Of a DNA stretch of 64,000 nt, positions 1-64,000 are shown piece by piece. This stretch comes from Fusobacterium sp. JB019 (GTDB taxonomy: Bacteria > Fusobacteriota > Fusobacteriia > Fusobacteriales > Fusobacteriaceae): contig JAUTCN010000019.1 of NCBI GenBank assembly GCA_030673965.1, positions 1 to 64,000 on the forward strand, read 5' to 3'. The stretch's first letter is position 1. Every line of letters starts with the position of its first letter. Under the pieces are notes generated by a model, which saw only the letters and a list, made by a program, of their open reading frames with translations, was not told the origin of the DNA and ran no database searches. Made by a program: the position numbers and the translations under genes.

Positions 1-77
1 GGGGATATAGCTCAGTTTGGGAGAGCGACGCACTTGCACTGCGTAGGTCAGCGGTTCGATCCCGCTTATCTCCACCA
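1..77 (+). tRNA. tRNA-Ala (TGC)
   Basis: A cloverleaf can be folded by eye. The 7-bp acceptor stem is 1-7 with 67-73 (one G-T wobble), the anticodon loop CTTGCAC carries anticodon TGC, the T-loop is TTCGATC, and CCA is encoded at 75-77. The gene starts at the first base of the window, so its promoter and any upstream tRNA are not visible. It lies 5 bp before a second tRNA, so the pair is probably the end of a tRNA operon. Confidence 0.95.
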
Positions 78-82
78 AACGT

Positions 83-159
83 GCCTAGATAGCTCAGTTG
101 GCTAGAGCATACGGTTCATACCCGTACGGTCGATAGTTCGAATCTATTTCTAGGCACCA
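83..159 (+). tRNA. tRNA-Met (CAT), probably elongator
   Basis: The acceptor stem GCCTAGA (83-89) pairs with TCTAGGC (149-155). The anticodon loop is TTCATAC (anticodon CAT), the T-loop is TTCGAAT, and CCA is encoded at 157-159. The perfect G1-C72 pair argues against initiator tRNA. A tRNA-Ile2 whose CAT anticodon becomes lysidine-modified cannot be excluded; the modifying enzyme TilS is encoded at 28484-29818. An intrinsic terminator follows directly. Confidence 0.9.
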
Positions 160-172
160 TTTATCGAAATTT

Positions 173-206
173 AACCATTCTTTTATATAAAAGAATGGTT
201 TTTTTA
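173..206 (+). terminator. Intrinsic terminator of the tRNA operon
   Basis: A perfect 12-bp stem (173-184 with 189-200) has a 4-nt loop and is followed by a run of seven T residues. It closes the tRNA-Ala/tRNA-Met transcript before the MocR gene. Confidence 0.9.
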
Positions 207-235
207 TTGTGTTTATCTTTTTTCATTGATATAAT
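207..235 (+). promoter_or_regulatory. Promoter of the MocR-type regulator gene
   Basis: TTGTGT (207-212), a 17-bp spacer and a perfect TATAAT (230-235) lie between the tRNA terminator and the start codon at 272. Predicted initiation is near 242, giving a short leader with an AAGGAG ribosome site. Confidence 0.6.
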
Positions 236-271
236 TACTTTATAACTGTATTCACTAAGGAGATAGTCGCT

Positions 272-1654
272 ATGTACAAAGATATTAAGTTAAAAAAAGA
301 TAAAATTATTTATTTACAAATTTATAATTTTTTAAAATTAAAAATCGAAAACTGTGAATTAAACGGAAAACTTATGCCTATTAGAAAATTAGCAAATTTA
401 ATAAACGTTAGCCCTTCTACTATATCTAAAGCTTATACAGAACTTGAATCAAATGGATTCGTTATGAAAAAAGAAGGTAGTGGGGTTTATGTAAATAATA
501 AAAAATATAAAAATATTTTTTTAGAAGATCATATGGAGTCTGAAACATTTAATTATGGAGATTTTAATCCTGATTTTAGTATAGATTTATCCTCTGCTAC
601 TCCTAATGAAACTATTTTACCTATGAAAATTCTTAAAAAATCAATTAATGTAGTTTTAGATAGAGATAAAGAAAATGCTTTTTTATACGAAGACCCAAAA
701 GGATATTATTTTTTAAGAAAAACTATTGTGGAAAAATTAAAAAAAGATGATGATATTTATACTAATATAGACAATCTCTATTTAGTATCAGGAGCTCAAC
801 AAGGAATTAATTTGTTTTCAAAATCTTTTCTTTCTTCAAAAGATATTGTTGTTGTTGAATCTCCTACATACAAAGGGGCTATTGATACTTTTAAAAAAAT
901 CGGATGTAAAATAATATCTGTCCCTATATTTGAAGACGGATACTCTTTAACAGAATTAAAAAAAATACTAAAAAAAAATAAAATTAAACTTTTCTATACT
1001 ATGACTAATTTTCAAAATCCAACCGGTTTTTCAATGAGTCACAAAAAAAAATTAGAACTATTAAAATTATCAAATAATTTTAATTTTAACATCCTTGAAG
1101 ATGATAGTCTTTCAGATCTTTACTTTACTGAAAAAAAGCCATTCACTTTAAAAAAATTAGATAAAAACAATAAAGTTATCTATATCAAAAGTTATTCTAA
1201 AATTTTTATGCCAGGATTAAAACTAGCCTGTATATCTCTACCGAAAGATATTCACATTTTAAAAAAATTTACTTATAAGGTAATTCATTCTGGATTGAAT
1301 CAGAGAGCTTTTCAATATTTATTAGAAAATAATTATTGGGATATCCATATGAAAAAAGCTAGGAACTCTTTTAAAAGCAAACAAATACTTATGTATAATA
1401 ATCTAAAAAAAATAGAAGATATTAATTTTTATAAACCTGAAGGGGGGTTATCTTTCTGGATTAAACTTCCTAATAATATATCTTCAAAAGCAATTTATCT
1501 TAAACTTTTATCAAAAAAAATCGGAATCTTACCTGGAATACTTTTTTCTTCTAATTTTGATAATTATATAAGAGTCAGTTTTGCACAATGTAAAACCAAA
1601 GATATCAAATCTGCAATTAAAGAATTAAACTCAGTAATAATTTCTTTAAAATAA
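272..1654 (+). CDS. MocR/GntR-type regulator with PLP-dependent aminotransferase domain
   Basis: The 460-residue protein has a GntR-type winged-helix N terminus (about residues 10-75) followed by a class I/II aminotransferase-fold domain. The aminotransferase motif NFQNPTG is at 246-252 and the PLP-binding lysine is probably K310 in SYSKIFMPG. The architecture is that of the MocR family, whose members use PLP or amino-acid adducts as effectors of DNA binding. The ATG at 272 has an AAGGAG site 8 bp upstream. The next gene on the same strand, 71 bp away with its own promoter, is alanine racemase, another PLP enzyme. Control of alr or of a D-alanine or cell-wall step is a reasonable inference but is not shown by the sequence. 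Confidence 0.88.
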   Translation: MYKDIKLKKDKIIYLQIYNFLKLKIENCELNGKLMPIRKLANLINVSPSTISKAYTELESNGFVMKKEGSGVYVNNKKYKNIFLEDHMESETFNYGDFNPDFSIDLSSATPNETILPMKILKKSINVVLDRDKENAFLYEDPKGYYFLRKTIVEKLKKDDDIYTNIDNLYLVSGAQQGINLFSKSFLSSKDIVVVESPTYKGAIDTFKKIGCKIISVPIFEDGYSLTELKKILKKNKIKLFYTMTNFQNPTGFSMSHKKKLELLKLSNNFNFNILEDDSLSDLYFTEKKPFTLKKLDKNNKVIYIKSYSKIFMPGLKLACISLPKDIHILKKFTYKVIHSGLNQRAFQYLLENNYWDIHMKKARNSFKSKQILMYNNLKKIEDINFYKPEGGLSFWIKLPNNISSKAIYLKLLSKKIGILPGILFSSNFDNYIRVSFAQCKTKDIKSAIKELNSVIISLK

Positions 1655-1668
1655 ATCCAAATATCCCA

Positions 1669-1697
1669 TTTACTAAACAACTATAATATTGTATAAT
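1669..1697 (+). promoter_or_regulatory. Promoter of alr
   Basis: TTTACT (1669-1674), a 17-bp spacer and a perfect TATAAT (1692-1697). The start codon is 29 bp beyond the -10 box, with AGGAGG between them. TTTACT-17-TATAAT recurs before nhaC and lysA in this window. Confidence 0.65.
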
Positions 1698-1725
1698 AAT
1701 TAAATAAAATTTTACAGGAGGCTTT

Positions 1726-2790
1726 ATGGCTATAAATTCTATAAAAATGACAATTTCAAAAGAAAATATTTTACATAATATTAGACATCTTGAAAACAAA
1801 TATAAGCAAAAAATACTGCCTGTAGTAAAAGCAAATGCCTATGGACATAGTGTTGATTTAGTTACAAAAATATTATTTCAAAATCACCATAATGAATTTG
1901 CTGTAGCACGCCTTTGTGAAGGACTTGCAATCTTAAAAGACTCTAATTTTAAAAATAAGATTTCGATCCTTGTATTTGAATCAATAGGAAAAAATAATTT
2001 AAGTTTAATTCAAAATAATCCAGAACTAATTATGTCTGTAAATACTCTTTCTGAACTCTATGAAACTATTAACTTTGGAATATCACCTTCTCAAATTTCA
2101 ATCAAAATTGATTTTGGCTTTGGAAGAAATGGAATCTTATTGTCCGAATTAAAAGAATTACAAGATTTTGTTATCACTAAAGATTTAAATTTCAAAGGAA
2201 TTTATTCTCATCTTTTTTCATGTGACTATGAAGAAGGTATTGAAATTATAAACAAATTCAAAGATATTATCACTCTTTTAGGCAAACATAGATTTGAAAT
2301 GATTCATTTACAAAATAGTGCTGGAACTGTTCATTTTGGAAATTTAAACTTTACCACTCATTTAAGAGTAGGTATGCTTACTTACGGTCTTCAAGAAGAA
2401 GGATTTATTGAAGAAAATTTAAAACAAGTTTTTAAACTTAAAGGACAAATTGCTGGAATTAAAAACGTAGAAAATTCTTCATATCTTGCTTATAATTCTA
2501 AGAAAAATTTAAATATAAATAGCTATAAATATATTGCTAAAATTAAAATTGGTTATGGTGATGGATTCTTAAAAATAAACGAAGGTACCACTTGTCTAAT
2601 CGGCAACAAAGAATATAAAATTTCTTTAGTAACTATGGATAATACCTTTATAGAAGTTGATTCTAAAATTAAAATTGGAGATCCTATTCTTCTTTACCCT
2701 AATTTGACTTTAGCAAAACATGAAACAAATTTTAATATTTACGAACTACTTACAGTTCTTAATTCTAGGATAGAAAGAATATTAGTTTAA
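1726..2790 (+). CDS. alr: Alanine racemase
   Basis: The 354-residue protein is a fold-type III PLP enzyme interconverting L- and D-alanine for peptidoglycan. The PLP lysine is K35 in the signature PVVKANAYGH, FGRNGI is the substrate/cofactor loop, and KIGYGDG lies in the C-terminal beta domain. Length is close to the family norm of about 360-380. The start is set by AGGAGG 7 bp upstream of ATG. A broad-specificity amino-acid racemase of the same fold is possible. MocR-type regulators next to D-Ala-related genes have precedent (DdlR of Brevibacillus and Clostridioides). Confidence 0.9.
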   Translation: MAINSIKMTISKENILHNIRHLENKYKQKILPVVKANAYGHSVDLVTKILFQNHHNEFAVARLCEGLAILKDSNFKNKISILVFESIGKNNLSLIQNNPELIMSVNTLSELYETINFGISPSQISIKIDFGFGRNGILLSELKELQDFVITKDLNFKGIYSHLFSCDYEEGIEIINKFKDIITLLGKHRFEMIHLQNSAGTVHFGNLNFTTHLRVGMLTYGLQEEGFIEENLKQVFKLKGQIAGIKNVENSSYLAYNSKKNLNINSYKYIAKIKIGYGDGFLKINEGTTCLIGNKEYKISLVTMDNTFIEVDSKIKIGDPILLYPNLTLAKHETNFNIYELLTVLNSRIERILV

Positions 2791-2806
2791 ATTTAAAAAA
2801 TTTTAT

Positions 2807-2835
2807 TTGACATATTTATCAAAATAGTATATCCT
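2807..2835 (+). promoter_or_regulatory. Promoter of the asnA leader transcript
   Basis: A perfect TTGACA (2807-2812), a 17-bp spacer and TATCCT (2830-2835). Initiation is predicted near 2842, 26 bp before the leader-peptide start. Confidence 0.75.
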
Positions 2836-2867
2836 ATTACGTATATTAAAAAAATTGGAGGATACAA

Positions 2868-2933
2868 ATGAAAGACTATATTGTTTTAGTAAATAATAAT
2901 AACGGCAATATGTCCGGATTTGAACTTACTTAA
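2868..2933 (+). CDS. Asparagine-rich leader peptide of asnA
   Basis: A 21-codon ORF has a strong GGAGGA ribosome site (2857-2862) and a consensus promoter. Codons 9-14 read Asn-Asn-Asn-Asn-Gly-Asn (2892-2909), so 5 of 6 consecutive codons specify the product of the downstream enzyme AsnA. It ends 131 bp before the asnA ribosome site, and a terminator lies between. The placement and codon content are those of a ribosome-stalling attenuator peptide. It resembles no stable protein, and its role is inferred from this arrangement. Confidence 0.85.
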   Translation: MKDYIVLVNNNNGNMSGFELT

Positions 2934-3046
2934 TGTTTAATTACATTTTAAGGGCAAATCCATTTTATCTTGTTTAAATTGAGATTTGTACCCTGATTAA
3001 TTAGTTAATTTAAACCATTTGGGTACTAAACCTAAATGGTTTTTTT
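2892..3046 (+). promoter_or_regulatory. Transcription attenuator of asnA (mutually exclusive RNA stems)
   Basis: Four competing pairings can be read. Stem 1:2 is GGATTTG (2916-2922) with CAAATCC (2955-2961). Stem 2:3 is AGGGCAAATC (2951-2960) with GATTTG-ta-CCCT (2983-2994). Stem 3:4 is GTACCC (2988-2993) with GGGTAC (3021-3026). The terminator is stem 4:5. If a ribosome stalls on the Asn codons, segment 1 stays free, 1:2 forms, 3 is released to pair with 4, and the terminator is blocked. If the ribosome reaches the stop codon it covers segment 1, 2:3 forms, and termination follows. This logic is my inference from the complementarities. Confidence 0.75.
3012..3046 (+). terminator. Attenuator terminator before asnA
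   Basis: A 12-bp stem with one G-U pair (3012-3023 with 3031-3042) is followed by seven T residues. It sits 15 bp before the asnA ribosome site, so it must be bypassed for asnA expression from the upstream promoter. Confidence 0.9.
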
Positions 3047-3073
3047 ATTTTAAATTTTAAAGGAGTGATTTTT

Positions 3074-4084
3074 ATGAAAAAATGCATCATACCACCTGGA
3101 TACCAAAATAAATTAAGTTTATTTGAAACTGAAATAAGTATAAAAAAAGTTAAAGACTTTTTTCAAAAATCTTTATCTTATGAATTAAACTTAACTAGAA
3201 TTTCTGCACCTTTATTTGTAAGTGAAGCTTCTGGGCTTAATGATGATTTGAATGGTTATGAAAGAGCTGTTGATTTTGATATTAAAACTGTTCCTGGAAA
3301 TTTTGCTGTTGTTCATTCATTAGCAAAATGGAAAAGAATGGCATTAAAGAAATATGAATTCCCTATGCATGCTGGACTTTATGCTGACATGAATGCTATC
3401 AGAAGAGATGAAGATGAATTAGATCCTTTACATTCTATATATGTTGACCAATGGGATTGGGAACTTATTATAAAAAAAGAAGAAAGAAATGCTGAATTTC
3501 TTAAAAAAATAGTTAGAAATATTTTTAGAGCCCTTAAAAAAACTGAAGAACACATCAACAGAGAATACCCTCTTCTTAGCAAAAAATTACCAGAAGAAAT
3601 AACATTTATAACTTCTCAAGAGTTAGAAAATGCTTATCCTGAACTTACTCCAAAAGAAAGAGAACATGAAATAGCTAAAAAATATAAAGCTGTTTTTATT
3701 TCTCAAATAGGAAAAACTTTAGAATCTGGTGAAAAGCATGATGGTAGAGCACCTGACTATGATGATTGGGATTTAAATGGAGATTTACTTGTATGGTATG
3801 AACCATTACAACAATCTATAGAACTATCTTCTATGGGAATTAGAGTTAGTGAAGAATCTCTTGATAAACAACTTACTTTAGCAGGAGTTACCGAAAGAAA
3901 AGAGCTTCCTTTCCATAAAGCTCTACTTAACAAAGAATTACCTTATACAATAGGTGGAGGAATTGGACAATCTAGAATTTGTTTATTTTTCTTAGAAAAA
4001 ATTCATATTGGAGAAGTACAAGCTTCTGTTTGGCCAAAAGAAATGATTGAACATTATGAAAAACAAGGAATTAAATTTCTATAA
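3074..4084 (+). CDS. asnA: Aspartate--ammonia ligase (ammonia-dependent asparagine synthetase)
   Basis: The 336-residue protein belongs to the class II aminoacyl-tRNA-synthetase-like AsnA family, making asparagine from aspartate, ammonia and ATP. Family signatures seen are VHSLAKWKR, LHSIYVDQWDWE, RAPDYDDW, ELSSMGIRV and the C-terminal GGGIGQSR. The in-frame GTG at 3065 is inside the AGGAG ribosome site, so the ATG at 3074, 8 bp after it, is the start. It is monocistronic, with the Asn leader attenuator upstream and a bidirectional terminator downstream. Confidence 0.96.
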   Translation: MKKCIIPPGYQNKLSLFETEISIKKVKDFFQKSLSYELNLTRISAPLFVSEASGLNDDLNGYERAVDFDIKTVPGNFAVVHSLAKWKRMALKKYEFPMHAGLYADMNAIRRDEDELDPLHSIYVDQWDWELIIKKEERNAEFLKKIVRNIFRALKKTEEHINREYPLLSKKLPEEITFITSQELENAYPELTPKEREHEIAKKYKAVFISQIGKTLESGEKHDGRAPDYDDWDLNGDLLVWYEPLQQSIELSSMGIRVSEESLDKQLTLAGVTERKELPFHKALLNKELPYTIGGGIGQSRICLFFLEKIHIGEVQASVWPKEMIEHYEKQGIKFL

Positions 4085-4100
4085 TATTTAATTTGTTATT

Positions 4101-4142
4101 AAACTCAAGAAATAATTATTGTTTATTTCTTGAGTTTTCTTT
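4101..4142. terminator. Bidirectional terminator between asnA and the LysR gene
   Basis: A perfect 15-bp inverted repeat (4101-4115 with 4123-4137) lies between convergent genes. The downstream arm falls within the last codons of the minus-strand LysR gene, whose stop is at 4116-4118. Confidence 0.8.
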
Positions 4143-5075
4143 ATACTCTTTATATAATTTATCTAGTTTTAAATTCTCATATTTCCAAAATTCTTTTGAC
4201 AATCGAATAAAATATTTAGCTGGTTTCGTTAAGTATTTTCCTTTTTTATAACTTATAGATACATCCCAGAAAATAGGATTTTCCATTTCATATATATTTA
4301 GTTCATCTAAATTTGAAGCTGCATAATAAAATGGTAAAATAGCAAAACAATTAGAAGATTTTATACCTGTAACTACACTTCTACTATAAGATGTTTCAAA
4401 TAATATTTTAGGTTTTATTTTAAATTCTTCAAATTTTTTATCTGTCATTTCTCTTGTTACTGTTCCTTTTTCTATAAAAACAAACTCCATATTTTTCAAC
4501 CTTGAAAGGCTAATCTTTTCATCTATACCCAGCTTTAATTTATCAATATAAACATTTTTTTTACTGCAGACTATAACAAATTTTTCCTCATAAAGAGAAA
4601 TATAATTATCCTCTTTTTTTTGACTATTATTTAAAGTCATAAAACCTAAATCTAATTTATTATCCAATATCATCTTTTGTTGTTCTACAACACTCAAATC
4701 CAAAGGTATTATATTTAAATTAGGATATTTTTTCTTTAATTTATCTAAAATTGATACAAATAAATATATACCTCTATCCGCTAAAAGACCTATTGAAATT
4801 TCTCCTTTATAATCATTCAAATAATCTGAAATCCTATTATAGGTGTCTTTCTTTATATCTAATATTTTTTTTGCATTCTTTATATATATTTCTCCAACTT
4901 TTGTTAATGTACAATTAGTCCTAGACCTTAAAAATAATTGAGTCCCAATTTCTTTTTCTAATTTTAAAAGTTGTTGATTTAAAGCTGATTGAGAAATATA
5001 TAATTTTTTAGCTGCTCTACTTATATTTCTTTCATTTGCTATTTCTACAATATATTCTAATTGTTTTAATTCCAT
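4116..5075 (-). CDS. LysR-family transcriptional regulator
   Basis: The 319-residue protein starts with the LysR winged helix (residues 1-60, including NISRAAKKLYISQSALNQQL). A periplasmic-binding-protein-like effector domain fills the rest. It is divergently transcribed from the NhaC-type antiporter gene with 156 bp between start codons, the usual layout for a LysR regulator and its target. The start ATG at 5075 has an AGGGGG site. The effector is unknown. The 3' end overlaps the bidirectional terminator shared with asnA. Confidence 0.9.
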   Translation of the reverse strand: MELKQLEYIVEIANERNISRAAKKLYISQSALNQQLLKLEKEIGTQLFLRSRTNCTLTKVGEIYIKNAKKILDIKKDTYNRISDYLNDYKGEISIGLLADRGIYLFVSILDKLKKKYPNLNIIPLDLSVVEQQKMILDNKLDLGFMTLNNSQKKEDNYISLYEEKFVIVCSKKNVYIDKLKLGIDEKISLSRLKNMEFVFIEKGTVTREMTDKKFEEFKIKPKILFETSYSRSVVTGIKSSNCFAILPFYYAASNLDELNIYEMENPIFWDVSISYKKGKYLTKPAKYFIRLSKEFWKYENLKLDKLYKEYKENSRNKQ

Positions 5076-5128
5076 ACTTCCCCCTATTTTTTTAATTACA
5101 TTTAAATTATATCAAAATCTTTAAAGCT

Positions 5129-5151
5129 TATCTATAAGAAAAATTAAGATA
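5129..5151. promoter_or_regulatory. Candidate LysR operator
   Basis: The inverted repeat TATCT-N13-AGATA ends 18 bp upstream of the -35 box of nhaC, in the divergent intergenic region. LysR activator sites are commonly interrupted dyads in this position. Short arms in such AT-rich DNA make chance occurrence possible. Confidence 0.3.
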
Positions 5152-5169
5152 TATCTAAATAAAAAGAAG

Positions 5170-5198
5170 TTTACTTAATACTTTTAATACTATATAAT
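5170..5198 (+). promoter_or_regulatory. Promoter of the NhaC-family gene
   Basis: TTTACT (5170-5175), a 17-bp spacer and a perfect TATAAT (5193-5198), 34 bp before the start codon. Confidence 0.65.
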
Positions 5199-5231
5199 TT
5201 TAATATTATAATTTATATTTTGGAGGAAAAC

Positions 5232-6557
5232 ATGAAAAAAGTTTATTATTTTGGAATAATTTCAATAATTTTATTTTATATGTTAAAATTAAAATTCACA
5301 CTAGGAATTATAGTTCTTTTAACTTACTTATTTTTTGTTTTACTATCTCTATTTAAAGGAATATCATTAAATGAAATTATTGAAATATCTTTTAAATATA
5401 GTTGTAAATCAAAAGTTGTTTTATTTGTCTTTATTTTCGTAGGAGCTTTAACCTCTAGTTGGATAGCTTCAGGAACTATCCCCGGAATAGTCTATTATGG
5501 AATTAATTTTATCAATCCTAAAATTTTTATATTATTTTCATTTTTAATAAGCTGTTTTGTTTCATTCTTTTTAGGAAGTTCCTTTGGAGCTGCTAGTACA
5601 ATAGGAGTTGCACTTATGGCTATTGCTAGAAGCGGTAATTTAAATCCTAATATTGTAGGAGCTACTATTTTATCTGGAATATATTTTGGAGATAGATGGT
5701 CTCCTCTCTCTTCTAGCTGTAATTTAGTTGCCTCATTAACTTCTATTAACCTTTATGATAACCTAAAGAATATGATCAAATCTATGATTTTTCCTTTTTT
5801 TATTACATGTATTGCATACTATTTTCTGTCACAAAACTTTGTTTTAAATACTGCTGAAAGTCAATTATCAAATTTTATATTCAATGCATATAACTTAAGT
5901 TCTTTAACTATTTTTATCCCTATTATTTCTATCATTATTTTTTCATTGTTTAAAATTAATGTTAAAATTTCTATGGGAGTAAGTATTTTTTTAGCTTCCT
6001 GTGTAGCTTTTTTTATTCAACAAGAATCTTTAAAAAATATTATAAATTATCTTATCTTTGGATTTAATAAATTTAATGGAACTCCTTTGGAAAAAATTAT
6101 AAAAGGAGGAGGAATTATTTCTATGATTAAAGCTGGATTTTTAATTATTATTTCCTGTTCTCTTATCGGAATGTTCGAGCAATTGAAAATTATGCATTTT
6201 ATTAAATCTAAAATAAATAATATAGACTCTCGTTCTAAATTGTTTTCTTATTCTACTCTTATAAGTTTTATAACTAGTATGATTGGAGCTAACCAAACTA
6301 TAGCAATTATAATGACAGAACAAATAATGGAAGAAATTTATGATAACAAACAAGTTAAACGACTTGAATTTGCAAAAGATTTAGAAAATACTGCTGTTGT
6401 TTTAGCCCCTGTTATCCCCTGGAATATAGCTTGTTATGTCCCTTGTACTATGTTAGGAATCAGTAGTATTAAATTTATTCCCTTTGCTTTTTACTTATGG
6501 TTATTACCACTTTCAAGCTTTATATTTTATAAATATATCTCAAAAGAAAAAATATAA
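5232..6557 (+). CDS. NhaC-family Na+/H+ antiporter-like membrane protein
   Basis: The 441-residue protein is highly hydrophobic with about 11-12 predicted membrane segments. Family features include the loop GSSFGAASTIGVALMAIA, FGDRWSPLSSSCNL, a second-half GANQTIAIIM and a C-terminal VIPWN. Members of this family exchange Na+ for H+, and some exchange malate or lactate. An in-frame TTG at 5220 overlaps the GGAGG ribosome site, so the ATG at 5232 is preferred. Probably controlled by the divergent LysR protein. The substrate beyond Na+/H+ cannot be decided from sequence. Confidence 0.85.
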   Translation: MKKVYYFGIISIILFYMLKLKFTLGIIVLLTYLFFVLLSLFKGISLNEIIEISFKYSCKSKVVLFVFIFVGALTSSWIASGTIPGIVYYGINFINPKIFILFSFLISCFVSFFLGSSFGAASTIGVALMAIARSGNLNPNIVGATILSGIYFGDRWSPLSSSCNLVASLTSINLYDNLKNMIKSMIFPFFITCIAYYFLSQNFVLNTAESQLSNFIFNAYNLSSLTIFIPIISIIIFSLFKINVKISMGVSIFLASCVAFFIQQESLKNIINYLIFGFNKFNGTPLEKIIKGGGIISMIKAGFLIIISCSLIGMFEQLKIMHFIKSKINNIDSRSKLFSYSTLISFITSMIGANQTIAIIMTEQIMEEIYDNKQVKRLEFAKDLENTAVVLAPVIPWNIACYVPCTMLGISSIKFIPFAFYLWLLPLSSFIFYKYISKEKI

Positions 6558-6561
6558 TATA

Positions 6562-6597
6562 AAAGCAAAGGAGCATTTAATAATGCTCCTTTGCTTT
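6562..6597 (+). terminator. Hairpin terminator after the NhaC-family gene
   Basis: A perfect 16-bp stem (6562-6577 with 6582-6597) with a 4-nt loop lies 4 bp beyond the stop codon. It lacks a strong T-tract on the plus strand (ACAAAAA follows). It may therefore act also as a 3' stabiliser, or as a backup terminator for the minus-strand small RNA, whose downstream sequence this is. Confidence 0.65.
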
Positions 6598-6599
6598 AC

Positions 6600-6652
6600 A
6601 AAAAAATTAAGTAGCTTTAAACATTGCGGGCGAGACAATGAAAGCTACTTAA
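6600..6652 (-). terminator. Intrinsic terminator of the minus-strand small RNA
   Basis: A 12-bp outer stem plus a 5-bp inner stem, with a CG-containing loop, followed on the minus strand by seven T residues (plus-strand A run 6600-6606). No minus-strand gene ends here, which is what points to a small RNA. Confidence 0.8.
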
Positions 6653-6690
6653 GTAGGGAGTATGGGGTTGTAAAAAATCTTTTCCTTACA
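6600..6690 (-). ncRNA. Putative small RNA, about 90 nt, not assigned to a known family
   Basis: The minus strand carries an extended promoter (TTGAAA, 16 bp, TGC-TATAAT at 6696-6723). About 85-90 nt downstream lies a textbook intrinsic terminator: a 12-bp stem TTAAGTAGCTTT/AAAGCTACTTAA (6607-6618, 6641-6652) continued by CATTG/CAATG, then T7 on the minus strand. No plausible ORF starts inside. The 5' part has a weak hairpin and then a single-stranded C-rich segment, ACCCCATACTCCCTA. Its CTCCC is complementary to Shine-Dalgarno sequences, a common seed type in trans-acting RNAs. It lies between the nhaC terminator and the symporter promoter. Fusobacteria are known to have such RNAs (FoxI, FoxJ), but I cannot show homology. 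Confidence 0.6.
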
Positions 6691-6695
6691 ATGTA

Positions 6696-6723
6696 ATTAT
6701 AGCACATTCTTTTATAATTTCAA
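6696..6723 (-). promoter_or_regulatory. Minus-strand promoter of the small RNA
   Basis: Read on the minus strand: TTGAAA (6723-6718), a 16-bp spacer and a perfect TATAAT (6701-6696) preceded by TGC, an extended -10. Initiation is predicted near 6689. A second, weaker match further upstream (TTGAAT-17-TACAAT, 6799-6771) could give a longer form. Confidence 0.65.
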
Positions 6724-6849
6724 CTCCTTTTTTTAAAAAAACAATACTGATTTCTATTTTTGTCCATTAAATTGTACTGTTTCAAATCAAAGCATTCAAA
6801 GCAAAAGCGATTTGTTTTTTAAAAATATTTATATTTTTTTAAATTTAAT

Positions 6850-6878
6850 TTGATTTTTTTATAAATAAAAAGTAAAAT
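6850..6878 (+). promoter_or_regulatory. Promoter of the sodium:solute symporter gene
   Basis: TTGATT (6850-6855), a 17-bp spacer and TAAAAT (6873-6878). The start codon is 32 bp further on. The rest of 6724-6849 is A/T-rich with no recognised element on the plus strand. Confidence 0.55.
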
Positions 6879-6910
6879 ATTAGTTGATTTTAATTAAAAA
6901 GGAGAAAAAA

Positions 6911-8227
6911 ATGAAAGAGTTTATTTTATTTGTTTATTTTATTATTGTTATTTTTATCGGAATCAGTTCCTTTCGAAAAATTAAAAATAATAAAGATTTT
7001 TTTATTGCTGGAAAAAATGCAGGAGTTCTACAAGTATCAGGTAGCTTACTTGCTTCTATATTGGGAAGTTCTGCTATAATCGGAAGTGTTAATTTTGCTT
7101 TTATTAAAGGTTGGGCTGGTTCTTGGTTACTTTTATGTGCTGCTCTTGGTATGACTTTGCTATACCCACTTATTAATTATATTAAAGATTTCAAAGGATT
7201 TAATCTACCTGAAATGTTAGGGAACTTTTATGGAAATAATGTAAAACAATTAGCTTCTCTTCTTATTCCTATAGCTTGGACAGGAATAGTTGCTTCTCAA
7301 ATTATGGGAGCTGCTAAAATTATATCTATATTAACAAAATTTGATTATACACATGGAGTTATTATTAGTGGATTTGTTTTTATAGTTTATACTATTCTTG
7401 GTGGCCAATTATCAATTATTAAAACCGATTTTATTCAATTTCTATTTATTATTTTAGGAATCGTTACTACTTATATATATATATCACCATATCCTATAAC
7501 TATTAATCCTTTACCTATGATAAATACAAATTTTACTCCCATGGATATTCTAGTAATGATTCTATCTTATTCAACAACATTTATAGTTGGTCCTGATATT
7601 TATTCAAGATTATTTTGTGCTAAAGATGATAAAGTTATGAAAAAATCTATAATAATAACTGTATTAGTTCTTTTACCTCTTGCTTATATTTTAACTAGAA
7701 TAGGAATTTATGGACAAGAAATATTTTCAAATACTGATGTAGCAAGTAACTCAATATTATTACTAATAGCAAAAACTAAGTTACCTAATATTGTTTCTGT
7801 AACCCTTTATTTTGCTTTATTATCAGCTGTAATATCTTCAGCTGATACAACATTACTAACAGCTTCTTCATTATTTACTCAAGTATTTACCAAAGATCTT
7901 CACAATCAAAAGTCTATTTTTTTCACAAGAATATTAACAGTTATTTTTGGTATATTTTCTATATTAATTGCTATTAAAATGAAATATATCCTCTCTACGC
8001 TTTTATCTGCTTTAGCTATTTATTCTGGAGCTTTCATAATTCCTACTTTTGCAGGTCTGTTTGGATTTAGAGCAAAAGAAAAAGTTGTTATTTTAGCTAT
8101 TTTAACTGGAGGGATTATTGCTTTAATTGGAAAAAAATATGGCGGAGATATTGGAAATTATATATCTATTTCAGCTTTCTTTATTAATGCTTTAATTCTT
8201 TATATTGGAAAAAAGCTAACTAATTAA
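6911..8227 (+). CDS. Sodium:solute symporter family transporter (substrate unknown)
   Basis: The 438-residue protein has about 12-13 membrane segments and the SSS-family pattern: an N-terminal helix then DFFIAGKNAGVLQVSGSLLASILGSSA, and GGQLSIIKTDFIQFLFI in the middle helices. SSADTTLLTASS forms the Na+-site helix. It imports a small organic solute with Na+. An in-frame TTG at 6884 precedes the AAGGAG site, so the ATG at 6911 is used. It lies between a small-RNA locus and lysA, each with its own promoter, so the neighbours do not reveal the substrate. No terminator is visible between it and lysA. Confidence 0.85.
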   Translation: MKEFILFVYFIIVIFIGISSFRKIKNNKDFFIAGKNAGVLQVSGSLLASILGSSAIIGSVNFAFIKGWAGSWLLLCAALGMTLLYPLINYIKDFKGFNLPEMLGNFYGNNVKQLASLLIPIAWTGIVASQIMGAAKIISILTKFDYTHGVIISGFVFIVYTILGGQLSIIKTDFIQFLFIILGIVTTYIYISPYPITINPLPMINTNFTPMDILVMILSYSTTFIVGPDIYSRLFCAKDDKVMKKSIIITVLVLLPLAYILTRIGIYGQEIFSNTDVASNSILLLIAKTKLPNIVSVTLYFALLSAVISSADTTLLTASSLFTQVFTKDLHNQKSIFFTRILTVIFGIFSILIAIKMKYILSTLLSALAIYSGAFIIPTFAGLFGFRAKEKVVILAILTGGIIALIGKKYGGDIGNYISISAFFINALILYIGKKLTN

Positions 8228-8235
8228 TTTATTAC

Positions 8236-8264
8236 TTTACTATTATCTTTTTTTAATATATAAT
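8236..8264 (+). promoter_or_regulatory. Promoter of lysA
   Basis: TTTACT (8236-8241), a 17-bp spacer and a perfect TATAAT (8259-8264), 31 bp before the start codon, with GGAGGG as ribosome site. Confidence 0.65.
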
Positions 8265-8295
8265 GTGATAATAATTTTTTTATGGAGGGATTTTT

Positions 8296-9603
8296 ATGCG
8301 ATATTTTGGAACTATGAAAAATAACAATGGTATGCTTGAAATAGGAGGAATTTCTGTTAAAAAATTGGCACAGAAATATAAAACACCTCTGTATATAATA
8401 GATCAACAATTAGTTGAAAACAATATTTTAAATTATAAAAATAATTTTAAAAGTAATTTATTTGATACTGAGATAGTTTATGCCTCTAAAGCTTTTTTAT
8501 CAAAAGGTATCTGTCAATTGCTAAATAAATATAACCTTAGTCTTGATGCAGTTTCTGCAGGAGAACTTTATACTATTAAAGCTAGTAACTTTCCTATGAA
8601 TAAAGTACATATGCATGGTAACAATAAAACTATAGAGGAACTTAATATGTGTGTAGATTATAATATTGGAAGTGTTATTTTAGACAGTATAGAAGAAATT
8701 AATCTTCTTGGAAATATTTGTAGGGCAAAAAATAAAACTATGGATGTTATGCTTAGATTAAATATTGGAATAGATGCCCATACTCATGAATATATAAAAA
8801 CTTCTAAACATTCTTCTAAATTTGGAGAATCTATTTTTGATAATAAGATATTTGATACTATAAAAAAAATATCTGATAATGAGCATTTAAATTTACTTGG
8901 ATTCCATTGTCATATAGGATCTCAAATTTTCGACACTAAAGCTTTTCTTGAAGGAATTGAAGTCATGATTAAATTTTTAAAAAAAGCTTCTAAAACTTTA
9001 AACATCAATATTCCTGAAATAAATTTAGGTGGAGGCTTTGGAGTTTACTATACTGAAGAAGATACTGAAATAGATATTGAAAAATTTATGAAAGAAATGA
9101 TTGAACATATTGAAAAAATTTCAAAAGAAGAAAAAGTCACTTTAGATAAAGTAACTATAGAACCTGGAAGAAGTATCATCGGAAATGCTGGTAGTACACT
9201 ATATTCAGTAGGTCACACCAAAGAAACTTTCAGCGGTCTTAAATATGTTTTTATAGATGGTGGTATGAGTGATAATATACGTCCTGCTCTTTATCAAGCA
9301 AAGTACGAAGCTGTTATTGCTAATAAACTAAATGATCCTTTAAGTGAAACTGTGACTATTGCTGGAAAGTGTTGTGAATCTGGGGATTTAATAATCAAAA
9401 ATTGTGCTTTAGCTAAAACTGATTATAATGATTTAATTTTAGTTGCTACAACAGGGGCTTATGGTTATTCTATGTCTAATAATTATAATAAACTTTCTAG
9501 ACCTGCTGTTATTTTTGTTAAAGACTCAAAATCACAATTATCTATTAAAAGAGAAACTTTTGAAGATTTAATTAAAAATGATATTCCTTTAGAAACTTTA
9601 TAA
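8296..9603 (+). CDS. lysA: Diaminopimelate decarboxylase
   Basis: The 435-residue protein is a fold-type III PLP decarboxylase converting meso-DAP to L-lysine. The PLP lysine is K65 in VYASKAF. Other features are LGFHCHIGSQ, the Gly-rich phosphate loop NLGGGFGVYY, EPGRSIIGNAG, and the active-site cysteine region GKCCESGD. The family length is 415-440. Some fusobacteria use lanthionine in place of DAP in peptidoglycan, so a side role in that chemistry is conceivable, but the motifs are those of ordinary LysA. A terminator shared with fba follows. Confidence 0.93.
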   Translation: MRYFGTMKNNNGMLEIGGISVKKLAQKYKTPLYIIDQQLVENNILNYKNNFKSNLFDTEIVYASKAFLSKGICQLLNKYNLSLDAVSAGELYTIKASNFPMNKVHMHGNNKTIEELNMCVDYNIGSVILDSIEEINLLGNICRAKNKTMDVMLRLNIGIDAHTHEYIKTSKHSSKFGESIFDNKIFDTIKKISDNEHLNLLGFHCHIGSQIFDTKAFLEGIEVMIKFLKKASKTLNINIPEINLGGGFGVYYTEEDTEIDIEKFMKEMIEHIEKISKEEKVTLDKVTIEPGRSIIGNAGSTLYSVGHTKETFSGLKYVFIDGGMSDNIRPALYQAKYEAVIANKLNDPLSETVTIAGKCCESGDLIIKNCALAKTDYNDLILVATTGAYGYSMSNNYNKLSRPAVIFVKDSKSQLSIKRETFEDLIKNDIPLETL

Positions 9604-9620
9604 AGTTTCTAAAGGAATAA

Positions 9621-9656
9621 AAAAAAGAATATCCTTTTGGATATTCTTTTTTATTT
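9621..9656. terminator. Bidirectional terminator between lysA and fba
   Basis: A 14-bp stem (9621-9634 with 9639-9652) and a 4-nt loop, with A-run and T-run on the two sides, lies between convergent genes. A second dyad, CTTTAGAAACTTT/AAAGTTTCTAAAG (about 9589-9614), spans the lysA stop codon. Confidence 0.88.
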
Positions 9657-9658
9657 AA

Positions 9659-10636
9659 TTATTTTGCTTTAGTATAGCTTCCTTCAGATCCAAAAACATC
9701 AACTATTTTAGTTTTATAGTATGCTTTCATTTCTTCTTTTGCTGGTCCTAAATATTTTCTTAAATCAAATTGTCCTGGATTTTCATGCATTGCTTTTCTA
9801 ACTCCAGCTGTAAATGCTAATCTTCCATCAGTATCTACATTAATTTTTGCTACTGCTGATTTTGTAGCTTTTCTTAATTCAGAATCAGGAATACCCATTG
9901 CATCTTTGATAGTTCCACCAAATTCTTTTATCATTTGAACATATTTTGCAGGAACTGCTGAAGATCCATGTAAAACGATAGGGAATCCTTGGATTCTTCT
10001 TTCACATTCTTCTAATATGTCTAATCTTAATTTAGGATCATCACCTGGTTTGAATTTATGAGCTCCATGAGAAGTTCCTATAGCTATTGCTAATGAATCT
10101 ACTCCTGTTTTCCCTACAAACTCTTCTACTTCATCAGGATTTGTATATATATGCTCTTCTGCTTCTACTTCATCTTCTATTCCAGCAAGAACACCTAATT
10201 CAGCTTCTACTGTTACATCAAAATCATGAGCATAATCTACTACTTTTTTAGCTTCTTCTATATTTTTTTCAAAAGGTAAAGATGATCCATCTATCATTAC
10301 TGATGAGAATCCATTATCAATACAGAATTTAGCAACTTCAAAACTTGGACCATGATCTAAGTGTAGAGCTACTGGAATGTCTGATCCTACCATTTTAACA
10401 TAATCAACCGCTGCTTTAGCCATCATAGCTACATAAGTAATCCCCATATATTCCATAGCTCCTTTAGAACATTGTAATATAACTGGTGAACCCATTTCAG
10501 CACATGCTTCAACTATTGCTTGAGCTTGTTCCATATTATTAAAGTTAAATGCTGGTACTGCATACCCGTTTTCGTTTGCTTTTGCAAACATTTCTTTTGT
10601 GTTTTTAAGACCTAAGTCTTTGTAATTGTATGACAT
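9659..10636 (-). CDS. fba: Class II fructose-bisphosphate aldolase
   Basis: The 325-residue protein is a zinc-dependent aldolase that splits fructose 1,6-bisphosphate into DHAP and glyceraldehyde 3-phosphate. HLDHG (92-96) holds the catalytic Asp94 and Zn ligand His95. The further zinc-ligand loops GTSHGAHKF and LHGSS are present. The sequence matches the long DHNA-like branch of bacterial class II enzymes (about 310-330 residues). It has its own promoter and a strong AAGGAGG site, fitting high glycolytic expression. Tagatose-bisphosphate aldolase is the main alternative within the family. Confidence 0.93.
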   Translation of the reverse strand: MSYNYKDLGLKNTKEMFAKANENGYAVPAFNFNNMEQAQAIVEACAEMGSPVILQCSKGAMEYMGITYVAMMAKAAVDYVKMVGSDIPVALHLDHGPSFEVAKFCIDNGFSSVMIDGSSLPFEKNIEEAKKVVDYAHDFDVTVEAELGVLAGIEDEVEAEEHIYTNPDEVEEFVGKTGVDSLAIAIGTSHGAHKFKPGDDPKLRLDILEECERRIQGFPIVLHGSSAVPAKYVQMIKEFGGTIKDAMGIPDSELRKATKSAVAKINVDTDGRLAFTAGVRKAMHENPGQFDLRKYLGPAKEEMKAYYKTKIVDVFGSEGSYTKAK

Positions 10637-10669
10637 TATATTCCTCCTTGAATAATTATTACCTATATA

Positions 10670-10698
10670 ATTTTATCAAATGTCACAAATAAAATCAA
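10670..10698 (-). promoter_or_regulatory. Promoter of fba
   Basis: On the minus strand, TTGATT (10698-10693), a 17-bp spacer and TAAAAT (10675-10670), 33 bp before the start codon. It separates fba from the upstream small membrane-protein gene. Confidence 0.55.
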
Positions 10699-10701
10699 AC
10701 T

Positions 10702-11175
10702 TTAATTGTCCTTTAAATCAATTCGTATCAAAATATACCTTAAAAATGATTTAAATTTTAACCTTCTTCTAAAAACTACTACCACTTCTGGAACTAATCT
10801 AATTACATTTTCTATAACTCTTCTATATCTTCCTAATTTTCTCATTAAAAATCCTGTATCTTTAACAACCCAAGATATCATCATAAGATTTATTATTCTT
10901 AAAAAAGTTACTAAAAAGTTCATAACTCCATCTTTAGTTATATATATATTAAATAATTTAAGTATAACTTCTCCATTTTGATGAGAAATAATATGAATTA
11001 TAAAAGTAATTGTATAAATGTAAATTAAAAATTTTAATCTTTTTAAATCCCTTATTAAATTTTTATTTAAAACAATATTTAAAATCACTTCGACAATAAA
11101 TATTGTTAAAACTACCTTCAAATTTTCAACAAATATAGTGCTTATAAATAAAAGTAATAAAAAGCTATTTAACAA
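10702..11175 (-). CDS. Small membrane protein, weakly like an ECF-transporter T component
   Basis: The protein has 157 residues and four or five hydrophobic segments. Its C-terminal basic stretch ([27 protein letters not shown]) resembles the coupling region of CbiQ/EcfT proteins. It is shorter than full T components (about 250 residues), lacks a clear paired Ala-Arg-Gly motif, and has no ATPase or S component beside it. Its start overlaps the serS stop by 11 bp, so the two are translationally coupled. Function is not established; a degenerate EcfT is one possibility. Confidence 0.6.
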
Positions 11176-12433
11176 CTTTTATTCCGTTCATATAAGGTAC
11201 TAAAGCATCTGGAACTATAAAAGAACCGTCTTCTTGTTGATAATTTTCCATTATAGCTACTAATGTTCTTCCTACTGCAAGTCCTGATCCATTTAAAGTA
11301 TGAACAAATTCACTTTTAGTGCTTCCTGTTGGTCTGTATTTTAATCCCATTCTTCTAGCTTGGAAATCTTCACAGTTTGAACAAGAAGATATTTCTCTAT
11401 ATTTATGTTGAGAAGGTAACCATACTTCAAGATCATAAGTTTTAGCAGCTCCAAAACCAATGTCTCCTGTACATAAAGTTATAACTCTATAAGGAAGTTC
11501 TAATCTTTTTAAAACATCTTCAGCATTAACTACCATTTTTTCTAATTCATCATAAGAATTTTCTGGAGTTGATAATTTAACCATTTCTACTTTATTAAAT
11601 TGATGAACTCTTATTATTCCTTTTACATCTCTTCCATATGATCCTGCTTCTCTTCTAAAACATGGAGAGTAAGCTGTATAATATTTAGGTAAATCTTTTT
11701 CATCTAAAATTTCTTTTCTATGAATATTAGTCATTGTTATTTCAGAAGTTGAGATTAAGAACATATCATCATCTGTTCTGTACATATCATCTTCAAATTT
11801 TGGAAGTTGACCAGTTCCTTCGCAAATTTCTCTATTTACAATAAATGGAGTAATATGCTCTGTATATCCTTGTTCATCTACATGCATATCAAGCATTAAA
11901 CTTACTAAAGCTCTTTCTAATCTTGCTGCTAACCCTCTATATAAAGCAAACCTAGATCCTGAAAGTTTTGCCCCTCTTTCAAAATCTAAAATATTTAAAT
12001 CTTCTCCTATTTCCCAGTGAGCTTTTGGTTCAAAATCAAACTCTCTCGGAGTTCCCCATCTTCTAACTTCTATATTTTGATCTTCATCTGCTCCAACTGG
12101 TACAGATTCATGATATTTATTTGGTACTGTCATTTGAATATATTTTATCTTCTCATCTACTTCAGATAATTTTCCATCTAATTCTTTTATTTTTTTAGAT
12201 ACTTCTCCCATAGTTTTAATTAATTCACTAGCATCTTCTTTAGCTTTTTTTAATTTTGCTATCTCCATAGATTCTTTATTTCTTCTATTTTTTAAAGTTT
12301 CAACTTCTGTTAATAATTTTCTTCTCTCTTCATCAAGCGCTATAAACTCATCTAAAGTAAGATTACTATTTCTATTTTTTAGCATCTCCTCTAATTTTTC
12401 TTTATTTTCACGCATAAATTTTAAATCTAACAT
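11165..12433 (-). CDS. serS: Seryl-tRNA synthetase
   Basis: The 422-residue class II synthetase charges tRNA-Ser. The first 100 residues form the long antiparallel coiled-coil arm (K/E-rich, about residues 26-98) that grips the long variable arm. The catalytic core carries motif 2 ([15 protein letters not shown]) and motif 3 near [18 protein letters not shown], plus the serine-site TSE (STSEITMTN). Length is typical. It lies 14 bp downstream of the DUF2344 gene and overlaps the following membrane-protein gene, giving a three-gene operon. Confidence 0.97.
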
Positions 12434-12447
12434 AATTTCCCCCTTTA

Positions 12448-13035
12448 TTATTTAACCATTCCAAATTTTTTAATTTCTAATTCTTCTATTTTTATGCCAC
12501 ATAATTTCAATATTGAGTTTGGAGACATACTTTCTAAAACTAAAATTAGTTTTTCTCCTTCAACTTTATATTCCTTAATTCTTGGCTTTAAATTTTTAGA
12601 TGTTATTTTTCCACGCTTTTCTTTAGTTAATATAATCTCATCTTGAGATATAAATTCAATAAATTTGTTAATGGAGGAGCCAAGTCCTGCTATTTCAAAT
12701 TTCATATCTTTATAATCTTGAACAATTGAACTTTTCCCATCTATATCAATTACTTTAATAAACTCAAAACCTAATAACTCTTTACTATTTAATTTATCTA
12801 GTAACTCTTGATTGGTCATGTCCTCTTTTAACTCTATATCCATAGGTTCGTTAAAAGCTTCTGTTCCTAAAGAAATTGGATTCCCTAAAGAGATCTTTGG
12901 TCTTGGATGAAATCCTTGACTATATTTTATTGGAACACCACTTCTTCTTAGAAGTCTATCCATAACTCTCAAAAGGTCTAAATGAGAAATATATTTCATT
13001 TCATCATACTTATTAAAAAATAATCTTTTTTTCAT
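12448..13035 (-). CDS. DUF2344 / TIGR03936-type protein (stand-alone)
   Basis: The protein has 195 residues. The N-terminal block is diagnostic for DUF2344: [17 protein letters not shown] and [20 protein letters not shown]. In many bacteria this domain is fused to, or placed beside, a radical SAM protein of unknown function. Here it stands alone in front of serS. The start at 13035 is chosen because a TACAAT box at 13068-13073 puts the transcript start near 13061, excluding the in-frame ATG at 13077. AAGGG lies 6 bp upstream of the chosen ATG. The molecular role is unknown. Confidence 0.85.
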
Positions 13036-13107
13036 ATTTCCCTCTTCTCTTCTTTTTGATATCATATATTGTACCACGGAAATGAATATAATTAAATAGG
13101 TATATTT

Positions 13108-13137
13108 AAAAAAAATAGGCTATTTTTAGCCTATTTT
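13108..13137 (-). terminator. Terminator of the lpxD operon
   Basis: On the minus strand an 11-bp stem (13137-13127 with 13122-13112) with a TTTT/AAAA loop runs into eight T residues. It lies 40 bp beyond the lpxD stop and closes the long envelope operon. Confidence 0.88.
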
Positions 13138-13176
13138 CATTTTTATAAATTTTATTTTATTTTTCTTTAAAAATAA

Positions 13177-14184
13177 TTATTTTTTTAATTTTTTCTCTAT
13201 TTGTTTTATCTTTTTTATCATCTCTGGTAATTTTTTTAAACTAGCTCTAATTCTCATATCTTCTTTTAAACCAACTATAGGAAAACCTGCTAAAACTTTA
13301 TTTTCTTCTTTAACATTTCCTGTAACTGCTGATCTTGCTGCAAACATATTATTTTTTCCTATTTTTATATGTCCACCAATACCAACTTGTCCTCCCATAG
13401 TAACATTTTCTCCAACTTCTGTACTTCCTGCTATTCCTGTTTGAGAAGCTGATAAGAAATTTTCTCCTAAGATAACATTATGTCCAACTTGTACTAAATT
13501 ATCTAATTTTGAATATTTTTTTATTATTGTATCTCCTATTGTTCCTCTATCAATAGTTGTATTTGACCCTATCTCAACATCATCTTCTAATACTACTCTT
13601 CCTATTTGCTCTATTTTCATATTATTACCATTAACTTTTACAAATCCAAATCCATCTCCACCTATTATTGCTCCACTTTGAATTATATTTCTTTCTCCTA
13701 ACTCACAAAACTCTCTTATTGTTACATTTGGATATATTATAGAATTTTTTCCTATTTTAACTCCTTCACATATTGTTACATTTGGATATATTATAGTATT
13801 TTCTCCTATTTCTACATCATGTCCTATATAAGCATTAGGTGCTATTTCTACATTAGAACCTATTTTAGATGAAGCTTCTATTAATTTATTAAACTTTTTT
13901 CTAGGCCTTTTAAAAAAATTTAATAATAATGGCATTAACTCTCTTGGATTTTTCTTAGTAATTAAAAAAGTTTTTCCTAAATTTTCTGGCAACTCAATAT
14001 CTGGAACTATTATTACTTTTGCTTTTATTTCTGCTATTTTATGAATAAATTTTTCATCTGCTGCAAATGTTAACTCATCTTCTTTTGATTGAAAAAAGGG
14101 AGAAAGACCTTTTACTAAAAGACTTTTATCTCCCTTAATTTCACAATTAAGAAGATTTGCAACATCAGTTATTTTATAACTCAT
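13177..14184 (-). CDS. lpxD: UDP-3-O-acylglucosamine N-acyltransferase
   Basis: The 335-residue protein catalyses the third step of lipid A synthesis, adding an acyl chain to UDP-3-O-acyl-glucosamine. An N-terminal uridine-binding domain (1-100) is followed by a left-handed beta-helix with many hexapeptide repeats (for example IGSNVEIAPNAYIG, about 105-300). It ends in a short basic helix, KKLPEMIKKIKQIEKKLKK. The catalytic histidine is in VQVGHNV. The gene ends the operon with ompH, bamA and tamB, a grouping found in many diderms and a firm sign of an LPS-bearing outer membrane. Confidence 0.95.
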   Translation of the reverse strand: MSYKITDVANLLNCEIKGDKSLLVKGLSPFFQSKEDELTFAADEKFIHKIAEIKAKVIIVPDIELPENLGKTFLITKKNPRELMPLLLNFFKRPRKKFNKLIEASSKIGSNVEIAPNAYIGHDVEIGENTIIYPNVTICEGVKIGKNSIIYPNVTIREFCELGERNIIQSGAIIGGDGFGFVKVNGNNMKIEQIGRVVLEDDVEIGSNTTIDRGTIGDTIIKKYSKLDNLVQVGHNVILGENFLSASQTGIAGSTEVGENVTMGGQVGIGGHIKIGKNNMFAARSAVTGNVKEENKVLAGFPIVGLKEDMRIRASLKKLPEMIKKIKQIEKKLKK

Positions 14185-14204
14185 GTTATCCTCCTATGTA
14201 TAAT

Positions 14205-14681
14205 TTATTTGTTTTTTTCCATTTCTGCTAAAACTTCTTTAGTGACATCTTTTCCACCAAATTTTACAGCTCCAGCTTCTAAAATATAATCTAATTTCTT
14301 ATTTTTAGCAACTTTTGAAATTGCCTTATTCATAACATTTTCAACCTCTGCTACTTTTTCATTTCTTTCTTTAGCCATTTTATTTTTAGAATCTTTTACA
14401 AATTTTTCAAGCATTTTTACTTTATCATTAAATATTTTTTTATCTTTTTCTGTAGCCTTATCACCTTTAGAATTCAACTCTATTTGTAATTTTTTTAATT
14501 CTACTTGTTTTTGTTTTAAAGTATTATCTAATGTTGCTCCTTCTTTTTGTAAATTTTGATCTATTAATTTTGTTTTAGAATATTTGTAAAATAATTCTTG
14601 AGAATTTACAACTCCTATTTCTAACGCTAGAGCAGATGTTGACATAACAACTGTCATTGCTAATAATGCTAATTTTTTCAT
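14205..14681 (-). CDS. OmpH/Skp-family periplasmic chaperone
   Basis: The 158-residue protein has a cleavable signal peptide (residues 1-19, ending ALA). The mature chain begins with the Skp-like strand IGVVNSQELF, followed by a long K/E-rich coiled coil (about 40-125) and a short C-terminal strand region ending in DVTKEVLAEM. Skp-family trimers hold unfolded outer-membrane proteins for BamA. Its position directly after bamA and before lpxD is the conserved order. Confidence 0.9.
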   Translation of the reverse strand: MKKLALLAMTVVMSTSALALEIGVVNSQELFYKYSKTKLIDQNLQKEGATLDNTLKQKQVELKKLQIELNSKGDKATEKDKKIFNDKVKMLEKFVKDSKNKMAKERNEKVAEVENVMNKAISKVAKNKKLDYILEAGAVKFGGKDVTKEVLAEMEKNK

Positions 14682-14706
14682 GTTATCCTCCTATGTAGTT
14701 TTATAT

Positions 14707-16779
14707 TTAAAATGATTGTCCCATATTAAAGTAGAACTGCATTCCACTTGCTTCATCATCGCCAATTGGCCATCCAAAATCAAATCTTAATGGACCCATT
14801 GGAGTATTTACTCTAAGACCTACACCTGCTGTATATGCTATCTTATCTGGCATTTGTGCATCTCTTTTATAACCTTGATCTATTCCTTTATAATCCCAAG
14901 CTCTTCCTGCATCTATAAATATAACTCCTCCTAAAACATCATTAAATTGAGTTCTATTCTCTAAATTAACTGTAAATTTCCTAGTTCCTCTAAATTCTCC
15001 ACCATCATATCCTCTAAGAGTGCTACTTCCTCCAACCCAATATCTTTGAGATTCTTTTGTATCATCTGATTGTATTCCAAAAACAGCTCTATATGCAAAT
15101 ATATTATTTTTCGTAAATCCTCTATGATATTTTCTAGCTTCTAAAGTTGTGTTTGTAAAATAACTTGATTCTTCTCCTGAAGCATATCCTAGTTCTACTT
15201 GCCATTTATAGAATTCTCCTTTAGTTGGATTAAAATAACTATTTCTAGTATCATAAGAAATAGAAGGATAAATACTATATAAATTATATTTATCATCATA
15301 ATATTTTATATGACTACCATCTGAAGCAATTCCAAATTCTTTACTTGGACTTGTCTCTACCATTTCAAATTTAGTTCCTAAATTTATTCTTACATTTTTA
15401 GTAAGCCCTTTTCCAACATTAGCACTGATTCCGTAAGTGTCTATTTCATTAAAAGCTTCGCTGTCTCCATTTTCATAATCGTTTTTATAAATACTCCATC
15501 CCCAAGAAATTCTATCTGTATCTTTTATCCATGGATCTGAAAAGTTTATAGAAAAACTACTATAATTTTCATCTGATTTTTCATAAGATAATGAAGCTCT
15601 TTGACCTTTTCCTTTCCAGTTATTTTCTTCTAAAGATAAAGTTCCCATAAGTCCTAATTCAGAACCATACGAAATTGCTCCTTGAATTCTTGCAGTTCTA
15701 TCTTCTTCAACCAATAAAACAATTTCTTTACTATCTATAGAATTTACAACATCTCTCACTTCATATTTAACACTTTTTATAAAACCTAGTCTCATTAAAT
15801 TCTCTGAAGTTCTATTATATTCATTTATATTAAAAACTTTTCCTTTTTCTATTTCTATTTCTCTTTCAATTAAATAATCTTTAGTTTTTAGTATTGTATC
15901 TTTTGCTTCTCTTCTTTGTCCCTTTTGTTTTGTTACCATTTTTTGAAATTTAACATCTTTAACTAAACCTTCTTTAAGAAAAATATTAAGTTCTGATTTT
16001 TTATTTAATGACATATCTTGAACCCTTGCAAGAACATATCCATCTTGACTATATTTTTTTATTATAGCTTCTCTATCTTTTCTTAAAATATTATAATTTA
16101 ATATTGTTTTAGTTTTAGTTTCTATTAATTCTTTAATTTCTTCTGTCTTATATACTGTATTTCCTATTATATTTACTTTTTTTATTATAGGATTTTCAGT
16201 AAAATAAAAATCAATAACTATTCCACCATTAACTTCTTCTATGTCAGGAGTTATTTGTCTAAAATATCCTGACTCAACTAATTTTCTATACCCTTCTTTT
16301 AATTTATTATTAGAGTAATATCCTCCAATTTCTAAAGGGATTAACTTTGCTAATTTTTTAGTCGGAGTTTCATAATTTCCATAAAAGTTTATTTCTTTTA
16401 TTATAACTGATTTATTTATGTTTTCTCTATCTGAAACTGGTACTATCCCTTTTTTTCTTAAAATTTCTTTAACATCTTTTTTTTCTTTAATATCAACTAC
16501 TAATCTTATCCCCTCATTATAATACTTGGGGTAAAGCTTAACAGTTTCTATATAATCTAATTCTTTTAAAGTTTTGTAATCTTTTACCATTTTTTCTGTA
16601 GAAAATTTATTTCCTTTTTTAGAAATCATTTTAGATAATATTGTTATTTTAGGTATTTCTCTAACATTGTTTATTGTTATTTTTTCAATTTTATAATCCT
16701 GACTTTTTATATTTTTATCTGCTCCATATGCAAACATCATCATTATAAAACTCAGAACAATCACAAACTTTTTTCTCAT
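14707..16779 (-). CDS. bamA: Outer-membrane protein assembly factor BamA
   Basis: The 690-residue protein has a signal peptide (1-19), then a series of POTRA modules to about residue 365 (for example IKEINFYGNYETPTKKLAKLIPLEIGGYYS). A 16-strand Omp85 barrel follows, with the lid-loop motif WVGGSSTLRGYDGGEF (VRGF/Y type) and a C-terminal phenylalanine in the beta signal FYFNMGQSF. It inserts beta-barrel proteins into the outer membrane. It is 12 bp downstream of tamB. No separate TamA is present here. Confidence 0.95.
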   Translation of the reverse strand: MRKKFVIVLSFIMMMFAYGADKNIKSQDYKIEKITINNVREIPKITILSKMISKKGNKFSTEKMVKDYKTLKELDYIETVKLYPKYYNEGIRLVVDIKEKKDVKEILRKKGIVPVSDRENINKSVIIKEINFYGNYETPTKKLAKLIPLEIGGYYSNNKLKEGYRKLVESGYFRQITPDIEEVNGGIVIDFYFTENPIIKKVNIIGNTVYKTEEIKELIETKTKTILNYNILRKDREAIIKKYSQDGYVLARVQDMSLNKKSELNIFLKEGLVKDVKFQKMVTKQKGQRREAKDTILKTKDYLIEREIEIEKGKVFNINEYNRTSENLMRLGFIKSVKYEVRDVVNSIDSKEIVLLVEEDRTARIQGAISYGSELGLMGTLSLEENNWKGKGQRASLSYEKSDENYSSFSINFSDPWIKDTDRISWGWSIYKNDYENGDSEAFNEIDTYGISANVGKGLTKNVRINLGTKFEMVETSPSKEFGIASDGSHIKYYDDKYNLYSIYPSISYDTRNSYFNPTKGEFYKWQVELGYASGEESSYFTNTTLEARKYHRGFTKNNIFAYRAVFGIQSDDTKESQRYWVGGSSTLRGYDGGEFRGTRKFTVNLENRTQFNDVLGGVIFIDAGRAWDYKGIDQGYKRDAQMPDKIAYTAGVGLRVNTPMGPLRFDFGWPIGDDEASGMQFYFNMGQSF

Positions 16780-16791
16780 TAAATCCCTCCA

Positions 16792-19700
16792 TTAAAAATC
16801 AAATTTTTTCTCAAATTTTAATTCAATATAATAGTTAATTTCTCGCCTCTTTACTTCTACATCATCTCTTAATTTTTGTGCACCAACTCCCCATGAAATA
16901 TTTTTATTTATCTTATTATATACATTTACGTCATAATTTACAAGTCCATAAGATTCCCTTGATTTTTCACTGTTAGAATCTCCCATAAAATTAAATTTCA
17001 CTTTTCCAAATATCTTTTCTTTATATAAAGGCATCTGTGCTTCTAAATAAGCTCCATATAAAGTTTCTTCCTTTTCTTTATTATTTTTATTTTGCTCTGC
17101 TATAATATTAGAAGAAACTCTTAGTTTAGGTAACCTAAAGACTTCTTTAAATATTTCAACTATTGGGTTTACAACTATATCTGAAATCTGACCTCCTAAT
17201 ATATTAGTTAATAATAAATGTGCATTTCCATATCTATTTTCATCAAGTTCCTCTCCGTTTAATAGACTATCCAAAGTATTTACAGAAGTTGTATCTCCAC
17301 TTCTTATTTTAAATGTTAAATTTTTACTTAATCCACTTAAAGATATTTCAAAAATCTTAGAATTTATTATGGAACTGGTAACTAAGACTACATTTGGATT
17401 TAAATCTGGAATATATTCATTTCTATTATTAAAAAGTATTAAAGCTTTGTCTATAGTAAATTCGTTTCCATTTAAAAGAAATCCACCATCTTTGATGTTA
17501 GTTTCTCCTAAAAAGTTTAATTTTTTTAAATTTCCTTGTAAAAGCCCTTGACCAAATATTTTACCTCTTAAATTTGAAATATAGGAAGTTGTCTCTTTTA
17601 CATTTAAATCTATACCATTATCAATATTAAAACCAATGTTAATTTTTAAATCTTCAGAAAAATAATCTTTAGATTTTAAAGTTTCATTCTTAGATTTTTC
17701 TATAATAATATTATTCATTAATTTTTCTTTTATAAAATTTTTAATCCAAGTTATTAAACTTAAATCTTTTTTTAAAATATTTTTTATTTCTCCATTATTT
17801 ATAGTTACATTCCCTATTATTCTATTTTTTAAAAATTGCATTCTAGTATTAAAATTCAAATCAAAATAATCATCAAAAGAATAAGAAATATTTCTTCCAT
17901 CTAAAATCAAATTATATAATATATTATTTGAATCTAAATCTAATCCTTTACCTAAAGAATCTTTTTTTAAAATGTTTCCTTTTATATTAACGGTTCCACC
18001 ATTTAATATCCCTAAAAATTTATTAATAATTAATTTATTTTTTTCTATCTTTATAGCACCTGATAAATTAGATAAATAAAGCTTATATTTTTCTAAAGCT
18101 AAGCCAAATTTATCAACAACAATATTCCCTAATGCCCCATCATTAAATAACTTTAAATCAATTTTTCCTATTCCTTTAATATCGTTAATCCCATATTCAT
18201 TGAAAATAATATTGAAAAAATCTAAATCCACCCCTAAACTTTTTAAATTCATTTCATAGTTTTTATTTTGTAAATTGTAATTTCCCTCCATATTAATTTT
18301 ACCATTTTTATAATTTATAAGAAATTCTTTTAATTTAAGATCCTTATTATCTCCCAATATTAATATCTTAACATTATCTATTTTATTTTCTTTGTACTTT
18401 ATTTTATCACTTAAAGCAAAAAGTTCATAATTTATTTTATCAAAAGAACCTTTTATATTTCCTTTTATATTTAAATCTCCTGTTAAATTTGAACTAGTTA
18501 TAACTTCCTGAATATTTAACTTTTGATTAGGAAGTTCTATTTCTAAATTATTTTCTCCTAAATCAACATACCCTTTAGAATATATTATATTTTTTCTATC
18601 GCTATCCTTTAGAGTTATTTCTGATAATTTTATTTTTTTATTCTTAAAATCTCCTTGAAAATATATCAAAGGAATATTTTTACTTTTATATTGCATTTGG
18701 CTTAAAGTTCCTCTAAATTTTCCGAATATATTTTTTTTATTAATATTTCCCGTCAACTTTCCTATTAATTTTCCTTTGCTTCCTGTAATATTTTTAATAA
18801 GATCTGATTCAAAAATATCAATATCATAACTTCCTATTTCTTTTTCTAAATAATACTTAAAGTTTAAAACATTATTATTAATTTTAAAATCATCTGAAAA
18901 AACAGTTTTATTTAAATAGCTAATTTGTCCTGAAAAATTTAAAGGAATATTATCTTTTATATAGATTTCCCCTTTATCTATTTTAATTTCACTATATAAA
19001 TTATCTTTTTTCCCATAAATTTTTCCATAAATATTTTCAATATTATAACTATAATTTTTAAAATCAATAAATTTCTCATCTAAATTTTTTAAATTAAATT
19101 TAAAATCAGACAATGTGCTTTTAATATTATAATTTCCACTTAAATTTAAATATCTATTATTTAAATTTAATATATTTATTTCATTATCAAAATAACTTAA
19201 ACTCGATTTTAATCCTCGAAACATATAATCTTTTATCTTTACAGTATTTATTTGACCGTCAAATAATATCTTTACTTTATCTTTTTTAGATATTTTTAGT
19301 TCTCCAAAAATACCTTGAATATTTAATTTATTCTTTTCATCCTTATAATCAATTTTTTTTAAGTCAATGTTTGCTAAGTGATTATTTTTACTGCCTCTAA
19401 TCTCACCTTTTAAATCTATATTAACTAATTTTTCTTTTATCTCTAGAGTTAGATTATGTAGTTTAAAATTAAAATTATACAAAAAATTTTTTAAATTTAA
19501 CTTACCTTTTATTTCGCCTTTTTTTTCTTCTTTAAGTTTTATTTTACCATTAAACTCTACCTCTTCGTCATTATTTTTTTTCATATTCAAAACAATATTT
19601 TTATCTTCTAATTTAGCATTAAAAAATCCTTTTAAACTTAATATTTTTTTATCTCTCAAACTATATTTAAACTTAAAATTATTATCTTGATTCAAATCTA

Positions 19701-21120
19701 ATATTTTATTTTTATAATCATAATTTCCTTTTAAGTAAAATAATTTAGAATTTAATTTAAAATTAATTCCATCTCTTACTAATTTAAAATCAAAACCTAA
19801 GTTTATATCTGAAAATATTTTTTTAGGATCTTTTATCGTAAATTTTAATTGACCTAATTTATTCTTATATTTTAAATCGGTCACTATCTCTTTACTAATT
19901 TTATTTTTAGGAATATCCAATGTTACTGTTGATTTAAGATTTTTTAGTTTAAATTCTTCATCTTCATATATAAAATTACCATGTATATTATCTATTTTAA
20001 CTTTATTTTTTTCTATTCCTTTTGGACTATAAAAAAATATATCTACCTTTAGTTTATCTTTATATTTTAAATTAACATCAACTTCTCCAAAATATATTTT
20101 GTTTAATTTTAAATTTAAATCATTTAAATATTTATATGATGATGCTGTATCATAGGACAAATCTTTAAATTTAAAATTAATATCTGTTCCTTCTTTTTTA
20201 CTATATTCTAAATTAAATAAACCTTTCTCTTTATCTCCTAATAAATAATCTCCATCTATTTTTATTTTTTCGCCTAAAAATTTTAAATCTAAATTTACAT
20301 TTGAAATTGGAAGAAAAATATCACTATATCTTGCTTTTCCATCACTAAGTTTTCCCTTTCCAAAATATCCTTCTGGATTTATTCTAAAATCTATATTCAA
20401 ATTTCCTGATATATTAGTTATTTCTCCTTTACTGTCATAAGCATATTGAAATATTGATTGATTAATTTTAATATTTTTAGCTATAATATTAAAATCATAT
20501 CTTTTTTTTAATGTATTAAAATTTAAACTATATTTTTCTTCTCCATTATTTCCTGTAGCATTAATATCTATAGAATATCCTTTAAAAAACTCTATAGTTG
20601 AATCTACATTTTTTGCCCTCATTTTAATTTCTTTTGTATAGCTCTTATCAATATATAAAACATCTGCATCTGAAATATTGATTTTTTTTAAAATAGGATT
20701 ATAAGTATTTTTTTTCTCTTCTTTTTTTAATTTTTTGTCTGATGAATTTATTTTTACAAAAATATGAGCAAAATTATAATAATTATCCTTTCTTATAAAG
20801 ATAACTTTAGGTTTATAAACATTTATATTTTCTATTTTAAAATTATCATATTCTATTTCAACTTTTGGAATTTCTCCTGCTTTTATATTATCATAGTCAT
20901 ATAAATCTACATTTTTCAAACTTATTTTACCTTTTCTATAATCGCTTCCTTTTTCAAAAACTAATTTTTCTATCTTTATATTCCCTCTTGTAAATAATTT
21001 AAAAGCATAACTAACAAATAACTCAGTTTTATAAATAGAAAGATAAAATATAAAAGAAATAAAAAAAAGAGGGAGAATTACAAACAATGTTTTTCTATGT
21101 TTTTTCATATAATTAATCAT
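16792..21120 (-). CDS. tamB: TamB-like inner-membrane-anchored AsmA/DUF490 protein
   Basis: The protein has 1442 residues. One N-terminal membrane anchor (about 12-29) is followed by more than 1300 residues of alternating K/N/D-rich beta-strand repeats typical of the lipid-groove bridge proteins. A C-terminal DUF490/TamB region (about 1130-1442, including LNGEELDENRYGNAHLLLTNILGGQ) ends in a terminal phenylalanine. TamB proteins bridge inner and outer membranes and support lipid transport or barrel assembly. The ATG at 21120 lies about 9 bp from GGAG, whereas the in-frame ATG at 21129 abuts it. The gene sits next to bamA with no tamA, suggesting BamA is the outer-membrane partner. Confidence 0.88.
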   Translation of the reverse strand: MINYMKKHRKTLFVILPLFFISFIFYLSIYKTELFVSYAFKLFTRGNIKIEKLVFEKGSDYRKGKISLKNVDLYDYDNIKAGEIPKVEIEYDNFKIENINVYKPKVIFIRKDNYYNFAHIFVKINSSDKKLKKEEKKNTYNPILKKINISDADVLYIDKSYTKEIKMRAKNVDSTIEFFKGYSIDINATGNNGEEKYSLNFNTLKKRYDFNIIAKNIKINQSIFQYAYDSKGEITNISGNLNIDFRINPEGYFGKGKLSDGKARYSDIFLPISNVNLDLKFLGEKIKIDGDYLLGDKEKGLFNLEYSKKEGTDINFKFKDLSYDTASSYKYLNDLNLKLNKIYFGEVDVNLKYKDKLKVDIFFYSPKGIEKNKVKIDNIHGNFIYEDEEFKLKNLKSTVTLDIPKNKISKEIVTDLKYKNKLGQLKFTIKDPKKIFSDINLGFDFKLVRDGINFKLNSKLFYLKGNYDYKNKILDLNQDNNFKFKYSLRDKKILSLKGFFNAKLEDKNIVLNMKKNNDEEVEFNGKIKLKEEKKGEIKGKLNLKNFLYNFNFKLHNLTLEIKEKLVNIDLKGEIRGSKNNHLANIDLKKIDYKDEKNKLNIQGIFGELKISKKDKVKILFDGQINTVKIKDYMFRGLKSSLSYFDNEINILNLNNRYLNLSGNYNIKSTLSDFKFNLKNLDEKFIDFKNYSYNIENIYGKIYGKKDNLYSEIKIDKGEIYIKDNIPLNFSGQISYLNKTVFSDDFKINNNVLNFKYYLEKEIGSYDIDIFESDLIKNITGSKGKLIGKLTGNINKKNIFGKFRGTLSQMQYKSKNIPLIYFQGDFKNKKIKLSEITLKDSDRKNIIYSKGYVDLGENNLEIELPNQKLNIQEVITSSNLTGDLNIKGNIKGSFDKINYELFALSDKIKYKENKIDNVKILILGDNKDLKLKEFLINYKNGKINMEGNYNLQNKNYEMNLKSLGVDLDFFNIIFNEYGINDIKGIGKIDLKLFNDGALGNIVVDKFGLALEKYKLYLSNLSGAIKIEKNKLIINKFLGILNGGTVNIKGNILKKDSLGKGLDLDSNNILYNLILDGRNISYSFDDYFDLNFNTRMQFLKNRIIGNVTINNGEIKNILKKDLSLITWIKNFIKEKLMNNIIIEKSKNETLKSKDYFSEDLKINIGFNIDNGIDLNVKETTSYISNLRGKIFGQGLLQGNLKKLNFLGETNIKDGGFLLNGNEFTIDKALILFNNRNEYIPDLNPNVVLVTSSIINSKIFEISLSGLSKNLTFKIRSGDTTSVNTLDSLLNGEELDENRYGNAHLLLTNILGGQISDIVVNPIVEIFKEVFRLPKLRVSSNIIAEQNKNNKEKEETLYGAYLEAQMPLYKEKIFGKVKFNFMGDSNSEKSRESYGLVNYDVNVYNKINKNISWGVGAQKLRDDVEVKRREINYYIELKFEKKFDF

Positions 21121-21146
21121 TGTACTCATCTCCTTCTTTTTTCTTT

Positions 21147-21848
21147 TTATAATGGTCTCTTTGCAGGAATCCCTGTTTTACGTGGATATTTTTTATTTGT
21201 TTTCTCTTTTTTTATTATTTCTAATATTACTCTTGGTTCTAATGAATAAGGCAACTCTTCTATAAAACTATTTTCTAAACTTGATTTTAAAATAGTTAAG
21301 GCATTAGAACTACTATTTTCTTCTTTTGTTCCTATCATTTTTTGGGGTAAAAATTTTCCTTGTACCTTTAAAAAAGGAATAATATATTCTAAAATTATAT
21401 TTAATTTTGAAACCCCTCTACAAAATCCAAGATCATAAGTTTCTCTATTCTTAGAATTTATAAACTCTTCTGCTCTGATACTAATCGCTTCAACATTTTC
21501 AATTTTTAATTCTTCTTTTACTTGATTTAAAAACTTAATTTTTTTCCCTACAGAATCAATTAAAGTAAAATGTATTTTAGGATTACAAATTGCCAGAACC
21601 ATACCTGGAAACCCTGCCCCTGTTCCTATATCTATTGCCTTTCCTGATTTTAAATTGAAATGTTTCATTAATAAGAGAGAATCTAAAAAATGTTTTTCAA
21701 TTATTCCTTTCTCATCTCTTATTGCTGTTAAATTTGTATGAGAATTATATTCCATTAATAATTTAAGAAACTTCATTAAATTATCTACTTTTTCTTCCGA
21801 TATTTCAATTCCTATTTTTTTTATTCCTTCTATTAAATATTTTTCCAT
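21147..21848 (-). CDS. rsmG: 16S rRNA (guanine-527-N7)-methyltransferase
   Basis: The 233-residue SAM-dependent methyltransferase methylates G527 of 16S rRNA. It shows the RsmG signatures YNSHTNLTAIRD, HFLDSLLL, the SAM-binding AIDIGTGAGFPGM and the C-terminal RKTGIPAKRPL. Its start overlaps the mnmG stop by one base, reproducing the classical gidA-gidB pair. Confidence 0.96.
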   Translation of the reverse strand: MEKYLIEGIKKIGIEISEEKVDNLMKFLKLLMEYNSHTNLTAIRDEKGIIEKHFLDSLLLMKHFNLKSGKAIDIGTGAGFPGMVLAICNPKIHFTLIDSVGKKIKFLNQVKEELKIENVEAISIRAEEFINSKNRETYDLGFCRGVSKLNIILEYIIPFLKVQGKFLPQKMIGTKEENSSSNALTILKSSLENSFIEELPYSLEPRVILEIIKKEKTNKKYPRKTGIPAKRPL

Positions 21849-23737
21849 TAATTTTTTCCTCTCATTTTTAAATATATAAGTAAAACTTGAATATCTGCTG
21901 GTGAAACTCCTGATATTCTAGAGGCTTGTCCTATATTTAAAGGTCTTATCCTTTTTAGTTTTTCCTTTGCTTCTCTTGGGATATTCCCTAAAGAATCATA
22001 ATCCATATCTTCTGGTATTTTTTTATCTTCTAAATTTTTATGTTTTTGTATATTTTTCATAGAACGTTCAATATATCCTGAATATTTAACTTGTATTTCA
22101 ATTTGATATTCTATATCTTCTAAATAATTTTCTAAATTAAATTCTTTTATTAATTCACTTACATATACAACATCTTTATAAGTTACTGCTGGTCTTCTTA
22201 AAAATTCAAATAATGTTATACCATTATTAATTGGCTTTTCATTATATTTCATTAAAATTTCATTAACTCTAGGATTGCTACTACCAATATATTGTTTTTT
22301 TAATTTTTCAATAACTTCTTTTACTTTTTCTTCTTTAAAACAAACTCTTTTATATTCCTCTTCTTCAACTAATCCTATTTCATACCCTAATTTAGTTAAT
22401 CTTAAGTCCGCATTATCTTCTCTTAAAATTAATCTATACTCACTTCTTGCAGTAAACATTCTATAAGGTTCATCTGTACCTTTTGATACTATATCATCAA
22501 TTAATGTCCCTATATATGAATCTGCTCTATCTAGTATAATGGAATCTTTCCCTTGGATTTTTCTAGCTGCATTTATTCCCGCCATAATTCCTTGAGCTGC
22601 CGCTTCTTCATAACCTGATGTTCCATTTATTTGACCAGCAGTATATAAATTCTTTATTTTTTTACTTTCTAAAGAATAAGTTATTTCCTCAGTATCTACA
22701 TAATCATATTCAATTGCATAAGCATATCTCATTATTCTTGCATTTTCTAATGCAGGGATAGCCTTCATAACTTCATATTGAACCTCTGCAGGTAATGAAT
22801 TAGAAAGTCCGCTCACATAAATCTCATTTGTATCATACCCTTCTTTTTCTAAAAAAAGATGATGTTGAGTTTTTTCAGGATATTTAAATATTTTATCTTC
22901 TACAGAAGGACAATATCTAGGTCCTGTTCCCTGTATAGTTCCATTATATAAAGGTGACCTATCTTTATTTTTTCTAATTATTTCATGAGCTTTCTCATTT
23001 GTATGAAGAAGATGACAAGAAATTTGTTTTCTTTTAGATAATTCTTCATAAGACGAATGTGTGGAGAATCTTAATTGACTTTTATCTCCTGGTTGTTCTT
23101 CTGTTTTAGAAAAATCTATTGTTCTTTCATCTACTCTAGCAGGAGTTCCTGTTTTGAATCTTCCTAACTTTATTCCTAATTTATCTAATGCGCATGGCAA
23201 CTCTTCTGAAGATAATTCTCCCATTCTTCCACCGCTAAAATGGCTCTCACCTATATGAATAAGCCCTCTCATAAATGTTCCTGTTGCTATTATAACTGCT
23301 TTAGAAGAATATTCCACTCCTTCTTTTGTCTTAACACCTGTTACCTTTCCATCTTTCACTATAAGATCTGTTACTATTCCTTGTATAGTTTCCAAATTTT
23401 CTGTATTTTCAAGTGTCTTTTTCATTTCAATTGTATATCTAGGTTTATCTGCTTGAGCTCTCAAAGATCTTACAGCTGGACCCTTTTTAGTGTTTAATAC
23501 TCTTATTTGTATGAATGTTTTGTCTATATTTCTTCCTATTTCTCCACCTAAAGCATCAATTTCTTTTATCAAATGTGATTTAGCAGGTCCTCCTAAAGAT
23601 GGATTACATGACATGTACCCTATTCTATCTAAACTTATAGTAAAAATTGCTGTTTTTAAGCCCATTCTAGCTGGAGCTAAAGCTGCTTCACATCCCGCAT
23701 GACCAGCACCTATTACTATAACATCAAAATCTAACAT
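21848..23737 (-). CDS. mnmG: tRNA uridine-5-carboxymethylaminomethyl modification enzyme
   Basis: The 629-residue FAD protein works with MnmE to install cmnm5U at the wobble position of certain tRNAs. Visible features are the Rossmann motif [10 protein letters not shown] (9-18), [13 protein letters not shown], the two conserved family stretches [10 protein letters not shown] and [16 protein letters not shown], and the C-terminal helical MnmE/tRNA-binding domain ending LLIYLKMRG. Length is standard (about 620-630). It sits 9 bp after ktrA and overlaps rsmG. Confidence 0.97.
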
Positions 23738-23746
23738 TTTTTCCTC

Positions 23747-24424
23747 CTAATCTTCTTTAAATTCTTTTTTTATTAATCCGTTTAATTTATTTGCTGTTTT
23801 TGAATCTGTTACTACAATCAATATATCATCTTTTTCTAATTTAGTATTAGCTGTGGGATTAGGAATTAATTTACCTGTTATCTTTTTTATTCCAACTATA
23901 TTCACATTATAATTTTTTCTAATATTAGCTTCTAAGATAGTTTTTTCCCAAAATACTGAAGGTGCCTTTATTTCTGCTAATAAAAAATCTTGAGAAAATC
24001 TTAAATGTTCTATCATATTAGGCTCCATTGCTATAAGAGCTGTTCTTTTCCCCATATATTCTTCAGGATATATTACTTGATCTGCCCCAACTTTCTCTAA
24101 AAGTTTTCTATGTTTTTTGCTTGATGCTTTAGCAATTAATTTTTTAACCCCTAATTCTTTTAAATTAAGCGTTATCATTATACTCGGTTCAATTGCTCCA
24201 ACACAAACAAAAACTATATCAAAATTTTTAACTCCTATTTTTTTTAATTGTATCTCATCTGTAGCATCTAAAATAACTGCATTTTCAGCATAATTAGAAT
24301 TCACTATTTCTTGAACTTCAGTTTCTTTAGAATCTATTCCTAAAACTTCTTCTCCTGCTTCGTATAAAGTTTTTAAAACACTACTCCCAAAACTTCCCAA
24401 CCCTATTACTAAATATTGCTTCAT
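23747..24424 (-). CDS. ktrA: Potassium uptake regulatory subunit (KtrA/TrkA type)
   Basis: The 225-residue cytosolic protein has an N-terminal RCK/Rossmann domain (VIGLGSFGSSVLKTL, then acidic D31 for the nucleotide ribose) and a C-terminal RCK_C domain (about 140-220). Such rings bind ATP/ADP and gate the KtrB membrane subunit. It directly follows ktrB (20 bp), giving a complete two-subunit K+ uptake system. Confidence 0.92.
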   Translation of the reverse strand: MKQYLVIGLGSFGSSVLKTLYEAGEEVLGIDSKETEVQEIVNSNYAENAVILDATDEIQLKKIGVKNFDIVFVCVGAIEPSIMITLNLKELGVKKLIAKASSKKHRKLLEKVGADQVIYPEEYMGKRTALIAMEPNMIEHLRFSQDFLLAEIKAPSVFWEKTILEANIRKNYNVNIVGIKKITGKLIPNPTANTKLEKDDILIVVTDSKTANKLNGLIKKEFKED

Positions 24425-24444
24425 TTATTCCTCCCAATTATATT

Positions 24445-25785
24445 CTATCCTACAATAATATTTTCTTTTGGGAAACTTATTTTTTCAATTTTATTAGTTC
24501 CACCAAAAGCAATTGCAAATGTCATAGGACCTAATCTTCCTATAAACATAGTTATAATTATTAATAATCTAGATACTGTCCCTAAATCTGATGTTACTCC
24601 TAAAGTCAGCCCCACAGTTCCAAAAGCTGAAACTACTTCAAAAATTGCTTGATTAAATGTTATATTTTCTATAGATAAAATTATTAAAGTTATTGTTAAA
24701 ATATACGCTATTGCTAAAACTAAAATAGTTATAGCTCTGTTTAATATCTCCCATCCTATTCTTCTATTAAATATAGAAATCTTTTCTTTTTTTCTAATTA
24801 CTCCTATAACATAAAAAATTATTACTCCCATTGTTGTCGTTTTAATTCCTCCACCAGTCGATCCTGGAGAAGCTCCTACAAACATCAACATACAAAACAT
24901 TAATATAGAAGATTCTGTTAAATTTCCAATTGGTACAGTATTAAATCCTGCTGTCCTAGTAGTTACGCTTTGAAAAAAAGAAGCTAATATTTTTTGACCT
25001 AAAGGCATATTTCCAATTGTTCCGTTATTTCTATACTCAAAAACAAAGAAAAAAAACATACCTATAACAGTTAAAATAGTTGTAATTGTTACTGCAACTT
25101 TAGAAGTTAAATCTAATTTATTCCTTTTGTATCTTACAGAATATACTATAGAATTTATTACTGCAAATCCAATTCCACCTATAATTATTAAATAAGCCAC
25201 TGTCATATTTATTAAAAAATCTGAAGAGTAACCTTCTAATCCATTAGTAAACAAACTAAAACCTGCATTACAAAAAGCTGAAATACTATGAAATATTCCA
25301 AAATAAACAGCTGTTTTCAAAGGCATTTCTTTTAAAAATCCAATTGTCAAAAATATTGCTCCAATAATTTCTATTGAAAAAACAGTTAGAATAACTTTCC
25401 TTAAAAAACCAATAATTCCGCCATTATCTTCTACATTTCTCTCTTCTTTTAATAATTCTCTTTCCTCATAAGTTATCTTTTTTCCTATAAGCATAAAAAT
25501 AAATGAAGAAAAAGTCATTATTCCTAGCCCTCCAAGTTGGATAAATATAAGTAAAACCATTTGTCCAAAATTAGTTAATTCTTTACTTACATCTATAACA
25601 GATAAACCTGTCACACAAATTGCTGAAGCTATTGTAAATAGAGCTGTTATAAAACCTAGCCCCTGGCTACTTGTTGTTGCCACTGGTAACATTAAAATTA
25701 ATGTTCCAACAATTATAGCTATCATAAATCCCATTATTAATTTTTGAGAAAGAGAAAATTTTATAAAAAAATTAAATTTTTTCAT
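24445..25785 (-). CDS. ktrB: Potassium/sodium uptake membrane subunit (KtrB/TrkH family)
   Basis: The 446-residue protein has four M1-P-M2 repeats with selectivity-filter glycines visible in ASAICVTGLSVID, HSISAFCNAGFSL, VTTRTAGFNTV and VVSAFGTVGLTLG. GASPGSTGGGIKT marks the gating loop of the third repeat. It transports K+ with Na+ coupling. An in-frame TTG upstream lies in the GGAGG site, so the ATG at 25785 is used. It is the first gene of a tight eight-gene run (ktrB to lpxD) with gaps of 1-25 bp. Confidence 0.92.
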   Translation of the reverse strand: MKKFNFFIKFSLSQKLIMGFMIAIIVGTLILMLPVATTSSQGLGFITALFTIASAICVTGLSVIDVSKELTNFGQMVLLIFIQLGGLGIMTFSSFIFMLIGKKITYEERELLKEERNVEDNGGIIGFLRKVILTVFSIEIIGAIFLTIGFLKEMPLKTAVYFGIFHSISAFCNAGFSLFTNGLEGYSSDFLINMTVAYLIIIGGIGFAVINSIVYSVRYKRNKLDLTSKVAVTITTILTVIGMFFFFVFEYRNNGTIGNMPLGQKILASFFQSVTTRTAGFNTVPIGNLTESSILMFCMLMFVGASPGSTGGGIKTTTMGVIIFYVIGVIRKKEKISIFNRRIGWEILNRAITILVLAIAYILTITLIILSIENITFNQAIFEVVSAFGTVGLTLGVTSDLGTVSRLLIIITMFIGRLGPMTFAIAFGGTNKIEKISFPKENIIVG

Positions 25786-25822
25786 TTTTTCCTCCAATAT
25801 TATTTCTTTTATTACTCTTACT

Positions 25823-25851
25823 ATTTTACTTTATTTTACACTAGCTTTCAA
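25823..25851 (-). promoter_or_regulatory. Promoter upstream of ktrB
   Basis: On the minus strand, TTGAAA (25851-25846), a 17-bp spacer and TAAAAT (25828-25823), 38 bp before ktrB and just after the rpsO terminator. It is the only clear promoter seen ahead of the ktrB-lpxD run, so the whole block may be one transcript. Internal promoters cannot be excluded. Confidence 0.55.
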
Positions 25852-25867
25852 GTTTTTTAATCTTTAA

Positions 25868-25900
25868 ATAAAAATACCGCTAACAATTTATGTCAGCGGT
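25868..25900 (-). terminator. Terminator of rpsO
   Basis: A 10-bp GC-containing stem, ACCGCTGACA/TGTTAGCGGT (25900-25891 with 25885-25876, one G-U), is followed on the minus strand by ATTTTTATTT. It lies 20 bp after the rpsO stop. Confidence 0.88.
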
Positions 25901-25919
25901 AAAAATAACTTTTATACTA

Positions 25920-26177
25920 CTATTTTCTAATTCCTAATTGAGCAATTAAACTTCTATATTCATTGATATCTTTTGAAGCTAAGTAGTTTAATAATCTTTT
26001 TCTGTGTCCTACCTTTTTAAGTAATCCTAATCTTGAATGGTAATCTTTTTTGTGAACTTTTAAATGCTCTGTTAAATGTTTGATTTCCTCTGTTAATATA
26101 GCTACTTGTACTCTAGTAGAACCAGTATCTTTTTCATTTTTTCCAAATTCTTTAGTTATTTCTAATTTTGATCTCAT
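25920..26177 (-). CDS. rpsO: 30S ribosomal protein S15
   Basis: The 85-residue protein matches S15 throughout ([46 protein letters not shown], 16S-binding helices). It binds the central domain of 16S rRNA early in assembly. Monocistronic, with its own promoter, a structured leader of about 70 nt and a terminator. S15 represses its own synthesis in several bacteria through structurally different leaders, so the leader here is a candidate control site. Confidence 0.98.
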
Positions 26178-26182
26178 TTAGC

Positions 26183-26247
26183 CTTCCTCCTAATTTTATT
26201 ATTTAACCCACGAAATAGGAGGCCAATCCCACATCCTAGGATAAATT
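26183..26247 (-). promoter_or_regulatory. Structured rpsO leader with SD-sequestering hairpin (candidate S15 autoregulation)
   Basis: In the mRNA, CCTCCTA (26222-26216) is perfectly complementary to the Shine-Dalgarno TAGGAGG (26192-26186) across a 23-nt loop, so the ribosome site can be hidden. Upstream lie the palindrome ATCCTAGGAT and GGGATTGG, GU/G-rich elements of the kind S15 recognises in other leaders. Autoregulation is inferred from structure and the known biology of S15, not demonstrated. Confidence 0.55.
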
Positions 26248-26253
26248 CATATA

Positions 26254-26282
26254 ATTGTAACATACATCATTTAATTTGTAAA
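26254..26282 (-). promoter_or_regulatory. Promoter of rpsO
   Basis: On the minus strand, TTTACA (26282-26277), a 17-bp spacer and TACAAT (26259-26254). Predicted start is near 26247. The -35 box lies just beyond the ftsH stop codon (26286-26288). Confidence 0.6.
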
Positions 26283-26285
26283 GAT

Positions 26286-28490
26286 TTATTCTTCTTCTTT
26301 TTCTGTTTCTTCTTTTTCTTCTACTTCTTCTTGTTTAATTTCCTTTTCTTTAACTAATAGTAAAGGAGGTAATTCTTCCCCTCTCATAAGAGCTTCAAAC
26401 TCAGTTCTCATAACTGTTTCTCTTTCACATAACGCATGAGCTAAGGCATCCAATTTTTCTCTATTATCTACTAAAGCTTGTACTGTCTCTGCATAAGTTT
26501 CTTTTACAAGTCTTATAATTTCTTCATCAACTTCTTTACCCGTTACATCACTATAATACTTTTGTTGGAACATATCCCCTTCATTTGTTCCATCTAATAA
26601 AATTGGTCCAAATTTTTCGTTCATACCATATCTTGTTACTATTCCCTGAGCTATACTAGTAGCAACTTTAATATCTTGGCTTGCTCCTGTATTTACTTCT
26701 CCAGATACTAATTCATCTGCAGCTCTTCCCCCATAACACATTTTCATTTTATTAATAAACCATTTTTTAGAATAATAATATCTGTCCTCATTAGGTAGTG
26801 CCATTGTATATCCACCTGCCATACCTCTAGGTATTATTGTTACTTTATGAACAGGATCTGTATCATTCATATATAAATAATTTATCACTGCATGTCCAGC
26901 TTCATGATAAGCTGTTTTTAGTTTTTCTTTTTCAGAAACTACTTTTGATCTTTTTTCTGAACCCATTTCAACTTTTTCAGAAGCCTCTTCCAAGTCAGCC
27001 ATATTTATTTCTTCTCTACCTTGTCTTGCTGCTAAAATTGCTGCTTCATTTAATATATTTGCAAGATCTGCTCCTACTAAACCTACTGTTTTTCTCGCTA
27101 ACGTTTGAAAGTCTACATCATCTGCAAATTTTTTATTTTTAGCATGTACTTCTAAAATCGCTTTTCTTCCTTTTATATCCGGAGCGTCTACAACAACCTG
27201 TCTATCAAATCTTCCTGGTCTTCTTAGAGCTCTGTCCAAAACATCTGGTCTATTTGTTGCTGCCAAAACTATAATAGTTTCTCCAGTTCCAAACCCATCC
27301 ATTTCAACTAAAAGTTGATTTAAAGTTTGTTCTCTTTCATCATTTCCTCCGCCTTGACCAGAACCTCTTTTTCTTCCAACAGCATCTATCTCATCAATAA
27401 ATACTATACATGGAGCTGATTTTCTAGCTTTAGCAAATAAATCTCTTACTCTTGATGCTCCAACACCAACAAACATTTCTACAAATTCTGATCCTGACAT
27501 ACTAAAGAATGGAACTTTAGCTTCTCCTGCTACTGCTTTAGCAAGTAAAGTTTTTCCTGTACCTGGATTTCCTAATAATAATACTCCTTTTGGAATTTTA
27601 GCACCTAAATTTTTAAATTTCTCAGGTTCTTTTAAAAATTCTACAACTTCTTGAAGTTCTTGCTTAGCTTCATCAATTCCTGCAACATCTGCAAAAGTTA
27701 CATCAGATATTTCTTCTCCATTTTCTTTTGCTTTTGATTTTCCCATATTAAATATTTGAGGTCCTCCGCCTCCCTTGTTCATCTTATTTAGCATGAAGAA
27801 CCAAACTCCTATAAGAAGTAACATAGGGAACCACGAAGCAAGTAAATTTAATATAAATGGTAATTCTTCAGGTGGTGTTGATTTTATTACAACACTACTA
27901 TTCTCTAATGTTTTAACTAAATTAGCATCTTGTCCTAATCTATTTGTTATCATTCTAGTTTTATAAACTTTTAATTCTTCTCCCTCTCCAATTCTTCCAT
28001 AAACAAAACCATCTTTTTCTTCAACTGATTTTATCTCTTGATTTTTTGAAAGATCAATAAATTCACTATATGATACATTTTTGGCAGGTGTTTTCTCCAT
28101 ATCTGACATCATGTTTGGTAAAGAAAGTAACACTGTTATAATAAAAATTAACATTATCAATCCTTTAAAACTTAACTTGCTTTTTTTCATATTTAATTTT
28201 GAATTCATTCCTGAATAAAGTTTATCTTTTAATTCGTTCTTTCTTTCTTCTAACTGTTTTTCAATTTCTTTTTCTTTCTTAGGATCCTTCTTTTTTTCTT
28301 CTTTTTCAGAATCTTCTGATTCTTTTTCAGTATTTTCTTCTAAATTAGCTTCTTTTAATTCTTCGTCACCTTTAGAACTTTCTTTTTCCTCTATAGTATC
28401 ATCTTTAACTTCATTTTCAATTTCCAATTTTTCTTTATTCTTCTCCTCAGAAATCGAACTTTTAAGATTTTTATCTTTATCTTCTAGCAT
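26286..28490 (-). CDS. ftsH: ATP-dependent zinc metalloprotease FtsH, with a long charged N-terminal extension
   Basis: The protein has 734 residues, against about 610-650 usual. Residues 1-105 are almost entirely E/K/D/S/N, low complexity and probably coiled or disordered. Two membrane segments follow (about 110-127 and 212-232) around the FtsH extracytoplasmic domain. Walker A is GNPGTGKT (307-314), Walker [34 protein letters not shown], and the zinc site HEAGH (529-533). The C terminus is again Glu-rich. It degrades membrane and regulatory proteins. The start overlaps tilS by 7 bp, an operon order known from Firmicutes (tilS-ftsH). Confidence 0.95.
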
Positions 28491-29818
28491 TCTTTCCTCC
28501 TTACATTTAGCACAACTGTTCCCTTTTTATCTCTTGAGATAAATTTTTCACTCTTTTTTATATTCCCTATACATACTATTTCATCTTTACATAAAATTAT
28601 AGGCAAACTTTCTCTTTTAGATTTAGGTACTTTTGAATTTATCATTATATCTTTAACCTTTTTTGGATTTTCTAATCCTTTTAACTTAATCCTATCACCA
28701 GGTTTTCTAATTCTAATTAAAAGATCTTCTCCTTCTTTTAAAGTTGTTAAAAAATCAGTCTCATTTAATTTTATTTTATTTTCTATGTTAAAAGTCGATA
28801 TAATATAATCTCCAAAAATTACCTCACCAGGAATTTTAAGTGTAGTAGTTTCTAATTCTTTTTCTTTTATTTTGTTCTGTACTATTGTTATTCTATCATA
28901 CTCTTTTAATAGAGTATAGTCTTTATCCAATTTTATTTTTTTACTTCCCGTAGTTTTCAATAATTTAAATATATTTTCTATTTTGCTTCTTGAAGTTTGG
29001 ATATTATTTAAATTTAAAAATTTATTTATAACTTTCTTTTGAATGTAAGGATTTTCATTGAAAATCTTTTGCCAATTTAATTTGTTCACATCAATATAAT
29101 CATTATAATCAATTTCAATTGTACTATTAATTTCTTTTATTTCTTTCATTAAATTAAAAATTTTATCTTTAAATTTAGGATTATACCTTTTTTCTATAAA
29201 AGGTATTAAATCTAATCTTATAGAGTTTCTTGTATATTCATTTTCAAAATTAGTATGATCCAGCATATATTCTATACTATTTTGATCCAAATATTCTAAA
29301 ATATCCTTTTTATATATTTCATTCATAGGCCTTATAAATTTATCTCTAACTTCTGCTATCCCCTCTAACCCTTCTAGAGAAGAACCTCTCATCATTCTAA
29401 ATAAAAAAGTTTCTACTTGATCGTCTAAATTATGAGCTAAAGCCACTTTATTTCCATTTATTTTTTCTAAAACCTCATCAAAAAATGAATATCTGATTTC
29501 TCTACCAGCTTCTTCTAATGTTATTTTCTTTTCTTTAGATAGATTTTCCATACTTTTTTTTCTTACAAATACTGGAATATTATTCTTTTCTCCTATTTTT
29601 TTCACATGATTCTCATCCCTTAATGCAAACTCTCCTCTATATAAATGATTTATATGAGCTAAAGCTAATGTTAAGTTGTATTTGCTTCTAATTTTTAAAA
29701 AAACTTCTAATAAAAAAATAGAATCTGGTCCTCCTGAACACCCTAAAACTATCCTATCATTTTGCTTTACTAATTTTTCTATTTCTATTCTTCTTATAAC
29801 TTTATCTATTACATTCAT
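28484..29818 (-). CDS. tilS: tRNA(Ile)-lysidine synthase
   Basis: The 444-residue PP-loop ATPase modifies C34 of tRNA-Ile2 so that it reads AUA. The PP-loop SGGPDS is at 28-33, LAHNLDDQVETFLFRMMRGSSLEGL is the diagnostic second motif, and the C-terminal TilS domains include RIRKPGDRIK and VPKSKRESLP. AUA is a common Ile codon in this genome and dominates the ilv leader peptide at 41490. TilS activity is therefore central to translating those leader codons. It overlaps ftsH. Confidence 0.95.
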   Translation of the reverse strand: MNVIDKVIRRIEIEKLVKQNDRIVLGCSGGPDSIFLLEVFLKIRSKYNLTLALAHINHLYRGEFALRDENHVKKIGEKNNIPVFVRKKSMENLSKEKKITLEEAGREIRYSFFDEVLEKINGNKVALAHNLDDQVETFLFRMMRGSSLEGLEGIAEVRDKFIRPMNEIYKKDILEYLDQNSIEYMLDHTNFENEYTRNSIRLDLIPFIEKRYNPKFKDKIFNLMKEIKEINSTIEIDYNDYIDVNKLNWQKIFNENPYIQKKVINKFLNLNNIQTSRSKIENIFKLLKTTGSKKIKLDKDYTLLKEYDRITIVQNKIKEKELETTTLKIPGEVIFGDYIISTFNIENKIKLNETDFLTTLKEGEDLLIRIRKPGDRIKLKGLENPKKVKDIMINSKVPKSKRESLPIILCKDEIVCIGNIKKSEKFISRDKKGTVVLNVRRKEC

Positions 29819-29831
29819 TATTAACTCCTAA

Positions 29832-31490
29832 TTATACAATAAAATAAGTTGTTTTTTTCTTTTTATAATTAAATAAAATATCTATTTTATCCACTTTTAA
29901 AGTATCTATATCAAAATTAAATCTTTCTATTTCTGTTTTTTTATAAGCTTCTCTTGAAGTTTTAAAATCCATTTTTTCAACTTCGTTCTTATATTTTTCT
30001 TTGTTTTTATATGAGTTAAGCCACTCTGGATAATAACCAGGTTTTTTAATCATTAAATAATCAAATTTTAAATATTCCAAAAATTCATCTTTTTTAGGAA
30101 AATCTTTCATGTTATAAAAATCTACAAAATAATTAAATATTGCCACTTCTTTATGCGCTATATCTAAATATCCATTATTTTTATAATACCTTCCTATTTC
30201 TTCAAAAAATTTAAATGGACTTTTATAAAAATTAGATATTACAAACTCTAAAGATTTTAAAAACTTTTGAGAGTTATAATAATAATCAAGAACTTCTTCT
30301 AAGTCTTTTAATTTACAAACATCCTCATAAGATAAAAATTTGTTATATAAAAATTCATAAGGAGGATAATCTATATATTTATAACCATATTCCTCTACTT
30401 TAGTTTCCATTTCTGTTCCACTTAGAATTTTCAAAAAACCTAGTTGAATCATTTCACATTTTGTTTTATAAACATAATTAAAGGACTTCCCAAAAGTTTC
30501 ATAATCCTCATAAGGAAGACCCGCTATTAGATCTAAATGTAAATGTATCGTCTTATTTATTTCTGTAACATTATGAAATAATTTTTGTAAATCATTTTTT
30601 CTATTTATTGATTTCATTGTATCATAATTTATTGTTTGAACTCCTATTTCAAATTGAAAAAATTCTCTAGGTACTTTTTTTAAAAATTCAAGAACCTCAT
30701 CGTCAAAAATATTTGCATTTATTTCAAAATGAAAGACAATATCCTCTCTATAATTTTCAAGTAAAAATCTCCATATTTCTAAATATCTTTTTTTATTTAA
30801 ATTAAAAGTTCTATCCACAAATTTAACTAATTTAGTCCCAATATCTATAAATTTTTTCAAATCTTTTTTAGTTCTTTCTAAAGAAAAGAATCTAACACTT
30901 TTATCTATTGAAGACATACAATAAGAACAATTAAAAGGACATCCTCTTGCAGATTCATAATAAACTATTTTATGTATATCTCCTAATTCTTCATCTGTAT
31001 ACGGAAAAGGAACTATATCTAAGTTATCTATTAGTCTTTGATAACCATTAAATTTTATTTTGTTATTTTCTCTATAATAAATTCCTAGTTGATTTTCATC
31101 TTTATTCAAATAAGATAAAATTGTTATTTCTCCCTCTCCTATCATTATTCCATCAATAAATTCATTACTTTCCATTATTTCTTTAGGAATATAGCTAACT
31201 TCTGGTCCCCCAAATAATATATTACTATCCTTTAATATTTTTTTTAATTCTTTTGCTATTTTTAAAACCATTTCAACATTCCAAATATAAACTGAAAAGA
31301 ATATATTTTTTGGCTTTTTTTCAACTATATCTCTTATGATTTTATTTATATTATTGTTTATTGTATTTTCATATATATCTATTTCATAATTACTATTCTC
31401 TAGTACAAATTTCTTTAAATATCTAATTGCTAAATTTGTATGAACATATTTACTATTTATTCCAACCAAAATATTATCCAATATTATCAC
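29832..31490 (-). CDS. B12-binding-type radical SAM protein (DUF4080-like)
   Basis: The 552-residue protein has an N-terminal cobalamin-binding-like Rossmann domain (about 1-140; ILFGGPEVSYIP and MIGEGE), then a radical SAM core with the 4Fe-4S triad C184-x3-C188-x2-C191 in ARGCPFNCSYC. A helical C terminus of about 170 residues resembles DUF4080. It is likely to modify an unknown RNA, lipid or cofactor; the reaction is not known to me. It lies 13 bp before tilS and directly after mltG. Confidence 0.85.
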   Translation of the reverse strand: MIILDNILVGINSKYVHTNLAIRYLKKFVLENSNYEIDIYENTINNNINKIIRDIVEKKPKNIFFSVYIWNVEMVLKIAKELKKILKDSNILFGGPEVSYIPKEIMESNEFIDGIMIGEGEITILSYLNKDENQLGIYYRENNKIKFNGYQRLIDNLDIVPFPYTDEELGDIHKIVYYESARGCPFNCSYCMSSIDKSVRFFSLERTKKDLKKFIDIGTKLVKFVDRTFNLNKKRYLEIWRFLLENYREDIVFHFEINANIFDDEVLEFLKKVPREFFQFEIGVQTINYDTMKSINRKNDLQKLFHNVTEINKTIHLHLDLIAGLPYEDYETFGKSFNYVYKTKCEMIQLGFLKILSGTEMETKVEEYGYKYIDYPPYEFLYNKFLSYEDVCKLKDLEEVLDYYYNSQKFLKSLEFVISNFYKSPFKFFEEIGRYYKNNGYLDIAHKEVAIFNYFVDFYNMKDFPKKDEFLEYLKFDYLMIKKPGYYPEWLNSYKNKEKYKNEVEKMDFKTSREAYKKTEIERFNFDIDTLKVDKIDILFNYKKKKTTYFIV

Positions 31491-32453
31491 CTATTTCTTT
31501 TTATTTTTTCTCTGAAATTCTAAATGTTCCCCATATGTTTTACTAAAATAATGAGCTCCATCACCTTTAGCTACAAAAAATAAATAATTAGTTTTAGAAG
31601 GATTATAAGCTGCATCAATAGAAATTTTATCTGGATTTCCTATTGGTGCAGGAGGAAGTCCCTTATTAACATAAGTATTATAAGGTGACTCTACCTTTAA
31701 ATCTTTGTAAAAAATCCTTTTTTTCTTATAATTAAACACATAATTAACTGTAGCATCTGAAGATAATGTCATTCCTTTTTTCAACCTATTATAAAAAACT
31801 GAAGCTATTAATTTTTTATCTTTTTCAACTTGAGCTTCTCTTTCTATTATAGAAGCTAATATTAACTTTTGATAAAATTCTTCTTTATCTGAATATTTTT
31901 CAGGAGGAAACTTTTTTAAAAATTCATCTAATATTGTTTTTATTATTTCTTTTTCGCTAACATGTTCTGGAAAATAGTAAGTATTTGGATAAAAATATCC
32001 TTCAAAATTATTTTTAGGAGTTATATAAGGAAAATCTATATTTTCCAATTCCTTAATGAACTTATTTTTATCTATTTTTTGCTCTTTTTCTAATTTTTCT
32101 ATTATCTCATTAACAGTTAATCCTTCTTGAATTGTAAATTTGAAAATTTTATCTTTTCCTTTTTGTAACATTTCTACTATTTCTTTTATAGAGTAACTTC
32201 CATTTAGTTCATAGTATCCTGCTTTTATATCCTTACCATTATTACATAATTTTAAATATACCTTAAAATAAAATACCCTTGAAGGTTTTAATTTTTTAAT
32301 TGTTTTTATTACTGAATCACCTTTTTTTATTTCTAAAACTTGATTATATTGAATCTTTCTTTCTACTTGATAAGTTATAAAAGCCATTCCTAAAATAATA
32401 AAAATAAAAAAGATAGAAATTATCCTTTTTAATTTATTTAGAATTCCAATCAT
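31491..32453 (-). CDS. mltG: Endolytic murein transglycosylase
   Basis: The 320-residue YceG-fold protein has one N-terminal membrane anchor (about 11-28), a LysM-like segment (TIQEGLTVNEIIEKLE), and the catalytic region LASIIEREAQVEKDKKLIASV with the conserved glutamate. ATVNYVF, YNTYVNKGLPPAPIGNP and the terminal YFSKTYGEH follow. It cleaves nascent glycan strands and limits their length. First gene of the mltG-rSAM-tilS-ftsH run (abutting or overlapping). Confidence 0.93.
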   Translation of the reverse strand: MIGILNKLKRIISIFFIFIILGMAFITYQVERKIQYNQVLEIKKGDSVIKTIKKLKPSRVFYFKVYLKLCNNGKDIKAGYYELNGSYSIKEIVEMLQKGKDKIFKFTIQEGLTVNEIIEKLEKEQKIDKNKFIKELENIDFPYITPKNNFEGYFYPNTYYFPEHVSEKEIIKTILDEFLKKFPPEKYSDKEEFYQKLILASIIEREAQVEKDKKLIASVFYNRLKKGMTLSSDATVNYVFNYKKKRIFYKDLKVESPYNTYVNKGLPPAPIGNPDKISIDAAYNPSKTNYLFFVAKGDGAHYFSKTYGEHLEFQRKNKKK

Positions 32454-32471
32454 AAATCCTCCGTATATAAG

Positions 32472-32514
32472 AACTGCTCTCTATTAATAGTTATCTATTA
32501 AATTGAGAGCAGTT
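32472..32514 (-). terminator. Inverted repeat between the DEAD-box helicase gene and mltG
   Basis: The outer 10-bp stem AACTGCTCTC/GAGAGCAGTT (32472-32481, 32505-32514) encloses an inner TTAATAG/CTATTAA stem. The minus-strand 3' side lacks a T-run (CTTATAT), and no promoter is evident before mltG. It may therefore be a weak or conditional terminator, or an RNA-processing site, allowing some read-through into mltG. Confidence 0.5.
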
Positions 32515-32523
32515 ATCATTAAA

Positions 32524-34170
32524 TTATTTTTTTCTGTTATTATCTCTTCTTCTTGGTCTTTCGTTTCTTTCTGATCCTGAATTTGATCTTTTTCTTACTT
32601 TAGCTTTTTCTACTAAAGGTTTTCTTCCTTTTCTTCTTTTTGCAAATATTTCTAAAATTTGTTCTGCTTCAGCAAAAGGAACATTCATAAATGAAAAGTT
32701 TTCATAAACTTCAACATTTTTTATTTTAGCGCTAGATACTCTTGATTCTTTAACTATTAAATCCACTATTTTTTTAGGTGTCATTTTATCTTCTTTTCCT
32801 AAAGCAATAAATAATCTAGTTTTTCCTGTGTTATCTACTGTCGCCTCTTGAATTTCATTATAATTTGAACTATCTAAAACATCTTCATAATTTAATTTTA
32901 GTACTGCTGCTAGAACTTCTTCAGGAGTTCCTTCTTTTAACAATTCTAAAGCCATATCTTTAAAGTCAGCCATTTCATTTTCTTTTAAATTTCCTATAAC
33001 ATTTTCTTTTATTCTATGTTTTCTAGATACAATTACATCTTTAATTCCTGGTAATTTTTCTTTTCTTATTTCTGTTTTAGTAACTCTTTTAATTTGAAGT
33101 AATCTTTTATATTCTGAAGGTGTTATAAAAGTAATTGCAGTTCCTTCTTTTCCTGCTCTTCCTGTTCTTCCTATTCTATGAACATAACTTTCTGCTTCTT
33201 GAGGAACTGAATAATTCACTACATGTGTTAAATCATTAACGTCTATTCCTCTAGCCGCAACATCTGTAGCAACTAATATTGTTATATTTTTCTTTTTAAA
33301 TCTTTTTAATGTTTTTTCTCTGTAGTTTTGAGTTATATCTCCATGAAGTTCTCCAGCATCATAACCTCTATCATTTAATTTCCCTGTAACTTCATTTACA
33401 TCATTCTTTGTTCTACAAAATACTATTCCATAAAACTCAGATTCTAAATCAATTATTCTGCATAGTGCTTCAAATTTATCTTTTTGTTTTACTTCAAAAT
33501 ATATTTGATCTGTCAAGTTTGTTGTTAATTCCTTCGCTTTAACTTTTAAAACTTCATAATCTTTTCTCATATGCTTTTCAGCTATTTTTAAAATTTCTTT
33601 TGGCATTGTAGCTGAGAAAAACAACATTCTTTTTTCTGGTTTAGTATAACTTAAAATTTGCTCTATATCGTCTATAAATCCCATATTAAGCATTTCATCT
33701 GCCTCATCAAGAATAAAATAATCAATACTATCTAATTTTAATATCTTTCTTTTTATAAGATCGATTACTCTTCCAGGAGTACCTACAACTATATCTACAC
33801 CTTTTCTTATTTGTCTTATTTGTTGATCAATTGCTTGCCCACCATATACTGGTAAAACTTTAACTTTTCTTCCTATCGCAAAAGAATTTGTTTCTTCTGC
33901 AACTTGAATAGCTAGTTCTCTAGTTGGAGCAAGTATTATGGCTCTAACTGCTCCATTACTTTTTTCTATTTGTTCTAGTATTGGTAATGCAAAAGCAGCT
34001 GTTTTCCCTGTTCCTGTTTGAGCCTGACCTATAACATCCTTTTCTCCCTTTAATAATACTGGTATAGTTAATGCTTGTATCGGGCTAGGTTCTTCGAACC
34101 CCTTTTTTGATAAAGCTTTAATTGTCTTATCTCCCAATCCAAGCTCTCTAAATTTTTCTAATTTGTTCAT
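32524..34170 (-). CDS. DEAD-box ATP-dependent RNA helicase with DbpA-type RNA-binding domain
   Basis: The 548-residue protein has all core motifs: Q motif (GFEEPSPIQ), AQTGTGKT, PTRELA, DEADEM, SAT, and HRIGRTGRAG. A dimerisation segment follows, then a DbpA/RRM-like domain (about 450-520) and a basic Arg/Lys-rich tail. This is the DeaD/CsdA layout of helicases working on ribosome assembly and cold adaptation. Own promoter (extended -10 TATACT, 34235-34230) with a leader of about 53 nt. deaD or cshA are the nearest named members. Confidence 0.92.
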   Translation of the reverse strand: MNKLEKFRELGLGDKTIKALSKKGFEEPSPIQALTIPVLLKGEKDVIGQAQTGTGKTAAFALPILEQIEKSNGAVRAIILAPTRELAIQVAEETNSFAIGRKVKVLPVYGGQAIDQQIRQIRKGVDIVVGTPGRVIDLIKRKILKLDSIDYFILDEADEMLNMGFIDDIEQILSYTKPEKRMLFFSATMPKEILKIAEKHMRKDYEVLKVKAKELTTNLTDQIYFEVKQKDKFEALCRIIDLESEFYGIVFCRTKNDVNEVTGKLNDRGYDAGELHGDITQNYREKTLKRFKKKNITILVATDVAARGIDVNDLTHVVNYSVPQEAESYVHRIGRTGRAGKEGTAITFITPSEYKRLLQIKRVTKTEIRKEKLPGIKDVIVSRKHRIKENVIGNLKENEMADFKDMALELLKEGTPEEVLAAVLKLNYEDVLDSSNYNEIQEATVDNTGKTRLFIALGKEDKMTPKKIVDLIVKESRVSSAKIKNVEVYENFSFMNVPFAEAEQILEIFAKRRKGRKPLVEKAKVRKRSNSGSERNERPRRRDNNRKK

Positions 34171-34284
34171 TCGTCACTTCCTTAAATATATTTTAATTTT
34201 TTATTCACAGTTTAGTCTTTAACTTAATAAGTATATCATATATCATACAAAATGTATATTATTTTTAACAATACAATTAATATA

Positions 34285-34318
34285 AAAAGTAAAGCAACCA
34301 ATAAAAATATTGATTGCT
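34285..34318 (-). terminator. Terminator of pepP
   Basis: The stem AGCAATCAAT/ATTGGTTGCT (34318-34309 with 34302-34293, one G-U) is followed on the minus strand by TTACTTTTT. It lies 35 bp beyond the pepP stop. Confidence 0.75.
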
Positions 34319-34353
34319 CATAAATCTTACACTAACTTTTTTTTAATTCTATT

Positions 34354-35751
34354 TTAGTTATTAAAAGCCTCTTCTCTTTCTTGTTCTATTTCTTCTGAGG
34401 ATTTAGGCATTGCCTCTCCCAATCTCATTCCACCATTTTTAGTAACTAAAAAATCTCCTTCATATCTCATTCCACCAAAATCCATATATTTTTCTAGCTC
34501 TAAATAATTTATATTTTCTAAAAATTTATTTTCATTTCTCCATTTTTTTATCAATTCTGGGATAAAATATATTCCAGGTTCTACAGTAAAAACAAACCCA
34601 TCTTCTAATTCTCTACCCAATCTTAAAGAAGATAATCCAAATTGTTCACTTTTTGCTTGTCCATTATATCCCACAATTACCTCTCCAAAATTTTCCATAT
34701 CATGAACATCTAATCCCATCATATGTCCTAAACCATGAGGCATAAATAAAGCATGTACTCCTTTTAAAACTATCTCATCCACTGCTCCTTTTAAAATTTT
34801 CATGTCTTTTAACCCTTTGGCTAGCACCCTAGAAACTTCCAAATGAACTTCTTTATATGTTATTCCCGGAGCAATTAATTCTTCTGCTCTATTAAACATT
34901 TTTATTAAAATATTATAAACTTCTTTTTGTCTTTCATTAAATTTTCCAGATACAGGAATTGTTGTTGTCATATCTCCACAATATCCATTATTCAATCTTG
35001 CTCCTGCATCTATTAATAATAAATCTCCTTCTCTCAATGTGTTTTCATAAGAATTATTATGTAAAATTTGACCATTTTTAGTGCATATACTTGGAAAAGA
35101 CAATAAACAATTTTTACTTTTTGCTATATTTTCTAATAATGCAGCAACTTCATATTCTTTCATTCCTGGTTTAACTTTCCTCATTGCCTCTAAATGCATT
35201 TTTCTTGTTATATTAACTGCTTTTTCTATTTCTTTAACTTCCTCTGGAGATTTTAAATTCCTTTGTTTTGCTACAGCATAACAAAGTTCCTCAGAAGCAT
35301 ATGTGTTTATTGTTTTAGCTGTTACTCCAAAACATTCTCCTATTTCTATTTTTATTGATGGATTATATATAGGTACAAACCTTACTGGTAATCTTTTATC
35401 TAAAGTAGCTTGTATATAATTGGATAAATAACTAAGGGGTCTCAGATTTTCAATCCCAACTTCTTCACACTGATCTTTTAATTTTTCTTGAGGTCCCATC
35501 CAAATAACATCTTCCATTGTTATTTCATCTCCAAAAATATATTCCTCATCATTATCTATATCTATAATTCCAAAAAGATTTTCTCTATTTAAACCAAAAT
35601 AATATAAAAAAGTAGAATCTTGTATAAATCTAAAATTATTATCTTTAAAATTCATAGGTAAAAGCGTATTCCCACAAATTAATATCAATCCCTTTTCAAA
35701 TTCTTGTTTTAATGCCATTCTTCTTTTTTCATAAGTATCTCTTGAAAACAT
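34354..35751 (-). CDS. pepP: Xaa-Pro aminopeptidase (M24B)
   Basis: The 465-residue protein has an N-terminal creatinase-like domain (1-175) and a pita-bread metallopeptidase domain. Metal ligands are visible in LLIDAGARLNNGYCGDMTTTIP (two Asp), MPHGLGHMMGLDVHD (His), FTVEPGIYF (Glu) and RYEGDFLV (Glu). It removes N-terminal residues preceding proline. Single gene with an AGAGGTG ribosome site, divergent from tRNA-Leu. Confidence 0.93.
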   Translation of the reverse strand: MFSRDTYEKRRMALKQEFEKGLILICGNTLLPMNFKDNNFRFIQDSTFLYYFGLNRENLFGIIDIDNDEEYIFGDEITMEDVIWMGPQEKLKDQCEEVGIENLRPLSYLSNYIQATLDKRLPVRFVPIYNPSIKIEIGECFGVTAKTINTYASEELCYAVAKQRNLKSPEEVKEIEKAVNITRKMHLEAMRKVKPGMKEYEVAALLENIAKSKNCLLSFPSICTKNGQILHNNSYENTLREGDLLLIDAGARLNNGYCGDMTTTIPVSGKFNERQKEVYNILIKMFNRAEELIAPGITYKEVHLEVSRVLAKGLKDMKILKGAVDEIVLKGVHALFMPHGLGHMMGLDVHDMENFGEVIVGYNGQAKSEQFGLSSLRLGRELEDGFVFTVEPGIYFIPELIKKWRNENKFLENINYLELEKYMDFGGMRYEGDFLVTKNGGMRLGEAMPKSSEEIEQEREEAFNN

Positions 35752-35810
35752 AATTTCACCTCTTCAGTCTTTATTTTATAATAAATTATATTATTTAAAT
35801 AAAGAAAAAT

Positions 35811-35850
35811 CAATTTTTTTAATTTTTTTTAATTTTTTTTAATTTTTTTA
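35811..35850 (+). repeat. Four T-tracts phased at 10 bp upstream of the tRNA-Leu promoter
   Basis: Tracts of 7-8 T preceded by AA repeat four times with an exact 10-bp period (35811-35850), ending at the -35 box. Phased A/T tracts cause intrinsic bending and can act as an UP element for the RNA polymerase alpha subunits. Confidence 0.8.
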
Positions 35851-35879
35851 TTGACATAATTTCTAAAATCTAGTATACT
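35851..35879 (+). promoter_or_regulatory. Strong promoter of tRNA-Leu
   Basis: A perfect TTGACA (35851-35856), a 17-bp spacer and TATACT (35874-35879), 22 bp before the mature tRNA. Together with the T-tract array it is among the strongest promoters in the window. Confidence 0.85.
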
Positions 35880-35901
35880 TATATTCGTTGAAACAACAAA
35901 T

Positions 35902-35990
35902 GCCTGGGTGGCGGAACAGGTAGACGCACGGGACTTAAAATCCCGTGGTATCTTGATACCGTGCCGGTTCGATTCCGGCCCTAGGCACCA
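35902..35990 (+). tRNA. tRNA-Leu (TAA)
   Basis: An 89-nt class II tRNA. The acceptor stem GCCTGGG (35902-35908) pairs with CCTAGGC, the anticodon loop CTTAAAA gives anticodon TAA, and there is a long variable arm (TGGTATCTTGATACCG). The T-loop is TTCGATT, and CCA is encoded at the 3' end. It reads the dominant leucine codons TTA/TTG of this genome. A terminator follows 13 bp later. Confidence 0.96.
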
Positions 35991-36003
35991 TTTAAAAATA
36001 TTT

Positions 36004-36029
36004 AAGGAGATTTTATTCTCCTTTTTTTT
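36004..36029 (+). terminator. Terminator of tRNA-Leu
   Basis: The 7-bp stem AAGGAGA/TCTCCTT (36004-36010, 36017-36023) is followed by a run of T residues to 36029. It separates the tRNA from mtnN. With no other promoter evident, mtnN could be read by leakage through it. Confidence 0.8.
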
Positions 36030-36051
36030 ATATTTATATATAGGAGGATTT

Positions 36052-36756
36052 ATGTTTTTGGAAAAAATTGGAATTATTGGAGCTTTGGATGCTGAAATAG
36101 ATATTTTGCTTAGCTCTATGAAAAATAAAAAAGAAATAAAAATAGGTAGAACTATTTTTTATGAAGGACAACTTTCTGAGAAAAATGTAGTTATTTTTAA
36201 ATGTGGTGTTGGAAAAGTTAATGCTGCTATTGGAGCTAATACTGCTATTTTAAAATTTAATGTTTCTAAAATTATTTTTACAGGAATAGCTGGAGCAATA
36301 GATAACTCTCTTAACATTTTAGATTTAGTTATTTCTACTGACTTAGTTCAACATGATTTTGATCTTACTGGTTTTGGATGTCCTTTAGGACTAATCGATG
36401 GAGAAAAATCTATAAAATTTAAAGCTGATGAAAAATTAGTTACAACTGCTAAAAATTCTGCCATTAAAATTTTAGGAAAAAACAAAGTTTTCCTTGGAAC
36501 TATTGCCACTGGTGATCAATTTGTAGCTAATAAAAAACAAGTTAATTTTATTGGAGAAACTTTTGGAGCTAAAGCAACTGAGATGGAAGGAGCTGCTGTG
36601 GCACAAGTTTCTCTTAACTATAATATTCCTTTTGTTGTATTAAGAGCTATGTCTGATAAAGCTGATGGCTCTGCTCATATGGATTATAATGAATTTAAAC
36701 CTGTTGCTGCTGATCATTCTGCTAAAATTGTTATTGATATGCTTAAACATATATAA
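36052..36756 (+). CDS. mtnN: 5'-methylthioadenosine/S-adenosylhomocysteine nucleosidase
   Basis: The 234-residue protein hydrolyses MTA and SAH in methionine salvage and the activated methyl cycle. It shows the N-terminal IGIIGALDAEI, the nucleoside-site FTGIAGAI, ATEMEGAAVAQV with the substrate-binding Met-Glu, and AMSDKADGSA with the catalytic Asp. The open frame runs back through the tRNA gene, but AGGAGG sits 7 bp before the ATG at 36052, which gives the family length. Confidence 0.95.
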   Translation: MFLEKIGIIGALDAEIDILLSSMKNKKEIKIGRTIFYEGQLSEKNVVIFKCGVGKVNAAIGANTAILKFNVSKIIFTGIAGAIDNSLNILDLVISTDLVQHDFDLTGFGCPLGLIDGEKSIKFKADEKLVTTAKNSAIKILGKNKVFLGTIATGDQFVANKKQVNFIGETFGAKATEMEGAAVAQVSLNYNIPFVVLRAMSDKADGSAHMDYNEFKPVAADHSAKIVIDMLKHI

Positions 36757-36770
36757 ACATACTTTTTAAA

Positions 36771-36808
36771 AAACTAGAGTCTTAAAATAAAGCTCTAGTT
36801 TTTTTTAT
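36771..36808 (+). terminator. Terminator of mtnN
   Basis: The stem AAACTAGAG/CTCTAGTTT (36771-36779, 36793-36801) is followed by an eight-T run. Confidence 0.88.
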
Positions 36809-36828
36809 TTTCTTAAATGTAATACTTA

Positions 36829-36857
36829 TTGAAAAGTAACATTAATGATGATAGAAT
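36829..36857 (+). promoter_or_regulatory. Promoter of the rfb cluster
   Basis: TTGAAA (36829-36834), a 17-bp spacer and TAGAAT (36852-36857), 29 bp before the TTG start of rfbA. Confidence 0.6.
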
Positions 36858-36886
36858 AATACTATATATTTTTTAGGAGGGACAAT

Positions 36887-37765
36887 TTGAAAGGAATAAT
36901 ACTAGCAGGAGGATCTGGAACTAGACTTTATCCATTAACAATGGTAACTTCTAAGCAGCTTTTACCTGTATATGATAAGCCCATGATTTTTTATCCTTTA
37001 TCTACACTTATGTTAGCTGGAATAAAGGATATTTTAATAATATCAACACCTCAAGATTTACCTAATTTTAAAAAACTATTAGGTGATGGATCTAGTTATG
37101 GAATAAATTTAAGTTACGCTGAGCAACCTAGCCCTGATGGTCTTGCCCAAGCTTTCCTAATAGGAGAAAATTTTATTAAAGGAGATTCTTGTGCAATGAT
37201 ACTTGGAGATAATATTTTTTACGGAGCAGGACTTAGTAATCACTTAAAAAAAGCAAGCTCAAATAAAAATGGAGCTACAATCTTTGGATATTATGTAAAT
37301 GATCCCGAAAGATTTGGAATTGTTGAATTTGATAAAAATGGAAAAGCTATATCAATAGAGGAAAAACCAGAAAATCCTAAATCTAATTATTGTGTTACAG
37401 GTTTATACTTTTATGATAATAGAGTTGTTGAATTTGCTAAAAAGGTTAAACCTTCTAAAAGAGGAGAACTTGAAATTACTGATTTAAATAAAATGTATTT
37501 AGAAGATAATTCTCTTAATGTGGTTACTTTAGGAAGAGGATATGCATGGCTTGATACAGGAACTGTAGATTCTTTATCTGATGCTAGTGAATTTGTTAAA
37601 GTTATTGAAAATAGACAGGGTATTCAAATATCTGCTCTTGAAGAAATCGCCTATACTAATAATTGGATAACAAAGGATGAACTGTTAACTGCAGCTAATC
37701 TTTATGGAAAATCTACTTATGGACAATATTTAAAAAAAGTTGCTTTAGGAAAAATCAAATATTAA
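36887..37765 (+). CDS. rfbA: Glucose-1-phosphate thymidylyltransferase
   Basis: The 292-residue nucleotidyltransferase makes dTDP-glucose from glucose 1-phosphate and dTTP. The N-terminal signature [25 protein letters not shown]-type region is complete. LGDNIFYG (catalytic Asp), EEKP and [10 protein letters not shown] follow. The start is TTG, supported by AGGAGG 6 bp upstream and by the conserved beginning [10 protein letters not shown]; no ATG is available at the right place. First gene of rfbA-rfbC-rfbB. Confidence 0.95.
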
Positions 37766-37784
37766 TCTACGGAGGAAAGCTTAA

Positions 37785-38348
37785 ATGAAAGTTATAAAAA
37801 CTAATATAGAAGATCTTTTTATTATAGAGCCTAAAGTTTTTGGAGATAATAGAGGATGGTTTATGGAATCATGGTCGCAAAAGAAAATGGAAGAAGCAGG
37901 ACTTCATTATAATTTTGTTCAAGATAATCATTCATTTTCATCTGTCAAAGGAACTCTTAGAGGACTTCATTTCCAAAAAGGAAAACATTCACAAGCTAAA
38001 CTTGTAAGGTGCTCTAAAGGAGCTGTTTTAGATGTGGCTGTTGATTTAAGAGAAGGTTCTCCAACATATAAAAAATGGTTCAGTGTAGAACTTTCTGCTG
38101 AAAACAAAAAACAATTTTTAATCCCTAGAGGATTTGCTCATGGTTTTTTAACTTTAACTGATGAAGTTGAATTTCTTTATAAAGCAGATAATTACTATAA
38201 TTACGAATCAGACAGAAATATAATTTGGAATGATGAAGAAATTAATGTGAATTGGGAAATAGAAGAACCCATTCTTTCTGAAAAAGATGCAAAGGCTCCA
38301 AAACTTTGTGATTCTGATGTGAATTTCATATACAACAAAATAAAATAA
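37785..38348 (+). CDS. rfbC: dTDP-4-dehydrorhamnose 3,5-epimerase
   Basis: The 187-residue cupin epimerase shows LRGLHFQKGKHSQAKLVRC (catalytic His), VLDVAVDLREGSPTY, and FLIPRGFAHGFLTL. It acts on the 4-keto sugar made by RfbB. It lies 19 bp after rfbA with a GGAGG site. Confidence 0.95.
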   Translation: MKVIKTNIEDLFIIEPKVFGDNRGWFMESWSQKKMEEAGLHYNFVQDNHSFSSVKGTLRGLHFQKGKHSQAKLVRCSKGAVLDVAVDLREGSPTYKKWFSVELSAENKKQFLIPRGFAHGFLTLTDEVEFLYKADNYYNYESDRNIIWNDEEINVNWEIEEPILSEKDAKAPKLCDSDVNFIYNKIK

Positions 38349-38361
38349 AGGGAGAATATTT

Positions 38362-39375
38362 ATGAAAATAATTGTAACTGGTGGAGCAGGATTTATAGGT
38401 GGAAATTTTGTTCACTATATGTTAAACAAATATAATGATTATAAAATAATATGCTTAGATAAACTAACTTATGCTGGAAATCTAGCCACTTTAAAAAATG
38501 TTATGAACAATTCTAATTTTAAATTTATACAAGGGGATATTGCAGACAGAAATTTTATTTATAATCTTTTTGAAAAAGAAAAACCAGATATGATTGTAAA
38601 TTTTGCTGCAGAAAGTCATGTGGATAGATCTATTGAAGATCCTGAAATTTTCTTAAAAACTAATATTTTAGGAACAGGAGTTTTACTTGATGCTTGTAAA
38701 AAATACGGAATAGAAAGATATCATCAAGTTTCAACTGATGAGGTTTACGGAGATTTACCTTTAGATAGACCTGATTTATTTTTCACAGAAGAAACACCAA
38801 TACATACTTCAAGTCCCTATTCAGCTTCAAAAGCTTCAGCAGATTTATTGGTACAATCATACTATAGAACTTTTAAAATTCCTGTAACAATTTCAAGATG
38901 TTCTAATAACTATGGACCTTATCATTTTCCAGAAAAATTAATTCCATTAATGATTGCAAATGCTTTAAATGATAAAGAATTACCTGTGTATGGAAAAGGT
39001 GAAAATGTAAGAGACTGGCTTTATGTTGAAGATCATTGTAGAGCTATAGATATGATAATTCATAATGGAAAAATTGGTGAAGTTTATAATATTGGTGGTC
39101 ATAACGAAAGAACAAATTTAGAAGTTGTTAAAACAATTATAAATACTTTAGGAAAATCTGAATCTTTAATTAAATATGTAACAGATAGACCAGGTCATGA
39201 TATGAGATATGCCATAGATCCTACAAAAATAAAAAATGAATTAGGTTGGGAGCCCCTTACACTATTTGACGAAGGAATACAAAAAACTATTAAATGGTAT
39301 TTAGACAATACTCCTTGGTGGAAAAATATAATCAATGGAGAATACAAAAATTATTATAAGAAAATGTATGAATAA
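38362..39375 (+). CDS. rfbB: dTDP-glucose 4,6-dehydratase
   Basis: The 337-residue extended SDR enzyme has the NAD motif GGAGFIGGNF at its N terminus, STDEVYGD (catalytic Thr-Asp-Glu) and the YSASK active-site motif. VRDWLYVEDHCRAI is also present. It converts dTDP-glucose to dTDP-4-keto-6-deoxyglucose. The usual fourth gene, rfbD (reductase completing dTDP-L-rhamnose), is not adjacent. The pathway either finishes elsewhere or feeds another 6-deoxy sugar. Confidence 0.96.
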   Translation: MKIIVTGGAGFIGGNFVHYMLNKYNDYKIICLDKLTYAGNLATLKNVMNNSNFKFIQGDIADRNFIYNLFEKEKPDMIVNFAAESHVDRSIEDPEIFLKTNILGTGVLLDACKKYGIERYHQVSTDEVYGDLPLDRPDLFFTEETPIHTSSPYSASKASADLLVQSYYRTFKIPVTISRCSNNYGPYHFPEKLIPLMIANALNDKELPVYGKGENVRDWLYVEDHCRAIDMIIHNGKIGEVYNIGGHNERTNLEVVKTIINTLGKSESLIKYVTDRPGHDMRYAIDPTKIKNELGWEPLTLFDEGIQKTIKWYLDNTPWWKNIINGEYKNYYKKMYE

Positions 39376-39407
39376 ATGCTGAATAAAATATATTAGGAGG
39401 TATTATT

Positions 39408-40127
39408 ATGATTGGAGCTTTTTTTGATATTGATGGTACAATTTATAGAAACTCACTTTTAACTGAACATTTTAAAAAAATGATTAAATATGAACTTTTA
39501 GACTATAAAATTTATGATGAGAACGTTAAAAAGACTTATACTTTATGGTCTGAAAGGATGGGAGACTATGATAACTATCTTTTAGATTTGACTAAAGTAT
39601 ATGTTGAAGCTATTAAAGGATTTTCTGTTAAAGATAATGATTTTATTTCAGATCAAGTTATGAAATTAAAAGGAAATAGAGTATATAAATATACAAGAGA
39701 TCGAATTAAATGGCATAAAGAACAAGGACATAAAGTTATTTTTATATCTGGAAGTCCTGATTTTTTAGTTAAACGTATGGCTGAAAAATGGAAAGCTGAT
39801 GATTATTGTGGATCTACTTATTTTGTAAAAAATGGAGTTTTTTCAGGAGAAATTGGCCCTATGTGGGATTCTGTTCACAAAATTCAAGCTTTGAATAAAT
39901 TTTGTGATCAATATGATATTGATTTAAATAAAAGTTTTGCTTATGGAGATACATCAGGAGATTACACTATGCTAAACTCTGTTGGAAATCCTATAACTAT
40001 CAACCCCTCTAAAGAATTCTTTAAGCAATTAAAAGCTGATAAAAAATTGTCTAAAATAACGCAAATTATTGTAGAAAGAAAAGATGTTATTTATAAATTA
40101 GATTTAAATACAGAAATTATAGATTAA
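39408..40127 (+). CDS. HAD-IB family phosphatase (SerB-like)
   Basis: The 239-residue haloacid-dehalogenase phosphatase has motif I FFDIDGTIYR, motif II FISGSPDF and motif III/IV K...YGDTSGDYTML. The helical cap between about residues 15 and 85 is of the type seen in phosphoserine phosphatase and related enzymes. The substrate is not predictable. AGGAGG is placed well before ATG, and the gene is in line with the rfb cluster (32-bp gap). Confidence 0.85.
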   Translation: MIGAFFDIDGTIYRNSLLTEHFKKMIKYELLDYKIYDENVKKTYTLWSERMGDYDNYLLDLTKVYVEAIKGFSVKDNDFISDQVMKLKGNRVYKYTRDRIKWHKEQGHKVIFISGSPDFLVKRMAEKWKADDYCGSTYFVKNGVFSGEIGPMWDSVHKIQALNKFCDQYDIDLNKSFAYGDTSGDYTMLNSVGNPITINPSKEFFKQLKADKKLSKITQIIVERKDVIYKLDLNTEIID

Positions 40128-40145
40128 ATATCTAGGAGGATAATT

Positions 40146-40661
40146 ATGAATGAGTTTAAATTTTTAAAACCAACTAAAATGATCCATCCAAATAATGGAA
40201 TGACTTTAGAATTTTTAAATAAACAAGATGCTATTGCTGCTTTAATTATTTCAAATGACGGAAAAAAAGGTTATTTTGTAAGTCAATTTAGACCTGGTAC
40301 CAACAATATTTCAACTGAAGTAGTAGCTGGACTAATTGATCCTGGAGAGATTCCTAAAGATGCTCTTTATCGAGAGGTTGAAGAAGAAAGTGGCTTTTAT
40401 AAAGAAGACTATGAAATTATTTTTCAAGACAATAAACCTCTAGCTATTTCCCCAGGCTATACCACTGAAAAACTAAACCTTTATATTTTAAAAATAAAAG
40501 ATAATAATATAAAACAAAAGCCTTTAAATTTAGACGAAGATGAAGAATTAGTAGGAGAATGGCTAGATTTAAATCTAGCTCTTTCTAAATCTAGCGATTT
40601 TAAAACTTACTATCTTATTAGAATTTATGAACTTTTAAGGTTAAAGAATGATGAAGCCTAA
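40146..40661 (+). CDS. NUDIX hydrolase (ADP-ribose pyrophosphatase-like)
   Basis: The 171-residue protein carries a complete Nudix box beginning GLIDPGE and ending REVEEESGF. An upstream strand YFVSQFRPG and downstream SPGYTTEKLNLYI are typical of ADP-ribose or sugar-nucleotide pyrophosphatases. It is 18 bp after the HAD gene and overlaps the YgjP-like gene by 14 bp. Sugar nucleotides from the neighbouring rfb pathway are possible substrates, but this is speculative. Confidence 0.88.
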   Translation: MNEFKFLKPTKMIHPNNGMTLEFLNKQDAIAALIISNDGKKGYFVSQFRPGTNNISTEVVAGLIDPGEIPKDALYREVEEESGFYKEDYEIIFQDNKPLAISPGYTTEKLNLYILKIKDNNIKQKPLNLDEDEELVGEWLDLNLALSKSSDFKTYYLIRIYELLRLKNDEA

Positions 40662-41301
40662 AATAATAATAACAAGAAAAAACATTAAAAATTTAATACT
40701 AAAAATAAAAGGAGATGGAAATATATATATTTCTTCTCCGATTTTTTTAAAAGATGAATATATTTATAATTTTATTTCAAAAAAACAAACTTGGATAGAT
40801 AAAAAACTAAAAGAAAATAAAAAAAAATCTAAACTAATCCCCTGTTCTTATTGTAACAATTGTCAGATTTTCTATTTAGGAACTCCATATTTTCTTAAGT
40901 TAAAATTAAGTTCTAAATATAAAGTCTATTTTTTAAATAATTTTTTGATTGTAGAAACTCCTGAACCAAACAATTCTTCATTAACTAAAAATATTTTAAA
41001 TTCTTGGTATCAAGAACAAGGAAAAATTCTATTTCAAAAAATTTTAGTTAAATATTTAACTCTTACAAATAAAAAAATCACAAAATTTAATATTAAAACT
41101 TTAAAATCCAATTGGGGATCTTGTAACTATAATAAAAAGATTATAAACTTAAATTCAGAACTCATGAAAAAAAATATTAGGTTTATTGAATACGTTATTT
41201 TACATGAAATTGCACATCTTGTTCATCCTAATCATAGTAAGGCTTTTTATAACTATATTGAGATTTTTATGCCTGATTGGAAAGAACGGAAATCTCTTTA
41301 A
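40648..41301 (+). CDS. YgjP-like (DUF45) metallopeptidase-fold protein
   Basis: The 217-residue protein has the C-terminal zinc motif HEIAHLVHPNHSKAF (HExxH plus a third His, about residues 190-204), preceded by the family signature KSNWGSCNYNKKIINLNSEL. Residues 70-75 contain SYCNNC, an unusual Cys pair for the family that could bind metal. The start ATG overlaps the NUDIX gene end; a second ATG follows at once. Substrate unknown. Confidence 0.85.
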   Translation: MMKPKIIITRKNIKNLILKIKGDGNIYISSPIFLKDEYIYNFISKKQTWIDKKLKENKKKSKLIPCSYCNNCQIFYLGTPYFLKLKLSSKYKVYFLNNFLIVETPEPNNSSLTKNILNSWYQEQGKILFQKILVKYLTLTNKKITKFNIKTLKSNWGSCNYNKKIINLNSELMKKNIRFIEYVILHEIAHLVHPNHSKAFYNYIEIFMPDWKERKSL

Positions 41302-41317
41302 AATACCTGGAGGAAAT

Positions 41318-41413
41318 ATGAAAAATATTTGGAAAATTTGGAAAAAATGGAGCCCTTTTATTGGAGGAATTTTAATAGGACTTATAATTATGGCTCTTAA
41401 AATAAAAAAATAA
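41318..41413 (+). CDS. 31-residue single-span membrane peptide
   Basis: A short ORF with a very good TGGAGG site 5 bp before ATG. The N terminus is Trp/Lys-rich (MKNIWKIWKKW) and is followed by one hydrophobic helix (PFIGGILIGLIIMALKI). It starts 16 bp after the ygjP-like stop. It resembles the many unannotated small membrane proteins, and no family is recognised. It ends immediately before the ilv promoter, so it is not part of the ilv leader. Confidence 0.55.
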   Translation: MKNIWKIWKKWSPFIGGILIGLIIMALKIKK

Positions 41414-41414
41414 T

Positions 41415-41443
41415 TTGACAATTGTTTTTTTATTTGATATACT
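41415..41443 (+). promoter_or_regulatory. Promoter of the first ilv transcript
   Basis: A perfect TTGACA (41415-41420), a 17-bp spacer and TATACT (41438-41443). Initiation is predicted near 41450, 40 bp before the leader peptide. Confidence 0.82.
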
Positions 41444-41489
41444 CGTACCAACTTAAAAGACAAAATAATTTAATTAGGAGGTTAACCTT

Positions 41490-41600
41490 ATGAATTTTAA
41501 AACTATATCTATAATAGGACTAATACTTAACATAATAATTATAATAGTTAAAATTAAAATCAAAACGTTGGCTTCCAGTGAAGAGAAAATTTTAGTTTAA
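41490..41600 (+). CDS. Isoleucine-rich leader peptide of the ilvD operon
   Basis: A 36-codon ORF has a strong AGGAGGT site. Twelve codons are Ile (8 ATA, 3 ATT, 1 ATC), four Leu and two Val. The densest part is ILNIIIIIV at codons 12-20 (41523-41549). It precedes an intrinsic terminator and ilvD, so it is read as a stalling peptide for attenuation. ATA codons need lysidine-modified tRNA-Ile2. Confidence 0.85.
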
Positions 41601-41673
41601 CTATAATTTTTGGTTATCAAAAATTATTATGTTAAAAAGCACTCACAGCCGACATTTAAATGTCGGCTTTTTT
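41567..41673 (+). promoter_or_regulatory. Attenuator of ilvD-ilvB-1
   Basis: The terminator 5' arm AGCCGAC (41647-41653) can instead pair with GTTGGCT (41567-41573) inside the leader ORF. The next segment, AGTG (41577-41580), pairs with CACT (41640-41643), and an intervening hairpin TTTAAC...GTTAAA (41595-41636) bridges them. A ribosome stalled in the Ile run leaves GTTGGCT free to form this antiterminator. A ribosome at the stop codon (41598-41600) sits in the bridging hairpin and favours the terminator. The mechanism is inferred from the pairings. Confidence 0.75.
41648..41673 (+). terminator. Attenuator terminator before ilvD
   Basis: A perfect 10-bp GC-rich dyad GCCGACATTT/AAATGTCGGC (41648-41667) is followed by six T residues, 28 bp before the ilvD start. 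Confidence 0.92.
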
Positions 41674-41700
41674 ATTTATACAGACAAAGGAGAATTTATT

Positions 41701-43314
41701 ATGAGAAGTGATGAAATCAAAAATGGAGTTAAAAGAACTCCCCATAAGTCCCTTTTAAAATCTTTAGGACTTACTGATGAAGAAATTAAAAAGCCTTTAA
41801 TAGGAATAGCTGGTTCATTTAACGAAATCGTTCCTGGACATATGCACCTGAGAAGTATTATTGATTCTGTTAAAGCTGGAGTCAGAACTGCTGGAGGAAT
41901 TCCTATGGAATTTAATACTATTGCTATTTGTGATGGACTCGCTATGAATCATGAAGGAATGAAATATTCTCTTGTTACTCGAGAAATAATTGCCGATTCT
42001 ATTGAAGCTACTGGAATGGCTATGCCCTTTGATGCTATGATCTTTATTCCTAGCTGTGATAAAGTTGTTCCTGGAATGTTAATGGCTGCAGCTAGATTAA
42101 ATATTCCATGTCTTTTTGTAAGTGGTGGACCAATGCTTGCAGGAAATTTCAAAAATGAAAAAATAGGTCTTAGCAATGTTTTTGAATACATTGGCCAATT
42201 TGAAAACAATGAAATTACAGAAGAAGAACTAAAAGAAGTTGAAAATATTGCTTGCCCTACTTGCGGTTCTTGTTCTGGAATGTATACAGCCAACACTATG
42301 AACTGTTTAACTGAAGCTCTTGGAATGGCATTACCTGGAAATGGTACAATTCCTGCTGTTTATTCAAAAAGATTAAGACTTGCAAAATTAACTGGAATGC
42401 AAGTTATGAAGGTTTTAGAAAAAAATGTAACTCCTTCACAAATAATGACAAAAGAAAGTTTTTATAATGCTTTAAGAGTTGATATGGCCTTAGGAGGATC
42501 TACTAACACAACCCTTCATCTTTGTGAAATTGCTAAAAATATGAAAATAGATCTAAATTTACATGATTTTAATAAAGCTTCAAAAGAAACGCCACAACTT
42601 TGTAAATTATCTCCTTCTGGAAAATATTTCATTGAAGATCTTGATGCAGCTGGTGGAATTCCTGGAGTTATGAAAAATCTTAATGAACTTAAACTTATTA
42701 ATCCAACTATGACTGTATCTTTAGTTACTCAGAAAGAAATCGCTGAAAATGCTAAAGTACTAGACTATGATGTTATTCGTAATTTTGAAAATGCTTATAA
42801 TAACACTGGAGGACTTTCAGTTTTAAGAGGAAATATTGCTAAAAATGGATGTATTGTTAAAAGTGCTGGAGTTCTACCGAAAATGTTGGTCCATTCTGGT
42901 CCAGCTAAAGTTTTTAACTCAGAAGAAGAAGCTATTGAAGCAATTTATGGAAATAAAATAAAAAAAGGTGATGTTATAGTCATCAAATATGAAGGAATAA
43001 AAGGTGGTCCTGGAATGAGAGAAATGCTTTCACCTACTGCTGCAATTGCAGGGATGAAATTAGATGAAGATGTTGCTCTTTTAACAGATGGACGTTTTTC
43101 TGGTGCTACTAGAGGAGCCTCAATTGGTCATATAAGTCCTGAAGCTTATGAATATGGAGAAATTGGAATTGTTGAAAATAATGATATCATTGAAATAGAT
43201 ATTCCCAATGGAACTTTAAATGTTAAACTTACTGAAAATGAAATTAAAAAAAGAATGAAAAATTTTAAACCTGTACAGCATAATAATAAAAGTATTTGTT
43301 TAAAGAAATTATGA
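41701..43314 (+). CDS. ilvD: Dihydroxy-acid dehydratase
   Basis: The 537-residue Fe-S dehydratase converts dihydroxy-acids to 2-keto-acids in Ile/Val synthesis. Cluster and active-site motifs are [31 protein letters not shown], and [16 protein letters not shown]. An open frame runs back to 41629, through the terminator, but AAGGAGA lies 7-8 bp before the ATG at 41701. First enzyme gene of the attenuated transcript. Its stop lies 8 bp before ilvB-1. Confidence 0.96.
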
Positions 43315-43322
43315 GGTGTTTT

Positions 43323-44969
43323 ATGAAAATTAATGGTGCTAGAATATTATTAGAAACTTTAAAAAGACAGGGCGTTAAAGATATCTTTGGGTATCCAGGG
43401 GGAAAAGTAATTCCTATTTATAATGAACTTTTTGATTTTAACGGAATTAACCATATTATGGCCCGTCATGAACAGGGAGCTTCCCATGCTGCTGACGGTT
43501 ACGCTAGAACAACTAATAAAACTGGAGTTTGTATTTCTACATCCGGACCTGGAGCAACTAACTTAGTAACTGGAATTATGACTGCTCATATGGATTCTGT
43601 TCCTCTACTCGCTATAACTGGACAAGTTGCTTGTAATGAAATTGGAACTGATGGATTTCAAGAATCTGATATTATGACTATTACAATGCCTATAACAAAA
43701 CATAGTTATCTTGTAAGAGATATTAATGATTTAACTAGAATAATCAAAGAAGCTTTATATATTACCAAGAATGGAAGACCTGGGCCAGTTCTAATAGATT
43801 TTCCTGTTGATATTCAAATGCAAGAAATAGATTTTAAAGAATTTGAAAGACAATATTCTGACTCTAATTTTCATATAGAAAAAGCAACTGATATGTCCAA
43901 ACTAAAAGAAGTTATCCAAATTATAAATTCCTGTAAAAAGCCTTTAATTTTAGCAGGGGGAGGATCAAAAAATTCAAAAAAGGAATTACTAAATTTTGCC
44001 AAAAAAATTAATTCTCCAATAGCTTTTACTCTTATGGGTCTGGGAATACTGAATAATAATTTATCTCTTGGAATGTTAGGAATGCACGGAAGTGTTGTAG
44101 CTAACAAAGCAGTTTCTCAAGCAGATGTTCTTATTGCTATTGGAATGCGTTTTGATGACAGGGTCACATGTAATGTTGAAACTTTTGCTCCAAAGGCTAA
44201 GATAATTCATATTGATATTGACAGAGTAGAAATTAATAAAATTAAAAAATGTACACATCTTGTTGGAGATTCTAAAGAGATTTTAAATTTACTTACCCCT
44301 TATGTACACAGAGATTATTCTCTTTGGAATGATCATATATCTCAATTAAAAAAAGAAACTTATTTTAACTATGAGATTTCTGATTTCATCAAACCTCAAC
44401 AAGCTATAGATGCAATTAGTAAACTTTTACCTGAAGCTTATGTAGTTACAGATGTAGGACAACATCAAATGTGGACTGCTCAATTTTATAATTTAAATCA
44501 TCCTCTTTGTACTTCTGGAGGAGCTGGTACTATGGGATTTGGACTGCCTGCTGCAATAGGAGTTCAAGTGGGAAATCCTCAGTCTAAAGTTGTAGCAATT
44601 TTAGGAGATGGAGGTTTTCAAATGACCAGTCAAGAATTAATGGCTATTTCTCAATACAAGCTACCTATAAAAATAATTATAATTGATAATTCTTATCTTG
44701 GAATGGTAAGGCAATGGCAAGAATTATTTTTTGATAAAAGATATTCTTCTGTTAGTTTAGATCAAAATCCTGATTTTGTAGCTTTAGGAAAATCTTATAG
44801 TATTAATTCTGTAAAAATTGAAGATCCTAAAGATTTAGAAAGAGTTTTGAAAGAAAATTTATTTACAGATGAACCTGTTTTAATAGATATTAAAGTAACA
44901 AAAGAAGAAAATACTTATCCTATGGTTCCTGCCAAAGGAAATATAAATGAAATGATTTTAGGAGGTTAA
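43323..44969 (+). CDS. ilvB: Acetolactate synthase large subunit, copy 1
   Basis: The 548-residue ThDP enzyme makes acetolactate or acetohydroxybutyrate. Features are FGYPGGKVIPIYNEL, the catalytic Glu in ARHEQGASHAADGYAR, the FAD/middle domain, and the ThDP motif GDGGFQMT...N in the C-terminal third. GAGGTG before the ATG at 43323 fixes the start. It pairs with the short ACT gene that follows. A paralog lies at 45608-47323; two stretches of 36 and 49 nt are identical between the copies. Confidence 0.95.
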   Translation: MKINGARILLETLKRQGVKDIFGYPGGKVIPIYNELFDFNGINHIMARHEQGASHAADGYARTTNKTGVCISTSGPGATNLVTGIMTAHMDSVPLLAITGQVACNEIGTDGFQESDIMTITMPITKHSYLVRDINDLTRIIKEALYITKNGRPGPVLIDFPVDIQMQEIDFKEFERQYSDSNFHIEKATDMSKLKEVIQIINSCKKPLILAGGGSKNSKKELLNFAKKINSPIAFTLMGLGILNNNLSLGMLGMHGSVVANKAVSQADVLIAIGMRFDDRVTCNVETFAPKAKIIHIDIDRVEINKIKKCTHLVGDSKEILNLLTPYVHRDYSLWNDHISQLKKETYFNYEISDFIKPQQAIDAISKLLPEAYVVTDVGQHQMWTAQFYNLNHPLCTSGGAGTMGFGLPAAIGVQVGNPQSKVVAILGDGGFQMTSQELMAISQYKLPIKIIIIDNSYLGMVRQWQELFFDKRYSSVSLDQNPDFVALGKSYSINSVKIEDPKDLERVLKENLFTDEPVLIDIKVTKEENTYPMVPAKGNINEMILGG

Positions 44970-44970
44970 T

Positions 44971-45201
44971 ATGAAACTTTTAATTGTAGCAAAGCACAAT
45001 CCTTGGGCTCTAAGTAGACTTATTGGATTAACTAGTAGACTTGGAATATTTATAAATGAATTCTCTTTTAAAGTTAATGAAAAAACTTCTAATATTACTC
45101 TTACTTTTTCTGAAGAAAACAAAAAAGGAATTCATTTAAAAAATCAAATCGAAAGACTTGTTGATGTTTTTGACGTCTTCGAACTTAAAGAAAATAATTA
45201 A
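44971..45201 (+). CDS. Short ACT-domain protein, probable small regulatory subunit of acetolactate synthase copy 1
   Basis: The 76-residue protein forms a single ACT-like fold with the sequence pattern of IlvM-type AHAS small subunits (LIVAKHNPWALSRLIGLTSRLGIFI...). It begins 1 bp after the ilvB-1 stop with an AGGAGG site, so it is translationally coupled. Full-length IlvN/IlvH has about 160 residues. This short type lacks the C-terminal domain and in known cases makes an enzyme with altered or no valine inhibition. Confidence 0.82.
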   Translation: MKLLIVAKHNPWALSRLIGLTSRLGIFINEFSFKVNEKTSNITLTFSEENKKGIHLKNQIERLVDVFDVFELKENN

Positions 45202-45273
45202 TTAAATTTCTCTTTAACGCACAGAACATTTACACCATATATCTTTGGAATACTTATTGTTTATTAAATATAT

Positions 45274-45302
45274 TTTACTTCTACGCATTTTTCTGATAGT
45301 AT
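45274..45302 (+). promoter_or_regulatory. Possible promoter of the second ilv-leu transcript
   Basis: TTTACT (45274-45279), a 17-bp spacer and TAGTAT (45297-45302), 30 bp before the leader peptide. The match is moderate. No terminator separates it from the first transcript, so read-through from ilvD-ilvB-1 may also feed the second part. Confidence 0.45.
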
Positions 45303-45331
45303 ATCGAAAATAATTAAAAAAGGAGAATAAA

Positions 45332-45499
45332 ATGTTTGTATTTGAAATAATATTTATAATAAGCATATTACTGGTCCTTATCGGTCTCGTTATAGGTTCA
45401 ATTCCATTGAATTACCCTAAAGTTACTGATAATAATTTTGTAATACTTAAGTATAAATATATTTTCTTAAAAATATTTTTGAATATATTTAATCTTTAA
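45332..45499 (+). CDS. Branched-chain leader peptide of the ilvB-2 / leu operon
   Basis: A 55-codon ORF with an AAGGAG site. Codons 6-21 include 13 Ile/Leu/Val codons in 16, spelled with many synonyms (ATA, ATC, TTA, CTG, CTT, CTC, GTC, GTT). CTG, CTC and GTC are scarce in genes of this genome. The peptide precedes an intrinsic terminator and ilvB-2. The codon mix suggests sensing of all three branched-chain aminoacyl-tRNAs and several isoacceptors. The long tail after codon 30 is unlike the compact enterobacterial ilv leaders. Confidence 0.8.
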   Translation: MFVFEIIFIISILLVLIGLVIGSIPLNYPKVTDNNFVILKYKYIFLKIFLNIFNL

Positions 45500-45561
45500 A
45501 TTTATAATTTTATCAAAACTTTTTGATGACTCAGTGGAAATTATTCCATTGAGTCATTTTT
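45401..45561 (+). promoter_or_regulatory. Attenuator of ilvB-2 with a duplicated terminator arm
   Basis: ATTCCATTGA occurs twice: inside the leader ORF (45401-45410) and as the 3' arm of the terminator (45543-45552). The leader copy can therefore take the place of the 3' arm and pair with the terminator 5' arm TCAGTGGAA (45531-45539), forming an antiterminator. It lies just after the Ile/Leu/Val codon run, where it would stay exposed when a ribosome stalls. A self-hairpin TTCAAT-tcc-ATTGAA (45398-45412) could hide it otherwise. The mechanism is inferred. Confidence 0.75.
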
Positions 45562-45562
45562 G
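45526..45562 (+). terminator. Attenuator terminator before ilvB-2
   Basis: A 14-bp stem (45526-45539 with 45544-45557, one G-U) and a 4-nt loop followed by TTTTTG, 46 bp before the ilvB-2 start. Confidence 0.9.
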
Positions 45563-45607
45563 TTTATATAAAATTATTTATAAAATATCAAAAGGTGGTG
45601 TTCTTTT

Positions 45608-47323
45608 ATGAAATCAAAAACAATAACCGGAGCAAAAATCTTATTAGAATCTTTATATAGATTAGGAGTTACAGATATTTTTGGATATCCTGGTGGATCC
45701 GTCCTTAAAATTTATGATGAACTTTATAATTTCAAAAAAATAAAGCATTATCTTGCAAGACATGAACAAGGAGCAATACATGAAGCTGATGGATATGCTA
45801 GATCTAGTGGCAAAGTTGGAGTTTGTTTAGCTACATCTGGACCTGGGGTTACTAATATTGTTACTGGAATTATGACTGCTCATATGGATTCTGTTCCTTT
45901 GCTTGCTATAACAGGACAAGTTCAAACAACCTTACTAGGAACAGATTCTTTTCAAGAAACAGATATTGTAGGAATTACAATCCCTATAACAAAAACAAAT
46001 TATCTTGTTACAGACATAAAAGACTTACCTAGAATAATCAAGGAAGCTCATTATCTTTCAAAAACTGGTAGGCCTGGACCTGTACTAATTGATATTCCAA
46101 AAGATATACAGGCTAGTGAAATTACTATTTCAGAATTTGAAGAATTATTTAACGAAGAACTTAAATTAGAAGGTTATGTCCCTACTTACAAAGGACATAA
46201 CGGTCAAATAAAAAGAGCTTCTGAACTTATAAAAAACTCTAAAAATCCTTTAATAATATCTGGAGCAGGAATTCTTAAATCTAAAGCTTCTGAAGAATTA
46301 ATAGCTTTTGCTGAAAAGATTGAAGCGCCTGTTACTTGTACATTACTTGGTCTAGGAGGATTCCCGAGCACTCATCCTTTAATGACAGGAATGCTTGGAC
46401 TTCATGGAAGAGTTGCAGCAAATTACGCCACTAACCATGCTGATTTAATTATTGCTGCTGGAATGAGATTTGATGAAAGAGTTACGGGAAATATTAAAAA
46501 ATTCTGTCCAAATGCAAAAATTATTCATATTGATATTGACCCTGCTGAAATTGATAAAAATATAATTTCCAATGTTCCAATTGTTGGAGATTTGAAATAT
46601 GTTTTAAATAAATTCAATACTACTTTGGAAAAACTAGTTCATAAAAATTGGATTGAACAGGTAAATACTTGGAAAAAAGATTATCCTTTAATAATACCTG
46701 ATAGCAAAGATATTTTAGCACCTCAATATGTTTTTAATAAAATTAATAAATCATTAAAAGAAGATACTATTATTGCTACAGATGTTGGACAACATCAAAT
46801 GTGGACAGCTCAATTTATTGACTTTGATAATCCCAATTCTCTTATTTCATCTGGAGGAGCTGGTACTATGGGATTTGGACTGCCTGCTGCAATAGGAGCC
46901 CAAATAGCTAATCCTAATAAAAATATAGTTCTAATAGTTGGAGATGGAAGCTTACAGATGACCATGCAAGAATTAATACTTTTAAAAGAATTTAATCTTC
47001 CTGTAAAAATATTAATTATTAATAATTCTTGTTTAGGTATGGTTAGACAATTACAAGAAGTATTTAATGAAAAAAGATATTCTCAAGTAAATCTAACTTA
47101 TAATCCTGATTTTATAAAAATAGGAGAAGCCTATGGGATTAAATCTATAAAACTTTCTACAAAAGAAGAAATAGATCACAATCTAGAAAATTTAATGAAT
47201 TTAAACGAACCTATAATAATAGAATTTATAGTTGATAAAAAACAGAATGTTTTACCTATGATTCCTGGTAATAGCTCTGTTGAAGAAATGATTGGAAAGA
47301 AAGGAGTTGATTTAAATGACTAA
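45608..47323 (+). CDS. ilvB: Acetolactate synthase large subunit, copy 2
   Basis: The 571-residue ThDP enzyme has the full AHAS set: FGYPGGSVLKIYDEL, ARHEQGAIHEADGYAR, GRPGPVLIDIPKD, and GDGSLQMT with NNSCLGMVRQ. It overlaps ilvN by 8 bp, giving a conventional large/small pair. Compared with copy 1 it has a longer C terminus ([14 protein letters not shown]). AGGTGG precedes the ATG. Keeping two AHAS isozymes in one locus under separate leaders suggests they differ in feedback control. Confidence 0.95.
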   Translation: MKSKTITGAKILLESLYRLGVTDIFGYPGGSVLKIYDELYNFKKIKHYLARHEQGAIHEADGYARSSGKVGVCLATSGPGVTNIVTGIMTAHMDSVPLLAITGQVQTTLLGTDSFQETDIVGITIPITKTNYLVTDIKDLPRIIKEAHYLSKTGRPGPVLIDIPKDIQASEITISEFEELFNEELKLEGYVPTYKGHNGQIKRASELIKNSKNPLIISGAGILKSKASEELIAFAEKIEAPVTCTLLGLGGFPSTHPLMTGMLGLHGRVAANYATNHADLIIAAGMRFDERVTGNIKKFCPNAKIIHIDIDPAEIDKNIISNVPIVGDLKYVLNKFNTTLEKLVHKNWIEQVNTWKKDYPLIIPDSKDILAPQYVFNKINKSLKEDTIIATDVGQHQMWTAQFIDFDNPNSLISSGGAGTMGFGLPAAIGAQIANPNKNIVLIVGDGSLQMTMQELILLKEFNLPVKILIINNSCLGMVRQLQEVFNEKRYSQVNLTYNPDFIKIGEAYGIKSIKLSTKEEIDHNLENLMNLNEPIIIEFIVDKKQNVLPMIPGNSSVEEMIGKKGVDLND

Positions 47324-47804
47324 AACCTCAGAAGTTTTAATTATTACTAAAAATACAAATGGAATTGTAGCTAGAATTATGCTCCTTTTTAATAAACGTG
47401 GATATCTTGTACAAAAAATGACTGCTGGAGCAACTAATAAAGAAGGGTATGCTAGGCTTACATTAAGTGTCCAAGGAGACGAAAAAATTTTACAACAAAT
47501 ACAAAAACAAGTATATAAAATTGTTGATGTAGTTAAAGTTAAAATTTTTCCTGAAGAAAATGTTATTAGAAGAGAATTGATGTTAATTAAAATTAATACA
47601 ACTCCTGAAACACGTTCACAGATAGTTGAAATAGCTAATGTCTACAGAGGTAAAATACTAGATGTCGCCTCTAACTCCATTGTTATTGAGCTTACTGGAA
47701 AAGTTCCTAAACTCAGAGGATTTTTAGAACTCATGAAGGAATATGGAATTTTAGAAGTAGCCAAAACAGGAACCCTTGCAATGTCAAGAGGGGAAAAAAT
47801 GTAG
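47316..47804 (+). CDS. ilvN: Acetolactate synthase small subunit
   Basis: The 162-residue regulatory subunit has an N-terminal ACT domain ([26 protein letters not shown]) and a C-terminal domain with [18 protein letters not shown] and the ending GTLAMSRGE. Full-length members confer valine feedback inhibition. It overlaps ilvB-2 (AAGGAG lies in its 3' end) and is followed by leuA-leuC after 8 bp. Confidence 0.95.
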
Positions 47805-47812
47805 GAGGATTT

Positions 47813-50707
47813 ATGACAAATATAAAAATTGTAGATACAACATTAAGAGATGGAGAACAAACACCTAGAGTCAATTTAAATACAAATGAAAAATTAAGAA
47901 TAGCTAAACAATTAGAACATTTAGGAGTAGATGTTATTGAAGCTGGATTTGCTGTAGCATCTCCTGGAGATTTTGAAGCAGTTAGTTTAATAGCCAAAGA
48001 AATTAAAAATTCAACAGTTTCTAGTCTTTCTAGGCTTGTAAAAAAAGATATTGACGCTTCTGTTAAAGCTCTTCAACAAGCTTCTAGACCTAGGATACAT
48101 GTTTTTATTGCAACTTCACCAATACATAGAAAATTTAAATTAAAAATGACAAAAAAAGAAATTATAAAAAGTATACAGGAAAATGTAGCTTATGCTAAAA
48201 AATTCGTTGATGAAATCGAATTTTCTTGTGAAGATGGCACTAGAACAGAAAAAGAATTTTTAGTAGAAGCTTACTCTACAGCTATTGAAGCTGGAGCCAC
48301 TATCTTAAATGTTCCTGATACTGTAGGATATCGAACTCCTGAAGAAATGTTTTCTCTTATTTCCTATTTAAAAACTAACATAAGAAATATTGAAAAAGCT
48401 GAAATATCAGTACATTGTCACAATGATTTAGGTCTTTCAGTAGCAAATTCAATTGCTTCTGTCAAAGGAGGAGCAACTCAAATCGAATGTACAATAAATG
48501 GTTTAGGAGAAAGAGCTGGAAATACTTCTTTAGAGGAAGTTACTATGATTATTAATACAAGAAAAGATATTTTTCAAGGATATCAAACTAAAATTAACAC
48601 TCAACAATTATATCCTACAAGTAAATTAGTTGGATTATTAACAGGAGTTGAACCTCAACCTAACAAAGCTATTGTTGGAGCAAATGCTTTTTCTCATGAA
48701 TCTGGAATTCATCAACATGGAGTTTTAGAAAACCCTGAAACATATGAAATTATGAAACCTAAAACTGTAGGAAGAAGCAATGACAGTCTTATCCTTGGAA
48801 AACTTTCTGGAAAACATGCTTTCATTGATAAATTAAACAATTTAGGAATTCATAACTTATCAGAAGAAAAAATTTCTCAATTGTTTGAAAAATTTAAAAA
48901 ATTAGCAGATAAAAAGAAATATATTTTAGATGATGATATTATTGCATTAATCGCTGAAGATGCTGGAATATCTACAAATGATAAATTTAAACTTAAACAT
49001 TTTGAAATTTATAGATCTGAAAATAAAACAAAAGCAAAAATTGAAATATTGGAAAATAATATTCTAAAAACTGGAGAAGCTTTTGGAGATGGACCTGTAG
49101 ATGCTGCATTCCAGGTTATTAATAAAATATTTGGTTCTGAACTTTATCTAGAAGAATATAGATTAGATGCAATTACAGAAGCTGTAGATGCTCAAGCCCA
49201 AGCTACTGTAATTGTTTCTAACAAAGGAAAAGAATTTATTGGACGTGGTCAAAGTACTGATATTGTTGAAGCTAGTATAAAAGCATATATTCATGCTATA
49301 AATAGAGTTTCTATTATTGGTAAAACTTTATTTGATAAAGTTTGGGATAAACACGTTATTACTGGAAAAACTGGAGAAGCTCAATTACTTTATATAGATT
49401 TACATTTACTTCATGAAGTTACTTCTCCTCAAGCATTTTCAGGATTAAGATTACAAAATAGAAATGTTAGAAGACCTGACTTATGTTTTGCAACTATGGA
49501 TCACAATACTCCAACAACTTTAGAAGAAAGAAAATTTATAAAAGATTCTTTCTCTAGAGCTCAATTAGAAGCTTTAAAAAATAACTGTAATGAATTTGGA
49601 ATTGAGCTTGCTGATATGAATGATGAAAGAAATGGAATAGTTCATACTGTTGGTCCTGAACAAGGTTTAACTCAACCTGGAAAAACTATTGTTTGTGGAG
49701 ATAGTCATACAGCAACTCATGGAGCTTTTGGAGCCATTGCTTTTGGAATAGGAACTAGCGAAGTAGAACATGTTCTTGCAACTCAAACTTTATGGCAAAA
49801 AAAACCAAAAACAATGGGAGTTAAAATAACAGGAAAATTACCTAAAGGTGTTTACGCTAAAGATATTATTTTACATTTTATAAAAAAATATGGTGTAGCA
49901 ATTGGAAATGGTTATGCTTTTGAATTTTACGGTGACACTATTGATTCTTTAGATATGGAAAGTAGATTAACTATTTGTAATATGGCAATTGAAGCTGGAG
50001 GAAAATCTGGAATAATAGCTCCTGATAAAAAAACTTTTGAATATTTAAAAGGAAGACCTTATGCCCCTAATGATAAAAATTTAAAAAACATGATCTCTCA
50101 ATGGGAAGATTTAAAAACCGATTCTTTTGAAGCTTTTGATAAAATAATAACTTTAGATGTTAGTAATCTAGAACCTCAAATTACTTGGGGAACTTCTCCT
50201 GAAATGGGAATGAATATAACTGATTCTTTCCCAGAAATAAAAGACTCTAATGATAAAAAAGCTTATGAATATATGGGATTAACTCCTGGGGATTTACCTA
50301 AGAGCATTCCTTTGAAACATGTTTTTATCGGTTCTTGTACTAACGGACGATTAAGCGACTTAAAAATCGCAGCCTCTTACATAAAAGGAAGAACAATAAA
50401 TCCTAATATATCTGGTATTGTAGTACCTGGATCTCAAATTGTAAAAAGACAAGCTGAAGAACTTGGAATTGATAAAATATTTAAAGATGCTGGATTCCAG
50501 TGGAGAGAATCTGGATGTTCTAGTTGTTTAGGAATGAACCCTGATTTAATACCTTTTGGAGAGCATTGCGCTTCTACATCAAATAGAAATTTCGAAGGTA
50601 GACAAGGAAATGGTGCTAGAACTCATTTAGTTAGCCCTGCTATGGCTGTCCTTGCTGCTATTTATGGACATTTTATAGATTCTAGATTTGAAAAAGAGGA
50701 GGCTTAA
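47813..50707 (+). CDS. leuA-leuC: Fused 2-isopropylmalate synthase / 3-isopropylmalate dehydratase large subunit (LeuA-LeuC)
   Basis: One uninterrupted 964-residue frame. Residues 1-500 are a complete type 1 Leu[20 protein letters not shown] and [10 protein letters not shown] metal/active-site motifs, then the leucine-sensing dimer domain ending near [23 protein letters not shown]. Residues 501-964 are a complete Leu[22 protein letters not shown], and 4Fe-4S cysteines C842 (GSCTNG), C902 and C905 (SGCSSCLG). No linker is present: where a separate leuC would start, the codon is ATT. The two enzymes catalyse the first and second steps of leucine synthesis, so the fusion joins consecutive reactions. 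LeuD follows as a separate subunit. A sequencing error joining two genes is possible but would need both stop and start to be lost. Confidence 0.93.
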
Positions 50708-50712
50708 TTAAT

Positions 50713-51288
50713 ATGAAGGCATTTACTAAATATACAGGAACTATTGTTCCTATTATGCATAACAATATTGACACTGACCAGCTTATTCCTAAACAATATT
50801 TGAAAAGCACTGAAAAAACTGGTTTTGGAAAATTTGTTTTTGATGAATGGAGATACAATCAAGATAGAAGTGAAAATAAAAATTTTAATTTAAATAAATT
50901 CGAATATAAAAATGGAACTATTTTAATTACAGGAGAAAATTTTGGGTGTGGATCATCAAGAGAACATGCAGCTTGGGCATTACAAGATTACGGTATCCAT
51001 GTAATTATTGCTGGTAGTTACTCTGGAATATTTTATATGAATTGGTTGAACAATGGACACCTTCCTATTATTCTTCCTAAAGAAGAAAGAATGAAATTAG
51101 CTTCTCTTTCTGGAAAAGAACCTATTACTATTGATTTAGAAAATAATAAAATTATAACAAAAGAATTTGAATATAGTTTTAAATTAGAAGATTCTTGGAA
51201 AACTAAATTATTAAAAGGTCTAGATGCTATAGATGTTACACTAGAGTCTATCCATTTAATAAAAACTTATGAACAAAAAAATTATTAG
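50713..51288 (+). CDS. leuD: 3-isopropylmalate dehydratase small subunit
   Basis: The 191-residue swivel-domain partner of LeuC shows NIDTDQLIPKQYL, FGCGSSREHAAWAL and YSGIFYMNWLNNGHLPI. Its length is of the 190-200 residue (bacterial LeuD1) type. It starts 5 bp after the LeuA-LeuC frame with GAGGAGG at the end of that gene, so subunit synthesis is coupled. Confidence 0.95.
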   Translation: MKAFTKYTGTIVPIMHNNIDTDQLIPKQYLKSTEKTGFGKFVFDEWRYNQDRSENKNFNLNKFEYKNGTILITGENFGCGSSREHAAWALQDYGIHVIIAGSYSGIFYMNWLNNGHLPIILPKEERMKLASLSGKEPITIDLENNKIITKEFEYSFKLEDSWKTKLLKGLDAIDVTLESIHLIKTYEQKNY

Positions 51289-51297
51289 GAGGGCTTT

Positions 51298-52359
51298 ATG
51301 AATTATAAAATTACTGTTTTAAAAGGTGACGGAATTGGACCTGAAATTGTAAATGAAGCAATTAAAATTCTTCATAAAATTGGAAAAAGTTATAACCACA
51401 ATTTTAATTTTGAAAGAGGTTATTTAGGAGGAGAATCTATCGATAAATATAAAGTTCCTCTTAGTGAAGAAACAATTAAACTTTGTGAGGAAAGTGATTC
51501 TGTTCTTTTGGGAGCTATTGGTGGACCAAAATGGGATAACATAAACCCTGAAATAAGACCTGAAAAAGGATTACTACAAATAAGAAAAGCTTTAAATCTT
51601 TATTGTAATTTAAGACCTGCAATATTATTTGACTCTCTTAAAGATTCTTCTCCTTTAAAATCTTCTGTTATAAAAGATGGATTAGATATTATGGTAGTTA
51701 GAGAATTGACCGGTGGATTATATTTTGGCCCTAGACATAGAGATAAAGACAAAGCTTATGATACCTTGCTTTATTCTAATTCCGAAGTAGAAAGAATTGC
51801 TAAAAAAGCTTATGAAATTGCTAAATTAAGAAATAATAAAGTAACAAATGTAGATAAAAGAAATGTATTAGATAGCTCTAAACTTTGGAGAGATGTTGTT
51901 ATTGAAGCAGGAAAAAGTTATCCTGAAATCAAACTTGATCATATGTATGTTGATAACGCTGCTATGCAACTTGTAGTTAATCCAAACCAATTTGATGTTA
52001 TTTTAACTGGAAATTTATTTGGAGATATTTTATCTGATGAAGCATCTATGTTAACTGGCTCTATTGGAATGTTACCTTCAGCTAGTTTAGGAGATTCTAA
52101 ATTAGGAATTTATGAACCTGTCCACGGCTCAGCTCCTGATATTGCTGGGAAAGGAATCGCTAATCCTATTGCAACTATATTATCTGCTGCGATGATGTTA
52201 AAATATTCTTTTAATTTAATAGATGAAAGTAACGCTATTGAAAAAGCTGTAAAAAAAGTTCTAGAACAAGGATATAGAACCCCTGATATATACAGTGAAG
52301 GAACTAAACAAATTTCCACTTCTGAAATGGGAGATTTAATTGCATGGAATATTCGTTAA
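51298..52359 (+). CDS. leuB: 3-isopropylmalate dehydrogenase
   Basis: The 353-residue NAD-dependent decarboxylating dehydrogenase shows the N-terminal LKGDGIGPEIV, LGAIGGPKWD, VVRELTGGLYFG, metal-binding DNAAMQLV and LFGDILSDEASMLTGS, and HGSAPDIAGKGIANP. AGGAGGG precedes the ATG. Its 3' end overlaps the start of the ABC ATPase gene by 16 bp. Confidence 0.96.
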   Translation: MNYKITVLKGDGIGPEIVNEAIKILHKIGKSYNHNFNFERGYLGGESIDKYKVPLSEETIKLCEESDSVLLGAIGGPKWDNINPEIRPEKGLLQIRKALNLYCNLRPAILFDSLKDSSPLKSSVIKDGLDIMVVRELTGGLYFGPRHRDKDKAYDTLLYSNSEVERIAKKAYEIAKLRNNKVTNVDKRNVLDSSKLWRDVVIEAGKSYPEIKLDHMYVDNAAMQLVVNPNQFDVILTGNLFGDILSDEASMLTGSIGMLPSASLGDSKLGIYEPVHGSAPDIAGKGIANPIATILSAAMMLKYSFNLIDESNAIEKAVKKVLEQGYRTPDIYSEGTKQISTSEMGDLIAWNIR

Positions 52360-53147
52360 ATAAAAAAGAAATTCTTTCCTATGAAAATATTTCATTCATA
52401 AGAGAAAATAGAAAAATTTTAAATAAAATAAATTGGAAAATAAATTCAGGAGAGCACTGGGCTTTAATTGGTCTTAACGGTAGTGGAAAATCAACTTTAC
52501 TTAATATGATTCCTGCTTACACTTTTCCAACTAAAGGAAAACTTATTGTTTTTGAAAATATTTTTGGAAATTGCGTTTGGGCTAAAGTTAGAGAAAAAAT
52601 AGGTTTTGTTAGTGCTAGTTTATCTAATTTTTCAAATATTTTAAATATTCAAAGTATAGAAGATATTATAATTTCAGGTAAATTTAGTTCCATTGGAATT
52701 TATGAAAAAATAACAAACTACGATAAAGAGTTAGCAAAAAAATTAATTGAAGAATTTGATATTTCTTATTTAATTAGTAAAAATTATAAAGACTTTTCTC
52801 AAGGAGAAAAAATGAAAGTTCTTCTTGCTAGAGCATTTATGAATAATCCTCAACTTCTTATTTTAGATGAGCCATGCTCTGGTTTAGATTTGAAATCTAG
52901 AGAACATTTTTTAAATCTATTAAGAAAAACAGCAAAAAAATCAAAAGCACCATTAATATATGTAACTCATCAATTAGATGAATTAATTCCTGAAATTACT
53001 CATGTAGCTATTTTAGGAAAAGATGGTGCTATGATAGCAACTGGTAAAAAAGAAAAAGTACTTACGGAAAAAAACTTATCTATGCTTTACGAAGTAAATG
53101 TTAAGTTAATTTGGGAACAAGGAAGACCTTGGGTCATCATTAAATAA
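52344..53147 (+). CDS. Orphan ABC-transporter ATP-binding protein within the leu-ilv operon
   Basis: The 267-residue single nucleotide-binding domain has Walker A GLNGSGKST, signature FSQGEK (degenerate at the second position from LSGGQ), Walker B LLILDEPCSGLD and the H-loop VTHQLDE. It resembles the ModF/YlmA-like ATPases. No permease or binding protein is nearby. It overlaps leuB and precedes ilvC by 27 bp, so it is co-expressed with branched-chain synthesis. An ABC-type ATPase ORF is also described in the Lactococcus lactis leu-ilv operon. Role unknown. Confidence 0.88.
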   Translation: MEYSLNKKEILSYENISFIRENRKILNKINWKINSGEHWALIGLNGSGKSTLLNMIPAYTFPTKGKLIVFENIFGNCVWAKVREKIGFVSASLSNFSNILNIQSIEDIIISGKFSSIGIYEKITNYDKELAKKLIEEFDISYLISKNYKDFSQGEKMKVLLARAFMNNPQLLILDEPCSGLDLKSREHFLNLLRKTAKKSKAPLIYVTHQLDELIPEITHVAILGKDGAMIATGKKEKVLTEKNLSMLYEVNVKLIWEQGRPWVIIK

Positions 53148-53162
53148 TAAAAAAAAAATTAG

Positions 53163-54191
<1,029 letters not shown>

Positions 54192-54202
54192 AATATTTTC
54201 TA

Positions 54203-54235
54203 GAGAGAATATCAAAAGATATTCTCTCTTTTTAT
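54203..54235 (+). terminator. Terminator of the ilv-leu operon
   Basis: A perfect 12-bp stem AGAGAGAATATC/GATATTCTCTCT (54203-54214, 54219-54230) with an AAAA loop, followed by six T residues. Confidence 0.93.
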
Positions 54236-54286
54236 TACAATATGATATAATTAAAATATAAAAGAATAAAATTAAGAGGTGAAATA

Positions 54287-55168
54287 ATGAAGAAAGTTAA
54301 ATTTTTTTATAATCCCTTTTCTGGAGAAAGAGCTATTCTTAAATATCTAGATTATATTATCAACTCTTATCAAAAAAAAGGATTTTTAATTATCCCATTT
54401 AGAATAAGTTATAATTTTAATTTAGAAAACGCTTTTAATGATATAGATGAATCTTATGATCATATATTAATCTCTGGAGGAGATGGGACTATTAATGAAA
54501 TAGTTAATATTATGAAAAACAATAATATTGATATTCCAATTGCTGTTTTACCTGCTGGAACAGCTAATGATTTTGCAAATGTTTTAGGAATGCCTAAAAG
54601 TATCAGACAATCTGTAGATAAAATATTAAATAGTAAAATCTCATATGTTGATTTAGGAATTGCAAATAATAAATATTTTATTAATGTGTTTAGTTGTGGT
54701 CTTTTCACAGATGTTTCTCAAAAAACTTCTTCTGAATATAAAAATATTTTTGGAAAATTAGCTTATTATTTTACTGGATTAAAAGAATTACCAAAATTTA
54801 AACTATTAAATCTTTCTATTAAAGCTAATGAATTTTCTTTTGAGGGAGAATCTATTTTATTTTTTATTTTTAATGGAAGAACTGCGGGATCCTTTGAAAT
54901 AGCTCACGATTCTCGCATTGATGATGGTTTGTTAAATGTCATTATTATTTCAAATGAAAATTTAATAAATGTAATTAAGATCTTACCTCAATTTTTATTA
55001 AGAAAAAATTTTTCATATCCAAAAGGAATTATAAACTTCAAAACATCTGAACTTTATATTAACGTTTTAAATAAAGACTATTCATCAGATATGGATGGAG
55101 AAAAGGGTCCTGATTTTCCTGTTAAAATCTCTTGCATTAAAAATGGAATTAAAGTATTGGGTTATTAA
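54287..55168 (+). CDS. Diacylglycerol kinase / YegS-family lipid kinase
   Basis: The 293-residue protein has the DAGK catalytic domain: FYNPFSGE, the nucleotide loop SGGDGTINEIVN, PAGTANDFANVLG, and DSRIDDGLLNV. The C-terminal half is a beta-sandwich ending SDMDGEKGP, as in YegS/DgkB. It phosphorylates a membrane lipid, probably diacylglycerol. An extended -10 (TGA-TATAAT, near 54250) and AGAGGTG precede it, and a terminator shared with murI follows. Confidence 0.88.
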   Translation: MKKVKFFYNPFSGERAILKYLDYIINSYQKKGFLIIPFRISYNFNLENAFNDIDESYDHILISGGDGTINEIVNIMKNNNIDIPIAVLPAGTANDFANVLGMPKSIRQSVDKILNSKISYVDLGIANNKYFINVFSCGLFTDVSQKTSSEYKNIFGKLAYYFTGLKELPKFKLLNLSIKANEFSFEGESILFFIFNGRTAGSFEIAHDSRIDDGLLNVIIISNENLINVIKILPQFLLRKNFSYPKGIINFKTSELYINVLNKDYSSDMDGEKGPDFPVKISCIKNGIKVLGY

Positions 55169-55170
55169 GA

Positions 55171-55219
55171 AAAGTGCACATTTATCTTAGCTGCTTTAAG
55201 ATAAACGTGCACTTTTTTT
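55171..55219. terminator. Bidirectional terminator between the lipid kinase gene and murI
   Basis: A long hairpin (55171-55189 with 55197-55215, one mismatch) containing GTGCAC in both arms is flanked by an A-run and a T-run. It serves the convergent genes on either side. Confidence 0.9.
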
Positions 55220-55232
55220 AAATATTTATAGT

Positions 55233-56024
55233 TTACTTTAAATCTATTTTATAAACATCTATATTTTTTTGTTTTAAAAATTTTTCTGCTTTTTCTTTAA
55301 AAGTTTCAACCTCACCAGTTACATAAAATTCTACATTCCCCTTTTTTTTCTTTTCATTTAACAAGTTGTTTTCTCTGAGAGTTCTATAAACTTCTCTTAC
55401 ACACTCATCACTTGGAACAATTATTTCACCACTAAATTTTTTACTTATTTCATCTTTTATAAAAGGATAATGTGTACAAGCTAATAAAAGAGCTTCTGAA
55501 TTTCTAGAAACATGAGACATATATTCATCTAAAATATCATCTCTATTTTTAATCGTTTCCCAACCTTTTTCTATCATAGGACATAATAGTTCACATCCTA
55601 CAACATTTACTTTTATCTTTTTATTTTTTTTATGTATTTTTTTTTCATGATCTCCACTTTTAGCAGTAAAAGGGGTACACAAAATTGAAACTTCTTTGTA
55701 GCCTCCCTCCAAAACAATTTCGACTCCTGCATCTATAATGCCAACAATAGGAATATTACAGTTTTCTTTCAAATAATCTAAAGCAGCTATAGAAGCTGTA
55801 TTACAAGCAACAACAATCATTTTACATTTATTTAAAATTAAAAATTCTACAATTCTTAATGCTAATTTTCTAATTTCTTCTTTAGTTCTCCCGCCATAGG
55901 GAATATTCTTCGTATCTCCTACATATATTATATCTTCATTCGGCATTAATTTTATTAAACTTTTTAAAACACTAACTCCTCCTAAACCTGAATCAAGAAC
56001 TCCTATACTACATGATTTCACCAT
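55233..56024 (-). CDS. murI: Glutamate racemase
   Basis: The 263-residue cofactor-independent racemase supplies D-glutamate for peptidoglycan. It shows GVLDSGLGGVSVLKS, PYGGRTKEEI, the first catalytic Cys in VVACNTASIAAL, the second in LLACTHYPFIKDEI, and GIIDAGVE. An in-frame TTG upstream overlaps the GGAGAG site, so the ATG at 56024 is chosen. It is 27 bp after the first TtcA-like gene, in a three-gene minus-strand run. Confidence 0.94.
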   Translation of the reverse strand: MVKSCSIGVLDSGLGGVSVLKSLIKLMPNEDIIYVGDTKNIPYGGRTKEEIRKLALRIVEFLILNKCKMIVVACNTASIAALDYLKENCNIPIVGIIDAGVEIVLEGGYKEVSILCTPFTAKSGDHEKKIHKKNKKIKVNVVGCELLCPMIEKGWETIKNRDDILDEYMSHVSRNSEALLLACTHYPFIKDEISKKFSGEIIVPSDECVREVYRTLRENNLLNEKKKKGNVEFYVTGEVETFKEKAEKFLKQKNIDVYKIDLK

Positions 56025-56051
56025 TTTTTCACTCTCCAAACTCTTTATATT

Positions 56052-56813
56052 CTAAAACAAGTCTTTTATACTGTTTAATATTACACTTCTAACATCTTTA
56101 TTTTCTAAAGACAAGTTTTTTATTATATTTTTTACTTTAAGTCTCTTTGAATCTTTACTATCTTCATAAGGACATTTATTTTTTAAAATAGGTAATTCTA
56201 ATCTATTCGAATACCTAATTAGATTCTTTTCTTCTACAAAAGCCATTGGACGAATTACTCTTATCCCATGATTTTCAGAAATATAAGAAGGCTTCATTAT
56301 ATTTCTATTTCCTTGATATATTATATTCATTAAAAACGTCTCTATTATATCATCTTTATGGTGGCCTAGTGCAAGCTTTTTTATTTTTTTTTCTTTCATA
56401 AAAGAATATAATATTCCTCTTCTTAATCTTCCACATAAAAAACATGGATTTTTCTCTTTATTTTCACCAATCACCAAATCTTTTAATTTTGTTTTTATTA
56501 TTTCTATTTTTAAACCTAAAAATTCGCAATATTTTTTTATTTCACCTAAATCTGAAATATCTTCTTCCATATGGATATGTATTGGAATAATATCAAATTT
56601 TATATTAGATATTATTCTCACTCTAACCAAAGCATTCAATAATATCAAACTATCTTTTCCACCAGAGACTCCTATTGCAATTTTATCTCCTTCTTCAATC
56701 ATATTAAACTGATGCATCGCTTTTCCTATTTTATTCCAAAGAACTTTATTATAGCCTTTTGCCTCTATAAACTTCAATAATTCTCTTTCTTTTTTAGTTT
56801 CTATATTAGCCAT
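56052..56813 (-). CDS. TtcA-like tRNA thiolation PP-loop protein, copy A
   Basis: The 253-residue PP-loop ATPase has GVSGGKDSLILLNAL, the paired cysteines CFLC followed by RLRRG, LGHHKDDIIETFLMNI, and a third Cys near LPILKNKCPYE. This is the three-Cys set binding the 4Fe-4S cluster in TtcA, which makes 2-thiocytidine-32 in tRNA. A paralog lies directly upstream (8-bp overlap). Which copy does s2C32, or whether they act together, is not known. Confidence 0.85.
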   Translation of the reverse strand: MANIETKKERELLKFIEAKGYNKVLWNKIGKAMHQFNMIEEGDKIAIGVSGGKDSLILLNALVRVRIISNIKFDIIPIHIHMEEDISDLGEIKKYCEFLGLKIEIIKTKLKDLVIGENKEKNPCFLCGRLRRGILYSFMKEKKIKKLALGHHKDDIIETFLMNIIYQGNRNIMKPSYISENHGIRVIRPMAFVEEKNLIRYSNRLELPILKNKCPYEDSKDSKRLKVKNIIKNLSLENKDVRSVILNSIKDLF

Positions 56814-57600
56814 TTTTATTTCCCTTTGTATATCCCATAATATAATCTATATTTACATTTTTTAATGAATTAAAAATACTTTGTTTTATATTAGAATTAT
56901 TTTCCTCCAAAGTATTTAAAAGTTTCTTTATCTCACGTCTTTTAGAATCCTTTTCTCCAGATTCAACTGAACATCCACATCCCATAGGTACTATATTATT
57001 TCTATTCATAAACGATATAATATCCTTTTCTTTTATATAAGCCATTGGTCTTATTACTGTCAATTTCCCACTTGTAGAATTTACTTTAGGAATCATAGTC
57101 TTTATTGTTCCTGCATAAAACATATTAATTAAAGCTGTTTCTACTATATCATCAAAATGATGTCCTAAGGCTAACTTATTACAGCCTAATTCTTCTACTT
57201 TATTATATAAAACTCCTCTTCTCATTTTAGCACATAAAAAACATGGATTTTCAGGATCTTCTTTAAAGGCAACTTTCCAAACATTTGAATCAAAAATTTC
57301 ACAAGAAATATTTAAATCTATTAAATTTTTCTTAAAAGAAAATAAATCTTTCTCAGAAAAACCAGGATTCATAGAAATAAATACCACTTCAAAATTTTTA
57401 CTTTTATCTCTTTTTAATTCTTGAAATAATTTACAAAGAATTAAACTATCTTTTCCTCCAGATACTCCTACTGCAATTTTATCTCCTTCTTCAATGAGAT
57501 CAAAATCCTTTATTGCTTTGATAAATTTTCTCCATATCTTTTTTCTATAAGATTTTCTTAAACTTTCCAAATATAAATCTTTTTCTAAATTTAATGTCAT
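56806..57600 (-). CDS. TtcA-like tRNA thiolation PP-loop protein, copy B
   Basis: The 264-residue protein shares the PP-loop GVSGGKDSLILCKLF, CFLCAKMRRG, LGHHFDDIVETALINM and a C-terminal cluster ligand region MGCGCSVESGEKDSKRR, which has two Cys where copy A has one. An N-terminal extension of about 20 basic residues precedes the core. It overlaps copy A by 8 bp, so both are co-translated. The level of divergence suggests an old duplication with split roles. Confidence 0.85.
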   Translation of the reverse strand: MTLNLEKDLYLESLRKSYRKKIWRKFIKAIKDFDLIEEGDKIAVGVSGGKDSLILCKLFQELKRDKSKNFEVVFISMNPGFSEKDLFSFKKNLIDLNISCEIFDSNVWKVAFKEDPENPCFLCAKMRRGVLYNKVEELGCNKLALGHHFDDIVETALINMFYAGTIKTMIPKVNSTSGKLTVIRPMAYIKEKDIISFMNRNNIVPMGCGCSVESGEKDSKRREIKKLLNTLEENNSNIKQSIFNSLKNVNIDYIMGYTKGNKNG

Positions 57601-57737
57601 TTTATATTCCCTTTCTTTTTTTTATAGAATAATTATATCATAATTTTCAAGTATTAAATATTTTTTTTATATTCTACACTATAATATGATATAATTAATT
57701 TATCTACAAATATAATTAATTTATAGAGGGTGATATT

Positions 57738-58046
57738 ATGAATGAAATTGATGTTAAAATATTAAAATTTTTAATTTCAGGAAAAGCTTATAGCGATACA
57801 GCAATATTAAAAAATATAGGTATAACAAAAGAGGAATTAGATTCTTCTTTTGCACGTTTACTTGATTTAGGATATATAGAGACTTATGAAGATTATTTAA
57901 AAAGAACTCATAGTGATGGTAAACCTGCATGTATGTCTAAAAGTTGTGGTTCCGATTGTTCGGCTTGTGGAATGAAAGTTTCCCCTGAAGACTATAAAAA
58001 TATTAAAGTTATTACTGCAAAAGCTATCCGAGAATTTGATTTTTAA
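57738..58046 (+). CDS. Small winged-helix protein with a four-cysteine cluster
   Basis: The 102-residue protein has a DNA-binding-like helix-turn-helix at residues 1-50 (MNEIDVKILKFLISG..., then KEELDSSFARLLDLGYIE as recognition helix and wing). It is followed by Cys65-x4-Cys70-x3-Cys74-x2-Cys77. The spacing suits a Zn or Fe-S site and is reminiscent of, but not identical to, FeoC-type proteins. It stands alone, with an AGAGGGTG site and a terminator. I do not recognise a named family. A redox- or metal-responsive regulator is plausible but unproven. Confidence 0.75.
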   Translation: MNEIDVKILKFLISGKAYSDTAILKNIGITKEELDSSFARLLDLGYIETYEDYLKRTHSDGKPACMSKSCGSDCSACGMKVSPEDYKNIKVITAKAIREFDF

Positions 58047-58049
58047 ATA

Positions 58050-58077
58050 AAAAAGGCTAAAATATTAGCCTTTTTTT
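58050..58077. terminator. Bidirectional terminator
   Basis: The stem AAAAAGGCTAA/TTAGCCTTTTT (58050-58060, 58065-58075) with a 4-nt loop lies between the Cys-cluster gene and the convergent M15-type gene. Confidence 0.9.
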
Positions 58078-58567
58078 ATTTTCTTCTATAATAAATTTTA
58101 TTTCTTTCTTGCCTTCTATTTAACCTAAAAGAAATATGTATATAATTACTTCTTGAGTGATAATATATTTGATCAAAACTATACTTTGATTTTTTTATTT
58201 TTACTAAAGCACTATTTAAAGCTCCTCTTCCTTTGATTGTAAAATCAACAGCTAACCCCTTTCTATGTGCTGAGTGTTTAGATCCTCCCACAAGTCTATT
58301 AATATTTCCATTTCTATACCAACTATTAATTTGAATTTCTTTTCCTATTATTTTTCTAATATCTTCCATTCTTCTAGCAGTATAAATCATATTTCTATAT
58401 TCCTTTTTGTTAGGATAATTATTTAAATGGAAAAAATTACCTCTTCTGCTACAAGTAGCTTCATAAAAAGTAAAATTTCTAGATATTTTAAAACCTGGCC
58501 TTCTTTTTATTTTTCCACATCCTGTAAAACTAAAAATTAATAAAAATATACAAATTATTTTCTTCAT
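58076..58567 (-). CDS. Lipoprotein with peptidase M15 (D-Ala-D-Ala carboxypeptidase-like) domain
   Basis: The 163-residue protein has a lipoprotein signal peptide with lipobox FTGC (Cys17), so it is anchored in an envelope membrane. The domain carries INSWYR, KHSAHRKGLAVDF (Zn-binding His and Asp) and YIHISF (the last His ligand), the pattern of the M15_3 family. It probably trims peptidoglycan stem peptides. Very basic C terminus (RRQERNKIYYRRK). An extended -10 (TGG-TATAAT) precedes it on the minus strand. Confidence 0.85.
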   Translation of the reverse strand: MKKIICIFLLIFSFTGCGKIKRRPGFKISRNFTFYEATCSRRGNFFHLNNYPNKKEYRNMIYTARRMEDIRKIIGKEIQINSWYRNGNINRLVGGSKHSAHRKGLAVDFTIKGRGALNSALVKIKKSKYSFDQIYYHSRSNYIHISFRLNRRQERNKIYYRRK

Positions 58568-58622
58568 ACTCTCTCCCCATTTTATAATTTCTTATCTTTT
58601 ATTATACCATATAAAATATTAT

Positions 58623-58651
58623 TTGTAATTTATTTGTATAAATTGTATAAT
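58623..58651 (+). promoter_or_regulatory. Promoter of cvfB
   Basis: TTGTAA (58623-58628), a 17-bp spacer and a perfect TATAAT (58646-58651), 52 bp before the start codon. Confidence 0.65.
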
Positions 58652-58703
58652 ACATTACTAGACAATAAAAAATTTAATAATTAATTATATAAGGAGTCAT
58701 TTT

Positions 58704-59555
58704 ATGATAAAAATGGGCAAAAGACAAAAATTAAAAGTAAATAACTATACCCCTATTGGGTTATATTTAGATGCAGAAACAGGAGATGAAAAAGATAATA
58801 TTCTTCTTCCTAAAAATGAATTTGAATTATTAGAAGATAAACCTAATATTGGAGACGAATTAGATGTCTTTATTTACAGAGATTCTGAAGATAGAATTAT
58901 TGCTACTCTAAGGACAACTTACGCTACTGCAGGTACTATAAAAAAATTAGAAGTAACTGATATTAATCCTAAAATTGGAGCTTTCCTTGATTGGGGATTA
59001 AAAAAAGATTTACTATTACCTAGAGGTCAAGAAGTTTGTAAATTAACAATAGGAGAAAAATATTTAGTTGGTATTTATGAAGATAAAAAAGGTAGAGTTT
59101 CTGCTACTATGAAAATTTATAGCTTCCTTCTACCATGCAAAGATTATATAAAAAATGATATTGTTAAGGGAACTGTTTACAGTATTGATGAAAATATTGG
59201 TGTTTTTGTTGCTGTAGATAATAGATATTTCGGATTAATGCCTAACAATGAATTTTTTAAAACTTATAAAATAGGTGATGAAATAACAGCACGTGTTATA
59301 AGAGTTAGAGAAGATGGAAAATTAGATCTTTCTCCTAGATTACTTGCATACCAGCAAATGGATAAAGATGAAGAATTACTTTTAGAAAAAATGAATCTAT
59401 TAAAAGATGCTTTTTATTTTAACGATAAATCTTCACCTGAAGAAATTTATGACTATTTTGGAATAAGTAAAAAAGCTTTTAAAAGAGCTATTGGTGGTTT
59501 ATTAAAAAAACATGTAATCACAAAAACCTCTACAGGGTTTAAAGTAGTTAAATAA
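58704..59555 (+). CDS. cvfB: CvfB/YitL-family S1 RNA-binding protein
   Basis: The 283-residue protein consists of several S1-like OB domains: LYLDAETGDEKDNILLPKNE, GAFLDWGLKKDLLLPRGQE, and NIGVFVAVDNRYFGLMPNNE with RVIRVREDGKLDLS. A C-terminal winged helix follows (about 215-280: SPEEIYDYFGISKKAFKRAIGGL). This order is that of CvfB, an RNA-binding regulator in Staphylococcus and relatives. AAGGAG lies 8 bp before ATG. Confidence 0.92.
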   Translation: MIKMGKRQKLKVNNYTPIGLYLDAETGDEKDNILLPKNEFELLEDKPNIGDELDVFIYRDSEDRIIATLRTTYATAGTIKKLEVTDINPKIGAFLDWGLKKDLLLPRGQEVCKLTIGEKYLVGIYEDKKGRVSATMKIYSFLLPCKDYIKNDIVKGTVYSIDENIGVFVAVDNRYFGLMPNNEFFKTYKIGDEITARVIRVREDGKLDLSPRLLAYQQMDKDEELLLEKMNLLKDAFYFNDKSSPEEIYDYFGISKKAFKRAIGGLLKKHVITKTSTGFKVVK

Positions 59556-59572
59556 TTAAATAAAACTAATCT

Positions 59573-59606
59573 AAAAGGAGAAAGTTAAAAAACTTTCTCC
59601 TTTTTT
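59573..59606 (+). terminator. Terminator of cvfB
   Basis: The 14-bp stem AAAAGGAGAAAGTT/AACTTTCTCCTTTT (59573-59586, 59591-59604) is followed by T residues. The next 150 bp (59607-59754) are T-rich on the plus strand with no recognised gene or structure. Confidence 0.9.
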
Positions 59607-59754
59607 GTGTTTTTTGGACTTTTTTTGTGCTTTAAACAGGTTATTAATTGATCTTTTTTAAACTGCACCAATTTTTTTGTTTTCTTTTCATTTTTTTTGC
59701 TTTAAAGTTTTTAATGAAAAAAAGACTTTTGAACTATTTTTTATCAAAAAACAA

Positions 59755-59783
59755 TTGACGACGTTTTTATTTTTTGTTATACT
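59755..59783 (+). promoter_or_regulatory. Promoter of the sulfur-handling operon
   Basis: TTGACG (59755-59760), a 17-bp spacer and TATACT (59778-59783), 39 bp before the start codon of the CoA-disulfide-reductase-type gene. A long A/T-rich segment upstream could add UP-element activity. Confidence 0.78.
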
Positions 59784-59822
59784 GGGTATGGGTAGAATAA
59801 AAATAAAAATAGGAGGAAAATT

Positions 59823-61520
59823 ATGAAAAAAATTCTTATTGTTGGGGGAGTTGCAGGTGGAGCTTCTGCTGCTGCTAGACTTAGAAGACATAGTGAAGAA
59901 GATCAAATAATAATGTTTGAAAAAGGACCTCACGTTTCTTTCTCAAACTGTTGCTTGCCATACCACTTAGGAGGAGTTGTTCAAGAAGCTGAAGATTTAG
60001 TTCTTATGTGTCCTGAAAAGTTCATGAAACAATACAAGATAGAAGCAAGAGTAAATAATGAAGTCATTTCTATAAATAGGAATGAGAAAAAAATTATAGT
60101 TAAAAATAATGCTACAGGAAGAGAATATGAGGAAAGCTATGATAAACTTATCCTTTCTCCTGGAGCCAAACCAATTATTCCTAATATTCCTGGAATTGAA
60201 AAAATGAACTATTTTTCAATAAGAAATGTTGTTGATATAGATAGATTAAATAAATTTATTAAATCTTCTAATTCTAAAAATATTTCTGTTATTGGTGGAG
60301 GTTTTATCGGAATTGAAACTTGTGAAAATTTAAAAGAAGCTGGGTATAATGTAACTCTTATAGAGGCTGCTAAACAAGTTATGAAACCTTTTGATTATGA
60401 TATGGTCCAAATACTTCATAAAGAATTACTAGACAAAGGAATTAATCTTATTGTAGATGATAAAGTTTGCTCTTTTAATGAAAAAAATGTAATATTAGAA
60501 TCAGGAAAAGAAGTTCTAGCTGATACAGTTGTAATGGCTATTGGAGTTGTCCCTGAAACTGATCTAGCTAAAAATGCTGGAATAGAATTAGGTTCTTTAG
60601 GAGGAATAAAAACGAACCAAAATTATTTAACTAACGATAAAGATATTTATGCTGTTGGAGATGCTATTGAAGTTTATGGTACTTTATTTAATGACTTCTT
60701 TAAACTTCCACTTGCTGGTCCAGCTCAAAAACAAGCTAGAGGAGTTGCAGATCATATTAATGGAATGAGAATCAATAATAGAGGTTTCATCGGTTCTTCT
60801 GTTATTAAAGTTTTTGATTATAATGGTGCTTCAACTGGTCTTACTGAAGAATTTATAAAAGCAAGAAAAATGAATATTAATTATGATATTGTTTGGGCTA
60901 TCCCTGGAGATGGTGTTGGATTAATGCCTAGCTCTAATCCTTTACACTTCAAACTTATTTATGAAATCCCTTCTGGAAGAATCTTAGGAGCTCAAGCTAT
61001 AGGTAAAGGTAATGTAGATAAAAGAATTGATGTTATTGCTACAGGAATAAAATTAAATGCAACTATTGATGATTTAAAAGATTTAGAATTATGTTATGCC
61101 CCACCTTTTGGAACTGCAAAAGATGTTGTTAATTTTGGTGGATATATTGCAACTAATCTTCTTAATAGTGACTATAAGCAAATTAGCTTTTCAAAAGTTA
61201 GAGACCTTGTAAAAGAAGAAGCTTATATTATAGATGTTAGAGAAAAAGATGAATTTGAATTAAGCCATATCATTAATGCTAAAAATATTCCTTTAAGTGA
61301 ATTTAGAGAAAGAATTAATGAAATACCTAAAGATATACCAGTTTATTTACACTGTAGAAGTGGTCAAAGAAGCTATAATGCTGCTTTAATTTTAGAAAAT
61401 TTAGGTTTCCATAATTCTTATTCAATTGCAGGTGGATTTATGGGTGTATCTTTCTACGAATACTTCAATGATGTTACTTTAAATAGAAAACCAATAGTTA
61501 CTAATTATAACTTTGATTAA
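59823..61520 (+). CDS. CoA-disulfide reductase-type FAD/NAD(P)H oxidoreductase with C-terminal rhodanese domain
   Basis: The 565-residue protein has an FAD-binding Rossmann motif (VGGVAGGASAAARLRR) and the CoADR active-site Cys43 in SFSNCCLPY, with an extra Cys44 beside it. A second NAD(P)-binding motif SVIGGGFIGIE follows, then the C-terminal dimerisation domain and a rhodanese domain (about 460-555) with catalytic Cys511 in HCRSGQRS. Fused CoADR-rhodanese enzymes reduce CoA-disulfide, polysulfide or persulfide. The downstream sulfur-compound transporter supports persulfide or thiosulfate handling. Confidence 0.92.
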   Translation: MKKILIVGGVAGGASAAARLRRHSEEDQIIMFEKGPHVSFSNCCLPYHLGGVVQEAEDLVLMCPEKFMKQYKIEARVNNEVISINRNEKKIIVKNNATGREYEESYDKLILSPGAKPIIPNIPGIEKMNYFSIRNVVDIDRLNKFIKSSNSKNISVIGGGFIGIETCENLKEAGYNVTLIEAAKQVMKPFDYDMVQILHKELLDKGINLIVDDKVCSFNEKNVILESGKEVLADTVVMAIGVVPETDLAKNAGIELGSLGGIKTNQNYLTNDKDIYAVGDAIEVYGTLFNDFFKLPLAGPAQKQARGVADHINGMRINNRGFIGSSVIKVFDYNGASTGLTEEFIKARKMNINYDIVWAIPGDGVGLMPSSNPLHFKLIYEIPSGRILGAQAIGKGNVDKRIDVIATGIKLNATIDDLKDLELCYAPPFGTAKDVVNFGGYIATNLLNSDYKQISFSKVRDLVKEEAYIIDVREKDEFELSHIINAKNIPLSEFRERINEIPKDIPVYLHCRSGQRSYNAALILENLGFHNSYSIAGGFMGVSFYEYFNDVTLNRKPIVTNYNFD

Positions 61521-61541
61521 TAAATTTAAGGAGGAAACTAA

Positions 61542-62801
61542 ATGAAAAAAAAGGAAAATATATTAGGAATTTTATTGCTTGGAATACTTATCTTCTTTGG
61601 GCATAAATTCCTTAATTCTGGAATGTTATTTTTCAGATTATTAATGGGAGCAACTCTAGGATATGCTCTTACTAGATCATTTATGGGATTTGCTGGAAGT
61701 GTTAATAGAGCTTACAATGGAGGTTCTACTAAATTAATGAGAGTTTTAGCAGGAATGTTTACTCTAACTGCATTAATTTCAGTCGCTTTCTTATATAATG
61801 TTGATGCTTCAACTTATGACTTATGGGTTAATCCTATAAATACTGGATTAATTCTTGGGGGTCTTCTATTTGGATTCGGAATGACTTTCTCTGTTTGTTG
61901 CGCTTCTGGAGTTTTAACTGATTTAGTTACTGGACTTCCTAGAGCTATTATAACTTTGCTTTTCTTTGGAATGGGAGTATTCTTAGGATTTCCTATTCAA
62001 TCAAAAGCATCTTGGGTTACTGATTCTTGGTTCACTACTGAAGTAGGATCGAAACTTTATGGTGGTGTCTATTTACCTGATTTATTTAAAGGTGACGGCT
62101 TAAACGGTTATATTGGAGCTAGTTTAATAACTATTCTTTTGGCTGGAATCACTGTTTGGATTTCTTATAAATATGAAGATAGCAGAAAATTAAAGAATAA
62201 TTTTTCAGGTGTAGAATCTGAAACTATTCAATATTCTAAAAATGAAGAAAAATACGAACCTTTCAAATTAATAAGCGAAAGAACATATAATACTCTTTTC
62301 GTTAAACCTTGGACAATGGAAACAGGAGCAGTTGTTATAACTGGAGTTTTCACTTTACTTATGGGAATAACTAAAGCAGGTTGGGGAGCTTCAACTCCTT
62401 ATGGTTTCTGGTTTGGTAAATTACTTTTTAAATTAGGTATCCCTTTAGAAACTATAACTAGTTTTTCTACAAAGCCAGCTAAAGTTTTCACAATGCCTTT
62501 CTTTGATCACCCTATAAATGTTCAAAATTTTGGTATTGTATTAGGAACTATTATTTGTCTTTTACTTGCTGGAACTTTTACTAAAACTTTCACATCTGAA
62601 CTAAAAATTTCTGCAAAAGATGTCTTCTTATTTGCATTAGGTGGAATTTGTATGGGTATTGGAACTAGATTATCAAACGGATGTAACGTTGGAGCCTTAT
62701 ATACTCCTATCGCTAACTTCTCTTTATCTGGATGGATATTCTTTATATTCTTAGTTCTAGGAGGAATCGTAGGAAATAAAGTAGCTAAAGTTATAAAATA
62801 A
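61542..62801 (+). CDS. YeeE/YedE-family sulfur-compound transporter
   Basis: The 419-residue membrane protein has two YeeE/YedE (TsuA-type) halves. Conserved cysteine segments appear in each, FGMTFSVCCASGVLTDL and GTRLSNGCNVGALYTP, which in TsuA relay thiosulfate through the membrane by S-S/S-H contacts. About 10-12 membrane segments. It lies 21 bp after the CoADR-rhodanese gene with an AAGGAGG site, forming a two-gene import-and-reduction unit. A selenium-related YedE role is an alternative. Confidence 0.9.
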   Translation: MKKKENILGILLLGILIFFGHKFLNSGMLFFRLLMGATLGYALTRSFMGFAGSVNRAYNGGSTKLMRVLAGMFTLTALISVAFLYNVDASTYDLWVNPINTGLILGGLLFGFGMTFSVCCASGVLTDLVTGLPRAIITLLFFGMGVFLGFPIQSKASWVTDSWFTTEVGSKLYGGVYLPDLFKGDGLNGYIGASLITILLAGITVWISYKYEDSRKLKNNFSGVESETIQYSKNEEKYEPFKLISERTYNTLFVKPWTMETGAVVITGVFTLLMGITKAGWGASTPYGFWFGKLLFKLGIPLETITSFSTKPAKVFTMPFFDHPINVQNFGIVLGTIICLLLAGTFTKTFTSELKISAKDVFLFALGGICMGIGTRLSNGCNVGALYTPIANFSLSGWIFFIFLVLGGIVGNKVAKVIK

Positions 62802-62824
62802 TTTTTTACACAATAACACATACC

Positions 62825-62856
62825 AGCAAGGGGCTAACATAGCCCCTTGCTATTTA
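62825..62856 (+). terminator. Hairpin after the YeeE/YedE gene
   Basis: A perfect 12-bp GC-containing stem AGCAAGGGGCTA/TAGCCCCTTGCT (62825-62836, 62840-62851) with a 3-nt loop. The following ATTTAAAT is only weakly U-rich. No separate promoter is evident before the next gene, so read-through is likely. Confidence 0.7.
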
Positions 62857-62871
62857 AATAAAGGAGTTTTT

Positions 62872-64000
62872 ATGAAACCTAAAAAAATAGGAAAATTAGA
62901 TGTTATTTCCATTGCTCTTGGCTCTATTATTGGAACAGGCGCTTTCTTACTTCCTGGGGATTTTTTCTTAAAAAAAATTGGACTTTTAAATACAATAGCA
63001 GGAATTTTAATAGGAACTTTACTTATATTTATAATTGAAAACAACTATAATTTTTTAATCAAAAAATTTCCAAAATCTGGAGGGGAATATATTTTTGTTA
63101 AAAATGCTCTTGGTAAAAATCATGCTTTTATATGTGGATGGTTATTAACTCTTTCTTATTTCACAATAATTCCTTTAAATGCTACAGCTGTGCCTGTTGT
63201 TATAAATAGTATTTTCCCAAATATTTTAAAATTTAATTTACTTTATAATATACATGGAAATATTTATTTAGGTGAAATCTTAGCATCTTTTATTTTTCTT
63301 TTTCTATTTGCATATCTAAATATAAAAGGAATTCATTTTGCAGCTATTATTCAAAAAATTATGGTATTCTTTCTTGTAGGAATAATATTATTTTTTTCAG
63401 CTGCTGTTATCTATATAAATAGTGTTTCAAGTCCTATACTAATAGAAAATTTAGCTGCCCCTTTTTCTCTTAACAATATTTTAAAGATTGTATCTATTAC
63501 TCCTTTTTTATTTATTGGATTTGATTGTATTCCACAAATTATGGAAGAATTAGATTTTCATCCTAAAAAAGTATCTCTATTAGCTATATGTTCTGTACTT
63601 ATTGGAGGATTACTTTATATCATTCTAACTATAATAACCGCTTATGGAGTATCTATCAAGACTTTAAATATAGAAAATATAAACTGGGCTACAGGTTATA
63701 CAATAAGTTTATTTTTTGGAAAAACTGGATTAATAATTTTAGGACTAGCCTTTTTAATTGCAATAATCGCAGGAATAAATGGATTTTATATGTCTAGCAG
63801 TAGACTTTTATTAGCTATGGCAGAAGATAAGGAACTACCTATTATCTTTGCATCAAAGAAAAATAATCAACCTAAAAATGCTTTGATCATACTATGTGCT
63901 TTCAGTTGTATCATTACTCTTTTTGGAAGAAATACTGTATTATGGGCTCTCGATGTTTCTTCTGTTGGAGCTTCATTAGCATATTTTTATACTTCAATTT
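62872..64000 (+). CDS. APC-superfamily amino-acid permease (truncated by the window end)
   Basis: 376 residues are visible, open at the right edge. The N-terminal APC signature SIALGSIIGTGAFLLPG marks the unwound TM1 substrate site. GGEYIFVKNALGK, FIGFDCIPQIMEELDFH (TM6) and SRLLLAMAEDKELP follow, with about 10 membrane segments so far. AAGGAG precedes the ATG. Members import amino acids or exchange them for polyamines. The substrate is not readable, though proximity to the sulfur genes makes a sulfur-containing amino acid worth considering. Confidence 0.88.
   Translation, partial: MKPKKIGKLDVISIALGSIIGTGAFLLPGDFFLKKIGLLNTIAGILIGTLLIFIIENNYNFLIKKFPKSGGEYIFVKNALGKNHAFICGWLLTLSYFTIIPLNATAVPVVINSIFPNILKFNLLYNIHGNIYLGEILASFIFLFLFAYLNIKGIHFAAIIQKIMVFFLVGIILFFSAAVIYINSVSSPILIENLAAPFSLNNILKIVSITPFLFIGFDCIPQIMEELDFHPKKVSLLAICSVLIGGLLYIILTIITAYGVSIKTLNIENINWATGYTISLFFGKTGLIILGLAFLIAIIAGINGFYMSSSRLLLAMAEDKELPIIFASKKNNQPKNALIILCAFSCIITLFGRNTVLWALDVSSVGASLAYFYTSI

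Follow-up and report, generated by a model that had tools for sequence, protein, structure and literature searches.

The region upstream of asnA in the window, i.e., the whole 64,000-nt stretch of Fusobacterium sp. JB019 DNA analysed here, very likely forms a ribosome-mediated transcription attenuator that couples asnA to charged tRNA-Asn. We assign this reading a probability of about 0.92; no expression data are available. Ribosome-mediated attenuation is a known kind of control, and what appears to be new here is the amino acid, a modular scaffold shared family-wide and an inverted five-segment parity. We conclude that Fusobacteriaceae have a retargetable family of such attenuators, apparently not described before, to which the asnA element belongs.

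The 283-nt intergenic region 2791-3073 holds the promoter, the leader ORF, segments 1-4 and the terminator. The features are listed below, where A1 denotes an alignment of thirteen window-type leaders that align end to end and A4 adds more distant members. A4 was fitted to the model and is thus biased towards structure.

2807..2835, + strand: sigma-70-like promoter TTGACA-17-TATCCT (consensus scan, 10/12 matches; most homologous leaders are preceded by a comparable pair at about the same spacing)
2857..2861, + strand: Shine-Dalgarno GGAGG of the leader ORF (sequence)
2868..2933, + strand: leader peptide ORF MKDYIVLVNNNNGNMSGFELT, 21 codons (sequence; SD-preceded Asn-run ORFs in relatives)
2892..2909, + strand: control codons AAT AAT AAT AAC GGC AAT, 5 Asn of 6 (sequence, alignment A1)
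2916..2922, + strand: segment 1 GGATTTG, partner of segment 2 (97.8% of cells paired; compensatory pairs: one in A1, two in A4)
2952..2961, + strand: segment 2 GGGCAAATCC, partner of segment 1 or 3 (staged folding; native-vs-swapped test)
2983..2993, + strand: segment 3 GATTTGTACCC, partner of segment 2 or 4 (staged folding; native-vs-swapped test)
3021..3026, + strand: segment 4 GGGTAC, pairs with segment 3 as the antiterminator (A1: 93% paired cells and a single compensatory pair; staged folding)
3012..3046, + strand: intrinsic terminator, hairpin 3012-3042 plus U tract (scan; pairs changed on both sides: four in A1, seven in A4)
3061..3065, + strand: Shine-Dalgarno AGGAG of asnA (sequence)
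3074..4084, + strand: asnA, aspartate--ammonia ligase (asparagine synthetase A; Pfam PF03590, E 3e-107; NCBIfam TIGR00669)
4101..4137, + strand: terminator 3' of asnA (scan)

The leader ORF runs from the ATG at 2868 to the TAA at 2931-2933, with its Asn codons at 2892-2903 and 2907-2909. Segment 4 is part of the terminator hairpin, where it lies in the 5' arm and the loop, and 15 bp separate the end of the U tract from the asnA Shine-Dalgarno. Most homologues also carry a promoter-like pair, its -35 hexamer 59-66 nt 5' of the leader ATG. asnA itself starts with the ATG at 3074 and scores 350.6 bits for TIGR00669 (cut-off 292.8). Given the terminator that follows it, the gene is apparently monocistronic; its neighbours in the window are alanine-racemase-like and LysR-type genes and not the asnC that adjoins AsnC-regulated asnA in E. 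coli.

An initial annotation, made from the sequence alone, had proposed a consensus promoter, a strong Shine-Dalgarno, an ORF of 21 codons in which 2892-2909 encodes Asn at 5 of 6 positions, overlapping complementarities 1:2, 2:3 and 3:4, and a terminator 15 bp before the asnA Shine-Dalgarno. All of this held, the complementarities by exact positions and staged folding and the terminator by sequence and scan, though the -10 hexamer of the promoter is merely a 4/6 match. The element meets the following attenuator criteria: a leader ORF with ribosome-binding site lies 5' of a structural gene, an intrinsic terminator sits between this ORF and asnA, the control codons match the amino acid made by the downstream asnA product, and mutually exclusive helices are selected by ribosome position (the latter as a folding prediction only). 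The trp-type criterion, i.e., control codons overlapping segment 1, is not met, and a stall at Asn codons 1-4 leaves segment 1 free.

We compared the leader with shuffled sequence and with other asnA loci. Among 3000 dinucleotide shuffles of the intergenic region (283 nt), one produced an SD-preceded ORF with at least 5 Asn in 8 codons, and folding of the leader transcript yields z = -4.6. asnA is present in 78 of the 98 Fusobacteriota genomes; an SD-preceded Asn-run ORF (at least 4 Asn) was found at 35/79 Fusobacteriota asnA upstream regions (shuffles: mean 0.4, maximum 2), and at none of the 78 asnA loci of the genome collection, which come mainly from Firmicutes and include a single one from Fusobacteriota. 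Many Fusobacteriota asnA genes lack an Asn-run leader, among them all Leptotrichiaceae-like ones, for which no Rfam leader was found either. The genome of the window has a second asnA (C2:547097; 90% protein identity) with an Asn leader of its own, MKKSIILTTINNNNNNGNMSGFDLT (L002/L139), and an attenuator element at C2 546847-547005.

Two further asnA loci were observed in an altered state. For genome G019 (L169/L027), the Asn attenuator is intact and an inserted, partly masked stretch parts it from asnA, such that control of the gene may be broken there. For G056 (L146), the start of the leader with its Asn run is 78 nt away from asnA, and the remaining attenuator parts and the terminator are absent, which might reflect a deletion or an assembly artefact.

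The checks on relatives suggested with the initial annotation support its reading: the Asn run and the chain of stems are conserved before asnA and show compensatory changes, i.e., neither loss of the run nor lack of stem covariation, either of which would have refuted it, is observed. The Asn run is kept in leaders whose flanks diverge. Pairs changed on both sides number four in the terminator and one in helix 1:2 for A1; for A4, the respective values are seven and two, with 50 such cells compared to 13.9 in shuffles. Helix 3:4 is paired in 93% of the A1 cells and shows one compensatory pair. Helix 2:3 alone, when assessed on A1, is nearly invariant and shows no covariation. Segments that have two partners each would be expected to behave in this way, but this is no proof thereof. 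The spacing is conserved as well: counted from the first base of the final Asn codon, segment 1 begins 7-9 nt on in 20/20 elements, and in 19 of them the stop codon lies 13-16 nt past the start of segment 1.

To score the window, we used staged folding of the named helices, i.e., the RNA left free by the ribosome was folded as segments 2, 3, 4 and the terminator emerge. With the ribosome at Asn codons 1-4, helix 1:2 forms with 0.96-1.00 and helix 3:4 with 0.99 once segment 4 is out. With the ribosome at the stop codon, helix 2:3 reaches 0.96 and retains 0.88 once segment 4 is out, with 3:4 at just 0.15. A stall at the fifth and last Asn codon gives a mixed fold without a clean ON state. When no ribosome is present, 1:2 forms, with an intermediate value for 3:4 (0.44). 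The picture is the same under both ribosome footprints that were assumed. We consider the exclusive helices and the fold favoured at each ribosome position to be shown, as are anatomy, conservation and covariation.

For the window, staged folding was used in place of an equilibrium score that we had computed for all homologues. This score showed no discrimination in most members of the genus with MRGF leaders, and the terminator of G020 had been misidentified. Within the MRGF-leader genus and G053, 2:3 is enclosed in equilibrium folds by an outer helix that joins segment 1 to the 3' extension of segment 3, and the two states are not separated in most of them; discrimination is also poor in G035, G036, G034 and G097. 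At equilibrium, the completed terminator always prevails (0.92-0.97). Antitermination must therefore be kinetic, which is an inference.

The proposed mechanism is as follows. When Asn-tRNA is plentiful, the leading ribosome would reach the stop codon at 2931 and cover segment 1; segments 2 and 3 would then pair, segment 4 would remain free and the terminator hairpin 3012-3042 would form. When Asn-tRNA is scarce, the ribosome would stall on any one of Asn codons 1-4 (2892-2903), i.e., 5' of segment 1, such that 1:2 forms and segment 3 is freed. Helix 3:4 would already be in place by the time the terminator's 3' arm is transcribed, and RNA polymerase would continue into asnA. That stalling occurs in the cell, that 3:4 is kinetically trapped there and that transcription responds are inferences. 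The initial annotation had put forward the same logic (a stall giving 1:2 and 3:4, completion giving 2:3 and the terminator), and the masked staged folding supports it except for the mixed outcome at the fifth Asn codon. The annotation missed that the parity is inverted relative to trp and that the scaffold is common to a family of many amino-acid specificities.

This family was identified and counted only via covariance models. The first model (R1), built on 13 asnA leader sequences, recovered, at E about 1e-7, asnA leaders that it had not seen, from G053 and from a diverged genus. It also matched two elements before metN (E 6e-4 and 8e-4), where the leader reads MRNFEFRQLNMMMMLWKGL. A second model (R2), i.e., the R1 set plus the newly found elements, has matches in 44/98 genomes. 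Related genomes are not independent and the E-values of both models are rough.

The elements with other codon runs (L181-L241, from Fusobacteriota genomes G002-G097) carry Met, His, Ile, Thr/Ile, aromatic, Tyr or Pro codons. Met runs precede metN, metG, metY (O-acetylhomoserine sulfhydrylase), hom (homoserine dehydrogenase) and lysC (aspartate kinase); Ile runs precede ilvD and a class IV aminotransferase gene (ilvE-like), and a Thr/Ile run precedes asd. The aromatic runs NWYFYYYF and SFWYFYYF are found before the DAHP synthase gene (aroF), and a Pro run (PIPPR) before putP (PutP). His runs (HHHHHR) are found before genes of family-3 solute-binding proteins, whose specificity is not established, and before a hisZ-like gene. 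Since the model contained Asn and Met codon columns only, the runs of the other amino acids did not attract these matches. A few cases have no plain fit: a Met run lies upstream of an SBP_bac_5 gene, an Ile run upstream of a BASS transporter gene and a Tyr run upstream of agcS.

The genome of the window holds, besides its two asnA elements, one before a hisZ-like gene (L241, C2:309269-309410; HSHHH, E 5e-4) with the leader ...HSHHHKDKGL. A similar leader, LYYHHHRSKGL, lies before a hisZ-like gene of Terrisporobacter petrolearius (L247); transfer between the phyla is conceivable. Tandem attenuators, both with Tyr runs, were seen before an agcS-type amino-acid carrier gene (L230:301-452 and L230:499-640). 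Two weak matches (E 5.9) occur in the genome of the window, L245 (C5:30420) and L246 (C5:174349). L245 might be a Pro attenuator: its leader starts with GTG and ends in NPMVP, and the gene that follows encodes a PutP-like symporter. The R2 match L237 has no fitting leader and was taken as spurious, as were L248-L250 in Firmicutes.

We also compared native pairings with swapped ones for 59 distinct elements, where partners were exchanged between amino-acid classes. Native helices show lower median energies throughout, i.e., -10.3 vs. -5.9 kcal/mol for 1:2, -13.6 vs. -5.4 kcal/mol for 2:3 and -14.1 vs. -6.3 kcal/mol for 3:4. For 1:2 we report the median, as the mean is an artefact caused by a single element that has no duplex. 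Among the elements left out of training, 2:3 beats the swapped median in 41/41.

The long Asn-rich leader peptides MFINFNNNNYNC... found before asnA in two other genera represent a second architecture (L135, L137, L138, L140, L141, L143, L144, L147, L149, L150, L161). For these long MFINFNNNN leaders, the start region pairs with a segment following the Asn codons (-17 to -26 kcal/mol), and this segment in turn pairs with the 3' half of the terminator (-8 to -12 kcal/mol). The fold takes in the leader's own Shine-Dalgarno and start codon. We hypothesize that they may form a separate, trp-like architecture. In another phylum, Pseudobutyrivibrio and relatives (L251-L271) carry an Asn-run leader, MAFTSMLNNLNNNNNNSVNNNQGI and variants, before the tRNA synthetase gene asnS in 17/20 genomes looked at.

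The asnA leader shares with the trp-type attenuators of E. coli (trp, phe, ilv, leu, thr) a translated short ORF with control codons, alternative helices, an intrinsic terminator before the gene and, by inference, the response to charged tRNA. It differs in amino acid, phylum and gene, as well as in its five segments and inverted parity: in trp, the control codons lie in segment 1, whereas here it is the finishing and not the stalled ribosome that masks segment 1. The his operon leader of enterobacteria likewise has a control-codon run and more than four segments. It forms an even chain A-F in which the stalled ribosome masks A, whereas the asnA leader is an odd chain.

Amino-acid-specific leader peptides outside Proteobacteria are described for Actinobacteria (PMC1262725) and for bacilli, where His leaders precede hisS and hisZ (PMC2965389); the latter work notes that Proteobacteria and Actinobacteria were the groups in which such systems were previously known. 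Neither text mentions Asn leaders, and Fusobacteria are not mentioned in PMC2965389. The motifs uORFC-8-2 (cysS, Rhodobacterales) and uORFC-13-1 (aroF, Acholeplasma) of PMC8632094 are also proposed uORF attenuators with cognate amino-acid codons, from different taxa; asnA is not mentioned there, though Fusobacteria were among the phyla screened. In the literature searched, we found no Asn leader-peptide attenuator and none in Fusobacteria; only open-access literature was covered, so absence is not proof. The initial annotation knew of no described case for asnA.

Among the rival explanations, we first consider the classical trp parity, where a stalled ribosome masks segment 1 and frees segment 2 for the antiterminator, and a finished ribosome allows the terminator via another pairing. 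This is the textbook arrangement, and the long MFINFNNNN leaders of a different Fusobacteriaceae group do look trp-like. Within the window, however, it is 3:4 that blocks the terminator and not 2:3 itself, and segment 1 lies wholly 3' of the Asn codons and is covered by a ribosome that has reached the stop codon. The parity obtained from staged folding is the opposite one, and the geometry is fixed in 20/20 homologues. We thus consider trp parity very unlikely.

The leader could alternatively be a T-box, a riboswitch or a protein-binding leader with an incidental Asn ORF. The T-box (RF00230) of Firmicutes shares with our element the gene, the tRNA-Asn charging signal and transcription antitermination, and differs in that it binds the tRNA directly without a leader peptide. 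Such T-boxes do exist before Firmicutes asnA genes: as a positive control, we found one before 5/10 checked non-fusobacterial asnA loci, and the genome of the window has one T-box elsewhere. The Rfam search of the window, however, reported no known leader but tRNAs only, and no RF00230 match at or above the gathering score, and at asnA there was no Rfam match. Among the 98 Fusobacteriota genomes and under stricter filters, 20 show T-box matches, at most three each, and above the gathering score there are two genomes with one each. Furthermore, the Asn run is kept amid diverging flanks, and the runs become Met, His, Ile, Pro or aromatic before the respective genes. This explanation is very improbable, too.

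A third possibility is that the leader senses a general slowdown of translation, e.g., by antibiotics, or acts by translational coupling or Rho, and does not read charged tRNA-Asn at an intrinsic terminator. Leader ORFs of the former kind exist, e.g., those of erm and msrD. Here, however, the codon runs are amino-acid-specific and fit gene function, and an intrinsic terminator with U tract covaries, which leaves little room for this view. Finally, functionless AAT repeats and hairpins arising by chance in AT-rich, low-complexity DNA are all but excluded: the genome is AT-rich, but the shuffle controls, the covariation and the conserved geometry speak against chance.

Returning to ribosome-mediated attenuation, the asnA switch should, by inference, turn the gene on when asparagine is short, and the inverted parity predicts that the gene is also on when leader translation is blocked. 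We lean, by a modest margin, towards a bolder reading: one retargetable scaffold would serve much of Fusobacteriaceae amino-acid metabolism, its specificity (Asn, Met, His, Ile, Thr/Ile, aromatic, Pro) would depend on nothing but the codon run, and its five-segment logic would be inverted, such that an untranslated leader is ON and not super-terminated. It would replace Firmicutes-type T-boxes and include the first Asn-specific attenuators. Leader-peptide attenuation is known chiefly from Proteobacteria and Actinobacteria. If true, the modular Fusobacteriota family, including its apparently undescribed asparagine specificity, would show how amino-acid supply is sensed in a phylum where T-boxes are few, and it offers dozens of natural codon swaps for studying how ribosome position selects RNA structure.
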